From Amphirosellinia nigrospora (Eukaryota; Ascomycota; Sordariomycetes; Xylariales; Xylariaceae), in NCBI GenBank assembly GCA_004123355.1, contig SCHM01000002.1, positions 744,001 through 808,000 on the forward strand: a stretch of 64,000 bases of DNA, written 5' to 3'. The notes under the pieces are model-generated. The model was given only the letters and a program-made list of their open reading frames with translations, did no database searches and had not been told where the DNA came from. Shown one piece after another: positions 1 through 64,000 of the stretch. The position numbers and the translations under genes are program-made. The first letter of the stretch is position 1, and each line of letters begins with the position of its first letter.

Positions 1-71
1 CACCCAAGCCAACCCCTTCAAGAATTACTCCCATTTTATTCTAATCGAGTTCTAATTCATCATTCTCACAG

Positions 72-1902
72 TGTCACCGCTTCTGAAGGTGTCGACCGCG
101 AGGTCACAGGCGACGATGACGAGTTGGCGGCGGATTGTGGCGTCCCCTGAGCTACAATCCCATTGCGGCTACTGACGAGTCCCAAGAGGAAATCGTTGAG
201 CCATTTCCACACATACCCGCATACAAAGTCTCATCAGGAAAGCGCCTGGGTAAGCGAAATTCAAATGTCATATTGCCGGCAAAAGTTGGTAGTGCTGACT
301 TCTAAGCAGCCCAGGTTATCTTTGGCGCTTTCATGTGTTGTATCGCCTCGGGCATTGTGTTTGGGTTTGCCTCCTTGAAGCCCATTTTGATCGCCGAGGG
401 TGTCTACGGCGAATTATGCGAGGCCAATGTAAGCGGCAGAGACCGGCTGGATGACACCATCCCATGTCCTGAGCAGGATATGCGTCTCAACCTGTTCTTT
501 GTTGCTGCTTCAACTACAACGAACATCTCGGCCTTATTTGCCGGTTTCGCGCTGGATCACTTCGGACGACGTACCTGCTACATCATCGCATCAATCTTCA
601 TCGCTGCTGGCAGCGTGCTTTTGGGTTACGCCTTTGCCATCCTGAGTTTGATGGTTACACGCTGGGCAATGTCATGCTGTCCATTGGCGGCGCTTTTCTG
701 TTCGTCCCTAGCTTTCGGTTGGCCAATGCCTTCCCGAAGTACTCGGGCCTCATCGTTGCGGTCATAACGGGCTCGTTTGACGCCTCAGCCTCTGTGCTGC
801 TTTTTTACCAGCTGGCGTGGGAAGCTACGAATCGCGCTTTCGAGCCCAACCAATTCTTTTTCGCCTACACGCTGGTGCCTATTATCCTACTTATCGGCGA
901 GTTCACCTTGATGCCTCGTGATGCCTACCAGACGACTCCCGATCTGGAATACAAGATCGAGAAAACACACGACGCGACGCTTGACATCCACGATTCCGAT
1001 CAGGATGTCGACCCAGCGGAGATTTATCATATTCGAACCAATCGCGCCAATCGTCGGCTTGCGAAGCTAAGTCAGATTGAGGAGGTACTTGGTGATGCTG
1101 ATGAGCGGAGGAACGTGCTCATAAGAAAGAGATTCAACAGGCTAGTGGTGTGGGGTGTTCTTCACGGTCTTCCAGCACACCGACAGATGATGACGGCCTG
1201 GTTCATCCTCATCCTGACCCTTACGGTGCTTCAGATGCTGAAAATGAACTTTTTCATCTCGACGATCACGACGCAATACAGATATCTTTTCCAGTCGGAC
1301 GAGGAGGCGGAGAGACTGACAAAGTTCTTCGGCATCGCCCTCCCACTTGGTGGAATTGTTACGACACCGTTCATCGGCGTACTGTTGAACAGTTTCAGCA
1401 TGACAGTAATTATCGGTGTTCTCACGGGCTTTATCGCTCTGATTGGTGTACTCAATTGCCTTCCCTTCGTGTGGGCTGGCTACACGACAGTGGTTGTCTT
1501 CGTGATCTTCCGGCCTTTGTACTACTCTGCAATGTCGTAAGTTTTCTCCCTCGGATAGCACTTGGTCTTAAGCTAACCGCCTTTAACTACGCAGTGACTA
1601 CGCTACCAAGGTGTTTGGATTCACAACTTTCGGTCGCCTCTATGGTGCGATAACTTGCATCTCGGGAGTTCTGACGTTCTCGCAAACCGGTTTAGACGTC
1701 CTAATCAATGGCCCGCTCGATGGCAACCCAACCCCTATCAACATAGCATTGACCGTCGCGGGCACGGCCGTCGGCATGTTCCTCACGGGTTATATCGCGG
1801 TCAAGAGCAAAGACTACCGGAGGAGATGCTTGATGTCGCGTTCCTGAAGAGGAGATGCGTCTGATTGGTCAGGGAGGTGAAGGATACGGGGCTATCGTAT
1901 GA
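72..1902 (+). CDS. FMP42-like major facilitator transporter, 5' partial, frame-broken
   Basis: Probable plasma- or organelle-membrane MFS permease of the fungal FMP42/nodulin-like group; substrate not deducible. The first exon lies off the left edge: a CTAAT branch site and CACAG acceptor end an intron at 71. An acidic N-terminus leads, across a one-base break near 146 in a C run, to SYNPIAATDESQ. Intron 250-309 follows, then the first membrane segment (FGAFMCCIASGIVFGF). A second break at about 652 (TTT read as TT) separates FDGYTLGNVMLSIGG from the preceding exon. A 288-residue open stretch holds further membrane segments and a cytosolic loop. Intron 1537-1594 precedes the last helices (SDYATKVFGFTTFGRLYG). 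Two more breaks near 1823 and 1847 lead to a C-terminus ending GGEGYGAIV and a stop at 1900-1902. The family call is from residue patterns recalled for FMP42 homologues, and the frame repairs are my inference. Confidence 0.75.
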
Positions 1903-3364
1903 TTTCGAACGCAATTTACGCACCTACGCCCTCGAAGTAATGATTGTATAATGATTCTAAAATGAGTTTATGCTAGCGCCGGTGTTCGGGTTCGGAGAAA
2001 AAAAAAGTAATGAGTAATACACGCTGCTTAATATAATGATTCTGGCTGCCCCAATGTTCTTGTTCTTGAGTTGTTGAAGTCTGAAGCAAACAGCCCACCT
2101 ATCACACCCCCCACACTCGATTACAAATTTCATGCTAACTAATGTCTACTATGTAGTTAGCTGCATAGTATGACCTATCGATGCAATTTCATTCATTTAA
2201 ATTTGCTTGTCATTATGTGAGAGGTCTTCTGGCATTCCTCTGCCGCCCTTGTACCAGATACAAGTTCTTAGTAGGCGAGGGAATGTTAGCATGGGTTTTA
2301 TCGTAAGTCAGGCTGGCGATTTTTTGCCCAGCTGCATACTTGGCCGAATCCAAGATCTGGAGCATATATACTGGATGATGAGGTAAAGTTCTTGACGTCT
2401 AGACTCAGATCATAGCCACAGGTCGTCGTTTGTGGCATCCTTGAGCACCCGTTTCCAAGCCTCGTATGAAGTGAAGATGAATAACCCGGCGGTAAAAGCT
2501 CTAAAAGTTAAGGCGTAATTTATACGCATACATACATACATCACGAATTCAGTCATTGCGACGAAAAATAGTCGACTACTATGCTTGATCATGACTAAAT
2601 GAATTTCGATAGAAGGATCTATTTATAGTAGAGGGAGCCAAGTACCTAACTGCCTTCACACGCGTCTACTTTTGGAGATCGGTGGAATCATACAAAACCC
2701 AAGCGCAATGTTCTAAGCCATTGAACAACTGGATCGAAAGAAGAAGTAGGATTTCTTCTGCAGTACGCTGACCCTGGCCTTGCATTCCCGGACAGTTACC
2801 GAATCAACTGGGCTCCGATTGACTGCATCGTCAAGAAATGCCGCTGTGCTTCCAGCTGGATTACTTACTACTACAGTAGTCTTCGGCCACCACCTAGCCA
2901 ATCCAGGGGCCGATTCATGGCGATATCCACCTAAGCCGACTACTGAAGTAGGGCGAGTGAAGTGTATGGGCAAATTAATAAGGGGGACAGGTCACGTTAA
3001 AACACTAGAATTCCCTCCGTAACTTACCTTTGAATTAGTAACACACACCGTGGAGATTTTTTTTTTCTTAATATATTGCGTTCCTTTCGATCAACGGATT
3101 CCCATTATTTATACGTGACTGAGACTCGAATTGGATGAGTAATTCCCAGATTCCCTCCTTTCCCGTGGGCCCAGTCACCCTGGGCCAACCCACTACATCA
3201 TAGCTCTCGTACATACTAGTCTAGAGTATGACTACTGGAGTTTGGTCATCTACAACAGACGTAGTGGCTTATCGTATAGCGCGTAGAGGTTAGCTTTAGT
3301 GTCTGTGAGTTTGATCACTACGACTCTTGCGTCCTGATTTTCGACGACGCAGTTCGTGTTTTCA
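1903..3364. other. Spacer downstream of the MFS gene
   Basis: No convincing gene. An AT-rich 3' flank is followed by short non-conserved open frames. On the minus strand, positions 3246-3360 hold a stop-free stretch (VVENQDARVVVIKL then LYALYDKPLRLL) that could be a further piece of the transposon-like relic next door. Confidence 0.5.
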
Positions 3365-3963
3365 ACCTACTTGAGTGACATGGAGACGTGAGGATGGTAG
3401 CTTGTCTGGGCTCAAGACGATTTCTTGAGATCGAATCTCCAGCAGTGGCAACTCCTCTCGAACCTAACGCTTCAAAGTAGCGACGGTTTCAGGAAGCTTG
3501 TTCAACTTGTCGACGCTTTCACCTTCTTTTAGAGCGCGAAGATTTCAACATAATACTGCTTGCGCGAAACACCATTACGCGTGCAGTACAGTCCAGGGGC
3601 CATGGTGAAATCATTCATATCATGGCGTCGTCGAGTATGCTTCACGATAGTGGGAGGATCCAAAGGATCAACAGCTGGTACCTCAGGTTCCTCGCCACTG
3701 ATTGTGGCGGATGTTAGAGATGTAGGAGTAGGCTCTAACTCGGCGGGTGTCGGACGACCTTCTGTTAGGCTTTCGGAAACAATGTTGTCTTCGTCAAATT
3801 CTTCTAGTCGTCGGGGACTCCCTTGGTATCATATAGGGGCTTTTCGCGCAGTGTCTCTCCAATGACTACAGCCACCTCAGATTTCAGTAGAATGATCGTA
3901 CCCGACGAAGCCGCCAAGGTACCGGAATACTGGTACCAATATAGCAAAGCGCGACAAAAGGCA
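3365..3963 (-). pseudogene. Relic of a transposon-associated (Plavaka-like?) protein
   Basis: Reading the minus strand across at least three frame changes gives a nearly continuous conserved-looking protein. From about 3900 downwards it runs VAVVIGETLREKPLYDTKG, an acidic stretch (EEFDEDNIVSESLTEGRP), a Pro/Thr-rich linker, then DFTMAPGLYCTRNGVSRKQY, then ALKEGESVDKLNKLPETVA and REELPLLEIRSQEIVLSPDK. I associate this arrangement of 'APGLYCTRNG...YY' and 'LPLL.IRSQEI.L.PDKL' with multicopy transposon-linked proteins of Sordariomycetes that resemble the N-terminal part of Plavaka (CACTA-type) transposases. That association is from memory and is the weak point. The catalytic part, terminal repeats and an intact frame were not found. 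The neighbouring spacers on both sides have no gene, which fits an old insertion. Confidence 0.45.
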
Positions 3964-6226
3964 CTATATGTATAACCAGGCAAGATGATAGGTAATAAGA
4001 GGCTTTGTTTGTTATTATAACCTATGCATAACCGCGTAATAGCGGTTTATACGGAGAGAAGCACTGGGTCAGATAAGCCCTAGCAGCATACCTAGAGGGG
4101 CAAGTAACCGAAAACGTGATACCATAATGCTGTGAAATATTTCCTCTATCGCTAGCGCGGTGCCTTTCTCCCGCTCTACCATCCCACAGAGTGACTAGAC
4201 TTGTGAAATGCTCTTTGGTCTTTGCGTTCTCGTGAGCATATGCCTGCATGAGCATAAGGCAGCCCAGCCCGCAACAAAGAGCATTATAAACGCTCGAACT
4301 GAGGAAGAAGAGTTATCCCAACGTTATTTATTGTTGGTAGTAGCAATTATGTAGTTGATGAAGCCAGCATAATGTACTAAATTGGTTTCAGATGTAGGCA
4401 GGATAGGACTATGTGGCGGCCCTGATATATTTTACGACTAGTGAGATGGAAGGTGTATGAGCGTGGGGATTAGTCAAGGCACCGGAATATTTGCTGTCGC
4501 TAAATCGTTTGTTGTTTGGATAGCTTTGAGCTTTGTAGGATCTGAACTGACTTCCCCCTGACAGCCGATCCAACTTAACGATGTATCTCGCGTCGTAGCT
4601 ATAGAACCTCAGCGGTCGGTACATTGATCTGTGTTTGCAGATTATCGAAGATCAGGTTGCTGATGAACTGGGCGAGTTGATGTACTGTTCACTTTGGAGT
4701 ATTCGCTTCATTGCGTTGTCCAAAAGTATTAACATCTGCGACGTGCTAACTGATTAGCTTAGAAGATTGGGCATATACACGTCGTCGATGATGACGTTCA
4801 CGAACACTCTCTAGCTAGCATCATGGCCCAAATGCGTGGAGTAAATGTACTCGAAACGGATCATAGTGTGCTATTCATAGCGTCTTATGGGAAACTTGTG
4901 ATGACCTGGCGCACAACTCTAGAAATATGGAATGTCGGTAAGTTGGCTCATAAGATCCCCCAATGGTTTCGACATGTCAAATAATATGTTGAATGCTGCC
5001 TCGCATACAAGGACTATAAAAATACAGCACCTAATAACAACGGCCAGACTGAAACACGTAACTTCGTTATGGTGTCAAATCGTTGCCCAAAAGCCCCGGG
5101 CAAGTGGTCGTGTCCCCAGCTCATATTCGAGTCTATAATTCATGATACGAAATCGGACCCAAATAATTGGTTGAATAGCTTTAATTGTCATTCAATTCGT
5201 CTCCCAGGTGTGCAGTTAGTTGGACCCCGGCAATTCTCCATGGCAAGAAGATAAACCGTGACCTGAGACTCGCTAGGGTTATTGTATAGTCATGACGACA
5301 GTAAACCGGTTCCCCTCCTAGTACACTAGGTACTCTCATTGAAACTTCGGCAGGGACCCTGGCTACCTAAAAAAAAATCCTCTATATCTGAGAGCGCTCT
5401 CAGATACGTTGCGCTAAGCAAGTCGCTCTCTCCAGTCCTATACAGGAAGAGCGAGGTAGCTTAATCCCATGTTGACCTTCTTGGGTCAAGGTTATAATTC
5501 GTGCATATCAGAGGTTTCTTTGCCTGTCAAGACGCCGGAAACAGTGATGCTGATGCAGCTTTTCTTCAATAGTATGCCTGTCCCCACAAATTTATCGTCT
5601 CAACATTAAGCCTACATATTGAGTCGCCGCGTCTTATGTTTTGGAGGCCGGGGGGAGACAAATAAGGACAATTAATCGTCGCTCCTTTGACGTAGCCTCA
5701 TCGTCTTTTATCCCCACTGTAGCAGCACCGGCCGTGACAAAAATCGACTGCAGCCTACCCAAACTATCTCGCTTCTCAACAACACCTGCACCAATTGTCT
5801 TTCTGGTAGCCAATGAACTTATATGATCCACGGTATTGAAAAACTGTAGATCCAACTATTATTCTGTGTGTCAGGGCTAGGCGGCATCCTATTCCGGAAA
5901 TGGCCGTAGTTATGTATGCGGCGCTATGATGGCACCGACGGGCGGTTTAGTTCTCGGTTGGAGGTAGAGGATCGGGGTATTCGCAAGCGAAGATAAGCGC
6001 CGAGTCGAAGACACTAAGCTGGCCATTAGTACGCACTGGGAGGCTTCGTTGCTGTACTCGATTTCTCTTGGACGAAAACTGCCACTACTGCTCGTCGTTC
6101 ATTAAGTTTTCTCCTTCATTTGGTCGTTTCGAGGCACCGTGTTCAATTTCTGCTCATTCAATTAGGGGCTTTTTCTGCCCCCAACTAGACACAGCCCCAA
6201 TGTCGCTAAGGCGTTGTGATCAGTAG
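3964..6226. other. Spacer between transposon relic and arrestin gene
   Basis: Short open frames in both directions show no recognisable motif or coding bias. A ten-A run and a perfect 22-bp palindrome lie at 5370-5406. Positions 5634-5855 have a 73-residue minus-strand frame (TIGAGVVEKRDSLGR) that I could not place. Confidence 0.5.
5385..5406. repeat. Perfect 22-bp palindrome
   Basis: Half-site TATCTGAGAGC is followed immediately by its exact reverse complement with no spacer. It lies 6-15 bases past a run of ten A. It could be a protein-binding dyad or a leftover of a transposon end; nothing coding is near enough to decide. Confidence 0.8.
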
Positions 6227-7619
6227 CTAATACAATATCCGAGCCGGCAGCATAGGATTAGTCTGATCAACAGTTGAAGCATCTTTCGCTGCTTGTTCAA
6301 TGGCATCCATCCTCTTTACAAGCCTGGTGATCTATAGGGCAGATCACGATGGGTTGCCGAAGAGTGATATCCTGGCTGAAGTCATGCTCGCCTTGAAGAT
6401 AAACTGTTAGTAGATGCGTTCGTCGCCTTGAGAAATATTGCAATGGCATAGTAATGTATACATACCTGATACTGAGAAAGAATCTATCTTGTAGAGAGTT
6501 ATGTTGTGGTGAAAGACATGACCTCGTAGTTGGGGAACGCCGGTTGTCCTCTCCGAATAATTCCGTTCGAATCTCGTAAGTCCTTATGAGGAAAATGACA
6601 CCCATGTTCGTCACATAGCCATCTTCAGGTAATTTCATCCCACATTCTGAACGTGCTTCTGTATTCGATTTGACCTTCTTTGTTGGCTCATCGCCCTCAG
6701 GGTTGTAGGTTATCTCCTCCTCGATGGCCAGCGTGATGCTCTTCACTGTGACTTTCCTGGCCTTAGCCTCCAATCCAAGTTGGCGCTAATTTAATATAGA
6801 CAGTAATCGGGTCCATGGGTCCATAGCTCCATTTCGGTAATGAGATAATAAGCTGGACAATGCTGTCGGTGGTGGCGACTTTAGTCTCCGGGCGATTGTA
6901 CATTCCAAAGGTCGATAATGTGTCGTATCGCTGCAAAGGCACCGGGAATGCGTATTTATTCTGTATCTCTGACCCTGCTGTACCGTGACAACCAACTCAT
7001 AATACGTCTCACAGTCCTACTAGGAAGCTGCAACGACGCTGGCGGTACCTCCTATTTGTCTCTTCGCCTCCTCGCCCAAAGGTATAAACAAACAAACGGT
7101 AGTCATGGCGATGACATTTCCGCCTCCTCTACCAGACGAACATCGATATAGCAAAGCTCCTTGCCAACAACATCGGTCGTCTCCCGCCGAGGGGTGCCAA
7201 GTGACGTTGGCACGTTTTCCGCGCAGGGTGGATAGTTTCTCTCCGCCAGCATATCCGAACAAGGGAGATGGCGACAGGGGCGATATACCTTGTTGTGGGC
7301 GTATTTCGACTTTGCCTTCGATCCGCGGCTGCAGTTTCCCGTTAGTCTACTATTTCCTGGTCGTATCGCTTCGAGTTAAGGATCGGAAATGACAGAAGAT
7401 GATAAAATCGCAGCGCTGACTCCAATGCGACCCTGGGGGAGGCATAGGAAGAGAGCGACAGCGACACGATGCGACAAATAGAGCAGCCAAACCCAGGCTA
7501 CCACAACCCTAATGCATGCATGCACTCACCAATGTCGCCGAAATGCCTGGATATCCAACCAAGAAACTGCTATTTGGCGGGCCCGAAACACGGACGAAGG
7601 CGGCCACTCGATCCGTCAT
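6227..7619 (-). CDS. Arrestin-family protein (arrestin N/C domains), frame-broken
   Basis: Fungal arrestin-related protein, expected to act as an adaptor in endocytosis or ubiquitination of membrane proteins. The start at 7619 gives MTDRVAAFVRVSGPPNSSF and LVGYPGISATL. An intron of about 200 nt (donor GTGAGT, acceptor near 7345) joins to PRIEGKVEIRPQ. The N-domain continues with TTDVVGKELCYIDVRLVEE, and VVTVQQGQRYR then leads to FPVPLQRYDTLSTFGMYNRP. The C-domain shows KWSYGPMDPITVYIKLAP, ARKVTVKSITLAIEEE, ITYNPEGDEPTKKVK, a GYVTNMGVIF strand, DITLRQPIVICPIDHQACKE, then MDAIEQAAKDAS and a stop at 6227-6229. Each block is separated from the next by a one-base frame change or an intron, so no single open frame covers the gene. 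The order and spacing match a roughly 400-residue fungal arrestin. Antisense frames over 7105-7935 are shadows. Confidence 0.78.
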
Positions 7620-10350
7620 GTTTGTCTCACGGGATGTTCGTCATCAAGGTGGCGATGCTGGCGAATATGGACAGGACAATGGTGGGGTTAGGATTCAGTG
7701 GCGGCAACAGCAGCGGCGCGGTGTTAGCCACATCTATTCCGCGACTACGGCCGTGCGCCGTAGGAGCGTCGAGAGGAATGCGACGATCGAATTGTCGGTG
7801 TCGGTGTTGGTGTCGGGGTTGGTAGGTCAGGCCAATCACTACGGTCACGACACCGAGGTGTCGGGATATAGGGCGGTATGGCGTATGGCAGTGGCAGGTA
7901 GGCGACCGGCGACCGTATTGAAAGATGGGGAATAAATGTGTCACGGTGGCGAAGGCCGTCGGCGAAGTACACTGTGACAGAGACCGGAGGCAATCTACGG
8001 TGGGAAGAGGGTTGAAGGGAAGCCGGGTTGGGATCGGCTGCGTAGCAATGGGGACGGTAGTTTTGGCTTGGTTGATAGGAAGTGTATGAGATGACGGCGA
8101 AAGCGGCGGAGGCGGAAATGGGGGAATAAGTGTGTTGATTGATTGATCGAATACCAGCAGATTTAGTTTAGTCTCTTAAGGCTGCAAAGGAACAGCACTC
8201 CACCATGTTGACAGCATGTATTGACCAGGGCATAATAACCAGGGCAGTTAGCCAGGGGATGGGCATGGGCATGGATGGGCATGGATGGGCATGGGGATGT
8301 GGGATGAGAGATGGGGAAAATCAGATGGTGTGCAGCAGTGACGAGCGACGATTTAGTGGATTAAGGTTCACTAAGCCTGGGAAAGTCAGCACCCTGCAGC
8401 CAGCTGCTGCTCACGATGCTACAAGTCTTCACCATGACCTTTTATTTGTGACACGTGAGAGCATAGAGCAATGACGAGTATCTCGGGCGCTGCAAAAGCA
8501 AAAGAGGCGTGGTTAGCAGCTTTGGGGCTCGTTAATTCGGCAACGTGGTACCGTAGACTACTGTACTTATAACTACTGTTTATTATGTAAAGTAAGCATG
8601 CCTACAGTAAGTAGGTACACAGGTAGAGAACGAACACAGACTGGATACCCAGCTGTGCAGCTGAGGTAGAGGCAGATATGATATAGCTAGTTTTATGGAG
8701 AGATACTGGATGGATGCCAGTGTTCCATGATTGATGATGCATTCTGTAAGATTTCTGACGGGTTAAGATGACAGAGCACGCAAAGGTAACAATGCCTGTC
8801 CTCTCACATAGATAGTTATATAAGGTAGGTAGGTATATCCTCCCATGTAGCAACTCCAGCGTTAGTTTCGTCTGGGTATTGATAGATGTCTTCCTTTACA
8901 CGATATACATGTTCATGCTGGACAATTAGGCCGAGGCTGAGTAAGACAGCTGAAGGACGTCTAGACAAGCTGAGTGCTTGACTTGGCTGATGATTCCAGT
9001 CCTATAACTAGGAATGAGAAGTCGAATCCATACACTTAGCCAGGGAGAGTCGATACTCAGGTACATACGTCACGATCTATGTATGTTTAGACTTAATGAT
9101 ACCTACCGAAGCTTCAGGTCCGCGATACTTTCCACCTCAGGTAATATTTATTTACACCATCACTTTATTTTAAGGTTTGAATCTCATTTCAAACGATCGT
9201 CAGCCCACAAATCCCAAAACCCCTGCTTCTCTTTCAATTTCCTTATTAAGTCATAAAAGTAACCCTTAGACGCCTGGACACGTGGAACTGGAGACTTGTG
9301 GACTTATTCTCTTACTTACTTTTTCACGATTGCTTGGTACTGTGAGGTGATTCTCTATTCTGCTAAATCGGGGTTAGACTAGATTCTACTAGTCTAGGAC
9401 TTCAGGGTTCAAGGACAGGGGCCAAGCTGATGGCTGCCGAGCTCTGCATTATGACAGGGTTGACACAGACACCTGGGAACCTAAATAAAGCTACTTAGCG
9501 AATCTCCTTGCCCTACGAAGATGAGAGCCTCAGTAAGAAGATGATGCAGTCTCCTATGTACCAAATGCCTCTTCGGGTGTTGGTACGTGGGACTATACTC
9601 CTGTGTATAGGTGTCTTGATTTATTTTCTACTTATTATGCGAGTATCACAAATAGTTTCGTCAAACTGACGTGTTGTATCATTCGGATTAATCTGCAAAG
9701 AAATTGCGTACTTAGCTGAGCCTATCAATCTGTCAGCACCTATTAGTGCTTATAACTGGCTCCGGAGACAGACCCGGAGGCACTCAATGGATGGTATAGA
9801 TAGCACAAGTATACCTAGTCGTTGTTAATTTACTTAATTTTGTGGGTAAGATTCTTTCAATAATATTATCTTTATAAATACTTAGATAAAGAGCGAGATT
9901 AGTCCATTAAGATATTGCAATGCAATATTAGGGATACTTTAACAGCGAATGTTCAAGGGAACATGGTTGGCTGGGAAGCCCCTCTAGGAGGTAGCCACAG
10001 CTCTGAATCCGCGTGCTTGTACTCATGGTTGTCCCTACCTAACACTTTACACGGTGAGTCGGTGACGCGAGGGCCCTTCTAGCATAGCTCCGGTCCAGTA
10101 AAAATTACCCCTCCACGGCTACCGACAATCACTGTAGGTCCACTTGCACTAGTTACTTAAGATACCATGTACCTACCTACTTGGTACCTAGTCGAGCTGC
10201 AAGCTACCAAGCCGACCATATAGTAACTTTTGCATCCATTTCTGCTCGGATATAATCGCAACACATTCGCATTGGCTGTCACTATCTTGCAGTTGTTGGA
10301 CATATTGATCTATGTAATTGAATACAACGTCTTCGAGAAGCACTCACGCC
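7620..10350. other. Long spacer upstream of arrestin and cyclophilin loci
   Basis: This holds the arrestin promoter and 5' region (7620-8170, GT/GA-rich with GGTGTCGG-type short repeats), an ATGGGC microsatellite at 8258-8303, and AT-rich sequence with GTAGGTAGGTA-type runs common in Sordariomycete spacers. I see no gene. Confidence 0.5.
8258..8303 (+). repeat. ATGGGC / ATGGATGGGC microsatellite
   Basis: Tandem ATGGGC and ATGGATGGGC units run for about 46 bp. They fall inside a short open frame that codes for Met-Gly-Trp repeats, which I take to be non-coding. Confidence 0.85.
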
Positions 10351-10910
10351 ATGTCCGTGACCCTCCACACCAACTTAGGCGATCTCAAAATTGAGGTCTT
10401 CTGCGAAAGCACACCAAAGACTGCCGAGGTTGGTTGCTCGCCCACTTCACCGCAAGACTTTACACATATTCAGACTAACTCGCGTGATTGCAGAATTTTC
10501 TTGCGCTGTGTGCATCTAGCTACTACGACCAGTCTTCCTTTCACCGATCGATTCCTGGCTTCATGGTGCAGACCGGCGGGCCTGCGAACCCTACTCCTGA
10601 CAACCCGAAGGCGGACAGTCGATATGGGGTGGCACCTTTGAGGACGAGATACGCCCAACTCTGAAGCACAACGCGCGGGGAATCGTGTCAATGGCCAAAA
10701 AGGAGCTAGCACAACGGCTCCCAGTTCTTCATACTCTTTGATAAAGCGCCACATTTGGATGGCTGAACACAGTGTTTGGAAAGCTCTTGGGCGATGACAG
10801 CCTGAGAACATTAGCCAAGCTGGAGGCTATCGAGATCGACAAGAAAAGTAGGCGAAGGAGAAAGCCTTTATTGAGAGGGCTACTATAACGCCAATCCAGT
10901 AGCTGGATGA
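10351..10910 (+). pseudogene. PPIL3/Cyp10-type cyclophilin, heavily frame-broken
   Basis: Peptidyl-prolyl cis-trans isomerase of the PPIL3 class, a small spliceosome-associated cyclophilin of about 160 residues. Exon 1 (10351-10428) reads MSVTLHTNLGDLKIEVFCES then TPKTAE. Intron 10429-10493 is followed by [20 protein letters not shown] and PGFMVQTGG, carrying the FHR catalytic motif. After a break near 10618 come [20 protein letters not shown] and GIVSMAKKE. Another break near 10707 leads to the family signature NGSQFFILFDKAPHLDG, then NTVFGKLLGDDSL, and a further shift reaches AFIERATI and ANPVAG with a stop at 10908-10910. At least four frame changes in 480 coding bases is denser than in most neighbours, so this may be a true pseudogene, although assembly error would give the same picture. 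PPIL3 is normally single-copy. Confidence 0.8.
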
Positions 10911-12284
10911 GACGCAGGCTCCCGCACTATTATAAGCAAGCAATGCTTTTTATTCCACCTTCTATCAGAATTTGGGAGGGTGTCCAGCAGACAAACTCAA
11001 ATTCAGCTCTGCACATGTCAACCCGCAACCTGAACTTCCTCGATCCATTCAACATGCTTTACACTACGAGCTTCAGAGTTCTCCCAGACTACTGCCGATG
11101 AAAGCGAGTGGACTATGAGGACTGGTATCAAGGATATGGGAATTAACCAACAGAAACATGGCATGGCCCTATCCATTACACCGATGCAAAAAGACCCAGA
11201 AACTGCTATTGTTTACCAAAATCTGCAGCTCAATCTATTTAACGACGTTATATCCCCAAACATAGGCAGCTGGATAGACCGGAGGAGACAATCGAGGTAA
11301 AAGGACCTCGCCGGCTTCGTTAGGCAGCAGGGCTAAATAGACATAAGACCAAGCTGCATTCAGCTATGGCAGTGCGTTCGCATCTCGTCCATGTGCCGCA
11401 AGGCGTGAATGTTGGGGTTTAAATGGAATACCCGATCGCGCTACGATGCGATGAGTTTCCTGTATTAATCAGTTAGAAAATCAGATACCTAACTTATCCT
11501 TCAAACCAATCTTACCGACCGATTCAAGTATATGCGTAATGCCGGCATAGATGAAAATCCGATCATGTTAGTCTGCCTAACATCCTTGGAAGGCGTCGAG
11601 TGCTAAGCTGAAAATTTATAGCCAATGATATAAGAAGAATTTCCAACAAAGCCTACCGAGGTACTCAGGTACCTAGCATCGAGCTTCGAGCTTCAGGTGA
11701 GGTTGAGCTTTGGCATTTGGTATGATCCCTACAGGTACCTCGATATACCTAGTAGCTAGGTTTCCAAGTACATTTGCGGCACATGCTTCGAGACGTCTAC
11801 GCGCACGCTGCAAAGGAACATAGAGGTAGGTACTTAGGTAGCAAGGGCCTGGTAGGTACCTTATCTTACCTAAGTAAGTACCTGCTTGTTTCCCAGGCTC
11901 CTTCTTCACCTTGCAACCCACGAGGTCAAACTTTACACCTAGGGACGCAAAACGCCCTCCACGCCCAGTTTGTGATCCTCTTCTTCAACACAATTTGAGA
12001 TTTACATGCAGCTGTCGCCTTGGGTGTCTACCTACGGTATCTACCTACTGTATCAGTCGGGCGCACAGCAGCTGTTGTCACTGGACACAACGCCGCGACC
12101 CGCCGCGATTGCTTATACATTTCATCTCCCGCTGAAGCTGCGCTTCATTTGATCACACTTCATTTTCTCATTTACGCCTCTTGTACGCATATTCCCAGAG
12201 AGCTGGCATATAGCGCCAAATCCCAGATCTTGTACCCGCTCCAGATACCGTACGAACGGATCCCAGTTATATATCTGCCCCAAG
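10911..12284. other. Spacer between cyclophilin and DUF7918 loci
   Basis: No recognisable gene. Positions 11660-12060 are full of GGTACCTAGGTAGGTA-like short repeats, a common Sordariomycete spacer motif, and lie in the presumed promoter of the DUF7918 gene. Confidence 0.5.
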
Positions 12285-13452
12285 ATGGCCATCAACGATG
12301 AGGTCCCGGGCTTGAGGTCATCGTGCGCTGCAACGGGCAAACACTAGCAGAATATGAAGATCCGCACGCCGACGACGATAACGACGTAGCTGCTTGTCCG
12401 ATGACAACCAAGTATATTGAGTGTATCGATGATGCCGAGTTGAGGTCACTATTCGCATCCACTCCGACTACCAGTGGGGATATCGCAACCATGTCGTTGT
12501 GTGCTATAACTTATGTAGATGGAGAGTTCATCCAACATCCTGTCTTCCGCAACGATAAGACAAGTGCTGGCGGATATGCAGAACGCTATATTCGAGGACA
12601 TGAACGATATTCACCAGCAATGGCTCTTGGTTGCTACGGAAATTTAAGTTTGCCGCCGTGAAGACAAGTGTGTGCCCCAATCCAAGTCCCAGTCTTTCTT
12701 TATTAACCAGCGTGACAGTTGATGATGCCCAAAAGAGCGCGTGGAGAGCGACTAGAAGTCGCAAAAACCTCGGTACCATCGAGGTTAATTCAAAAGAAGC
12801 ATCGAGGTCGGTCCCCAGCGGTTATGGCACTCGTGCTGCCAGTTCAAGCTCTTTGAACTAGCAGAAAGTCCTTGAAAGGAAAAGCTGTTTCGCATGGCAC
12901 ATCGTAAGCGCTCGACGGCTACTTGTTTTTCGAGTAACAATTCAGCTCACATCATTCAGATACGGTGCCGGCCAAGTAACAAGGCTCCCAATTTTATTAG
13001 TAGTCACGATATAGTGGAGGACAATGGCCCTATTCTCATCATTAGATTTATTTATCGGTCTAGAGGTGTGTCTACACCCGCACATAGGCGTCCAGCCTCA
13101 ACTAACAACAAAATCTCATAGATGCTCTCAAGCGCGAGTTCATCATTCCACGTACCCCGTCCGTCTCGCCCATCTTGCTGATTTGACACCCGCCGAGAGA
13201 GACGTCTAGCCAGAGAACGACTAGATGAACTACGGGTAAGTCACGCTCTCTTGTTCCTGTATACAATTCGTTATCTCATAACACTTGTTTTAGGAGATGA
13301 AGATGAAACAAGAGAATAGAATCCCCACGATCAAACGCGAGTTCGGCGAAATCGTTGACCTAACGACAGAGGCCCCGGCGCCGCCGGCTACAAAGAAAAC
13401 ACGTCTCAGCGATGGCAGACAAGTGGATATGATAGATCTGACTGACGACTGA
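12285..13452 (+). CDS. DUF7918-family protein with C-terminal SUMO-interaction-like motifs, frame-broken
   Basis: Conserved fungal protein of unknown function. The start at 12285 gives MAINDEVPGLEVIVRCNGQT, then TLAEYEDPHADDDND and KYIECIDDAEFEVTIRIHSD, the typical opening of the DUF7918 beta-rich domain. YVDGEFIQHPVFRN and LRKFKFAAVKT follow. Intron 12668-12718 joins to IDDAQKSAWRATRSRKNLG and TIEV. Later blocks are FELAEK, LKGKAVSHGTS, ALKREFIIPRTPSVS and ARERLDELR, each reached by a frame change or intron. A last intron (donor GTAAGT near 13235) leads to an exon ending EFGEIVDLTTE ... QVDMIDLTDD with a stop at 13450-13452. VDLT and IDLTDD resemble SUMO-interacting motifs (inference). I am confident of the family and less so of the exact exons: at least five one-base breaks occur. 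Confidence 0.75.
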
Positions 13453-13691
13453 AAGAGGCAGGTCGCCAAGTTGTAACAGGATGGCTTTATATCTCGGAGT
13501 CCGGTATTTTCTGCTTTGATGTTTTCTACGTATCACTACTCTAGAAGCCGGTTTGCTCGGGACGGTAGGGTGGGTTTTCTTTGTCATATGTAATGACTAG
13601 TCGGTGAGGCCGTCGCCATAAGGGATAATTTTGTTGTCTTAGGTTAAGACAATGCAAGTCACACACCCCGCTCGAACGCGTTAGTTGGGAG

Positions 13692-13710
13692 CGGGCGGTT
13701 TACAGGGTTT
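13692..13710 (+). repeat. Diverged direct repeat, copy 1 (CGGGCGGTT...GGGTTT)
   Basis: Reads CGGGCGGTTTACAGGGTTT. A copy with two mismatches lies at 17199-17217 in the same orientation, 3.5 kb away. The two could bound an old element or be chance short matches. Confidence 0.4.
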
Positions 13711-15087
13711 GATAGACCTTGATTAATTGCAGAGCTAGTGAGATACATAATCGAAACGCTCCGGTCGGTTTTTGTAAGCAAATCAAGCCTCACGATGGCA
13801 CGAATTAGTCTGTGCACAGTACTTGTGAGGCTCCCTCGAGATTAGAGAGTAAGGTGAACGACTATCACGTTCCATACACGCACGTCGGTTAATTACTGGT
13901 AGGATCTACATCTTAATCGACATACACTCCTAGAGATAGATTATGCAAAGAGTTACTACTTTTAACTGCTACTGAACGGAAGCGAGGAACTGCCTGAGGT
14001 CTCTATCCTTCTACATAGGCTCCGTGGTGATGTGTGAAACCTTTAGCCTCGCAATTTTAGAACTCGAGAGCCCTCGGTTTAGATATATAGCGGGAAATTC
14101 TCCCCATCACTTGTCGGTTACTTGACGACCGGGAATAAAGTAAATATATCTATCACCACTATTACTATTACAGTACTTATTTACCCTTCGCCTCGTCCCT
14201 CGACCACCGCCATGATAAATGGTTGCAAGCGTAGCCTCAGGAAACCTAGACTGCCTTTCTAGACTCTCTTGCCTCGGAATCCAACACAATCGAAACTGAT
14301 ACAAATTTCCCCAGCGCAGTGCCTACTATTATGGTGCCACCCGGTGGTGAAGTGACAAGGGCTTGTGTTCAAGTGCTTGGAAATTGGAGTTCAATTCAGT
14401 TAATAATCTCTTTGGGTCTCTAAGGGCTTTGGTTTCCTTACTCGGACTTGGATGTAACACCTCTCCCATACCCTCAATTTATAGACGAATTCTAGGACCT
14501 TGTTCTCCTCGCAGGCCTCCGACGGTATGACTCCTCGAGAATGCTATTCTGCCACTATGCTTATGTCTTAACCCACTATAATGATTAGAGTGAAACTGGC
14601 CTCCTGGACTCTCCAAGACTCTATGTGGCGCCTGTGGCTATGTCCTTTCGCTGGTCAGTGTGACAGTGTTGACAAACACAAACTAGGCGAAGGCTAGCTC
14701 TCCACGACCGCGCCCGTGCTTCAAGGTGTACAAGGTATGCAGTCCACGGATGAAGGTGTTACGATTACCGCAACGAACCCCGGCCGTCGCCCAAGAACCA
14801 TAAATATCGACGCGAATAAGCGAGTTCGTGTTGTTCCGGGAAAGAATTTCAACACATGTGCCTCCCCATAACTCCATTTATTGCCCTCGCTAGTCTATTT
14901 ATCGGTTGACTTGTCAGATGATAGATCCTCCCATGACGTAGATACGGTACGTTCAACAAGCTTACACACGATGGTAAATTATAAGTGGCAAAGGTTTACA
15001 TCGACCGCATTGATATGTAAGAACAAAGGTGCCAAGGAGGTTGGGGCAAGGGGAATGTTTCAATGATGTTAGCATTTTCTCTATAAT

Positions 15088-15115
15088 GTTATGAATAGGG
15101 GTGGTAAGTGAAGTG
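15088..15115 (+). repeat. 28-bp dispersed repeat, copy 1
   Basis: Begins GTTATGAATAGGGG and ends AAGTGAAGTG. The copy at 19341-19368 matches 25 of 28 bases, and all three differences are transitions (T/C, G/A, T/C), as expected of repeat-induced point mutation or simple decay. Confidence 0.6.
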
Positions 15116-17198
15116 TTATGCGTAGAAGCTTAAAATGGTCGTCGAAGAAGTGGGCTCTTCAGACACCACGGGTATTGCTACCGATACACTACTAAAAATA
15201 GAACGCTTAGACTGTAATAGATTAGAGACATACAGTGAAACGGAAGACGACTACTAGTATCCCCCTTTCTACTCAAATGTGCTGCTGCCAATAAGTTTGG
15301 TTTTATTTGTTAATATTAACATCTTTTTATTAGTGATCTCGTAGTTGTCGGTGCCTTTCTAGCCTTGAATGTAAGCCGTTAAGTGTGGTCCCACGGCCCT
15401 TGCAAATATGTCATTAGCTAGTTCGCTGGCTAATTATCCTAAGAACACGAGACATGGAAATAGCTCTTTGTTGTTAGGTAGAATATTAAGATACAAGCGA
15501 GCTGAGCAACCAGCTTACTTAGGCGTGTGTGCCGCAATAGGATAATAGTTCCGATCCCTTGCGCAACAACGAAAGTCTACGCTTACTCTCATACTTACAA
15601 GATTCCGGAAATGAGTGTCACCGCTTCATCATTCGCAATTTCCCTGTGGCTCATATCATCCATACACAAACATTCTCTACCTGGCGGCCAATTCCTGCGT
15701 CACATAAGCGGCATTAAAAGATTGAGTAAGGGAATGATAGCGAGTTGCTTCAAGCATATATCGAAACCAATTATATCGGTCGGATTACCGCCATCACACG
15801 ACAGGTGAGTAGTTGTAAAGAGCAAGGTTCAATTCCTGGCGCTCTATGGTTAGTCCTCTACGCCGGTCACTTACCTCGTTAAAAAAGATGTGGCTTCACA
15901 AGCATTGTTGTCCAACTCTTAGTGTCCACCATCCTGGTCGTCGAGGCGTAAATGTGGTTGTGCTAGGGGCCCAGAACCCCCTTGTAGGTAGTTGCTAGTT
16001 GTTTGCTACGGAAATACACGGTAGTTTTGGAAGACGAACTCTGTGCACATGTCCGACATCAAAACAACGATGTGTGTTTTGCTGAGAGGGAACGGCTGCA
16101 GTGGCACTACATTTATGTCACGTCGGCTATTGAACAAGATAAACAAACATTAGGATGTAAGGGCATACGACGCTGAAATACACTTGGGATTTTCCGTCAG
16201 GTAGGACATATCAATAGTTCATCCTTGGACCAACGATATCATTCACAATGTTGTCCATAAGCACAGAACAGGGCTAACGGAGAAATTTATGCAAGGGGCT
16301 ACATGTCAATGGCCAATCCTCATGAACTGTTAGGAAATAGCTTCGGCCTTCTCCAGCGTTGAACATACTAACCTAATATGTTACCTTCTTTCGAAAGAAC
16401 GTAGTATCAAAACAACAATAACAACCATAGCATATACTGATAGTTGTCTAATCTAAGAGATACGAGCATGATAATAGCGATTGTAGAGTTATCATGGTAT
16501 TGCATGTCTCTTGTGGCTCACAACATATAGTCTTCGCAGAAAAATCACTCGATTCTTATCAAACATGAAGATAGTTAAAATTTTGCTGTCATGCCTAGTT
16601 CTCTCTCTAGGCTCGTAGTTGACGTTGTATATGAGTACCTTGTCCGCTCCTAATGCCGATGAGGCTGGGCGATTAACGAGTTTCTAGCGGTGTGGCCATT
16701 GAGGCACCGGTTCGGTTGGATCCCGTGGTTCTATACAACCCTCTTAGCCGTTGCATAATGTCATGTACGCCACAACCAACCTCTAGAAGCTGCCAAGAAA
16801 CCAGCTGACATGAGGAGAAGCAGTCGAACAAATAGGAATTATGGTATCCCTTACTCATACATGGGTGCATGCATAGCGTCACGTTTGACGGTGTGTGAAT
16901 GGAACTTATATCGACGCAGAAGAAATGGCTTGGCACAATATGGAGGACAGGTGTATGGGTTCGTGACACTAAATGCATATGAATGTGCAGATGATCTCGA
17001 GTCTAGGGAGAAAAGCGAAGGGAGGGATTGTCAGTGCTTCATCCTCCGGATTGCCGGCAGTGACGGCCTCTGTGACAGCCGTTCCACGAATTTAAAACAA
17101 CATGCGAATCAATGAATCACAGGCGCCAACAATCCGGCTGCGTAACAGAATACTATCGTATTAGATGACCTTGTCATAGTCCACGTGTGAGTCAAAGA

Positions 17199-17217
17199 CG
17201 GGCGGTTGACGGGGTTT
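17199..17217 (+). repeat. Diverged direct repeat, copy 2
   Basis: Reads CGGGCGGTTGACGGGGTTT, matching 17 of 19 bases of the copy at 13692. The flanks are only loosely alike (TAGACCTTG versus TCAAACTTG). Confidence 0.4.
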
Positions 17218-17804
17218 AGTCAAACTTGTATCACTTTATTCAACTGCCCTGCTTAGAGGAGCATATGCTTGAAACACTTCCATGTATGGGTTGAGGCCGC
17301 TCTTATGCTTATTTTTATACGTATAACGTCTTGAAATGGCACAGATTACTTCAGATGCGTAATTAATGGGGAGAACTTATTCGCGAATTTGCCCCTTAAC
17401 ATACTGATGCTGAATAGTAACGAAGGGGTTGAGGGGTTACTTAAACAAGACTTGCGAGATTCGAAGATCGACAGACGTGGAACGCTATGGAAGCCTGCAT
17501 GTACTACCACAAAACATAGCATCCCAGTCTCGACCAGCAAAAGGAAGCGAGATGATATTGGATTTGTATTCCCTCCACATGGGACTTGTAGTAAATGTGC
17601 TACTTCGGCTTCGGGACTTTGGTATCCAGGAAAAGCTCCCGCGATTGCTCAACCCGAGGAGAGTAATACAATGGCCTCCACGTGGATCTATATATTGCTC
17701 TGTTTTCTCATCAGTTAGTCAACCCCTAATAGCCAGAAGCACGTATCCGCTGCCTACATCCCATAATACTTCACGTCACTTCACTTTACACCTAGCCATC
17801 CAGA

Positions 17805-18451
17805 ATGACGAGGTACCCAAGACATCAAGAATCTAAAGAGTGGGCAGAGTACTTTGCAAACTTAGCCCGAGACATCAGAGCTATCTGGGACATTCTCACA
17901 ACTTCCCCCGTTCGCAATCCAGTGCAGCTTCCACCAGCGCAACTCCCACCAGCGCAACTCCCACCAGTGCAACTCCCACCAATACGACTCCTGCCCCCAC
18001 ACCACCTTACCTAGTGGTCAAGCACGAAACGAACCAAGTTTCCATGTCAGTGAATACAGACGCCCTGGCGGCAGAATGGTCGATGCGGAACGATCAGCAC
18101 GAGGAGAGAATTCCATGTCGCGAGAGGAATGAACCAGCGGCCGGAGCTGAGGCTCGACAGGATGGGCCTAACTTTGTCTTCGGCGATGCTGCCCAGCCAC
18201 AAAAGCGACAACCGCAGATGATGAACATACAGTATACGAACAGTAGTACTACAGTTACTGTTCATAACAACGACGCTCGCTCGCTGGGACTAAACGTTGG
18301 TCTATTTGGATTAGGTCTAGGTGCAGGTCTAGGAAGTGGTATGCCAGGAATGGATATTAGCTGCAACCGACCGTTCTCCCTGGCCGTTACTGCAAACCCA
18401 CTCGCGGTTATTGCTTGTGTGCTTCTGGCGATCTGGGTTTTCAGAGGGTAG
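17805..18451 (+). CDS. Hypothetical protein with Ser/Thr/Pro repeat and C-terminal membrane segment
   Basis: I do not recognise the family. The start at 17805 gives MTRYPRHQESKEWAEYFANL, a helical, possibly coiled segment. One missing base in the CCCCC run at 17905-17909 moves the frame into a Ser-Ala-Thr-Pro-Thr repeat coded by a 15-bp tandem repeat (17931-17990). A polar middle follows (NQVSMSVNTDALAAEW, then FVFGDAAQPQKRQ), then NIQYTNSSTTVTVHNND and a Gly/Leu-rich stretch (LGLNVGLFGLGLGAGLGSG). The end is a single hydrophobic helix, FSLAVTANPLAVIACVLLAI, with only VFRG after it. The layout suggests a tail-anchored or single-pass membrane protein of about 215 residues. With the uncorrected frame the repeat would instead code Gln-Leu-Pro-Pro-Ala; the longer downstream frame argues for the correction. 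Confidence 0.6.
17931..17990 (+). repeat. 15-bp coding minisatellite, four copies
   Basis: Four consecutive units of CCACCAGCGCAACTC: two identical, one with a single change (AGTGC) and one with AATACG. The unit length is a multiple of three, so copy-number change keeps the frame of the host protein. Confidence 0.85.
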
Positions 18452-20420
18452 TGCAAGGAACTCTGCGCCTGTTTGTAGGTAATGATAGTTGTCGTTGCAC
18501 GAAGGCCTTTAAACAACCTTCGTAGGCTAGTCTGGCTATAGATACGAGTTTAGTTGCTGTAAATCTCAGACATGCCTTGTGACAGGTTGACCACAAAACA
18601 AATGCGTCCGTCGCCCCAGTCGCCATCATACTTAACAAGCGCCCTTTGCATCAACAGAAAATACATAAAACAAACCCTCTATAAAAAAGAAGATAAGAAT
18701 CTCCGCGGATGGTTGGGTCTACTTGGACACTCTTGTCTCTTTCAATTGCGTGACCCCTCCTGATAGTTTCACCCTTATTAGCGTCTCTCCTACTGTCGCC
18801 GTTTCATATAAGCTAACCTAGTATGCAGTTAAATACCGGTTTAGTTGTTGCTGAATGAGTGAGGTGAGAAGAATAACACGAAGAGAACATTCCATGCCGT
18901 AATAGGGGTGGGCCGGAGGCCGGACCTAGGACTCGGCACGATTAGCCCAACTTTGCTTTTGAATATGCAGCACAACGGCGACAACAACTACGAGAAAATA
19001 TCCAAGTGCACTGGAGTAAAAGTAACACCCTGATCACTATTTCTGACAACTCTACTCGCCTGTGGGCAGTCAACTTCGGACCAATGTATGGGAATGACCT
19101 TGGTAGGTCAATGATGCATACCCGACTCGCGCTCTCATAGCTATCACTGTGTTCATCATGATTGGGGGTTGATAAGGTAGGTTTATATATAATGAAGAAC
19201 ACAAGCTAGGTTTAACAAGGACCACTATGCACTATCATGAGATACAGGGGACGAAAGCCTATGTCGACAAAAGAGGTTACATGTACAATGAGAGTCAAAG
19301 AGTTGGGGTTTCTTTTGTGTGAGCTTTCTCCTCAAACTACGTTATGAATAGGGGCAGCAAGTGAAGTGGAGTGAGTGGGAGTGCAAGGGACCTGGGGGGT
19401 ATGAGAAGTGTTAGGGAACGAAGGACTACCTTTCTGCTCTCCTACATTCCTAGCAAACAGCTTCATTCTGTCTGCCTAGTCAGTCAAGGCATTCTTCATT
19501 ATCTTGAAGTCCCTAAGTGCATAGATCATTACATTGAGACATATGCAGGTATATCTCAACTAGGCGTTGAAAATTCCTGCTACTGAAGCCAGTAGGACAT
19601 CAATGATTGGTCTCACCGCTCTAAATGCTCATGTGTCTAGATATGACTCTTGTTGATCGAAAAGGACGCAATCGATACAAATTTCAAACTCAGTTATGTA
19701 CTGACCTGCCTGATGTAGGTACCTAGGTTACAAGAATCCTTCAAATGGAAGGAGACAGGAAGGTTCCGCAGGCCTATCAGTAAGGAAGACGTAAGGCATC
19801 ATACGTTGACCACTTCTATACAGATATGTATATAATCTTTAACACTCACATGACACACTTCAGGATGTATAGAATACCAAATTAATTTTAATTATCCTCA
19901 AGATCACTAGACGCGCCTATGACAAGGTATTAACCGAGACCCATTCATAGACCATAAACCGAAACGTCCATTACTTTTAAACAAACTAGGTAGGTTGGTT
20001 GGTAGATAGGTAAGTAGCCTGAGTAATCCCAAACGTCCCCTCTGTCTCCATCGTCGGGGAAAAGGAAGGAAAACAACGCCGTTCGTAAAGGGGGTATGGT
20101 ATGTCCAGTCCGTCATGAGGAATCATGCCCTCCCCCATTTCCCTTATGAATCGGAGAATGCATATATAGGTATTGGTTAGTTGGTATATAACCCCCCAAC
20201 GCCCTTGAACTCCCTTCTCAATCCATCCCAAAAGACAAAATGCCGCCGAAATCAGGCTCGCTCCTGGGAATGCCGTACGCAATGATGCGATAACAAGAAT
20301 TTGAATTCGTACAAAGAACACCCATGATTGACCCTCAATCATCACAGCACCGTACTCCACTTTCCCACCCTATATACCCCATTACCGCGGCATGAATCGC
20401 AAGGCCCAGAAAGCCTCGAC
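18452..20420. other. Spacer with 28-bp repeat copy
   Basis: No gene recognised. A 124-codon minus-strand frame at 19986-20360 has a hydrophobic stretch but no conserved pattern and overlaps the 3' flank of the coiled-coil gene. Confidence 0.45.
19341..19368 (+). repeat. 28-bp dispersed repeat, copy 2
   Basis: Same-orientation partner of 15088-15115. The central part reads GGGGCAGCAAG here and GGGGTGGTAAG there. Weak similarity may extend upstream (TTTCTC and GTTGGGG in both). Confidence 0.6.
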
Positions 20421-22419
20421 CTAAGAGCGGCCCTTAGCCGCGCGACCAGTGGGCGCGCTCACGTTACGATCCGCCCCTACACCGGCCATCATCTGTCTGT
20501 GAGGTGTCATGGTGCCCTGCATCGCGCTCCTAGCACGTCCCCGGCGCTCTCTTATCTGGGCCAGGGCTTGCTCGCGGGTCATGGTCGGCGTTAATGCCGG
20601 GTTGTTTACGTCAAAGGACGGTGTGCGGCCGCTTCCTCGATTTGAGGTGAAGGGAACCGAGTGTGGCTTCGCGTTCTCGTCTTGGATGGGGATTGTCGTC
20701 GTCGTTGTCGTCACGGTGTAGAAAGCCGCAGATGTGTGGGGCCGTGAGTCGGATAGTGTCTCCGCATCGGCAGGGAAATCTGGAGTGTCGTTCGTTTCCG
20801 CTTCTTCCGAAGCATCGTCATCTTCTATAGCGCATGAGCCATCGCCGTTTGTGCTGGGTATTTTGAACACTAGATTTGCCTCGCTTTCGCGAGGTGCATT
20901 AAGGAGCGAGAGTAGAGATGTTCGCTCTTGGGCCATAAGAGCGAACGTAGGTGGTCAACGGAGGGAGTTCGGGCGTAACGAGTATGTTCAGGTGGTAGAT
21001 CTGTAGGCGCAGGGGGCTCCCGCGTGGCCTCACCCTCTTCCTCTTCTCGTTCCATAGCTTCTAGTTCATTCTGGGAGAGCGTGCGAAAAATACCTTCTGC
21101 TGGGACAAATATGGTCCCACGACGGGACTCCCTCCTATCTCGCTGCCTCGCTTGTTCAATTTCCTCTTGAGCATCACTCGTTGGGGGCTCAATTTGATGG
21201 AGCTCAGCAGGGATCTCGGCCTGCTCTTCTGACTCTAGTAGAATGCTTTCTGTAAGTGGCGAAGGCTTGCTTGGTTCGGCGTGCTTTCCTAGTATCACTA
21301 GATCTGATGGGTCGACAATCTCGATTGGGCCAGTTCGCTCCTTGCGTGCTGACGAGGTTAAGCTCCGGCGTAAGGGCGAGGGCGATTTGGGTTGGGTGGA
21401 GCGCAACTCAAGCTCGGCTTGAATGAATTCAAGATGGTCCTGTGTTCGATCTGCTCTCTGCTTCTCCCACTGCCAGAGCCGCGTCAGCTCTTCGATCTCA
21501 GCCTCGGTTGCGGCCGACGATATTATGTCGAATGTCGTCAAGGACTCCCGGCCTTGCAAACTCTTTCTAGGAGAAGCAAATTCGCTATCCGGATCCTCTG
21601 GGGGCAGTGGCAGGCGTCCCTCGGCTGCTATCCTGGCAATTTCCTCGCTCTGGACAGCAGCCTTGAAGGCATCGCGCTCTTCCTCGAGGAATGTAATGCG
21701 TTCTTGAGCCTTTCTAACTCTTGTTGTAATTCCGCCAGCTGATAGCGTGCAGCGAATGCTTCCTGTTCTCGTGCCTTACTGAGCTCCTTCTCACGCTCGA
21801 GGCATTCTTCTGTCGACTTTGCAGCGACTCGTGTAGACTTGAGGTCCTCCTGTAACTTGAGGATGGATGATTGTGACTTGAAAGTTTCCTTGCGCGCCCG
21901 TCGGATTTCTTTCTCCCATATAGCCTGAGTATGCGAATAGGTCTCTTTGGCTCGTCCGTAGCTCTCCTATAATAATTGCACAATATTAGTACCGAGCACC
22001 GGTGCGGCTTCTCGCCTAGTGCGGCCAAAACATACCATAACAGTTTCCAGTCTCTCTCCAACCTTACGCTCCCGTTCACGGCCCTCGTCTATTTGCCTGC
22101 GGAGTGTCCTAGATTCTTCCCTGTATCTGCGCATCTCGGTCTCGGCCTCCTCTCTGCCTATCATGGCTCGCCTGAGGGCCGCATCGGCCGTCATTCTCTC
22201 GAGTTGCTTCGACATGGATGTGGCGCCCGGCGGAAGATGCGACAGGTTGTTGAATTGGCGAATCTTATCATGCACATCGCTATCACGCTGGGCGCTGTTG
22301 CTGGTGGCGGCGAACATGGGATTCTGGTGATTGACACGGTCCGGGGTTACGGGCTGAAGGGGTGTCGCATTCGCACCGGGCGGGCTGGGCGAGCTGGGAG
22401 AGCTCCCGAAGTCTTCCAT
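20421..22419 (-). CDS. Conserved coiled-coil protein of filamentous ascomycetes, frame-broken
   Basis: About 620 residues after frame correction. The start at 22419 gives MEDFGSSPSSPSPPGANATP. A long heptad-rich, charged region follows (ALRRAMIGREEAETEMRRYR, GRERERKVGERLETVM). Intron 21967-22035 joins to ESYGRAKETYSHTQAIWEKE, then the coiled coil continues (KLQEDLKSTRVAAKSTEE, AREQEAFAARYQLAELQQEL). A one-base break near 21707 leads to ITFLEEERDAFKAAVQSEE and SLTTFDIISSAATEAEIEEL. A second break near 20935 leads to MAQERTSLLSLLNAP and a low-complexity tail ending in MTREQALAQIRERRGRARSA. I remember this as a broadly conserved fungal family sometimes annotated as spindle-pole-body associated (SnaD/Cut12-like), but nothing visible proves a function. 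Both breaks are single missing G bases in GG/GGG runs. Confidence 0.72.
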
Positions 22420-23477
22420 CTTGATATTTCCGTTACTCGCACAAGGATGTAGTTTGATTCTGCAGAGACGATGGAGTTCCCAGCTTCAAATATTGGTTCG
22501 ATGTGTTGGCGGAATAGGAATGTGGAATGGGCTTGTAGCGGTATAGTGTTGTGGGCGCTTGCCTCGAAAACGTTGAAGTCTTCTAGTAAAGTCACTAATT
22601 TAGTTGTCGGTGTGTTTACTGTTCACGTGGGGCCGCGTTGCCAGGCCAATATTAGCTCGAATGATTCGATGCTAAAGTTGGCCCAGATGGTACACCTGTT
22701 CACAACTGCCAGCGTATCTCCCCGCCAACCCCCACATTTTTAACTCCTATAGCGAACTTCGTCTCTACCCCTGCACTTTGTCATCGGGTTTCCCTATGTC
22801 GAGATGTTGGTATTATGTTTAATAGATAATCACTTGTTGGTAAATAGAACTGTGTTACACCACATTGTATTGCACCTCAATTGAAGAACCATGATGAAAT
22901 TTACTCGCCTTGGGACTAAAAGTGAAACACTGAAACAAGCGAAGACCAAGGTCACAAACGCCAGTCGCTGGCTCACATGCATGAGAAATGACGACTGATC
23001 CAACACCCACGAATTCAAATTGACTTTGGTGAGAATCACTACTTTGCATAATGTGAAATTGGCCCGGGATGACCCATGTATGGATGTGGTAAAAGCTTGA
23101 ATTGAGTACTCCTTTGAGTCCAGAGCCCCCGCCAGGTTCTCCTTTTGCTAGAATGTACAGACATGAACGCTGTTGATGCATCTCCAACAGCGTAAGCCGA
23201 GAGCATGAGATGGAAAAGAAACGCCGACGCCGAACCCCTATGTGCCCACTCTATAATGCCAAATATCCAGCTGCAACGCATTTCGCCACTCCCCGTATGA
23301 CAATAGCCGCACGTGATGGCCATTGCGCTTGGCATTCCCAAACAAACTATCTTTTGATACTGCAGTCGTTTGAGCCTTCAGGCTTATAGTGTATAGTGAG
23401 CGAGCCGATTAACCTAGGAGATTATAGTTGTCCAGTAGAGAAAGACCATGCGCCTACTCTCAGTGTATACGCGGTCC
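22420..23477. other. Intergenic between two convergent or tandem minus-strand genes
   Basis: This holds the promoter of the coiled-coil gene (22420-22750). Between 22830 and 23341 two overlapping minus-strand frames of 100 and 110 codons (MGMPSAMAITCGYCH; GEPGGGSGLKGVLNS) could be one frame-shifted short gene, but no family is recognisable. Confidence 0.4.
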
Positions 23478-24096
23478 TCAATTGGTTGCCTGGTGAGACA
23501 TATCATTGGTGCTTTCCTTTGCCTGGACTTTACCGGCACGGAAACGTCTCCAACCCAAGTGAGTGCCTCCGATGTAACCACAAGGCCGGCCGAGATCAAG
23601 CCTTACCGGAAGTTACCAACCCCTCTCCACCAACCTTCTTATACTCAGAGCTGTAGACGTCGAATACATGATCTTTGGTCTCCAAGCCCTTGCGAACGGG
23701 GAAGAGGATAATTGCCTTTCCATCAGACACCAGTTCGTCCGTAGGCTTCTTGAGAGCAGGAAGACGCTCATCGATTCTGCTCAGTGCATCGTTGCCAATG
23801 TTGTCGGCCTTCTTAACGTAGGGCGACACATATTGGTATGGCTTGTTGAGATACGGTAGAATCGGTTTGGCGAAGGTCTGGTAGGCAGAATCGCTCAATT
23901 CAATGGACCTCTGTCCATATGGATTCTTCTTGAAATAAGCTATGCTATCGTTGACAACCGGGTAGCCAGTGATGTGCTGCGACGAAGTATATGTTAACTC
24001 GATGTCCATTGCTAGGCGCACATTGAAGAAGACTGCTGGACCTACCGACAGAGTCGCCGATGAGGGAGGGACCTCGCCGTTAACCTGGGGGGCCAT
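23478..24096 (-). CDS. CAP20-like perilipin (lipid-droplet coat protein)
   Basis: Fungal perilipin of the CAP20/MPL1 type. It coats lipid droplets and regulates triacylglycerol mobilisation, and is known in Colletotrichum and Metarhizium for a role in appressorium turgor and infection. The start at 24096 gives MAPQVNGEVPPSSATLSVG. A likely 45-nt intron (23977-24021) separates VFFN from HITGYPVVNDSIAYFKKNP. The core carries SIELSDSAYQTFAKPILPYL, YVSPYVKKADNIGNDALSRI, DERLPALKKPTDELVSDGK, LFPVRKGLETKDHVFDVYSS and EYKKVGGEGLVTSGKA. One missing T near 23598 shifts to LISAGLVVTSEALTWV, and one more change gives a tail FRAGKVQAKESTNDMSHQ with a stop at 23478-23480. Length after correction (about 185 residues) fits the family. 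The frame above MAPQ (to 24249) is 5' leader. Confidence 0.85.
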
Positions 24097-24875
24097 GGTG
24101 ACTAAAGGAGCGTACTCGTTGTAGATGATGCTGATCAGAGCGCCTGGCGAGATCGGTGGACGGTTAGTTATGGATGAACGGGAGAGAGCTTGGTAGGCCC
24201 GAAAGTTTAAAATATTAAACTCTGGGGGCACCGAAGCAGGCTTACACACAGTGGATAGCGGCTCAATGTTGGCAGTTGCTGAAACTTAGAATCACGCAGC
24301 AACAAAGGGATTGAGCGGTGCGGGAAATGAAGGTAGATAATGGAATGGATACGATGGGGTAGTTGGGCACAACGAGGGAGGAAAGGGAACACGAAGCGGC
24401 TTCGGACGATGGAATGTAGGTTAGATTGCGAAGTAGAAATTGACCGTGTACTCACTTTGCTATCTTCCCACGTAGGTATGTAAGTCAAGACAAGAGGATA
24501 GAAGAAGAAATGCCAGGAGGTCTTTAGGACGGGAGCGGCACAGTAGGGTGGTAGGAGTGGCTTATAAGAAGAAAACGGTTCTCATTCTTTGATCCTTAGT
24601 GAAGTTGGTTGGGTAGGGCTGGCTGGCTAGAACAGTCGCAATTGTTTCGCATGTGCCTAATTTTTCTCTCCGAGGATCAATGATCGCCAATAGGCGGCAA
24701 GTTCCTGTCTATGCGTACCTCTCTTCAAATACGGCGAACTTGTGATAGTGGGAAGACCACCCCTTGCCATGGGACGGTGGGCATAACTATATGCAATCTG
24801 TACGACCGATGAAGTCATTGATTGGCCGGGGCTTGGCAGCGCTCCTGGGTGATCCCACGGTGCCCCCTGCACAGA

Positions 24876-24908
24876 CCCTGTAGGCTCCCTGTAGGCTCCC
24901 TGTAGGCC
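24876..24908 (+). repeat. 11-bp tandem repeat, three copies
   Basis: CCCTGTAGGCT repeated three times, the last unit ending in C. Confidence 0.9.
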
Positions 24909-24943
24909 ATGCTGAGTGGGGTCTGATAGCAGAGCTTCCATTC

Positions 24944-24964
24944 ATCTCTCATCTCTCATCTCTC
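24944..24964 (+). repeat. 7-bp tandem repeat ATCTCTC, three copies
   Basis: Three exact ATCTCTC units, 35 bp after the 11-bp repeat. Confidence 0.9.
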
Positions 24965-26527
24965 AGGTACGCAAGCTCGGTTACCTGCTCGGTACACCAC
25001 TGGCCACCGGCCTGAACTGCCGGGTGGGTTTATGCCTGGCGTAGGGTCGTGTCCAAGTGCTATCGTATGTTCCTAAGATAAATTCGTGTGTTCTGGTTAG
25101 CTAAGAGGAACGGCCTGCCTGAGATACCCTATGGGCCACGAAACTGATAGGCCCCAGGTTCCTTTTTAGCGTCTCCACACTTGAGCTCTGATATCTGTAC
25201 CCCTGTCTGGCATGTGAAAGTCAAAACCGCACATAATTACATCCATTTTGGGTAATACAGTCGTCGCCAGAATTTTCCCTTCGGACGATGAGGCCGGCTT
25301 TACACGAGCTAGACATTCTTAATATTTCCCAGCCTCGAGATTCTTATTCGCTACATAAAATTCTTCTATAGCAAGTCGGTCCGTTCAAATCAGACTAGAC
25401 CGGTCAAATGCATCAGAGTTGTCTTATGATGGAACTTTTTGATTCGCCGCCGTTGGTGTAAGACAGATTGGTTTGACGATATAACGACCGCGAATTCCCG
25501 ACATATCGTAACATTACATCAAAATCCTATCATGATATGTCCCCTTCACTGGCCATATTGATAAGTGGAATCTTATTGAGACAGGGCATTAGTTGAACTC
25601 TATGGCACATAACTAACGACTCACATAGTGTATACCATCTAGAGACATGCCAAGAGATTCGTGTTGATCAAATACTTACTTTGTACACTTTAAGCAGCCT
25701 TAGGATTATTAGGGGGAAAATCTGTAGCCATTGCGGCTTAAATCGTGTAATAGTCCCAACACCTCGGCTCATTTACCTACCTACATATGTATAATTGATG
25801 AGGCGTGATGAGATGGCCCTTTGCCACCCAATAAATTTTATTCCTACATAATCCAAGCTCTATCTCTCTCAATATGCAGTCCCAATTGGCCTATACTCCA
25901 GCATGATACAGTACTGTAGTAGGTACTTACATTACAGGGGCAGTGGCCGTAACGCGCCAATCTGTGTGCTACGTAAGTTATGACGCATAGTGTTGATACT
26001 TGCACACACTGTCAGATAACAGGATGCGGGAAGCCCCACCATTCCGATGCTAGATCTCCCGAAATGCTACTGTACTAAGACACATTCACATGTTAAACTC
26101 ATTGGGAGGAGAAAAAAGACCTTTTTCAGTGACGAGCTCACCAAGCTAAGACAAGCTGCAAATTGAAGCTACAATAGCCATCCCTTGAGGCTCGCAGACC
26201 CACATGTGCAGCATTGGTGTCATTTTGACAGTTACATAGCATTATACAAATAAGCTACGGACGGAATGACAAAGCAGCTTGGAAGAAAAAACGGTTGCAA
26301 ATTTTTATATCCTCTATCACATGCATCACCAGAAACCACCGCTCTTCTCGTATCTCTCATCTCCAGTAAGTGAGCAGATATAGCATGATGTTTGCGTAAT
26401 CAACCGAGCATCTTTTGATTAAGCCAGGCTCCGATGTCACATAGGCGCAGCAAAGTCGCAATTTGGAGGAACGACGATGCGAACAGGGGGCGACCGGTCA
26501 CAACGAACAACCCTGCCGATTATGTTT

Positions 26528-27465
26528 TCACGCCGTAAAGTCGTACTTTTTCCTAGCCTGCTGTTCGATGAATGAGGGCCATATGTAGTAAAGGTGGTGC
26601 GCAATGGCATAAGGCATCCAAGGTATCACTATGTTGCCTCGTAACCCCTGATCCGCCGCTTCGGTGCATCTGCTAGCAACATACTCTAGCTTGAGACCTT
26701 TCTTGTTTGTCTCATCTATCTCCTGACTCGGGTCGGCGTCAACGGCTGAAGACCGAAAGTTGCCCTCGATCGTAGCAGGGAGTATACACGTAAACGCGAT
26801 CTCGGGGTGTTCAATGGCGAGAGACTGGAATAACCGCAATGAGGCAGCCTTCGTCGCGGCGTAAAGCGCCCGAGTAGGCGCCGGTACGATGGCAGCGACT
26901 GAGGAAACGAGCAAGATGGCCGGTGAGGCCGAAGTGCGTTTCAACGTGGGGATGAATGTTACCGCGGCTATGAGTGGTCCAAAGAAATTGCCCTGCACAG
27001 CACGGCCTGCGGTCTCGGCTGCGAACTGGACTCCGGCTGCATCTGGATCCTCATGGCCGGATTTGGTACCGGTCAACGCCATCACAGGCTGCACGGCAGA
27101 CACGCCAGCGCAAATGTGCATTGTGTCTAGACCACCCATTGTCGCAACAGCAGCTGCCGTAGTTTCTCCATTTCTGCTGCTACAGTGAGGTCGGCGACGA
27201 ACGGAAGACACGCATCGCCGCATTCTTGTGCTAACTTAGCAAGGGGTTCGCTCCGCCTGGCAACGGCGCAGACCTGGGCGCCGCGCGCCGCGTACTGTTT
27301 TGTTAGGGTGCGACCGAGGCCACTAGACGCACCCAAGATGAGGACACGCTCCTTGGTCGGTTGAACGCGTCTAGATCTATGGTTTTTCTTCTTGGTAATA
27401 CGATGTAGAACGAAAACAGCCCCGAGTGCAGTAGCCGCACCTGCCAGATACACAGAAGCGGGCAT
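26528..27465 (-). CDS. Short-chain dehydrogenase/reductase, membrane-anchored, frame-broken
   Basis: NAD(P)-dependent oxidoreductase of the classical SDR family; substrate unknown. The start at 27465 gives MPASVYLAGAATALGAVFVL, an N-terminal membrane anchor, then basic residues. The Rossmann cofactor motif is LILGASSGLGRTLTKQYAA (TGxxxGxG type), followed by GAQVCAVARRSEPLAKLA. After a one-base break near 27160 come MGGLDTMHICAGVS (the NNAG-equivalent) and GNFFGPLIAAVTFIPTLKR. The active site is SPAILLVSSVAAIVPAP with the YxxxK motif in ALYAATKAASLRLFQSLAIE (Ser-Tyr-Lys triad visible). The C-terminus ends EQQARKKYDFTA. An upstream in-frame ATG at 27525 would add 20 residues; the later start is preferred because it places the hydrophobic anchor first. 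It lies upstream of the AAA+ ATPase on the same strand but about 0.9 kb away, so not an operon-like pair. Confidence 0.82.
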
Positions 27466-28368
27466 TGGAGTCGAAAATGAGGTCAGGAGGGGTGCAACTT
27501 GAATTAGACAACAGATACTAATCACAGTCTTATAGTATATATCAATGTTATTGAATTCTTTTTTATTATAGGCAGGAGAGCAATGTGTAGTTGTGATATA
27601 CTACACATTAGGTACCTATCGGCAGGCTGGCAGGTGAAGGCAATTGTTCTTGTTCATGCCTAAACGCATAACCCCTATTATTACATCACGGGACGTTTAG
27701 CTTCGCTCTATTCAGGAGGCAAGAGCTCAATTGACGTATCCGCTCTCGAATATTCATTCTTGTTTTTTATCAGGGACAGCAATTAATTATTTTAGGAAAA
27801 GCCTTACAGGGGTGAGTCTGTTTGTAACAAGGGCTTCTGTTGAACGACTCGTAAAGATATATCGAATCACATTATCTTATACGGAGCAAAAGGTCCAGTC
27901 CTTCAGATCCTTTGACGTAGGAGATGTCTAGTCGATATAACCTGATAACCTTACATCTGGTTGCCTTGCTTCGCAATCTCTTGCCTCCTTATTCTCACTG
28001 TCTCACAGGTCGGAGAAAGACGGGTAACTGAATAGCTAAAACCTCGCTCAAAGGGTCACGCTCAGATAATATTTGATAAGGAGAGCCCCGCGACCCAGTC
28101 TACCGGTACGTGTGACACTAATCCACTGGGAGCGCGTTATACGTCAGAGATGGCTCCCCAAAATTAGTTCTTCAAAGAGGTCCTAGTAATTGATATTACA
28201 AGAAGCGAGCAGTTTCCGTACCTTGTGAAGGAGCTACTCATAGCGAATCATAGGTAGTGGTAGTTAGTTCCGAACGAAATATATTGATAGCAAATATTTG
28301 AACAAGCGGCTATAGAGGGGAATTGCAAGGTTGTATACATGGATCTAGGTCGAATCATCTCTGAATCA
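27466..28368. other. Spacer between SDR and AAA+ ATPase genes
   Basis: This is the promoter side of the SDR gene and the 3' flank of the AAA gene. No gene seen. Confidence 0.5.
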
Positions 28369-30620
28369 TCAGTGTCTTCCTGGTCTTTCTTCTCCTTCTT
28401 TCTTCTTGTCTTTCGGCTTCTTCTCGGATTTCACTTTCTCATCTTTCCCCTTTTTACTCTTCTTCTTCGCGCTCTTTGAGCTGGACTCTTTCTTGGACTT
28501 AGACTTGGACTTTTTCTTCCTGTCTTTCTCATGGTCAGAGTCAGAGTCGCCGGAATCATCTTGATCCTCTTTATTCTTCAATCGGTCCGAGTCTGACTCG
28601 CTGCTATCAACTTCGTCCGAGCTCTGGTCCGAGGAATCCTCAGATTCGGTGAATAGCATATCAGCCTTAGGCGAAAACTCTACGGCTCTGATGTAATCCC
28701 GTTTAGCTACCCTTTCTTCATCATAGCCGTGAGTTGCCTTAAGGTACTCGTTGAACTGAATCGCGGTATTGGCGACGGTCTTGAAGTGCTTTAGCTTCAC
28801 CACTGGGTTTTTTTCCTTGGGTTTATCCCTTTTCCCTCTGGCATGGAACTCAGAGAGCGCCAACACCGTTTGGAACGCGTTACGAATCTGGCGACCATTC
28901 CATCCAAGAGCCTTATGATTTTTCTTGCCCATTTCAATATCTCCTCTTCTGTGTCTGTGTACTCAAATGGAGCAACTTCTTTGCCTTACGTTCATCATTT
29001 ATGTCGTTGATCCGGGCGAAGTTATGAACAAAGATGTCGTTTGTCTGGCTTTTAGTCAACTTCGGGTAATACAAGGTGAGATGGATACGGGATCGGAACG
29101 CGTCGTCAATGGATCCTACTCGATTCGTCGTCAGGAACAATATTCTGAGTAATACTCCAGAATGCGTAGGAACACTAGGCATAGATGTTAGGGCGTGATT
29201 AGTCTTTAAAATATCTTTGTCTAACTTACCTGATACGAGGCCATTCTCTGCATATCTTTCTGCTACTCCGCGTGAGCATGAAAGTTCTACGGTAACATGG
29301 GGAACGACTTACATCTCTTTTAGCAAGGAATACGTCAGCTCGTCAAGCAGGAGGACGCAACCCATCTATGTGCCAGTTTGAAGTGAGTCTCCATGTTCAT
29401 CTCCACATCTTCAGCATTATATCCAATGTCACCTATTTTCAAACAAGTTAGTCATGTCATTCAAGTTTGTATGAAATTAGGGGGTGTAGTAATTGCGTGC
29501 TAAACTCACCGCAAGTGATTGGGTAAAGCGGCCGCTTCGTATGTGCAGCAACACATTCTAAATACAAATTACTATAGTTCAGGTCGGGAATATTAAATCG
29601 CACATACCTGCAGTAGATGTTTTGCCTACGCCAGGAACACCATGCAAGAGGATAATGCATCCCTTACCTACACCGAGACTTAGCAATCGGGCATATAATA
29701 ACTCTGCCTATGGTTACTACTTACCTTTACCCCTTACCAAATCCATCCCTTTGGTCCCCTTTATGTCGCTCGTGTGGGTTTCAACCATTGCCTGAACCAT
29801 CGCTTGATGGCCGGGGGGAGGAAAAGATTCTTCCATTCGCTATCCTGCTCGACGTCTTTAACCAAATTGATATCGAGCAGCACTATTCACAATACCATTA
29901 GCAATTGATACTTATATTCCGAGAAATCCGGATAGCTCACGATAATAAAGCATAGGTACTTACCCCATCTACGATTTCGCAGTGCGAAGCCGGGCACTGC
30001 GCCGGGTAGAAGCCTCACCAAATCCTTGCTCTCCATGAGGTGTCGAAATCGTTTTCTCTCCTTACTTCCGCGTTGTTTCAATGTCTCATACTCTTCTAGG
30101 ATGAGTCTCGTCTCGGATTCGATTGTATCTCGCATTGCTTTCGGCAAATCCAAATAGATACTCTTAACGCAGTTCCAACTACGGCACCAAGGGCTAGAGC
30201 GTGAAGACTTGGTTAAAACATCGCGAGCATCGTCAAATAGGCGTCTGCTGGAAAACTAAAAAGCATGTGAGGCCAAAGTGAATTTCGGCACCGTGATGGC
30301 CTGTTTTTCAAGGTCCTGGTCGCTTTCAGATGCTAGTTTGACATCCACGGTGACTGATCTCTTGCCTATTTGGACCAGTGGTCAATCCTTCATACTGCTT
30401 ATGAGAAACCCTCGTTAATTGAAGGAAAGTTTCCCCCTGATTTAACAAAGTATGGTTCGTCGAGTATCCAAAGAGGTAAGCTTAGAGACTTCGTATATCC
30501 ACCTCGCCTTCGTAAGGCTTGAATATAAAAATCTCTAAGACATTCCCGTATGCAAGACCGTTGAAGTAGATACAGAAACAGTAAACTTGAAATTCATTAT
30601 AATTGTCTCTGATTCTTCAA
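28369..30620 (-). CDS. AAA+ ATPase with highly charged Lys/Ser-rich tail, frame-broken
   Basis: Fungal AAA ATPase of the group with an N-terminal DUF7025-like region; role unknown. The recognisable N-terminal part begins near 30600 (VYFNGLAYGNVLE, KPYEGEVDIRSL), with the true start uncertain. Then come SVTVDVKLASESDQDLEKQ, FDDARDVLTKSSRSSPWC, LLPGAVPGFALRNRRW, an intron, VLLDINLVKDVEQDSEWKN and GHQAMVQAMVETHTSDIKGT. Walker A is IILLHGVPGVGKTSTA at about 29605-29655. After an intron come ECVAAHTKRPLYPITCG and GYNAEDVEMNMETHFKLAHR. Walker B (LLLDEADVFLAKRD, split by a frame break) is near 29340. The sensor ILFLTTNR and arginine finger DDAFRSRIH are at 29090-29140. The lid ends KNHKALGWNGRQIRNAFQTV. 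An acidic then Lys/Ser repeat tail (SESDSD, KKKSKSKSKKESSS) closes the protein at 28369. At least four frame breaks occur. Confidence 0.8.
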
Positions 30621-31059
30621 ACAATTGGAAGCATTTCAGGGATTGCCCGTCTACAAGAAATTAGCAACAACCAGTCCTTATATAAGACTCTATTTATCTA
30701 GGGACATTCCTCTGGAACACTGCTGTATGTAATTGCCTGACAGAATACCTCCGACTCCCGAAATACTTCTCTCATCTTTCAGTATTTACCTCACACGGTA
30801 ATTATTCAGGCTTCCAGCTGAGCGATGTCAGATTTTAGAAGATACTTTGCGTCACCTTGTTAATCGTTCAATTGTTCACATTGACCGCTTGACCTTCAAT
30901 TAACCCTTCCTCTAACCCGACTTTTGATATGACAATAGACCGAGTCTCGATCGACTCCCGCTTCGAACACCCCGCGGGTGCTATGGGATTCTGAACAGAA
31001 ATATGTGGGCAAACTGTGATGGGTGAGCTGTGATGTAAGTGTCAGGTAGGTAAGACGTA
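30621..31059. other. Gap between AAA+ ATPase and CmcJ-like locus
   Basis: It may contain the missing start of the AAA+ gene (minus strand, a possible fragment IPEMLPIV near 30650). Otherwise nothing is recognised. Confidence 0.35.
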
Positions 31060-32201
31060 TCACTTACAGCGTGCTTGGCTCCCGGCGTGGGTATCGTACA
31101 TGAGCATAAGGAGAACCTCGTCGGGCGCTTGTCTTGCGGCCCAGTACCACTGTTGGCTGGTGTTGTGCCGTAGCAGATAAACCTCGCCTACGAACACGGG
31201 GTAGACTCTATCACATGGCACGAGATCGGATGCGGCGACAGTTCTATAGTCACAAACAGCTAGTGGATTGTCCTCCAACACGGGTGTGTTAAGAGATCTC
31301 CAGGTGCTTGGGGTCGTTTGTCAGGGTGCTTGTCTCAAGATACCTTTAAATCTTTTCTGGTAACTTACTTAACAATTCGAAACCTGAAGCCTCTTTTAAG
31401 ATACTTTTGCCTTAATTCTGGGGTTAAGTGTCGCTGAATTATTACTGGGCCGCTGTCTAATGTCACATCTGCTCACTCAGGGAGCCCGTCAGTGATTATA
31501 GCTATAGTAACTGCCAAAGCAGGCGGGACAGTCAATCACGGACCGACTAAGAAAGATTAGCTACGATGCTGTTAGATGAGATGTTCAAGGGGCACTTGCT
31601 GTGTGCTCCTCTTGCTGGCCCTTCAACTTGAAGATCGTTTTCTAAGTCGTATGACGAGTACGGGTTGTCTGTCATGTAGTCATTCTTGCGACGCTATGCA
31701 TGGCTTAGCACTACCTCAGACTTTTAAGAAGCGCCTCGGCAAACATACACGGAACTCCCAGGTGATCACTTCTACAGCGTCGGGAAACGACTGCTTCAGA
31801 AATTCCTCTGTCTCTCTTTTGTACAACTGAGTTGACTCCTCATCGTGGCGATGTATCGCCTTGCTTGTATGGCTCGAAAGGGCGAATCCGTTCTTTTCCA
31901 ACGTTGGTTGAGTTTGGACCTCTTTCATGTCCCGCACAACCATCGTACGTGGTTCATAGGAAATATTCGTAACATTGTCGCTTGCGGGGTCAAAGGATCC
32001 TCCCTCTAGGGGAATGATGTAGTAGGGCTTCTCCGTTTTGAACTTCGGATCGTTGGTGAGGAAATCAATCTGGGTTGTAATGTCCGGCATGCTGTTGTAA
32101 AACCCCAGGGGCGAATCCAAATGTGTAGTGGAGAGCTCCATCAGAAAGTCCCACAATACACCAGGGGGATGGCCGAGATGATATAAGGTAGCTATAGCCA
32201 A
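31060..32201 (-). pseudogene. CmcJ-like enzyme (GA4-desaturase/CmcJ family), core missing or decayed
   Basis: Family of small fungal and bacterial enzymes related to cephamycin CmcJ and gibberellin GA4 desaturase, common in secondary metabolism. The N-terminal part (32140-31716) is intact: FYNSMPDITTQIDF, then EKPYYIIPLEGGSFDPASD, NVTNISYEPRTMVVRDMKEV, TLEKNGFALSSHTSKAI and a helix to VEVITWEFRV. The C-terminal part (31330-31060) is also recognisable: TWRSLNTPVLEDNPLAVCDY, then TVAASDLVPCDRVYPVFVGE, VYLLRHNTSQQWYWAARQAP, DEVLLMLMYDTHAG and SQARCK. Between them (about 31340-31715) no frame restores the expected histidine-containing central segment, and stops are frequent on all frames. Simple one-base errors elsewhere in the window do not remove whole domains, so I call this a decayed gene. 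An unrecognised long intron is the alternative. Confidence 0.65.
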
Positions 32202-33123
32202 ACTGATGCCTCACGTTTGGCGCAGTTTGGCGGACGGCCAATGCTTCGCCAGGAAGCTGTCGATGTTGCTATCCACGTAGGTAGTATCTTCTACCTTCAG
32301 GTGACCTAAGCTTTTAAAATAGGTACAAGAGAGTCCAATACGCCGAATGTCACCGCATTTGGTAACTTGAGAGGAATTAAACAGCATTGCATGTGTTTTA
32401 GTTATCCGTAGCCTCGGTGAGCGAAATCTTGCCTCATCCTGGCAAATATTGGTTGCATGATTAGGAGGTCATCACTGACAAAGTTGACGGTTAATGAGTG
32501 AGAGAAAGCTAGGCATATCATGTCATTCAGACCAGATACCAACAAGACCTCAAACCGACCCAATTAAAATTCGCTCACTTTTGCACTTTTGATACCCGAT
32601 TTGCATGAAAAAGCCACGCGTGTCAGACCCAATCAGAACTTGCTTATTGTCGCACTGACGACGCCCGATTATAGTATAGTGAAAAGCCAGGTGCATCGTT
32701 CAGACCAACAAAACTCCAAATCCAATCTATGGATGCCAAGGGTGTGTAAGAAGGTTGTATCGCGGCTAAGCGGGGGTTACAAAAAGGTACTTCAAGAAAC
32801 CTCGGGGACGTCGCACTTACTTTATCAACTACGCCAAGACGCTGTCGAGATTCCCTCTCTGCGGCTCGCGGTCGTTTTGCCTAACTCCAACCTTTGCCTA
32901 CCTTAATCAAAGCTTGCTTGTTTTTTACTCTCGACGTTCGGTTTTTGCTGTGATCATCCACCCTGATATGCTTCGGACCTGTTGCTGTATCCTGGCAGGT
33001 GGTGCTGCCGTCTATCTAGCTTTCTCCCGTTCATCACTGATATCAAGCCTCTCTCACCAACCCCACACTACCCGAAGGCCGTCGCCATTCAGGAATCATC
33101 TATCTCACACGCGTCCGAGTATC
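32202..33123. other. Divergent promoter region between CmcJ-like locus and amidase
   Basis: Contains an imperfect tandem array of roughly 65-70-bp units at 32530-32715 (recurring TCAGACC and ACGCCCGAT or ATACCCGAT). The frame above the amidase start (32914-33123) is open and has a hydrophobic stretch (CCCILAGGAAVYLAFS), so an earlier start with a signal anchor is possible. Confidence 0.5.
32530..32715 (+). repeat. Imperfect ~68-bp tandem repeat upstream of the amidase
   Basis: TTCAGACCAGATACCAACA, TGTCAGACCCAATCAGAAC and GTTCAGACCAACAAAAC recur at about 67-90-bp spacing, each pair separated by a CACT...ACGCCCGAT-type segment. Copies have diverged strongly. Confidence 0.5.
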
Positions 33124-34992
33124 ATGGCACTCGATCTTAGCCTTCTAGACGCCGATGTGGCAGCCATCCAGACGAAACTCGCCGCCAACGAGATACACAG
33201 TGTTGACCTTGTTGCAGCCTACTTCGAACAAATTCACAAACACAACCTGAAAGGGGCAGAGCTGAGGGCCTTGATCTCCCTCGCTCCTGTCAAATCGGTC
33301 CTGGCCCAAGCTCAGGCACTAGACGATGAGCGGAAGACCTCCGGTCCAAGGGGGCCGTTTCATGGCATCCCCATCGTGATTAAGGACAACATCCTGACTG
33401 ACTCATCCCTTGGGATGGCCACGACTTGTGGCACTGCTGCACTAATTGACGCTTATGGCGGACAAAATGCTGATGTTGTGGACTTGGTCCTCAAAGCCGG
33501 CATGGTGATCCTCGGCAAAGCCAATCTTTCGGTATGATCAACCTTGAGAAATTGGGAGCGTTTTGACTTCTAACTCGGTGCACTACAGGAACTCGGCCTC
33601 TTCAAAGCGGACCCCCGAACACGGGGGTTGGTCGTCTGCTGGAGGGCAAGGCCTTTCCCCGTATGTGATCGGTGGGGTGCTACCAAATGCAACCTTCCTC
33701 GGCCATAGTGTAGGTGTTGGTCCTAAGATGGAATGACCTCCCATTCGGCGCATGTTAATGACACGAGACACCAGACTCCGGCCGGGTCATCTTCCGGGAG
33801 CGCAGTCGCCGTAGCAGCTGGGTTCGCCCCGATCGCTCTCGGCGCCGAAACTGACGGTTCTCTTGTGCAACCCGCCTCTCGGGCTGGGCTTTATGCTATC
33901 AAGCCAGCGCCAGGCAGAGTCTCGGCAAAAGGCAGCTTAGGTGGTTTTCTCTATGCCTCTATTGGCCCAATCGCAAAGTCGAGTAAAGACGTTGCCGATA
34001 TGCTGTCGCTTCTAATGGGGACAGACTTGTCCCACGCACTCAAAGGGTCTTGGGATGGCTTACGAGTGGGCATCGTATCGTACGGCCCGTGGGAAGCTGC
34101 ATCTTTTGTTGTTGAACCCGTAGAATCTTTCACATCTCAGGTGGTATGGCTCCTGTCCCAATATTTCCGAACAATGTCGCTCGACTGACAATTGAAACGA
34201 AATAGCAAAAGAAGATTGACGAAGCAGCCTCGGCCATATCCGCTGCGGGCGCAACAGTCATACGAGATGTACCGCTTCAGCCGTTTTGGAAGCTGTCCGA
34301 CGATATGCAGGCAGAGCACGAAGTCGATATCGAGGAACTATGGGGTTCGCAGTTGTTTCTTTGTCAGCCGCCTGCTGCATGACTGTATGCTGATTGAATG
34401 TGTAGATGCCGATTTCAGGAATGAATTCGAAAATTTCATGACCCTTTACGAGACATCGTCCATTCGGTCGTTAGCAGACCTTGTTCAATACCATAAGGAT
34501 CATGCAGATGTCTGCCTCCCTCCAGGTAAGAGCTCTTGCCCCCATCCCTCGCTTACCTTGACTACGATTGCTGGCTCTATGGCTTGACATTGTCTTTCCT
34601 AAGAGCACCCTTCCCAGAGCCTCCTGGAGGAGGCAGTCACAGGATCTGCCGATCCAGATGCTGCTGCTAAAGTAAAACTAGTACAAGAGAAGGCCCGAGA
34701 AAGAATAAATGCTGTATTTGCAGATTTTGATCTGGATATAATTCTCTCGCACTGTGATGGACGCATGGCTAGCCTCGCCGCCGCCGCCGGGTACGCGGTT
34801 GCTTCCTTTCCACTTGGCTTTGCCGACTTTAATGGGCGTGCCTGGGGTATGAACGCCATATCTGGCCCTGGCGGCGAGGAGAAATTGCTTAAGGTCATGA
34901 GTGCTTGGGAAATTACGTTCCCAGAAGCGAGAAAAGCACCACGACTTATAAGCTCGACGACGGGGTCGGTTGACACCTTAGCTCACATGTAA
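33124..34992 (+). CDS. Amidase-signature family hydrolase, frame-broken
   Basis: Ser-cisSer-Lys amidase family; substrate not deducible. Exon 1 (33124-33532) starts MALDLSLLDADVAAIQTKLA and carries GPFHGIPIVIKDNILTDS, which contains the catalytic lysine. After an intron comes EHGGWSSAGGQGLSPYV, the usual segment before the signature. Another intron leads to TPAGSSSGSAVAVAAGFAPI and ALGAETDGSLVQPASRAG, holding the cis-Ser and nucleophile Ser regions, then LYAIKPAPGRVSAKG. Downstream blocks are SIGPIAKSSKDVADMLSLLM, KIDEAASAISAAGATVI, SIRSLADLVQYHKDH, LLEEAVTGSADPDAAAKVK and FADFDLDIILSHCDGRMA, then AAAGYAVASFPLGFADFN. The stop is at 34990-34992. Frame changes near 34180 and 34400 and short introns explain why no single frame covers it. 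The start at 33124 is chosen as the first Met of the conserved helix. Confidence 0.83.
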
Positions 34993-36345
34993 TGTCTTAA
35001 AGGGGCTGACCAGATCTCAATCCTAATAAGAGTATGTTGAACTACATATCATGTCACTTTCATTACGAGAACAATGGTCCTACATTAATAGCACTTGCGG
35101 ATATGTATAATTTGTCCGGATCTTAGTTTTAACTCTGACTACAAGGAGAGGTATACTTCACAATAAAAAATACCAAAATACTATAGAAAGTTCATATACT
35201 TGCCGCCTAGTAAACAGGAGCATATTAAGTACGACAACGCTGTCCACTGCACATTCTTGTGATATATCCCTTGGAGTGGTAAGTTGGCGTAGCTAAGACC
35301 TTTTACCTGCCTTTACAGTCGAGAAGGGAGATTTCTTGTATCAGTCGGCTTGGGATCATCACTCCTATAACCAAAAAATCTGCCAATAAAATATAAATCA
35401 TATTATTAATAACTTAAACTGAAACTTAATATTTGATAGTAAACTAGAAAATACTTTAACTTCTACCTAATTATAAGACCCCAAGGGCTTAGGCCGCATC
35501 ACATTATACACAAGGGAGGACAAAACATCCATTGCGTGCTCAATAGGTGGGCGTAAAGAAAACCCTCAAAAGTGAGGCTCAATGAATCCTTACCCCTGTC
35601 GGGCAAGTTACGTTCATGTCATCACAAGTACACTACGAGACCAGGCAAAGGTTACAGGGGCTACAAATCCTTTTTATATCCTTGCAAGAGGATAAGCAGC
35701 CCTCAACTCCCACCTGAATATGTGGCTTTTCTTTCTTCGTTATTACAACTGCCATGATGCGTCAAGGTGCATTATCTTGCAGGAGAGGTGAGCAAGTATC
35801 TTAGAAGTCGGAGTATCAGATCCTTCGTGGAGCATCGGAGGCGTAGGGGGCATATAGGGTACTGGGGGATGCCCCTCCTTAAAGGTTCCTAGGCTTTTGT
35901 TGTTTCTTAACCCAGACCTACACTACGACCGAAAAGACTCACACTCATACATACATTATCCGTCTATTTAGAGATGGCTTTAAACGAACCTTGGTTTATC
36001 CCGGACGTACTTGAGTACATGGTACTTAAAGAGGTACCTGCTGTAGATAATCAAGTAGTGATTTCATGCATAATAATTCCAATATTGCTGCAGCTCGACT
36101 CACACCATTCCTGAGGCTTGACCGCCATGTCTGGGTCCCGCCTCTACAGAGAATAGTCGCCGGTGAATTGGAATTTATGATATTTAGGCCCACTCCCCGC
36201 GGTTGGACAATTTTTCACCGGGCCCTTTAGCTTAATCGTAGACTCCTAAACTACGACGTTGTAGCACTCGGAATCCATCTCATCTCTAGAACAAGAAAGT
36301 CGCCAACAATTTTTTTCATTTATATTGCCACAAAATATTCAAAAC
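34993..36345. other. AT-rich spacer
   Basis: Strongly AT-rich around 35040-35480 with few GC dinucleotides. No coding signal seen. Confidence 0.5.
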
Positions 36346-36609
36346 ATGGCTTACCTCACTCGCATTGTCGATAACTTGGATATCGCCGGCGTCGAAGACG
36401 TCTTTAGTTCTGTCGACCGGACGGACTTCCTAGACTACAGCGAGGTCTGCCAGCCATGGAAGACGGCCGGGGTCACCTTCTTGTGTGATGTCAACGACGT
36501 TTCTACCTGGGATCCTTACAACAATCCCATCTTGGACCCTAAGAAGATCCGACTCGTCTGCGACCCCAAGACATGGGACATGGGCACCGGCAAAATGGGG
36601 GGACACTAG
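36346..36609 (+). CDS. Small hypothetical protein
   Basis: An 87-residue open frame starting MAYLTRIVDNLDIAGVEDVF (an alternative start 21 bases upstream adds MPQNIQN). It is acidic and soluble-looking, with three cysteines, no signal peptide and no membrane segment; the end reads PKTWDMGTGKMGGH. Codon use is C/G-ending and unlike the flanking spacer, which supports coding. A one-base change in the GGGGGG run at 36596-36601 would extend it into TLVVTVED before a stop. I do not recognise the family. It lies between the amidase and the STAND locus. Confidence 0.5.
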   Translation: MAYLTRIVDNLDIAGVEDVFSSVDRTDFLDYSEVCQPWKTAGVTFLCDVNDVSTWDPYNNPILDPKKIRLVCDPKTWDMGTGKMGGH

Positions 36610-37106
36610 TTGTCACGGTTGAAGATTGTTGAACTTGATCTTCTGTAAGCAAACCAATTCTCTCTATTTGTCCTGGTAATTATCAACTCAATAATAGCTA
36701 AATATCAAAAGCAGATTTCCCCTAGCCTTGAGTTTGCGCACTGCGATTACTATTATAGCTTATAGTGGCCGGGGAAATTTACGTTGTGATGGCCTAAACG
36801 TTCACTTTAGCGCATGGCTCTACCTAAGATTACAACTAGCTGGGCACTTATAAGATATTCAATAGTGTACACCTTTTTGAGAATTCAGATACTGGCCCCT
36901 TGGTGCCTATCAGCTTACCTGTGAGCGAAATCAAGTCCGAAGACCTTAGAACACTGTGCCGTAAAGCCACTGCCCCGAAGCTAGATATGAACATTACCGT
37001 GTATTATTAAAACTAAAGCTATTTAGATGTCCCGTCCTGTCATTACTGCCTACTCGGTTGATCCCCTTATGGGAAATCCATCACATAATCACCTTGAACG
37101 CTGCCT
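36610..37106. other. Convergent 3' flanks
   Basis: Nothing recognised between the small plus-strand gene and the minus-strand membrane protein gene. Confidence 0.5.
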
Positions 37107-38730
37107 CTAAGAATGAGTCTGTCGTAGTTGAGCAATGAGCTGGGCTGCCTGAAGCCCAGACTGAAGTAGCCCTAACGTGAACGTGAGTAAACCAAATGCG
37201 ATGACTGCCCAGAATGTCCAGTGCCTTTCAGTGTTCCTCCGGTCCCGCCACAGCCCACGCCAATTGACCGGATTCTGTGTTAGAACAAAGTCCTGGAGTT
37301 CTAATAGGCGCTTTCCAAGGAAGGGGAACTCTTCTCGAGTCTGATATGAGATCTTCACCGGGTCCATTGCGACGTCGTAATACACCCCTTGCTCTCTCCA
37401 GTCCTGCTTACATAGAGTATCAAGTAATGGATCGTCGTAGGGGGTGGCTGTCTCGTCGTGCTGTGTCCTCCGATCCTTCAACGAGGAGTAGGCTTTCCAA
37501 GACTTTTTGTCTTGCCCAAATATGATACGAAAGGACGACAGAATCTCTTTGTAAAAGTCAACGGCCGCGATCTGGGTGATATCGCTGTCGTGTCCCTCTT
37601 CGTCGTCAAAACTTGGCTGAAGAAAGTTCCGAAAAAAGCTTACCGAAGGAAAGAAATGTTAGTGAGTATATTGTTAATGAGAAGTGAAGCCTTACCGGTC
37701 GAGAAATGATGAGGGCTGCCTCGGCCGCGCCGCGGTGCATACCATGGCACAGAATGAGGGATGGCAAAACATGTACAGCCATTTGTTCCTCGTGTCAAGT
37801 TCGAGATGCCTGGTTGCCGACTCCGTCCAAATTATACGCACCTTGATGAGTTTGGAAAGGGTATAGAAGTTGATGGTCGGGGAAGAAAGGGCAAAGTTGC
37901 CCGCAACACCCCTTGACGTCATGAAATATGAGCGGCCGTCTTCGCGAGCCCTAGACAGCATAGGTAATGGGTCATTTGGGTCACAAAATCTTTTCAGAAT
38001 ATTCTTCATGGTGAGATCAGCGGACGCGCCAATCTCGATTTGAGAGGGTCTCAAACTTCGAGGAGATGTAGCCTGTGGAATAACGGTCTGGAACAACGCG
38101 CGCTCTGGGTCTAGTTTAGGGGTGTAGAGAAATGTAAGAAATCCAAAGCAAATAAAAACAAGTTGCGATGCCTCATCCGAGTCATTTGCGTCACTCTTGA
38201 TGAGACCTCTTTGCTTTAGTTCATCCAGAATGTGGGCAATTGCCAGGTTATCCTTGGTGTCAAGGAGCACCGCAATGAGCCCTAGACATTTGAACACATC
38301 GTTTCTGATACCTTCAAACCTCTCTCCTCCAGAGGCTTCGTTTGTGGATAATAAACCCCCGGTGAGACGAAATGGCAACTTCCTAATCTTAAAGTCTAAG
38401 AACCCAATGTACCATTCCGCATATCGTTGACAATCTTCACCGTCACATCGCAGCAGCCGTAGAAAGTTGTCCACATCTGTTTATAGCATCACCAGAGAAA
38501 AATCAGCCTCTAGGTTCAGTAAACTTCCGGAAGTGATCGAATATGGATGCTTGACATACATGTCTTGTTCTCAGCTCCGATGTTCTCGCGATAGCGGCTA
38601 AGTTCCAATTGATACGCCGTCGACCCACGACTGTTTAATCTAATCAGATGTACTTTTTAATTATAAGATCCTGAAGTATAGCGGAGGGCTCGACAAACCT
38701 CCAACGTCTCTGAAAAAATGTGGCAAGCAT
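37107..38730 (-). CDS. Helical protein with C-terminal membrane segment, divergent neighbour of the NLR
   Basis: A family of uncharacterised fungal proteins. The start at 38730 gives MLATFFQRRWR. A first intron (about 38640-38697) joins in frame to LNSRGSTAYQLELSRYRENI, and a second (about 38476-38557) joins in frame to YVDNFLRLLRCDGEDCQRYA. A 260-residue helical domain follows (LGLIAVLLDTKDNLAIAHIL, DASQ-type loops, MLSRAREDGRSYFMTSRG), then TINFYTLSKLIKVRIIWTES and RHLELDTRNKWLYMFCHPSF. A third intron near 37630-37694, with a probable one-base error, leads to DITQIAAVDFYKEILSSFRI, DPLLDTLCKQDW and a membrane helix FWAVIAFGLLTFTLGLLQSG near the C-terminus (stop 37107). Unlike most genes here the first two introns splice cleanly. 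Function is unknown; the divergent promoter shared with a STAND gene is suggestive. Confidence 0.72.
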
Positions 38731-39098
38731 GGTAGCTGTTGGAAGACAACTGCGCAGCGGAACAGCCAATCAATAGTTGAAAAGAACGCATAGAAATATA
38801 TCAAGATTTGCAAGGCATTGTTAAGTACCAGTCAGGGAGTCGGGGCTCAGCCCGTCGAGTTGTAGGCTATACAGAGCAATGCAGTAGGAGCAAATGGCCC
38901 CTGGTACGAGGCGCTGTCAGAAAGTCGTTTAAATCCCCGCAGATCCCAAAGCTGACACATTTCAACCCTGCCATTCCCTCTTTTACCACCAAGCACGTGT
39001 ATATATACCTCTGATGTGTACAGGCTACCGCTAGTTAAATTCTCAAGACCATCATAATTCCTGAAATATTCGCATGCTTTTCCATATATCTACCTTAA
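38731..39098. promoter_or_regulatory. 368-bp bidirectional promoter region
   Basis: It separates the start codons of the minus-strand membrane protein gene and the plus-strand NB-ARC gene. On the NLR side a TATATATA element at 38999-39006 lies about 95 bp before the ATG, preceded by CACGTG. Co-expression of the pair is inferred. Confidence 0.5.
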
Positions 39099-42000
39099 AT
39101 GGCGTCTAACCGCAACGATGCTGCGCTGCCAGTGAATGCAAGCCAAAGTTCTTCACACCCAGAGCCAAGCTGCAGCCTCACAATCAAGTTCCACTAACGA
39201 TATCGGAGGACGATATCCTATCGCTTCGATCTAAATGGAAAGAAGCTGTTGACAAATGGGAGGAAAAGCTAGTGACATCAAACAGCTGGAAAGAAAACCC
39301 GTATCGAAACGCGATCAAGGAGTTCAAATCATGGCAAGACCTGCTGAGCGACCTCAAGCGCCGTCAAGCTGAAGGACAAGCATCAGCGTGGCACCCACTT
39401 GTAAACCGCATTATGCCGACCATGAAGACGATCAGCAAGCTCTTTCCCATACTCGTCGCGGCTATAGCAGTGCCTGGCGGCTCAAAAGAGGTCGCTGTGC
39501 TGTGGGCTTTCTTGTATCTCGGGGTCAAGGCAATGACAACGATGAAGGCTTCGTCGGCAGAGTTGTCTAAGATGATCGACAAATTGGAGACTAAACTCAG
39601 GGATTTCGACCGGTGCACCAATTTTCTATTGACGTACTCAAAAAATGAGGATAGCTGCCGAGAAATTGCGTCCGCGATAGTCTGCATGTTTGAGGCAATC
39701 ATTAGCTTCTGGGTACAGGCGGTAATTGCCTTAGAGGGCAACAGAGGTAAATTTTGACCGTTTTGCAGTACTAACTCTCTATTTGTACCTGTTAACCCAC
39801 TTCCTTAGATATTCAGTGGCCGAGTTTCAATAAGAAATCTCACGAAGCATTAACGGACGCCACTGAGGCAGTCGATAGGATTTCCTCCGTTTCAAACATA
39901 TTGGGAATTTTAGGTGCCCAGAAAGCCCTCCCCATTACTGAAGACGAATCTAAGGCAGCTGGCGCCAACCTCCCCTGCTTTTGCCTGCCACCCCCGCGAA
40001 ACTTCTTTCATGGAAGGGTTGAAACCATTGAGGCAATGCGAGACCACTTATGTAGCCCAGATAAGAAGACCTTCTGCCGCTCGTTTGCCGTGTATGGAAC
40101 ACCTGGGACCGGGAAAACGGGGCTTGCTCTCCATTTTGCCTATCGTTGCGTCGACGAGAAACTATTCGACGTAATCCTGTGGATCAGGGCTGAGACTGAC
40201 ACAGCGTGCAAACAGAGCTTTAAAGATGCGGAACTTAGACTTGGACTTACTCCCAGTGAGGACCACGATGCGAGCATTAGCGCCGTTATTACAGAGCTAC
40301 GCAAAATCAAGAAGTGGCTCATCATCTATGACAACCTTGAGCAACTAGAAGTCATCGAGCATTGCCTGCCGTTACGCTCCGTTGCCGGATCCATTCTCCT
40401 CACAACTAGGTACAGGCATATAGCTGTCAAGTTCGAAGGAGATAACCTGTCAAGGGAACTCCTCCCTTTCAATGACTATGATACAATTGCAGTTTTCAAC
40501 GGCTTTCGTAGCGTGTATCACCAAGATAGTGCCTCGCCAGTCAATCAGGTAGTAGCAGACCATGGAGAAGACGCCCAATATATCATCCAGGTGGTTGGTG
40601 GGCTTGCCCTGGGTATTGAGCACATTGCGGCGTACATGGAGAACGACCGACTCACCGTCGCGCAGTTCCGAAGAAACTATGAGAGGATGACAGCCATAAT
40701 CCATAAGAAAGAGAGTACGGGCAGCCAAGCCCCACACACCATTGACACCCTGTGGGAAATGGCTTTGACTCAGGCGGAACAGGCCGGCCCAGAGACCTTT
40801 GGCCTTCTTCAAGTCTTAGCTTTTCTTGCGCCCGACAACGTTTCTTTGCGCTTGTTTCCGTGCGACGACAACTTGGAGTGGACGGACTTTGACCAAGACC
40901 TTACAGAATTCACATTCTTCTGTAATTCCATAGAAAAGTAAAAATCATAACTTGCTCTTGTGCCGATTGAGTCTTCCGCTAACTGTCTTCTTTACCATCG
41001 ATAGCCTTGATACAGCCGTCACCCAACTGCAACGCCTCGCTCTGGTCCGCCGACTATCTGGCGACACAATATCAATACACCGACTGCTTCAGAAGTCCAT
41101 ATTTTATAAACTTGACCAGCAAAGTCGACAAAAGGTGTTCGATGTTGCATCGAAGCTAGTAAATATGTCATTCCCCAAACAGATCAATGATGAACCACTT
41201 GGAGACCGATGGGACGAATGCCAAGACTATATTGAACACGCCCAGACGTTGGCCAGTCTCCTAAAGATTCCCTGTCCTGGAAAAGGGTCTGGGCTGAGAG
41301 CATCCGAGGATCTGCAAGAACTAATGACCAATTCTACGTGGTATATCGCTCAAGAGTGCCGTAAAGTTTGAAGCTGACATGCCGTTAGGTATCTCTACGA
41401 GAGTGGAAATCTCAAGGCTGCCTACAGCTTAGTGGAAGAGGCAAGGCAGATGTTTCCAGACCGCGATAACTCCCTCCACTATGCGCATCTCTGTAACACC
41501 GCCGCCGTCATATATTTTGACTGGAACCAGCTGAAGAAAAGTGAAGATGAGCATATGAGATGCCTCCGAATTCGATCAAACTACTGCCTGAGAACCATCT
41601 TCTCATTAGTTCGACCATCATGAACCTAGGTCAGGTATACAGCGCCTTGGGGAGGTTTACCAAGCAGAACAGAAGTTCGAGGAGTATCGCCAAATGAACC
41701 TCCGAACCGGTCTACCAGTGATGGTTCAGTCTCACGGACTTGACTGTATGATCATTGGCAGAGCGCTTTTTCTACAGAATAGACTCGGAGAGGCAAGAAA
41801 AAGCTTCGATGAGAGCCGGCGCTGTCTCATCGAGGCGTTCGGAGACAGCTCTGTTCTTCTAGCATAGTGAGCCACCAACCAGTACACTTTGCAATGTCCT
41901 CATCTAGCACGCTAACTTGATAACCCATCTTCTCCAGCCTGATGCTTGCCTACGGTAATCTTGAGTTAGCAGATAATGACATTACCGAGGCACAAATAGC

Positions 42001-42467
42001 ATACCAAGAAGGATACGCGATGGCGCAATATCTCGCTCCGACGCATGGCCTAATCGCGGCACTTCACTACAAACTGGCGTTTGTGCATCACGTTCTCGGG
42101 AACTACGAACTAGGCCTGTAAGTTGCAGCTCTAACCAAGCCAGTGCACTTTGGATGCCTTGCTAAACCTGTTTCTAACATGTCCGCCTGGTCTTAGGTCT
42201 CATTGCAAGGCCGGAATTCCTATTGCAGACCTCCGCCAGCTACGCGGCGATAAAGCAAGGCTTCTTTATCTCAAGTCTCTCTGTTTCGACGGCCTCGCAG
42301 CGAAGGGCCGGCTTTGGGAGGATACAGACCACGATGATGCAGCCGAACTCCGCAGACAGGCAGAGCTTGAAAAAGACAAGCTACTAGAGATTCAAGATAT
42401 AGCCATATCGCCAGGGTGGCCAAATGACGAGGTCTACGATCATCTTGTCTGTGCTTACGTGAGGTGA
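39099..42467 (+). CDS. STAND/NLR-type NB-ARC protein with TPR-like repeats
   Basis: Fungal NLR-like signal-transduction ATPase, a class linked to non-self recognition and programmed cell death. The start at 39099 gives MASNRNDAALPVNASQSSS. A one-base change near 39165 enters ISEDDILSLRSKWKEAVDKW and a helical N-terminal domain (AVLWAFLYLGVKAMTTMKAS), resembling those that precede NB-ARC in fungal STAND proteins (DUF7708-like). Intron 39747-39808 joins to the NB-ARC: FFHGRVETIEAM, P-loop VYGTPGTGKTGLALHFAYR at 40090-40145, Walker B WLIIYDNLEQLE at 40315-40350, RNBS-B GSILLTTRYRH, and the GLPL-equivalent VGGLALGIEHIAAYM. The winged-helix part is TLWEMALTQAEQAGPETFGL. Intron 40938-41004 joins in frame to NLDTAVTQLQRLALVRRL. 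The C-terminal half is TPR-like (NLKAAYSLVEEARQMF, LGQVYSALGRF, LAYGNLELADNDITEAQIAY, ALHYKLAFVHHVLGNYELGL). It ends EVYDHLVCAYVR. Confidence 0.85.
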
Positions 42468-43213
42468 TCCAAGAGCTTATCGGTACTCGATAAGTGGTCG
42501 TTGCCTACCTACCTGGTCGCTAGGACCAAGCGCACGTATGATTCGTATCTGGTTTATATTTGCTGGTTGCTGGTTGCAGCGCTGTTATTCTATGCTGACT
42601 TTATCACGCAGGTATGGTATTCTCACGGCAACTGAGACCTCCCTAGAATTGATGGCTCTGAGGATGACGGGGGTCTGCAGGAGATTCGATTGTCGCAAAG
42701 AAATGTTGTGAACTCCCTAATATTACCCGTAATCCTTACTGCCACGCGCACAGACTACCCCAATTGCACACGAGCAAAACAACTTCAAGATCGAGTACGA
42801 TATTTTGGAATTTTATAACCATTAAGAGCTTAAACGCAATCCCGAAGGGTCAATTGAATAGCCCAGTGTGCGGCGCATCGCCTAGTGCGCCTACCTAATA
42901 AAGCACTACAGCGACCTTGTGGCCCTAGGTAAGGGCATGGCCGACCGAAGCACGCGAGCATGCTATATATTTCAATAAGTATTTTCAAGACGCCTTTTTT
43001 GCGTAGAGCAAGCTTAGGACTAACCTGTCCTGCTAATATTTAGGTAACTAAGTCGACGCTCTCAAGAATGTTTGTCCTTAGTTGCGAAAATATAAAGCAT
43101 GCCCGATGTCCGATTTGTTTAAAACGAAGTGTAAAAAGCTGCAAATGCAAGGGAGACGACTAATGTTTCACTGCCTCAGCCCTACTTCCTCGCTACAAGC
43201 CCCAAGTATCTTC
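42468..43213. other. Spacer between the two STAND-related genes
   Basis: 746 bp with no coding signal, holding the terminator side of the NLR and the promoter of the next gene. A 14-16 base GCTGGTTGC near-duplication occurs at 42560-42580. Confidence 0.5.
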
Positions 43214-44658
43214 ATGGCCATCTCTGAGGACTTTGCTAACACAAAATTCAGCATTTTCTAAGGCGGTAGTTTGGATAGCCCAGAATGTAGGCACTTCAAT
43301 GAAAAGACACGAGGATCTCATCATCAAACTCCAAGACACATTGTTTCAAGTCCTCTGTCATACGGAACACCCACAGGACCTAGCCACAGGAGCCACACAG
43401 ACTCCCGGATATCCCTCCGACTTGGTCAAAGCAGCCTCAGCCCCTCTCGAGGAGTCATGCCTTCAGAGGCCTGCGAGGAGGCAAAGGTCCTAGGAATTCG
43501 TCTATAAATTGAGGATTTGGGCGAGGTTACATTGAAGTCATAATTAGGAAATCAGAGCCCCTTCGAGACCCCAAAGAGATTATTAGCTGAATTGAACTCC
43601 AAATTCCAGGAACTTGAGCACAAGCCCTTGTCACACATAGAGATGGAACAAAGCGGCCTAGAGCAGGCGGCACTATCTAAACGTCGCCTCCGGGAGAAGA
43701 GCAGTCGCGCAGCGTCTAAGTGGCTCTCTGGACTGAAAGGTTTCGACCATGACTCGATGACAGATATCAATGACTGCTTAACACACATGGAACAGCTGGA
43801 TAGCGACGAAAAGAGCGTATCAGGACGGATCACAGATTCAGACGAATTTAACGGTTGGCTTCAGAATAAACGATCATGCTTCCTCATAGTCGACCTACAG
43901 ACGCCACAAAACGAGCTCAATAACCCTTTATCATTCACGAGCGCCGTACTAGCGATCACTTTGCGGAGCACTCAGAGATACCCCGTGTTGTCGTATTTTT
44001 GTATGGATCGAAACAACGAATTCCCAGATGACATGATATCAGGGCCTCTAGGCATGATCAAAAGTCTCGACGGACAGCTTCTAGAGTTCATGAACAAATA
44101 TCGACCAGATTCAAATGTCGCGCTACTGAAAAGGGAAGAATTCTATATCAAGTCCAAGGAAAAACTCAAACACGGGTATCTCTGCTGCAGGCTCTGATAT
44201 CCCTTCTACCTGAAGGTGACACCGTCTTCATTATCCTGGACTGCTTGTCATGTCTTTCAGGCGATGAAGAAAGAGGTCACAAGTTGATGATCGCCTTGAA
44301 TGATATTATAAAGTCCCAGAAACGCATTTCTATTAGGGTCTTAGTAACTGATCCTAGTGCGGACTCGCCACTCAGGAAGATCGCGAAACGGCAACTACAC
44401 TTACTAGATACTGCCAGTGGTGGCGATACAATAGATTTCGACGACACAACGCAGAGGATCCGTAAGGGATTGGCGGATGGCCATCACGCCGATGATGTAG
44501 ACAGAGAGGATGCCTCTAAGAACAGCGGCCATACTGAAGATCAAAGCGACAGCAGCAGTGGCGATGATGACGAAGAGGGCAGCGGCAGTAGTAGGGACGA
44601 TGAGAATGAAGATGAGGAAGACGAGGATGAAGATAACAGTGACGATAGTGATGAATGA
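43214..44658 (+). CDS. NACHT-like STAND-core protein lacking a P-loop, acidic tail
   Basis: I recognise the layout of a fungal family that resembles the nucleotide-binding core of STAND proteins without the Walker A lysine. The start at 43214 gives MAISEDFANTKFS. A frame change near 43255 leads to SKAVVWIAQNVGTSMKRHED and LIIKLQDTLFQ. A second change enters RISLRLGQSSLSPSRGVM and EACEEAKVLGIR. The next block is SPFETPKRLLAELNSKFQEL, then RLREKSSRAASKWLSGLKG. The core begins FNGWLQNKRSCFLIVDLQTP: at the usual GxxxxGKS position there is TPQNELNNPLSF. RYPVLSYFCMDRNNEF follows, then a shift to TVFIILDCLSCLSGDEERG (Walker B-like) and RISIRVLVTDPSADSPLRKI (sensor-like strand). The C-terminus is about 60 residues of Asp/Glu/Ser. 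It is the same-strand neighbour of the NB-ARC gene, so the two may act together (inference). Confidence 0.65.
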
Positions 44659-45684
44659 TGTATTTACTGACTTAACATGTCATTAAACCATTTGGCGTTT
44701 TCTTCGCCGCATATCAGGGTATTATCATCCGTATGGTCCTATCGCATGTTAGAGGTAAACTCATAGACATCTACAGAGATAAAATGGAATTTATTCGCCA
44801 AAGTCTCGTGGACTTCTGTAGACTTGTTCTTTCGGAGTCTGGCCTGTCTCGGTGCAGATTCTCGTTGGCCTCATATTCCAAGTCTAGATCTGCGTGACAG
44901 CTATCTCCCTTAGGTACTGTACCATATGATCACCAGAAAAGCGAGATGTTTGTCACTGGATATTATCCTCAACAAACAGCCCAACCCCATATTGGCTGCT
45001 CTTTACGTAAATCATAGCGCCTCGCATGCCTAACCACATAATTGGTTTTGAGAGAAGACCTAATTTAAAAACCTAGATATCCCTTACCGTAATCGTTTGA
45101 CCCATTGCGATCGACAGGGGAAACCTGATCGCCAACAACCAAGCGACTATTCCGTTCTCCCACGCACAGTGATTGTTTTATAGAACTTCTCACAGTGGCG
45201 GTGCTTAATCCATGAGTAAACTCACTATGAGGGTCGGGCACGGGCAGCGCCCTCCAGCGCCCCCCAATCAATTATCGCCGCGACACATCAAGGGGCAATA
45301 TCCATCTTATCCTGTGAAAATTGCCGAGTTTCAAGTTTAGAGTTAATACATTCCTATTAATTTCTAAGGTCGTGTCGTTTAGTCTGTATGCTTGAACTAT
45401 CGAAAAAGCCATGTGCCTGACTTTCTAATAGGCCTCCGAGGCGTGTATTATTGCAATGTGTAGCGCTCGCTCTATTCCAACGTAGTCATGCTATTTAGGG
45501 TATCTCGCTATCCGATTCCATCTAGCCTCTACCTAGGCATCGCCCAATGCTAATCTATGTTTGTATCTCTATGTAAATTATTATTCTATTTTAGCCGAAA
45601 CCGCAGGTCATGGAATACCAAGCCTCCAAACGTCTATGCATGCTTTGAATATGTAATGAGTGGAATACGTCGAAGAGCGAATAT
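44659..45684. other. Convergent spacer
   Basis: No gene. It contains CAGGGGAAACCTGATCGC at 45115-45132, a motif recurring at 49701. Confidence 0.5.
45115..45132 (+). repeat. CAGGGGAAACCTGATCGC motif, copy 1
   Basis: An 18-bp motif whose second copy at 49701-49721 differs only by three additional A bases. The same orientation and non-coding context in both places suggest a transposon-end fragment. Confidence 0.45.
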
Positions 45685-48198
45685 TTATAGCGTCCAGAGT
45701 CCGCTGCGACGTTTTCCAAAGGGTAAATGACGAACGCGCTCAAGAACAGTCCCAGTGTAATTCCGATTGCGATCTGGATCATGGATCCGGCAACGTTGAA
45801 CACGACGTTACTGATGTTGTTATTACCATCAACAGGTACCTTTTAATGTTAGTAACTAAGAGAGTGTCAAGGTTAAGTTTTGTCGACTTACTAAAGGAGT
45901 TCCATCCACGGGCTGGGTGTTGTTATTAATCTTGTTGGCAGCGTTAAGGCCACTCAGAAGACTTCCGTCGCTGCCAGGCCACTGGGCACTTGTACGAAAA
46001 TTGCCGGCAATAGTGCAGCTGCCGCAACTCCGTGTCTTAGTCTTGAATACAAGTTGGCCAAAACACCGACTGAGAAGGCGCCAAGTGTATTCGCGATCTG
46101 GGGAGCAGCCTTAAACTTCGGAGAAGTGAAGAAGTTTACCAGATATCCCACGAATGAGATAAGAACCATGACGGGAAGCTGCTTCCATTTGGCTTGATTA
46201 ACAATTGCAAGACAGATAGTGAAAAGAGGCACGAAAATGAAGGCGAGATGGGGATTCATGGTGTTGCGGCAAACGGTCTCTGATGTGGCCTTCGAGTCGG
46301 CGATCCGTAGATTACGGTTCCCACTGTAATACCAAAGCCGAGAAATAACGAATAGATGACGGCATACACTAGACGGATTGACCCTGGCACTAGTGCTCGG
46401 GACTGTAGCTCGAGCGCCGAACTTACTATATACGAGTTAGTAGGAGCCGTATGAAGGGGGTAGACGATGAGAACGTACAGACAAACCATCCAGGGAGTAT
46501 AAGTGCTATGGAACTTTGCGCTAGAGCAGAAAAACAGAACAATTTTCCGCCTCTGAGGCTCCCAAATGCCCTTGCAAGAAAACTGGTAAATATAGTTGCA
46601 CTGATCTCGAACAAGTTGTTGTACAGGGCCGACTTCGGAGCCACAATGATTTGCAGTGTCCCAACCATGGATCCGAGAAGAAAGCATATAGGTAAATCGA
46701 TCCACCTTCCCCAAATGCGAAAGGCGCCACGGTTGCACTGGCTAGGCCGAAGACAAGTACGCGAATCCACGGGGGGAACTTTTCCTTCGCAGTCATGATA
46801 GCGGAGAGCCTGTCTATGGCTTCATCAACACCATAAATGTCGTGAAGCACATTCTTGTAGATCTCGTGGATATCTTTAAGCTTTCCTAAGTCAATTCCCT
46901 GATTCGTTCTCACAATCTTCACTTCGGTGGTATGAGTCTGTTTGTCATCGAAGGATATAATCATACAGCCAGGCAAATAAAGAAACTGCCCATCAATTTC
47001 AAGAACTCTTGCCGTCATGGTTAGATATTCTTCTAGGCGGTGGGTCGGAGCTCCATACATCATGAGAGCTTTACACATCTTGATGATGTATTTTTGGCGG
47101 CTCAGAGTCTGCGCGATATTGATCGTAATACGAATTTCCTCTTCTAGCCGTGGACGTCCCAGCTTTAAGAGACGAGAACTGGGACTCCGCTTGTACTTCG
47201 GTCGCTTCGACGGCTTTTCTGAGGTGGTCGTTTCTGAGGTGGACTTCTCCGAGGTGACCGATTCGGTTGCTACATCGGCAAGACGAGCGGAGGCTTCCAC
47301 GAGATTTGCGAGAGTATTTTCCGCAGAACGATTTTTGTCGTACCATTTCTTCCGCGTGGGAGTAGCCGTTCCAGGTGATCCTGGATTGCAGTCTCCCCTT
47401 GGACTGTGGGTGCCACTTGGGCTGTGATAGCTGGGAGGCCGAGACTCGTCACGTTGTTTGTATAACATCAGGATATTGGCCAGTGCACTTCCACGGAACT
47501 GCCGAGGCGGAGGTACATACAGCTCCGCGTCCCTTTCTTCGGGGGGTAGGCGGGATGGAAGAGTTCCCAGCAAGATTCGAGGTTGATGCTTGAAAATCAA
47601 AATGTCCATCACGTAGAGTATGAGAGCGGACGAGGTTGTAAGCCTCCTGCTTCAAAGCTCGCGATGGCTCCGAGCTCTCATCTTCTTGGTCGCCGCCATA
47701 TCCGTCATCAAATTTCCAGTTAGCTAGTTGAACTTCAAGATCTTTGAGACGGGCGCTTTGGCGTAGTTGTTGATATTCCTCAGCACTATCTACCGACTCA
47801 TCGTCGGAATCGAACGAGCTTGTTCTTGGACCTGGCGCGGATTGGGGTCTAGAAACGGTAGCAGCGACTTGACGAGCACGTTCTTGAGCGACAGACATTG
47901 CTGTACTACGTATCTCATCCTCGTCTGGGAGGCTAAGTGTTGAGTTATGAGGGTTTCCACGTAAGAGAGAGGGTTTCGGCTTTGCAGGCGACTTTTCTTC
48001 CCGAGATAATTTCAGTGCGTGTAATTGTCGTATCATTGTAGGGGGTTCGATATCGGCGGTGCTATTGAAACGTACTCGTCCTTTCTCCTTTTTGGCTGTG
48101 ATTCCAAATTCAGGGGGGGCGGTACTCTGGCCTCCTTCTGAAGAGGCGATGGATGGTGGGCGGCTATTCTCCGGAGAAGGCTGCTTTCCGCTGTCCAT
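45685..48198 (-). CDS. ThrE-family (DUF1212) exporter, PRM10-like
   Basis: Membrane protein of the threonine/serine exporter family, homologous to yeast Prm10. The start at 48198 gives MDSGKQPSPENSRPPSIASS. A long cytosolic N-terminal region follows (VRFNSTADIEPPTMIRQLHA, SFDSDDESVDSAEEYQQLRQ, SALANILMLYKQRDESRPPS, KYKRSPSSRLLKL). The ThrE N-domain reads IRITINIAQTLSRQKYIIKM, then CKALMMYGAPTHRLEEYLTM, DGQFLYLPGCMIISFDDKQT and DVYGVDEAI-like sequence. The membrane region begins WIRVLVFGLASATVAPFAFG. After a break near 46725 come DLPICFLLGSMVGTLQIIVA, LVYAVIYSLFLGFGITVGTV, LPVMVLISFVGYLVNFF and ALLPAIFVQVPSGLAA. An intron near 45830-45895 precedes VAGSMIQIAIGITLGLFLSA, and one more base change gives YPFGKRRSGLWTL with the stop at 45685. 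At least three frame breaks, near 47510, 46725 and 45725. Confidence 0.88.
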
Positions 48199-51100
48199 AT
48201 CGCGGCCTCTCTTGTGATGCTTGTAATGTCTTGGAAAGCAATAACAATTTTGAAGTGAGTCGAAAAAAAGGGGATGAAATCCTCGCTATAACGCGGGAGA
48301 CGTGGTCTTAGACCTGCGGCTGATTATTCTAGGTATGTAGGCGTCGTAATAGGATTGATCTGGAAGTATGATACGAGCTGCAAGAGCTGACCGATGCTGG
48401 GTATACAATACAAAGCAAGTAGGGGGCAAGAATCATTTATGACGCAAGCACAATGGACAGAGTTTAGGTTATTACTCCGAATACGCGTCAAGAGCGGTTG
48501 ACAAAGCGAGTTGCGCAAGCACTTGATACTTGATCTGGGTGCAATGGGGACTTGGGTTGATTTCAAAGCTTTATTCGCCCCATCCCGACCAAGCTGCCCG
48601 ACCAAACCCGCCTTTCGGTCATTTAGCAATATCGTGATAATGGGTTTGTGGACCGGCGGAGAGTTCCTAGATAGTGTGATACCGGGAGCGGTAACACCGT
48701 GTTAGTCTGGGCAGGACATTCACAAGACGATTGGCAGACGGATGCTTCCAGATTTGCAGGGAAGGAGTTCTCAAGTCAAGATACGAGAGCGCTTGGCGGC
48801 CATAGTGTCAGTACGGACTCTACCGTGCTGGCTCTGCCTTATCTGATGTTCTCCACCGCATGGCCAACTCTAATAGCCTGGCCCATTATTTACTGGAGAA
48901 TTGCTTGATAGCGACGACCAAAGTTGAGCAGGTGGAATGACGAACGGTACCGTAATCTAGGTAGGCGCGAAAAGGAGGCTTCTAGCACTTCCTCGTACGA
49001 GGAAAAGGAGGCTCAGACGTCTTGCCATAGGGATCATGTATCCAATGGGCTCCCTAGGACACGGAGCTTGGCTTGAGGAGAGCTCGTGGGCCTCGCACAG
49101 ACTCACACCTTGCTGGTAAAAAGATGTGATAGCGGGCGGGTGGAGGGGGGCGACCCTTGATGGTATAAGTATAACACAGTAAGTACTACGCCGGCAGTTG
49201 GGCCGGATCAACGACATCGAAGCTTGACTCTAAGACGTGATGTTGATAAGAGTCGATACTATTTAATTGTTGGCGCGTAGGATTGGTTGCAGAGCCGCAG
49301 GGTAGATGCAAGGGGCAACGTTTCGGTACCTACCTACGAGGGGCCTTGGTTCTATCTAGCACCTTAATGGCGGACTAATTGGTACAGTACATGTCCCCAC
49401 TCGATCTGATCTACTAGTACATTCAGCAGTACTGTAGGCACTACATAGATACGCTGATCATGAAACACGGCAATGGCGTTCCTAGCCGCACGAGGCCACC
49501 TCTATCCTGCTATTGGTCGCGCAACCTAGGTCCACCTCGGCCTGTATTCTAGAAGATGGTGCATATATCCATATCTAAGAGTGGGCGAAAAAAAATCTAT
49601 TTTTCTTCCGTGCAGGTAACTGATAAGAAGCGTCATCGGATTGCTTATATGTGGCAAATCACATTGTCTCTAAGAACTGCTAAATAGCCCGATTCGGTAA
49701 CAGGGGAAAAAACCTGATCGCTCGCCTAGCATTAGTATTGATATCACTACAATGTACAAGTGAACACCTAGTGAGTAGCGAACAACACGATATATTATAG
49801 GTTCTTATACCGTGTATTTTCCATCGACACCTTTCGCACTGGATTCCCAATCGTCATCCCCTCGCTTCAATTTGTTTCGATGGCCAATGTGTAGGAGAGA
49901 GAATGTCGCGCTTGGCGAGCCCGCTCGTGGTATGTGTAAGTGGCAGTGAATTTAGGAAGCTGTTGAGTTTAATTCACTCAAATACTAAAGCGCATGCGGG
50001 TACATAGATAGCAAGACCGCCACGTGCTGTTGCTACCTATGGTTCCAGAGCCCTGCAGAATTGGAGTGAGCCTCACAGACGAGATGCAAAAGAGAAGCGA
50101 AGCAAGCTGTTGCTCGGTTTACCTATTTGGGATTAGCCGGCCCTCTTTGCAAACCACCACGGTTCACCTTCATAGCGAGCGACAGGCCACTTATGTTAGT
50201 GGGGAGGCTAATTGACGTTCACTATCAGCAAGGGGCATTGAACCAGGACTGAAGTTTTTCTCAATCTTATTCTTGAAGCCCAACCCAGAAGCCTGGTTGT
50301 TGATGCCCAGAAGGTGTTCAAGAACTAGGTCAGGGTATTGAAGACTCTTTCATCGCCTCCACTATGCCATATAGTTCCTTGCGTTAAACTAAACGACGGA
50401 GCCAAGGGATAGCGTGGGTAAGTATCCGTTTCCTACTTCCAAATATAGATGATACCCACGCTAATATGGCGTTGCCGCACCGAAAAAAAAAAAAAAACTC
50501 CCTCATTCTCGCGATAGACAGCTAAGCTTCACGCTGCTATCACAGCGGTGCAAGTCTTGTCCGTTTTGCCCGTTTTGCAAGATACGCAAACATCCATAGT
50601 TTGTAGGCGAAGCGTATTTGACAGAAGATAAATCTAGCTTCTGGATAGCTGTCCGTCTTAAGAATTCGATCAGAATGCCTTGCTACTATGTGACTTAGCA
50701 GCACAGCGCATCGTAGTTCATACGCTGCATGAGGATTCAACCCTGCAACAGAGTGATTAGGTACAATACAAGAACATGTTAAGCCTCTTTTTAGGCCCAT
50801 TGGTAGTTCGAGCAACTTACTCTTCTTTTAAAAAATTTTTTTGAAAAAAAGGACGAAGACGCAAGGAAATATCCTGTAAGGGGGGCTTGTCAATTCATGC
50901 AATACTGATACTATATGGCACCACACTCTACCTAGGTACCTCCTATCCTTATACTGTCCTCCTTACATATACTCAATGTTAACCTTTGTATCTTAAGTAA
51001 GTTGAAAATGACGCAATAAGCGGACTGGTTTCATTGAAGTTACCCCTTCTACACGAGGCGGGTGTGGTAGTGGACACGCGGGCATGACGTTCATCTGGGC

Positions 51101-51964
51101 TCATCCACGTCTCCATCGCTCTGAGAATCGAATTCTCGACTCGTTCTTATTCCTTGATATTAATGAGCCTGATATTATCGCCCATTCAGGCGTAATCAAT
51201 AATGAGATTATAAGGACGAGAAAATGAATCCACACTTATGCCCTTGACACGTCGCTGTATAGGTTGATAAAAAAATTTTGACCCCGACGAAACGACCCAT
51301 CTGATAATGCGCCCGGTATCACAAGATGCAACACTCACTGTGTAAGAACTTTCACGCTTGACCGGAAAAGCGGTGAACTGATAAAGTCATTCTGATGTAC
51401 CGCATGATACAGGCACGGATGAACGGACTCGAGAGATAGTAGGTTGATAACACTTCCATGTACGCGCCCAGAGCAAACCCTCGTTGTGCCAAACACTTTG
51501 GGTCTCCATGATCGAAAAAGGCCATATGCAATGTATAAATCCCAGAAGGGTATAGAGAAAGAGAATTCTGTATGTAGCCGACTAGCCCACGAAGGTGTTT
51601 GAAGATCTTCGCGAAATGAGGGGACGACAGTCTGCTACCTACCAAGATAGGGTTCCTATGTCCGAAGACTCTACCTACTGAGCATGTGAGAATGGATTTG
51701 TTGCATATTGAATATAGCTTATATATAGTCAATAAATCTCGCGCCATTGCCTACTTTCTTCATATATTTATTGTCTAGGGAGCATATCCTACATCGTTGT
51801 AATATACGGCTTAACAACAATTTTCGAACAACGCCTAATACGCGCTATTTTAAGCATCCCGTCGCTATCAATGCAACCCGTGCTGTCTAGCACAACTTAT
51901 TATAAATTGAGAATAACCGACTTCCGATACTACTCTTCTCATTCCTCTCCGCTCTATTTTTCCA
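48199..51964. other. 3.8-kb spacer
   Basis: 48199-48700 is the ThrE promoter. The rest has no recognised gene; a poly-A run (50481-50495) and an A/T-rich near-palindrome (50826-50848) are visible. Open frames at 48699-49217, 50540-50815 and 51352-51747 lack conserved patterns. Confidence 0.45.
49701..49721 (+). repeat. CAGGGGAAA(AAA)CCTGATCGC motif, copy 2
   Basis: Partner of 45115-45132, with a longer A run in the middle. Confidence 0.45.
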
Positions 51965-52340
51965 ATGGCCTTTACGAAGAGCGGTAGCTCAACACCGAGC
52001 GACGGTGGTCCTAGCGTCTCATTTCGTACGGAGAATTAAACCGCGCTTCTTAAAACTTCAACAGAGCTAGCACCGGCGCCCTAAACCCAGCCTCTTCCTC
52101 CTACGCCGTTGGCCCCTGCTCATAGGAGCGGCTATGAACAAAGCATTTCGGAGGACTCGGCCCCGTGGAAGAGCTCCCCCGCACGCGAGCTTCCCCCTGT
52201 CGCACAGGGGTAGAGGCATCGGATCGTAGCTCGATGCGGAGGCTGTGGGGTAGCTCGGCCTGGCGACGATAGCTACTAAAAAGGGCCAACCTCACCTTCC
52301 AAAATTCGGCTTGGTGTGTAAAACTTCGTGGCCCTACAGG
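51965..52340 (+). other. Possible coding remnant upstream of the GH36 gene
   Basis: Higher G+C than its flanks. An ATG at 51965 reads MAFTKSGSSTPSDGGPSVSF. Further on, in other frames, come GYEQSISEDSAPWKSSPARE, LPPVAQG, and RSSMRRLWGSSAWRR. The Ser/Pro-rich composition and runs of sense codons across frame changes look like a disordered protein with the same indel problem as its neighbours, but I cannot name a family and no clear stop or intron structure emerges. Confidence 0.3.
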
Positions 52341-52561
52341 GGAATCCGCGCCTGGCGACCCCGACCTCGGTTCCTGCTCGGTCTAGGCCGCTGTGACGCA
52401 ATGAGCCGACCATGTCGGCTTGGTGTCGTGTGAATTCCCGTCCACTCGGAGAAATTCTTTTAAAAGCTCAAGGGGCTGCTGCTGCTGCCCTCGGTGAAGG
52501 GAGTTTGTCTCGACCTGTTTACAGCTTGAGAGAAAGTCTAGAGGCCATTGTGGAGTACGCC

Positions 52562-55015
52562 ATGATCACCACAAGACTAGCCGTGTGCCTTTTCCCGGCT
52601 TGGGCACTGGCCCAAAGCAGTGTGAAATGTAAGCTTCATTTTTCTCAGTCCTGCTAGTGACGCTCCTAAGACATGAAATTATGTCGTGTTGAGCTCAATT
52701 GATGATTTGATTCTTACCAATTGATTTCAGATATCACTGTTCAGGATGGTCCTGCGCCTTCTTTCTCCCTGTCTTCGTCCAACATCTCATACCAGTTCCA
52801 CGTCGACCCTTTAACGTTAGACCTGATTCACGACCACTGGGGTGGGTACGCGGCAGAGACTGTTCCTCAAGAGATCGGCAGCACGGGTGGTTGGGGTGGT
52901 GATTAGTGAGTAACTCCAAGTACCCCAGTAATCAATACAATGCATATTGATATAAGTCAGCACCTACCGGCTTCGCGAGTTCCCTGACTTAGGCCGAGGC
53001 GACTTTCGGGCACCGGCCATTCACATCCAACACGCTTCGGGGGACACCGTTTCTGCCTTTGCATACACAGGTTATGAGGTCAAGGCCGGCAAACCTAGCC
53101 TTCCCGGACTCCCCGCCACGTATGGCGAAGACGACGATGTCTCAACTCTTATAGTTCATCTGCGCGATGACTATGCTGCTATCTCAGCCGATCTTTACTA
53201 CTCGATCTTCCCAAGGCACAACGCTATCGCCCGTAGCTTCCGTCTCACAAACAAGGGCAATAGCACCGCCAGCGTTCTAAGAGCGAGCAGTTGGAGCATT
53301 GACATGCCAAATGAAGAGCTCGATCTGATTGACCTCCGTGGAGACTGGGCTAATGAGGCTCACCTTAACAGACGTTCAGTCGAATGGGGCGAGCAAGGGT
53401 AAGCGGAGAACGCGTCGTATTTTCCTCGATATTTGACTGATTTATTCGTTCTATAGCTTCGGGTCAACCGCGGGTTACTCTTCACACTTCCACAACCCAT
53501 TCTTCGCGCTTGCTCCTCCTAGCACCACAGAGTCCCAGGGTTCGGCAACCGGCTATTCTCTGATTTACACAGGTTCGTTCGCCGCAAACGTCGAGCGATG
53601 GTCGACGGGCTGGGTGCGAGTACTTCTCGGTCTCAACCCAATACACCTGTCATGGCCACTGAAGGCGGGAGACACCTTCATTTCCCCTGAAGTCGTCTCA
53701 GTATACTCCGAGAACGGTTTCAGCGGCATGTCACAATCGCTACACTCTTTGTTCAAGCACCAACTATCGCGCTCGAACCACACATGGGAGACACGGCCAG
53801 CTCTACTCAACTCATGGGAGGGTCTGGGCTTCGACTACAACGCTACCGCCATGGTAGACCTGGCAAAAGGAGCCGCTGATCTCGGCTGCACGCTATTTGT
53901 GAACGACGATGGCTGGTTTGGCAATGACTACCCCCGCGACAACGACACGGAAGGACTGGGCGACTGGACGCCTCAGAAGAAGAAGTTCCCCGAAGGACTA
54001 GGCCCATACGTCGAGGACGTGAACGATATAAGCGTATCCAACTCAAGCAAAATGAGTTTCGGTCTATGGGTTGAGCCCGAGATGGTGAACCCATTGTCAG
54101 ACCTATACAAGGAACACCCAGACTGGGTCTTGCACGCCGGAAACCACAACCGTACACTGGTTCGTCACCAGCTCGTGCTGAACCTTGGACTCAAAGAGGT
54201 GCAGGACTACATCATCAACACGATCGAGAAGATCCTCGACTCAGCAAATATCAAATACATCAAATGGGACAACAACCGTGGCCAGCACGAGATGTCCTCC
54301 CCCGCCGACAACTACGCCTATATCCTGGGTATGTACCGCGTCATCGACAACCTCACGACGGCGCACCCCGAGATCATCTGGGAAGGCTGCGCGTCGGGCG
54401 GTGGCCGCTTCGACGCGGGTCTGCTGCACTACTGGCCGCAGAGCTGGACGTCCGATAACACGGACGGGCTCGACAGACTGCAGATCCAATTCGGCACGTC
54501 ATACGCCTACCCGCCTTCGGCGATGGGCTGCCACGTCAGCGCCGTGCCCAACGGCCAAGTCGGGCGCATAACCCCCTGCGGTTCCGCTCCGCAGTAGCCA
54601 GCATGTGCGGCTCATACGGGCTGGAGCTCGACCCCAAGGATCTGACCGACGACGAGCGCGACGTGATCCCGGGCCTGGTCGCCCTGCAGCAGGAGATCAA
54701 CCCGCTGGTGATCAACGGCGACTTCTACCGCCTGGCGCTCCCGACCAGTCGAACTGGCCCGCGGCCATGTTCGCGCTGCCCGACGCCAGCAAGGCCGTGC
54801 TGTTCGCTTTCCAGGTCCGCTCCGGCACCAAGCCCTTTGCCGGGCCCGTCAAGCTGAGGGGTCTCGATGCGAGCGCCAAGTACCAGCTTACGAGCGATGA
54901 CTTCAATGACTATAATGCTACGTACTCTGGCTCTACGCTCATGAATTCGGGACTGAGCCTGCAGTGGCCGACTGCGGATTACCAGAGCTATATTATTAAA
55001 CTGGAGAAAATGTAA
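52562..55015 (+). CDS. Secreted alpha-galactosidase, GH36 (AglC-like)
   Basis: Hydrolyses alpha-1,6-linked galactose from raffinose-family oligosaccharides and galactomannan, outside the cell. The signal peptide is MITTRLAVCLFPAWALAQ. Introns at 52630-52729, about 52906-52960, and 53400-53457 are bounded by GT...AG. The N-terminal beta-domain has YQFHVDPLTLDLIHDHWGGY, TYRLRELPDLGRGDFRAPA and HIQHASGDTVSAFAYTGYEV. The catalytic barrel carries RPALLNSWEGLGFDYN, LFVNDDGWFGNDYPRDN, FGLWVEPEMVNPLSDLYKEH, the nucleophile region IKYIKWDNNRGQHE (Asp) near 54255, IIWEGCASGGGRFDAG, and the acid/base region SWTSDNTDGLDRLQ (Asp) near 54450. Two single-base losses (C run at 54572-54576; GG at about 54749) interrupt an otherwise perfect gene. 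After correction the sequence continues PLRFRSAVASMCGSYGLEL and ALPDQSNWPAAMFALPD to YIIKLEKM. Length (about 740 residues) is normal for the family. Confidence 0.93.
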
Positions 55016-55383
55016 ACAGATCCGAAGGGGATATAATACATGTAAAATACCTGCTGCCGAACGCTTGGCGTTGGGATAGCCAAAACAAAATAGGTGTAGT
55101 AGTAATGCGATAATGAATTGAAATATCTTCGCATAATCAAAAGAGAGTCAGCAACATGGTAACAACTGGTGACCTAAACAATACATGTACTTATGAGCCT
55201 TTGGTGTAGTTCCATTCCTAGTTTGTTCTGAACATTGCGTAATTAGCGCATAGACCTTGTATTATAATTATGTTGCTGTACAAATATTTTACAAATAATA
55301 CTCATATCTGCGGTATGTAGAACTGGAACTTATTCCTATATGTACATATGTATACAGCTTGTTAATTAACTATTATTAGAGAA
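55016..55383. other. Convergent 3' flanks of GH36 and TMEM135-like genes
   Basis: AT-rich, with AATAAT/ATAATAC elements that could serve polyadenylation. No gene. Confidence 0.5.
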
Positions 55384-57041
55384 TCAAGTCTCGAGAACAG
55401 ACCCCAAGATATTTCCTAGTACACCGCGAACCCTACCTCTGTTTTCGCGGACACAGGTAAACACGATAGCCGTGCTGAAAGCAAAAACGAATGTCTCCCT
55501 CCACTGTTGTCAAGGGGATATCGTCGAGGTAAGAGGGTAGCGAGCGCTCTCGGCGCCACGAATAGCGCCATGTCTTTCCTCCGCGACGCAGCCTCAAAGA
55601 AGATGCTCCACCCGCACATGAAACAGCCGCAGCCTACACAAACGCCCCCGTCGATCGTCTGGCGGGATGTGGTATGCTTTCCGAGGAGATGCGGGCCGAG
55701 CCGCGTCCGCGCGAGACATACGCCGTAGTAAAAACAAGGTGATGAACGTTGCGAGGAATGAAGAGGAGCGTGCAGCGGCCACAAGAGCCTTACGAAAGCC
55801 CCGAGGATTCTTTTTGCGAGCTAGCACGTAGAGGGTAGATAGGTCGCCATGGACCACCTAAACGATCGAAAGAAGCGGAACAACGCATGATATTCGCAGG
55901 AGGGCCCGCAGTCCATATGTACCATCTCGCATGGGAATGGGATGGTGGTGGAGGGGTCGCCCCATTCAAGAGGCCACTTGTAATCTGAGCACATGGACTG
56001 TAAAAGGGGTGCTTGACCGGTCTCCTCACCGTAGCGAAGCTCCCCTTATGACAACGTCGGAGCGCCTCGATGAGGCGTTGATCAACCGCTGCTGCTGAGC
56101 TGATCCATTTGTTGTAAGATTTAGGCAAAGCGGATGGCGTGTAAAACCATGCCCACATTATAAAGGCGCATGAGGCAGCAAATATTGATGGATCGGTCAT
56201 TTTGGTTATGAACGAATCAAACTATGTGAGTTAGTCATCCTGAGAGATCTGCGTTATAGCACTATAGGTAGCACTCACCCACGACCATTGACCGGCAGCA
56301 ACCCGGCGCTGCCGTCTCTGAGACCATAGCTCGCCAACAATAACATCGATAGCTCTAGTGGTGGCAAACAGAGTCAAATCAAGTGTTCGCCCTGAATATC
56401 GAACTGTCTCTTGCTTATCGTCATCTACCGTTCTTGTCTCAGCGAATGTTGCGGTCTTCTTGGACTGGAGTAGCCGCAGACTCAGCCAACCAGCAATGAA
56501 CGACGATATCCATATCGAAAGTCTACAACCAAGTTAGACATGTCTCATGACAAAGGTGAGCACATATCGTATGTAGGTATGTCGGGGAATGTAATTGTCT
56601 TACCGCCGCCTAGCCACGCCTGATAGCTGGAGTTTCCAACGATTTATTAGTCTCCTAACCAGTACCTACTTCATCGTCAGCCTGTAGTCGAGAACGCCTA
56701 GGATAATTGTTTAGAAAGAGAAGTCTTACGTCAAGAAGAGTTGTTCCGCCAACCAGTGTAGCACAAAAGGTTGGGAATCTCTGAGGGTCTAGTCCGCCAC
56801 GGAGTATGCGTTGCAGGGATGCAATAAAGGAATCTTGTGGTTGGGTTGCATTGACCAGACCCCTGCCTTTCCTCCTCCATCTCGCCCCATATTGCAAAAC
56901 TAAAGTCAGAACCCTAGGTGCGACAGCAGACGCATATCCTAGGACATAGGCCCGGACCACGGGCTTCAAAACCGGTGGAATGGCATTGTCTAGTCTTGCG
57001 TGGGCTCGCGGCCTCTGACGGAGAAGAGTAGTCGAGGTCAT
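55384..57041 (-). CDS. TMEM135-like integral membrane protein, frame-broken
   Basis: Conserved fungal multi-pass membrane protein resembling animal TMEM135, which is linked to mitochondria and peroxisomes. The start at 57041 gives MTSTTLLRQRPRAHARLDNA, then IPPVLKPVVRAYVLGYASAV, APRVLTLVLQ, SLQRILRGGLDPQRFPTFC and ATLVGGTTLLD. An intron and a short exon (56600s) lead to FIAGWLSLRLLQSKKTATFA, VRYSGRTLDLTLFATTRAID and VIVGELWSQRRQRRVAAGQW. After an intron come MTDPSIFAASCAFIMWAWFY, LPKSYNKWISSAAAVDQRLI and EALRRCHKG. The next 300 bases are broken by frame changes (HARWYIWTAGP frame versus the expected CEIVHMDCGPSCEYH), then FYYGVCLARTRLGPHLLGKH, DGGVCVGCGCFMCGWSIFFE and RKDMALFVAPRALATLLPRR are intact. 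A final break near 55490 gives FSTAIVFTCVRENRGRVRGV, LGNILGSVLET and a stop at 55384. Confidence 0.82.
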
Positions 57042-60000
57042 CAGTTACACGGCCACGACGATGATGTCAATGATGGTCGCGTGTTACGTCTTGACGCGTC
57101 CCAGCTGTTTGTATGTAGAAGGACAGACAGGCAGCAAGACAATTGACGCAGGCCTTAGGTGAGTTTAGTTTGCGCACAGAAAACGTCTGGGCAATTAGCC
57201 GTTCCACATGCTATTTTGATTCACCTGTCAATCATACTGCAAACCTCGGTCTAGCTTTTTGTTGTTCATTTGTTGCTAGTTGTCTAGCTTCCGTCTTTCG
57301 CTAGTAATTAAGGGGGGTGGGTCTCGACCGGGCGCAGCGCGTTCACCGTCGAAGGATTAACGGTGGACAGGATTCAGCTGTCTGGGGTAAGCGGAGGTGA
57401 AGTATCTGGCTGGGTAAACGGGAGTGGAAAAAGAAGAGGCATTTGTGATTTGCTCGGAGAACTACCGAAGGTACGTTTTACGGTGCAGGCCGATTTTGAA
57501 ACTTGATGAATGATAAATGCTGAGGATGCAGTGCCTTACATAATGTATAGGCAGCTTAGGTAAGGTTAGGTAAGGTTACTTGGTTCTAACCTATCAGCTA
57601 TCGAGGGTAACCTGTAACATTCCTTCAAGTTGAGATATAGGTATCAAGTATAACCCGCTAGTCCACTTAGCGGTATGGCGGGTCTAAAAATCATATTAGT
57701 CTTTTACTGGCATGCTAATAATAACGAAGTAGTTGAAGGCACAATTACCTCAAGATCACCAGGTCACGACCACTCTAGAAGGATCACTTGAGTTACCAGT
57801 GTTACCAATGTTACCACCCGTCAATAATGCCGGTATTATAAGTTTCTAGGTACTATTACCCCGCGCGGCCCGTGCCCAGACCCAGGCTATGGGTATAACG
57901 AATGCTCCTACTGTGGTACTTGTAGAAATAGATTTTAAGTCAGACTGATACATCCTCATCTACAACCCTTATATTACTCATGATTAAGATATAAATTGTA
58001 GCTTAAAAACAAAGTCACAATTTTGGAAGACACCGTATTGTATCTATTATTAGATAAGCAGCGCAGTATATGGGCAGTGTCTTTGGTCTAGCAAGCTTGA
58101 GAATTTTGACATGTGATTACACCTCAATTCATACCAGGTAGGTAAGCTCCACGCAGACGACAACGTGATCAGGACACAACTTTATATGTTTGATAGAGGC
58201 CAATATTAGTCAACTTTCTCAGATTTTAGATAGAACCACATGATTTAACACGTCATCATAGAGGCCATCCCAACCCAGCCGGCGTCTTTGGTTGACGTTG
58301 CAGAAGAGAACGCAGGCCGCGGTTAAAAAATCCCGATCAGCGTATAAGGTTAAACGGACACATTCGCAAGACAACTGAGTGTACCTGAAAGCACCCGCGT
58401 TAACTGGGATTAGTTGCAGCGCGCATCGGCCTCGTTTCCTTTGCAGGTCCGCCAAAGCGGCCATAACTAGGTACATAAGATCGACGTTTAAAACAAACAC
58501 CGCCAATCTTCCTTATAGAGGTATAAGAAAAGAGGAGCGTGAGACTCAAAATACCGAGCATTGTACCGAGTGATACCTAGGTAAGCAGTGTAACCGGGCA
58601 GTGAGCGACCAACACCTAAAATACTTGTTTTGATGATCCAGTACGTCAAGTTGTTGGCATCATGAAGATTGTTTCCAGGTGCTAATTGCGTAACTAGGAA
58701 TACACTCACTACCCACTTCTCAAGCACATCTAAGCTCGATTTGGTTCGTTAGTTACTCGTAGATAGCAACTTCACCGAATATTTTCAGGAAAATGGTCGA
58801 CTACCAGCATACATCTGGTGCTAACCGAGGATAAGCGATCTGGTGTTGCTAGGCCGGCAAACACATCGATATCCATCGCGGGGTGCATGAGCACATGGCG
58901 TTCATTTCTCTCACTACTACCGCACACTATAGCAGCATCGCGACGGCTGCGATTCGTTTACTCGGGCCAAGGGCTTCTTGATCTTGGTTATATGCCTACA
59001 TGTACGTTGCCCGAGGTACTTACATATATGTATGAAGCAAAAGGAACGTTGCGCCCAAACCTACAGTAGCACCAAGAAGTTGCACCAGTTACCCGACAAC
59101 AGCCAGAGGGTTGGCAGCTTGCATGTCAAGGATCCGTCTCTTCAAGGGGACCATGCCTCCAGTCCAAGGCAAAAAGGTCATTCTCTTTTACTTGGAACCT
59201 TACAGGCTGCACAGGCCGCAGCTGCACCACCGGGAACCTCAATTTGGCACAGACCCACTGCGTTAGGTACCTAGTTAGCGTCCTTGTACACCGCGCTACA
59301 GGCCACAGCCCACAAGGAGCCGGCTGCTAACTAAGTCCCTCAACCTCTATCCTCCACCCCCCCTCCCCACTACCCCGGGTCGACTTACCATGCTCTTGAC
59401 CAGCCTTGACACACACTGGCAGCAGTACTTCGCCCTCTAGCCTTTAAGGTACATATGTAGCTCATATGTAGTATGCTGATGCCCACAACTCACGACTCAG
59501 AACCTCACAACCCGTTGCATATTGCAGCCCACCCCACGGCCACAATAGCAACGCTTCTCTTTGTCGGGGGCTGGTGATCGCCTTTAGTGTTGCCTTAGAC
59601 ACCGATAGACGGTGATTAGACCTCGATCTTAATAACGCGCAGATCGCGCGGGGGACCAATAGCTTTTTCGTCCACTTGCTCGAAAACCCCCGGTCTTATT
59701 TCCCTCCCACCCCGGATCAAAACCCAGACTACCGTGCCGTATACCTTTTCCGACCAACAGGCACGACCGACCTGCGACCTGCGACCTGCGACCTACGACC
59801 TGCCCACTTTGGTGTGCCGGCGAGCTCTCGCCCTGGTATCTAAACCCTGCCTTGTCGCAAATCGAGGCCCATCTACGCTCCGCTGCAGTTATAGCTACGC
59901 TGAGCAGTTCTCCCTGCGCTCGTGCCGGCATATTTTCGACTCGATCTCGATATCGGCTCCCCGGACGTGCTACACACTCTCCATAACACATTCCAGCTCG

Positions 60001-60322
60001 CCGCTTTGTTACTGTACGGTTCTTACAAGGTCGATCTACTGTGCAGCCAGCCGCCTCGTGGACTCTTAACAGCCAGTCACTTGCTTGCCATTCTCCTGTA
60101 TATCTTCCTGTATATCTGATCGCAAACATTTTCGCCGAGGTAGATACGCAGGCAAGCCGTAGCCACCTGGTCCAAGCACATTAGTGTACCGGTCTTTACG
60201 GAAGAGTTTGCGAACATCATACCATTACCGTGGCTGGCGCGTGTCTGTGTCTTCCGCGTACTAAATCCTCCGTAGACGAAGCACTCGATGTCCGCCGCGT
60301 GTGTACAACGTCCCAACTCGAG
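57042..60322. other. Divergent promoter region and long leader of the bHLH gene
   Basis: 57042-57550 is the TMEM135-like promoter. 57550-59330 is AT-rich with no recognised gene. From about 59340 the sequence becomes C/T-rich (CCACCCCCCCTCCCC) with long open frames lacking homology-like patterns (59734-60119), as expected for the long pyrimidine-rich 5' leader of a filamentous-fungal regulatory gene. Confidence 0.5.
59768..59802 (+). repeat. 7-bp tandem repeat CGACCTG, five copies
   Basis: Four exact units and one with A as last base, in the presumed leader of the bHLH gene. Confidence 0.9.
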
Positions 60323-61844
60323 ATGGCTTCGTCGTCGCAGCTGCCCGAGAGTGGCCTCCCTTTTGGTTGTAAGCGTCAAGACCATATTCATGTCTACTGG
60401 CCAATGGCCTGGGGCATACACACCCATGAACCTCCTAACTAACTATTGCAATTACAGACAACTTCTCGGACGAAGCCCTCTTGAGACCTCCACCGTCACC
60501 CCATGGTGAACCCATATTAGGCCCAAACGACAACAACTGGCTAGGAAACTTCTTTACCGGCCTGGAGTCCAATGAATATAATACGTGGTCCTTTGGCGAG
60601 GGGGTTGACTTCACCGAGGAGTGGTTCAACCAGGTAGCACCTAATTTACTCGGTCATTCGACGTCGTATGGACCACAGCCTCATATGGCCCCGACGGCCA
60701 TGCCGGGGCTTCCCTCGGCCAATTTTGAAGATGTCCTGGCCTTTGAGCCAGACATGATGCCGCCGCCGCCGCCTCCGCCTCTTCCACCCACACGTGCACC
60801 CCAACCGCCAACACCACAGCCGCATCGGCCTCAATCCCAGCCAATGCCACACCATTTTGCTCACCCCTTCCTCATTCCTTTCACGACCCAAGAGCTTCCC
60901 ACTTACCAATCGAACAAGATGCCCATGCTCATGCCGCGGCACTCCTAGCACTTCAATCAGGTTATTCCAACGTTCAGCAGTCTCGTACCAATAGTGTCAA
61001 TAATTTCCACTCACCACCCAACTTACAACACCCAAGTAATCATCGAGGCTCTTTCTCGCAGCCAATCCCGGCCCAAAGTCTCGTCAGCCATGTTCCACCC
61101 ACAAGGTCCAATGAAACTGATGCGCTATTTGTTAACATGATACTCGGAAGTCGAGGATCGAGTGCTCAACGTCTAGCAGAGCCACAGGAGTTTCAATTCG
61201 GGTCCGATCCGACTTTCGACAGAAGTCAGGGTTTTGTACCACCACAGCATGAATCGAGCGAAGCACTCGAGAAGAAGCGCATAAAACAGTAAAGGAAGCC
61301 TTCCGAGTACAACACTAGTACTCCAAATACCCAACCTTCAAGCCCGATACGGAATAAGGAAGTAACCACACATATGACCTTTGAGAATGGTAATGGAAAT
61401 ACGCACACGGAAGAGAACACAGCGACGTCTCTCAAGAGGCGCCGGAGAAGTAAGGCGAAGTTGGAACCAGAAGAAGATGGGGAGTATGCGGTACAGCCAC
61501 CATCAAAAGCTCCTGCGAGAAAACGCAAATCCAAAGGTGATCTCAATGGATCACCCGAGTCATCGTCGGCGATACAAGAAGCATCTGGGAAACGACGAAA
61601 ATCCGCACCCAGCCAGCCTAAACCACCGCGTGAAAACTTGACTGATGCACAGAAGAGGGAAAATCATATCAAAAGTGAGCAAAAAAGGCGAGGTGCCATC
61701 AAGGAAGGATTTGATGACCTGGTCTTCATCGTTCCAAACTTACAAAATGGTGGTTACAGCAAAAGCAGTATGCTCAACCTGGCGGGAGACTGGCTTGAAT
61801 CGCTAATAAAAGAGAACGAAATGCTGGATTCCGAACGAACATAA
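60323..61844 (+). CDS. Basic helix-loop-helix transcription factor, frame-broken
   Basis: Nuclear DNA-binding regulator. The start at 60323 gives MASSSQLPESGLPFG. The intron with donor GTAAGC near 60369 and acceptor ATTACAG at 60453-60459 joins in frame to YNFSDEALLRPPPSPHGEPI. A long disordered region follows, with a proline run (PPPPPPPLPPTRAPQPPTPQ). A base change near 60945 continues with ALQSGYSNVQQSRTNSVNNF and ETDALFVNMILGSRGSSAQR, and another change near 61290 leads to EVTTHMTFENGNGNT. A basic segment (LKRRRRSKAKLEPEE, RKRKSKGDLN) precedes the bHLH at about 61640-61825: LTDAQKRENHIKSEQKRRGA (basic region with the HxxxExRR-like pattern), IKEGFDDLVFIVPNLQNGG, then SKSSMLNLAGDWLESLIKEN. 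The protein ends 8 residues later. The histidine and glutamate in HIKSEQKRR suit E-box binding (known for the family). A single frame covers 61374-61844 only. Confidence 0.85.
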
Positions 61845-62374
61845 ACGGTTTAATATATTTCTGCTACAACGTCGCGAGACGGGCCCATATTTTCTATTTT
61901 GCTGGCGTTCAAGGGGTACAAGGTCAGGCGCATGGAATAGTATGGTTCGTTCGAGGGGTATGTGGAAGCGTGGTCTATAAGATTTGTGGTGATAGTTGTT
62001 TTAGCAACTAGGTTGGATTTTGGGTGGTCTCATACATATTCGTCTATTATACCCAAGCGCTTTTGACAGTCAGGGCGGATTCAGCGGTTTATCATTGAGG
62101 GGAGGGTGTGTGCGCAGGAAAGGAAACCAGAATGGGAAAACCTGCCGCTTCTACAATGTGGCGTACGATTACGACGTGAACGCTTTGTAATGCGACATTG
62201 ATAGAGAGATATATAAAATCAACATCGCCGTGTGATTCATCACGATGAAGCAGACCTCTTCTCTGATTACATGATGAAAATAATAGGTTCTTAAGCGTAC
62301 CTAGGTACATTAGGGGTATCCACGAATCAAAATAACACACCAAAGAATAGGTTCTATTGGGCACAAGCCAGCAT
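61845..62374. other. Convergent 3' flanks of bHLH and polymerase genes
   Basis: No gene. Contains ACCTAGGTAC at 62300-62309 and AT-rich polyadenylation-type sequence. Confidence 0.5.
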
Positions 62375-64000
62375 TCATTCATCCATGGCATGGAATCGCT
62401 CATGTGCTGACACGGCGAAGGTAGGGAGCATGTGTCCGCAAATGTGACATCGCTGCGAGTCCGACTCCTCTTGTTCATCCCAGATGTCATCGTCATCTCC
62501 TTCGTCCACAAGCGGGCTGTTGTGCTTCACCGCGACTTCATCGTCATATTCCATATCCTCCTCTTTCATAACGAGATCGCGATGTACATCTTCACCAACC
62601 CAATCCCCCACCCCATCATCGACGGTAGGAATTTCTGGTGCGGGTATCGGGGACGTATCGTACACAGTCCACTCACGCAACTTGTCTTCCTGTGTCCGAA
62701 ACATCCGTCCAATGTCTCGTCCGGGCGCCGGTACGCTGGACGCCTCGTTGGCGACTATGACCATGTTCGTCACGCAGATATTCAGCAGCGCCAGGTTCCA
62801 CCCGCCGTTTCGCTCGGGGTGGAGACGCCGGAAGAGAGGGAGGAGGGATTCCGTCACCAGACGCTCGGCAAGTTCTTCACAGGAGGGTGGGAATTGGAAG
62901 ACGAAACCGGGCAACGCCACGCTGCGCGATGAACGGCTGAAGTTGGGAACTTCCATTGCGCTGCTACTTGTGCCGGATGGAGGCAAGGTTGATTTGGGTT
63001 TTGTTCGTGTGGAGAGACGCAATGTTTTTGGATATGCGAGCCAGCGCGGTGCGGCAGTCGAGGCTTGTGGATCTGCTGCAGTAGACATAGCTCTCTGAGC
63101 GGCGGCACCACTCGCGGCGCTAAGATCGGCCTCCGTGAGATCGACGCGCATGCGCCGAATCAGCGAGGTCGCGAGAGTGCCTAGCTCGCGCACGACTTCC
63201 GCCGGTGTCTGTAGCGGTCGAGACATGTACGTGTCCTCGATGGAGATCTGCGTCGGCACGTCGCTCGCCTCCTTCACCTCGGAGGGATCCACGCCGTGCA
63301 GGAAGTTCCAGACCTTCTCGCTGCTGCCGCGCTCTGCGCCCGGCCGGTCGAGGATCTGCTCTAGGAGATCGGCCGACATGCCTGGGTACGTCCTGGCTTC
63401 GCCGACTGTCAGGTTGGTGCTCTCGCGATCGCGGCGCACGGTCGGTCGTGAGAGGATATACTCTTCTATCAACTGCGCGATCCGCGAGCCGATCCCGGGG
63501 ACCTTGCGGTGTGGGCATCCATGAAAGCCCGAACCGCATCATCACCCTTTGTTACGAGGAGCGTCGTTTGGTTGTTGGGCTTGTTGACGCTGCCGGCGAG
63601 CTTCGCAAGGAGCTTGTTCGTTGAAACCCCGCCACTCGAGGTATATCCAAAATCCTCGTCGAGTTTGTGACGGAGGTATCCGGCGAGGTGGGAAGCGAGC
63701 ATCAGACGGACGCAAAGCGGATTACTGACGTCTACTTCGATAACCTTGTTCGGCGACTGCACGCAGCCCGAGAACCCCGACCCGTCGAACGCGAACCCTT
63801 TCACCGGGTCGCTACGATCGAGGTGGAAGAACGAGTCGCCGAGCGCGTGCGTGTTCAGCGTCTCCTGGTTATACGCCACGACGTCGGTGACGTCGAGGAA
63901 GACCTCGTCGAGCCCCAGCCGTTCGACGCGGTGGTTCCACGAGTGCGCGCGCAAGAACGCCCATAGCTTCTTCGAGACGTCGCGGAACCGGGTGAGGTCT
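62375..64000 (-). CDS. DNA polymerase iota-like Y-family translesion polymerase, 5' partial
   Basis: Error-prone translesion polymerase; the start lies beyond 64000. The visible part begins in the palm: VERLGLDEVFLDVTDVVAYN carries the catalytic Asp-Glu pair (motif III, SxDE type). LASHLAGYLRHKLDEDFGYT and SGGVSTNKLLAKLAGSVNKP (the fingers/palm motif with NKLLAKLA) follow, then TTLLVTKGDDAVRAFMDAH. One base change near 63510 leads to KVPGIGSRIAQLIEEYI (helix-hairpin-helix thumb), then ADLLEQILDRPGAER and SEKVWNFLHGVDPSEVKEAS. The little-finger domain has DVPTQISIEDTYMSRPLQTP, EVVRELGTLATSLIRRMRVD, YPKTLRLSTRTK and GGWNLALLNICVTNMVI. A linker with acidic runs ends in a UBZ-type zinc finger, RCHICGHMLPTFAVSAHERF, with C-C-H-H ligands for ubiquitin binding, and a stop at 62375. 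A Rev1 or Pol eta assignment is less likely given the overall order. Confidence 0.85.

Follow-up and report, generated by a model that had tools for sequence, protein, structure and literature searches.

The fungal cell-death units presented in the available text of two reviews are clusters of two or three genes, in which a sensor, either an NLR or a protease, is combined with a membrane-acting executioner (PMC10197012; PMC12881547). The executioners paired with sensors in the immune units covered there are of the HeLo type or gasdermins (PMC10197012; PMC12881547). An example of such organization is the gasdermin/protease clusters (HET-Q1/HET-Q2), where the membrane-acting protein adjoins a protease-bearing or NLR sensor and the type of sensor varies among loci. 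In the het-S/nwd2 and HELLP/PNT1 (PP-NB-ARC-TPR) pairs of the same sources, the NLR adjoins a membrane-targeting partner, and an amyloid motif is common to the NLR N-terminus and this partner (PMC10197012; PMC12881547). The head-to-head arrangement is rare in Sordariales, where the accessible part of one survey counts it in 13 of 225 two-NLR clusters (PMC12258605).

The locus described here lies in a window of 64,000 nucleotides from the Amphirosellinia nigrospora assembly; the window is the whole stretch of DNA that was analyzed, and all positions refer to it. A gene for a membrane-anchored protein, termed A, stands there head to head with an NB-ARC NLR gene. As in the gasdermin clusters, the putative membrane-acting protein adjoins a sensor-type gene and the type of this gene varies among loci. 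In contrast to those clusters, A has no gasdermin Pfam match and carries a predicted C-terminal membrane helix, and its partners are trypsin-like, or NB-ARC proteins without a recognized protease domain, rather than bearers of S8 or CHAT. The amyloid-linked pairs resemble the locus in the NLR adjoining a candidate membrane-targeting partner, and PNT1 is likewise an NB-ARC NLR, with a TPR region that the present NLR matches only weakly; however, the N-terminus of the present NLR is long, A ends in a predicted membrane helix, and BLASTP found no similarity between the two (best E 0.82). The Sordariales pairs are divergent as here, but both of their genes are NLRs, whereas Pfam found no NB domain in A. 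A literature search for the A-type gene arrangement returned no match.

The divergent gene pair

Gene A occupies positions 37107-38730 of the minus strand. Its four exons (38730-38699, 38630-38560, 38476-37696 and 37638-37107) splice into an open protein of 471 aa, whose strongest hydrophobic segment in the hydropathy scan is C-terminal (residues 435-453, mean hydropathy 1.84), ahead of a second-ranked segment at residues 138-156 (1.30). The C-terminal block, which comprises DRRN..TFW and the predicted membrane helix, is encoded at approximately 37137-37250 (minus) and is conserved in the alignments. The protein with a C-terminal membrane helix that the earlier note had proposed here is thus borne out. 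The family of A is Pfam-less: the sole match of A was PPR_3 at a chance-level E of 0.095, no Pfam match to gasdermin, HeLo or Goodbye was present in A or in the NLR N-terminus, and none to gasdermin in six relatives of A. Pfam recognized no toxic domain in A, and comparisons with NCBIfam, PHROGs, PADLOC, PDB and GTDB contigs gave nothing useful.

The NLR gene (39099-42467, plus) is the best match of the NB-ARC search in its own genome. It was assembled from seven exons (39099-39131, 39209-39746, 39809-40937, 41005-41340, 41389-41866, 41938-42117 and 42197-42467) with six GT-AG introns placed between them, and the main frame is reached from the first ATG exon only via the 39131/39209 splice. 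Two Pfam families exceed the cut-off, NB-ARC (PF00931; E 2.3e-10) and DUF7779 (E 5e-10), and the NB-ARC domain carries the Walker A motif GTPGTGKT (40097-40120, plus). The TPR part of the architecture proposed earlier stands less firmly, as TPR_10 (E 0.011) and TPR_12 (E 0.02) match separate pieces of a region split by frame breaks, all below the cut-off. The N-terminal domain of about 235 aa, the main part of which is exon 2 (39209-39746, plus), matched no Pfam family over the cut-off and no PDB sequence at E<=1.

The two genes are transcribed divergently, A on the minus and the NLR on the plus strand, from an intergenic region common to both (38731-39098). The earlier note read this region as a shared promoter with a TATA-like element; the gap of 368 bp and TATATATA at 39000-39007 were confirmed.

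In exon 5 of the NLR the reading frame is broken twice, near 41583 and near 41662. Because six of 10 CCT/Hsp60 loci of the same assembly also have frame breaks, sequencing error is a likelier cause than decay of the gene. The alpha-galactosidase gene of the window (53437-55012) is broken alike, its Melibiase match continuing in a second frame and its C-terminal domain lying in a third, and breaks of this kind are general in the assembly. On these grounds the NLR was not accepted as a pseudogene; the two breaks could still be real.

Relatives of A and their neighbors

The comparison of the family concerns paralogs within one genome, that of the Amphirosellinia nigrospora assembly, in which 11 A loci were found, 10 of them besides the window copy. 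Alignments, hhalign and hydropathy define the family by an HL block, an LFP/LFGQ block, the DRRN..TFW block and the C-terminal hydrophobic segment, all of which are present in the window protein; the exact letters DRRN are missing in C1c, C1d, C6b and C6c. The C7 member is partial and entered the family at E 0.002. Members on the NLR side (three rows) and on the protease side (six rows) align with a profile-profile probability of 99.6 (E 3e-24, hhalign).

The most frequent neighbor is a trypsin-like gene, which stands head to head with A at seven of the 11 loci. One of the seven is weakly identified. Another came to light by starting from the protease gene, with a match to C1d at E 7e-50; a further trypsin-like gene, at C1:2451946, has no known A. 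The motifs of these partners are trypsin-type (S1-type), not S8 or CHAT, and the triad H, D and S falls in invariant columns of four aligned partners. Among six partners scanned, the only protease-family Pfam match was Trypsin_2, below the cut-off in two (E 3.5e-3 and 2.3e-4) and absent in four (C1d, C6b, C1c and C7); the C1c and C7 partners have degenerate nucleophile motifs. One decayed A copy faces a HET-domain gene.

An NB-ARC NLR lies 0.4-3.4 kb from A at three of the 11 loci, and the window copy is the only one directly head to head with it. An aldo/keto reductase gene lies between A and the NLR at C1b, where AT-rich sequence appears to have truncated A, and a peptidase M49 gene does so at C8. 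The three NLR-side A genes form one clade (99/98), a degree of grouping equaled by 13 of 500 label shuffles, and by 16 of 500 in a second A tree, which took 10 of the 11 loci and left out C7 as a long branch. The best A paralog and the best NLR paralog of the window genes are both at C1b, 2.9 kb from each other. The best match of the C1b NLR to the window NLR scores 110.6 bits, whereas no other locus exceeds 49.3; the sums over all matches are about 161 and 113, and C1b also came first in a second comparison. The NLR tree, which left out four of the 14 NB-ARC loci for want of usable sequence, places the two as sisters (88/92), at a fork that is below the starred level and includes C1b as a long branch. 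The C8 NLR belongs to another NLR group (98/98), and the NLRs of the three A loci show no grouping in this tree (as low in 113 of 500 shuffles).

The proximity of the two gene kinds was measured on 10 A loci, the eleventh having been found later. Three had an NB-ARC NLR at no more than 3.5 kb, and for the other seven the nearest of 48 STAND loci was at least 69 kb away. A random-placement test excluded the window and ignores a possible preference of both gene kinds for accessory regions. At least two of nine A loci fell equally near one of the 13 other NB-ARC loci in 57 of 200000 trials, and equally near one of the 47 other STAND loci in 280 of 100000. The placement, the A clade and the sister NLRs support the view that A belongs with the NLR in one unit. 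The joint function proposed earlier, which independent occurrence of the families in other genomes was to count against, is qualified by the paralogs of this genome: the two kinds of gene also occur apart, A mostly beside trypsin-like genes and 11 of the 14 NB-ARC loci having no A nearby.

Proposed partner exchange and competing explanations

Protein A and the neighbors of its relatives suggest an alarm unit made of two genes, in which the sensor can be exchanged. In such a unit, the partner would sense non-self or a danger cue. The NLR would do so via its repeat domain and NB-ARC oligomerization, and the protease-like partner via extra domains, or it would act by cleavage. The activated partner would then switch A, which would act at a membrane and there most probably execute localized cell death or compartment shut-off. 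We give about an even chance to the reading that A makes up a two-gene unit together with the NLR, in which A, whose gene usually faces that of a sensor-type partner, is switched by that partner and acts at a membrane. The more specific proposal, in which A is the executioner of an undescribed fungal cell-death or non-self system, with trypsin-like sensors at most loci, NB-ARC NLRs in one clade and perhaps also HET-domain proteins, is drawn by analogy and advanced tentatively. A may be regarded as the membrane partner, perhaps the executioner, of swappable sensors.

The roles could also be reversed, with A as a guarded or regulatory membrane protein monitored by its partner, and with death or signaling arising from the partner's own N-terminal domain. 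The NLR does keep such a domain, unlike the short signaling motifs of NLRs that call an executioner, and A offers one terminal hydrophobic segment in place of a recognized toxic domain. The trypsin-like partners, however, are without such an N-terminal domain, and a common downstream role for A fits them better, which is an argument and not a test; guarding is considered rather unlikely. Less probable still is that only the pairs of A and trypsin-like genes are real and that the NLRs are chance or common accessory-region neighbors with no joint function. The unrelated gene that intervenes in two of the three NLR cases, the separate grouping of the C8 NLR together with the scatter of the three, and the accessory-region preference that random placement ignores would fit this explanation. 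It is opposed by the rarity of such proximity under random placement with the window left out, by the single clade of the NLR-side A genes and by the best A paralog adjoining the best NLR paralog.

The lowest probability is assigned to the window locus being a decaying relic, in which the NLR is a pseudogene and the third gene is disrupted, so that nothing functions now. The two breaks in exon 5 and the repeat within the third gene are what such decay would leave. Gene A, however, is open over its four exons, six GT-AG introns can be placed in the NLR, and the broken CCT/Hsp60 loci make the assembly the likelier fault.

If the exchangeable-sensor unit is true, an unnamed membrane family keeps its divergent layout while its partner changes between protease-like and NLR, and the logic of partner swapping would be general. 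The A family would then be a handle for finding further sensors from gene arrangement alone, and a single genome would offer about a dozen loci at which to test directly what fungal NLRs act through.

The third gene and its dispersed repeat

A second STAND-like gene had been placed downstream of the NLR on the same strand, at 43214-44658, as part of a three-gene module. The ATG at 43214 opens just 15 codons, and the open reading frames that follow are separated by a dispersed repeat (about 43356-43640) and, near 44168, by another break of the frame. What is present at 43164-44658 (plus) is the interrupted remains of a gene, lying outside the unit. Its pieces in the window had no good match to any Pfam family and none to NPHP3_N. 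A relative at C5:8369409, 27% identical, matches NPHP3_N (PF24883) at E 1.5e-11, and through this relative the STAND-like, P-loop-less nature of the third gene is supported only indirectly. No NB-ARC/NACHT gene was among the matches listed within 300 kb of the two real relatives, both on C5. Because the repeat interrupts the third gene and these relatives have no listed NLR nearby, the three-gene module was ruled out.

The repeat copy within the third gene (43356-43640, plus) was delimited by blastn and an alignment of 13 rows. It had blastn matches in 28 of the 29 loci tested, the exception (L037) being a real gene relative, and the longest block per locus was 77-94% identical. Apart from the third gene and the two real relatives on C5, there were 81 translated matches. 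In the 13-row alignment, the 3′ end of the repeat is sharp and the 5′ end is less uniform.

Architecture of the divergent pair and frame breaks in the assembly

Gene A, the membrane-anchored protein gene at 38730-37107 on the minus strand, yields after splicing of four exons and translation an open protein of 471 aa. Its top hydrophobic segment in the hydropathy profile is located at the C-terminus (1.84 vs 1.30 for the next best), in agreement with the C-terminal membrane helix which the earlier note had proposed. The neighboring NLR gene (39099-42467, plus strand) is modeled with seven exons, where exon 1 reaches the main frame solely via the intron 39132-39208, and exon 5 carries two reading-frame breaks. 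It had been described as an NB-ARC/TPR protein; the NB-ARC part stands, as both NB-ARC and DUF7779 exceed the Pfam cut-offs, whereas TPR is matched only below the cut-off. The divergence of both genes from a common region of 368 bp was confirmed, and the TATATATA element is located within it at 39000-39007. A and the NLR thus do form a divergent pair, and they probably also function as one.

To judge whether the frame breaks are real, a control was used. The Cpn60/TCP-1 family of essential chaperonin genes, searched in the same genome as a control (10 loci), shows a frame change without room for an intron at 6 of the 10 loci. The alpha-galactosidase gene of the window (53437-55012) is broken as well: its Melibiase match continues in another frame, and its C-terminal domain is encoded in yet a third one. 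Many small indels therefore seem to be present in the assembly, and the frame breaks of the NLR are insufficient for calling it a pseudogene, while its intactness is not established either. Given the frame breaks in essential chaperonin genes, pseudogene calls from this genome need caution.

The A family and its neighbors

Searches with A itself, the copy on C8 and a portion of the C1a copy, together with one locus reached by prediction, place the family of A at 11 loci of its own genome. It is described by no Pfam family: A itself matches only PPR_3 (E 0.095), and a scan of six relatives brought up four families, each a single time (OPA1_C with E 0.0018, the other three no stronger than 0.024). 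Nothing useful was obtained for A from NCBIfam, PHROGs and PADLOC, and the 119 pattern matches in prokaryote contigs included zero relatives. The entry of two members, C7 (E 0.002) and C1d (E 0.013), was weak; the C6c member matches C1d with E 7e-50 and so secures its place in the family. The C1b copy is seemingly cut on the 5′ side by AT-rich sequence. Just beyond it, 6.6 kb at 9.7% GC (C1:13027900-13034500, L078) are perhaps a heavily mutated repeat block.

An NB-ARC NLR is located near three of the 11 A loci, at a distance of 0.4 kb in the window, 2.9 kb at C1b and 3.4 kb at C8, with an aldo/keto reductase gene (C1b) or a peptidase M49 gene (C8) in between. At 7 of the 11 loci, a trypsin-like gene stands head to head with the A copy, separated by ORF-to-ORF gaps of about 0.3 to 1.3 kb at six loci, and by a spacing which includes about 1.8 kb unread at C6c. 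The nucleophile motif GDSG is present in four of these seven partners, with GSSG in C7 and GVSG in C1c; the C6c partner was identified solely by a 45% match to the GDSG stretch of the C1d partner. The catalytic triad positions fall in invariant columns of the four partners aligned (C1a, C6a, C1d and C7), the aspartate of C7 being possibly misaligned. The support from profiles is weak: among the six partners scanned, Trypsin_2 was matched below the cut-off in two and not matched in C1d, C6b, C1c and C7, and the best hit of a partner in the PDB search, to a serine protease, reached only E 0.09. The least certain of the seven is C1c. A single A copy (C4:2657471), decayed and placed in a 10-kb piece of 31% GC, has a divergent HET-domain gene about 2.5 kb off.

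The alignments of the NLR-side copies (3 rows) and the protease-side copies (6 rows, including one HET-side copy) match each other with a profile probability of 99.6 and E 3e-24. One member was reached from the protease side. A search with one trypsin-like partner gave two such genes without a known A, C6:3685366 and C1:2451946, and each was expected to have an A member on the other strand, a few kb upstream. At C6:3685366, the one of the two which was examined, the 2.6-kb upstream piece holds an A member, whose match to the one at C1d has E 7e-50. The genome holds further Trypsin_2 matches. The wider and more interesting point, absent from the earlier note, concerns a family of membrane proteins whose divergent partner is exchangeable.

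Several features of the surrounding loci were recorded. The C-terminal part of the C1a partner (L070 422-2632 = C1:7727621-7729831) is common with C5:7073897 and C8:763223. Near one A/trypsin-like pair lies an RHS-repeat ORF (L076 6322-7362 = C1:12023821-12024861, minus; RHS_repeat E 1.5e-8). Upstream of the C8 copy of A and divergent from it, there is a possible oxygenase-like, perhaps CmcJ-like, gene (C8:1066183-1067100, L077, minus); the piece scanned gave no Pfam match.

Linkage to NLR genes and possible mechanism

Under random placement of 10 A loci, with compartment effects ignored, at least three fell within 3.5 kb of any of the 14 NB-ARC loci in 0 of 200000 placements, and of any of all 48 STAND loci in 8 of 100000. 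With the window omitted (9 loci, at least two close), the counts were 57 of 200000 for NB-ARC and 280 of 100000 for STAND. The link to NLRs is further supported in two ways: the NLR-proximal A genes form one clade in two trees (99/98), equaled by 13/500 and 16/500 label shuffles, and at C1b the best paralog of A stands beside the best paralog of the NLR, the window and C1b NLRs being sisters at 88/92. Against the link, this fork is under the starred level, with C1b on a long branch. The C8 NLR falls in a separate NLR group (98/98), and its link to A may therefore have arisen by chance or by a later swap. As a group, the three NLRs near A do not cluster (113/500 shuffles as low), and for 11 of the 14 NB-ARC loci there is no A in the neighborhood.

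According to the reviews PMC10197012 and PMC12881547, fungal regulated cell death is often assigned to two- or three-gene clusters, in which a sensor, either an NLR or a protease, is combined with a membrane-acting executioner. The A/NLR pair resembles the reviewed clusters in its logic and differs from them in its parts. By this logic, triggering of the partner would cause A to act at a membrane; the main rival is a role of A as a guarded protein. The NLR N-terminus has no sequence similarity to A, and thus a putative amyloid-type hand-over from the NLR to A is not supported at the sequence level. Among the titles and abstract openings listed in searches of the paper library, none mentions the A family or its pairing with either a trypsin-like gene or an NLR; the supplementary neighbor tables of PMC9815663 may contain such pairs.

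The third gene and the dispersed repeat

The STAND-like gene downstream of the NLR, proposed to start at 43214 and to complete a candidate three-gene module, did not hold as described. The ATG at 43214 is open for only 15 codons, and the ORF pieces are parted by a copy of a dispersed repeat (about 43356-43640). One of these pieces has 84 translated matches: the gene itself, two real relatives on C5, and a further 81 that all fall within the first part of the piece, which is repeat. The relative in the fetched piece L037 matches NPHP3_N, and no NB-ARC/NACHT genes are listed within 300 kb of the two C5 relatives. Because the third gene is interrupted by the repeat and its relatives lack such listed neighbors, it was left out of the unit, and the three-gene module is unsupported.

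The repeat DNA was matched in 28 of the 29 fetched loci, the exception being L037, which is one of the two real relatives. In an alignment of 13 rows, the 3′ end is sharp and the 5′ end less uniform. The repeat is short, about 285-400 bp, with copies in the window at 43356-43640 and 14352-14666 (minus), and ends near TGTCACAC.. and ..CCCTTGTCACA.
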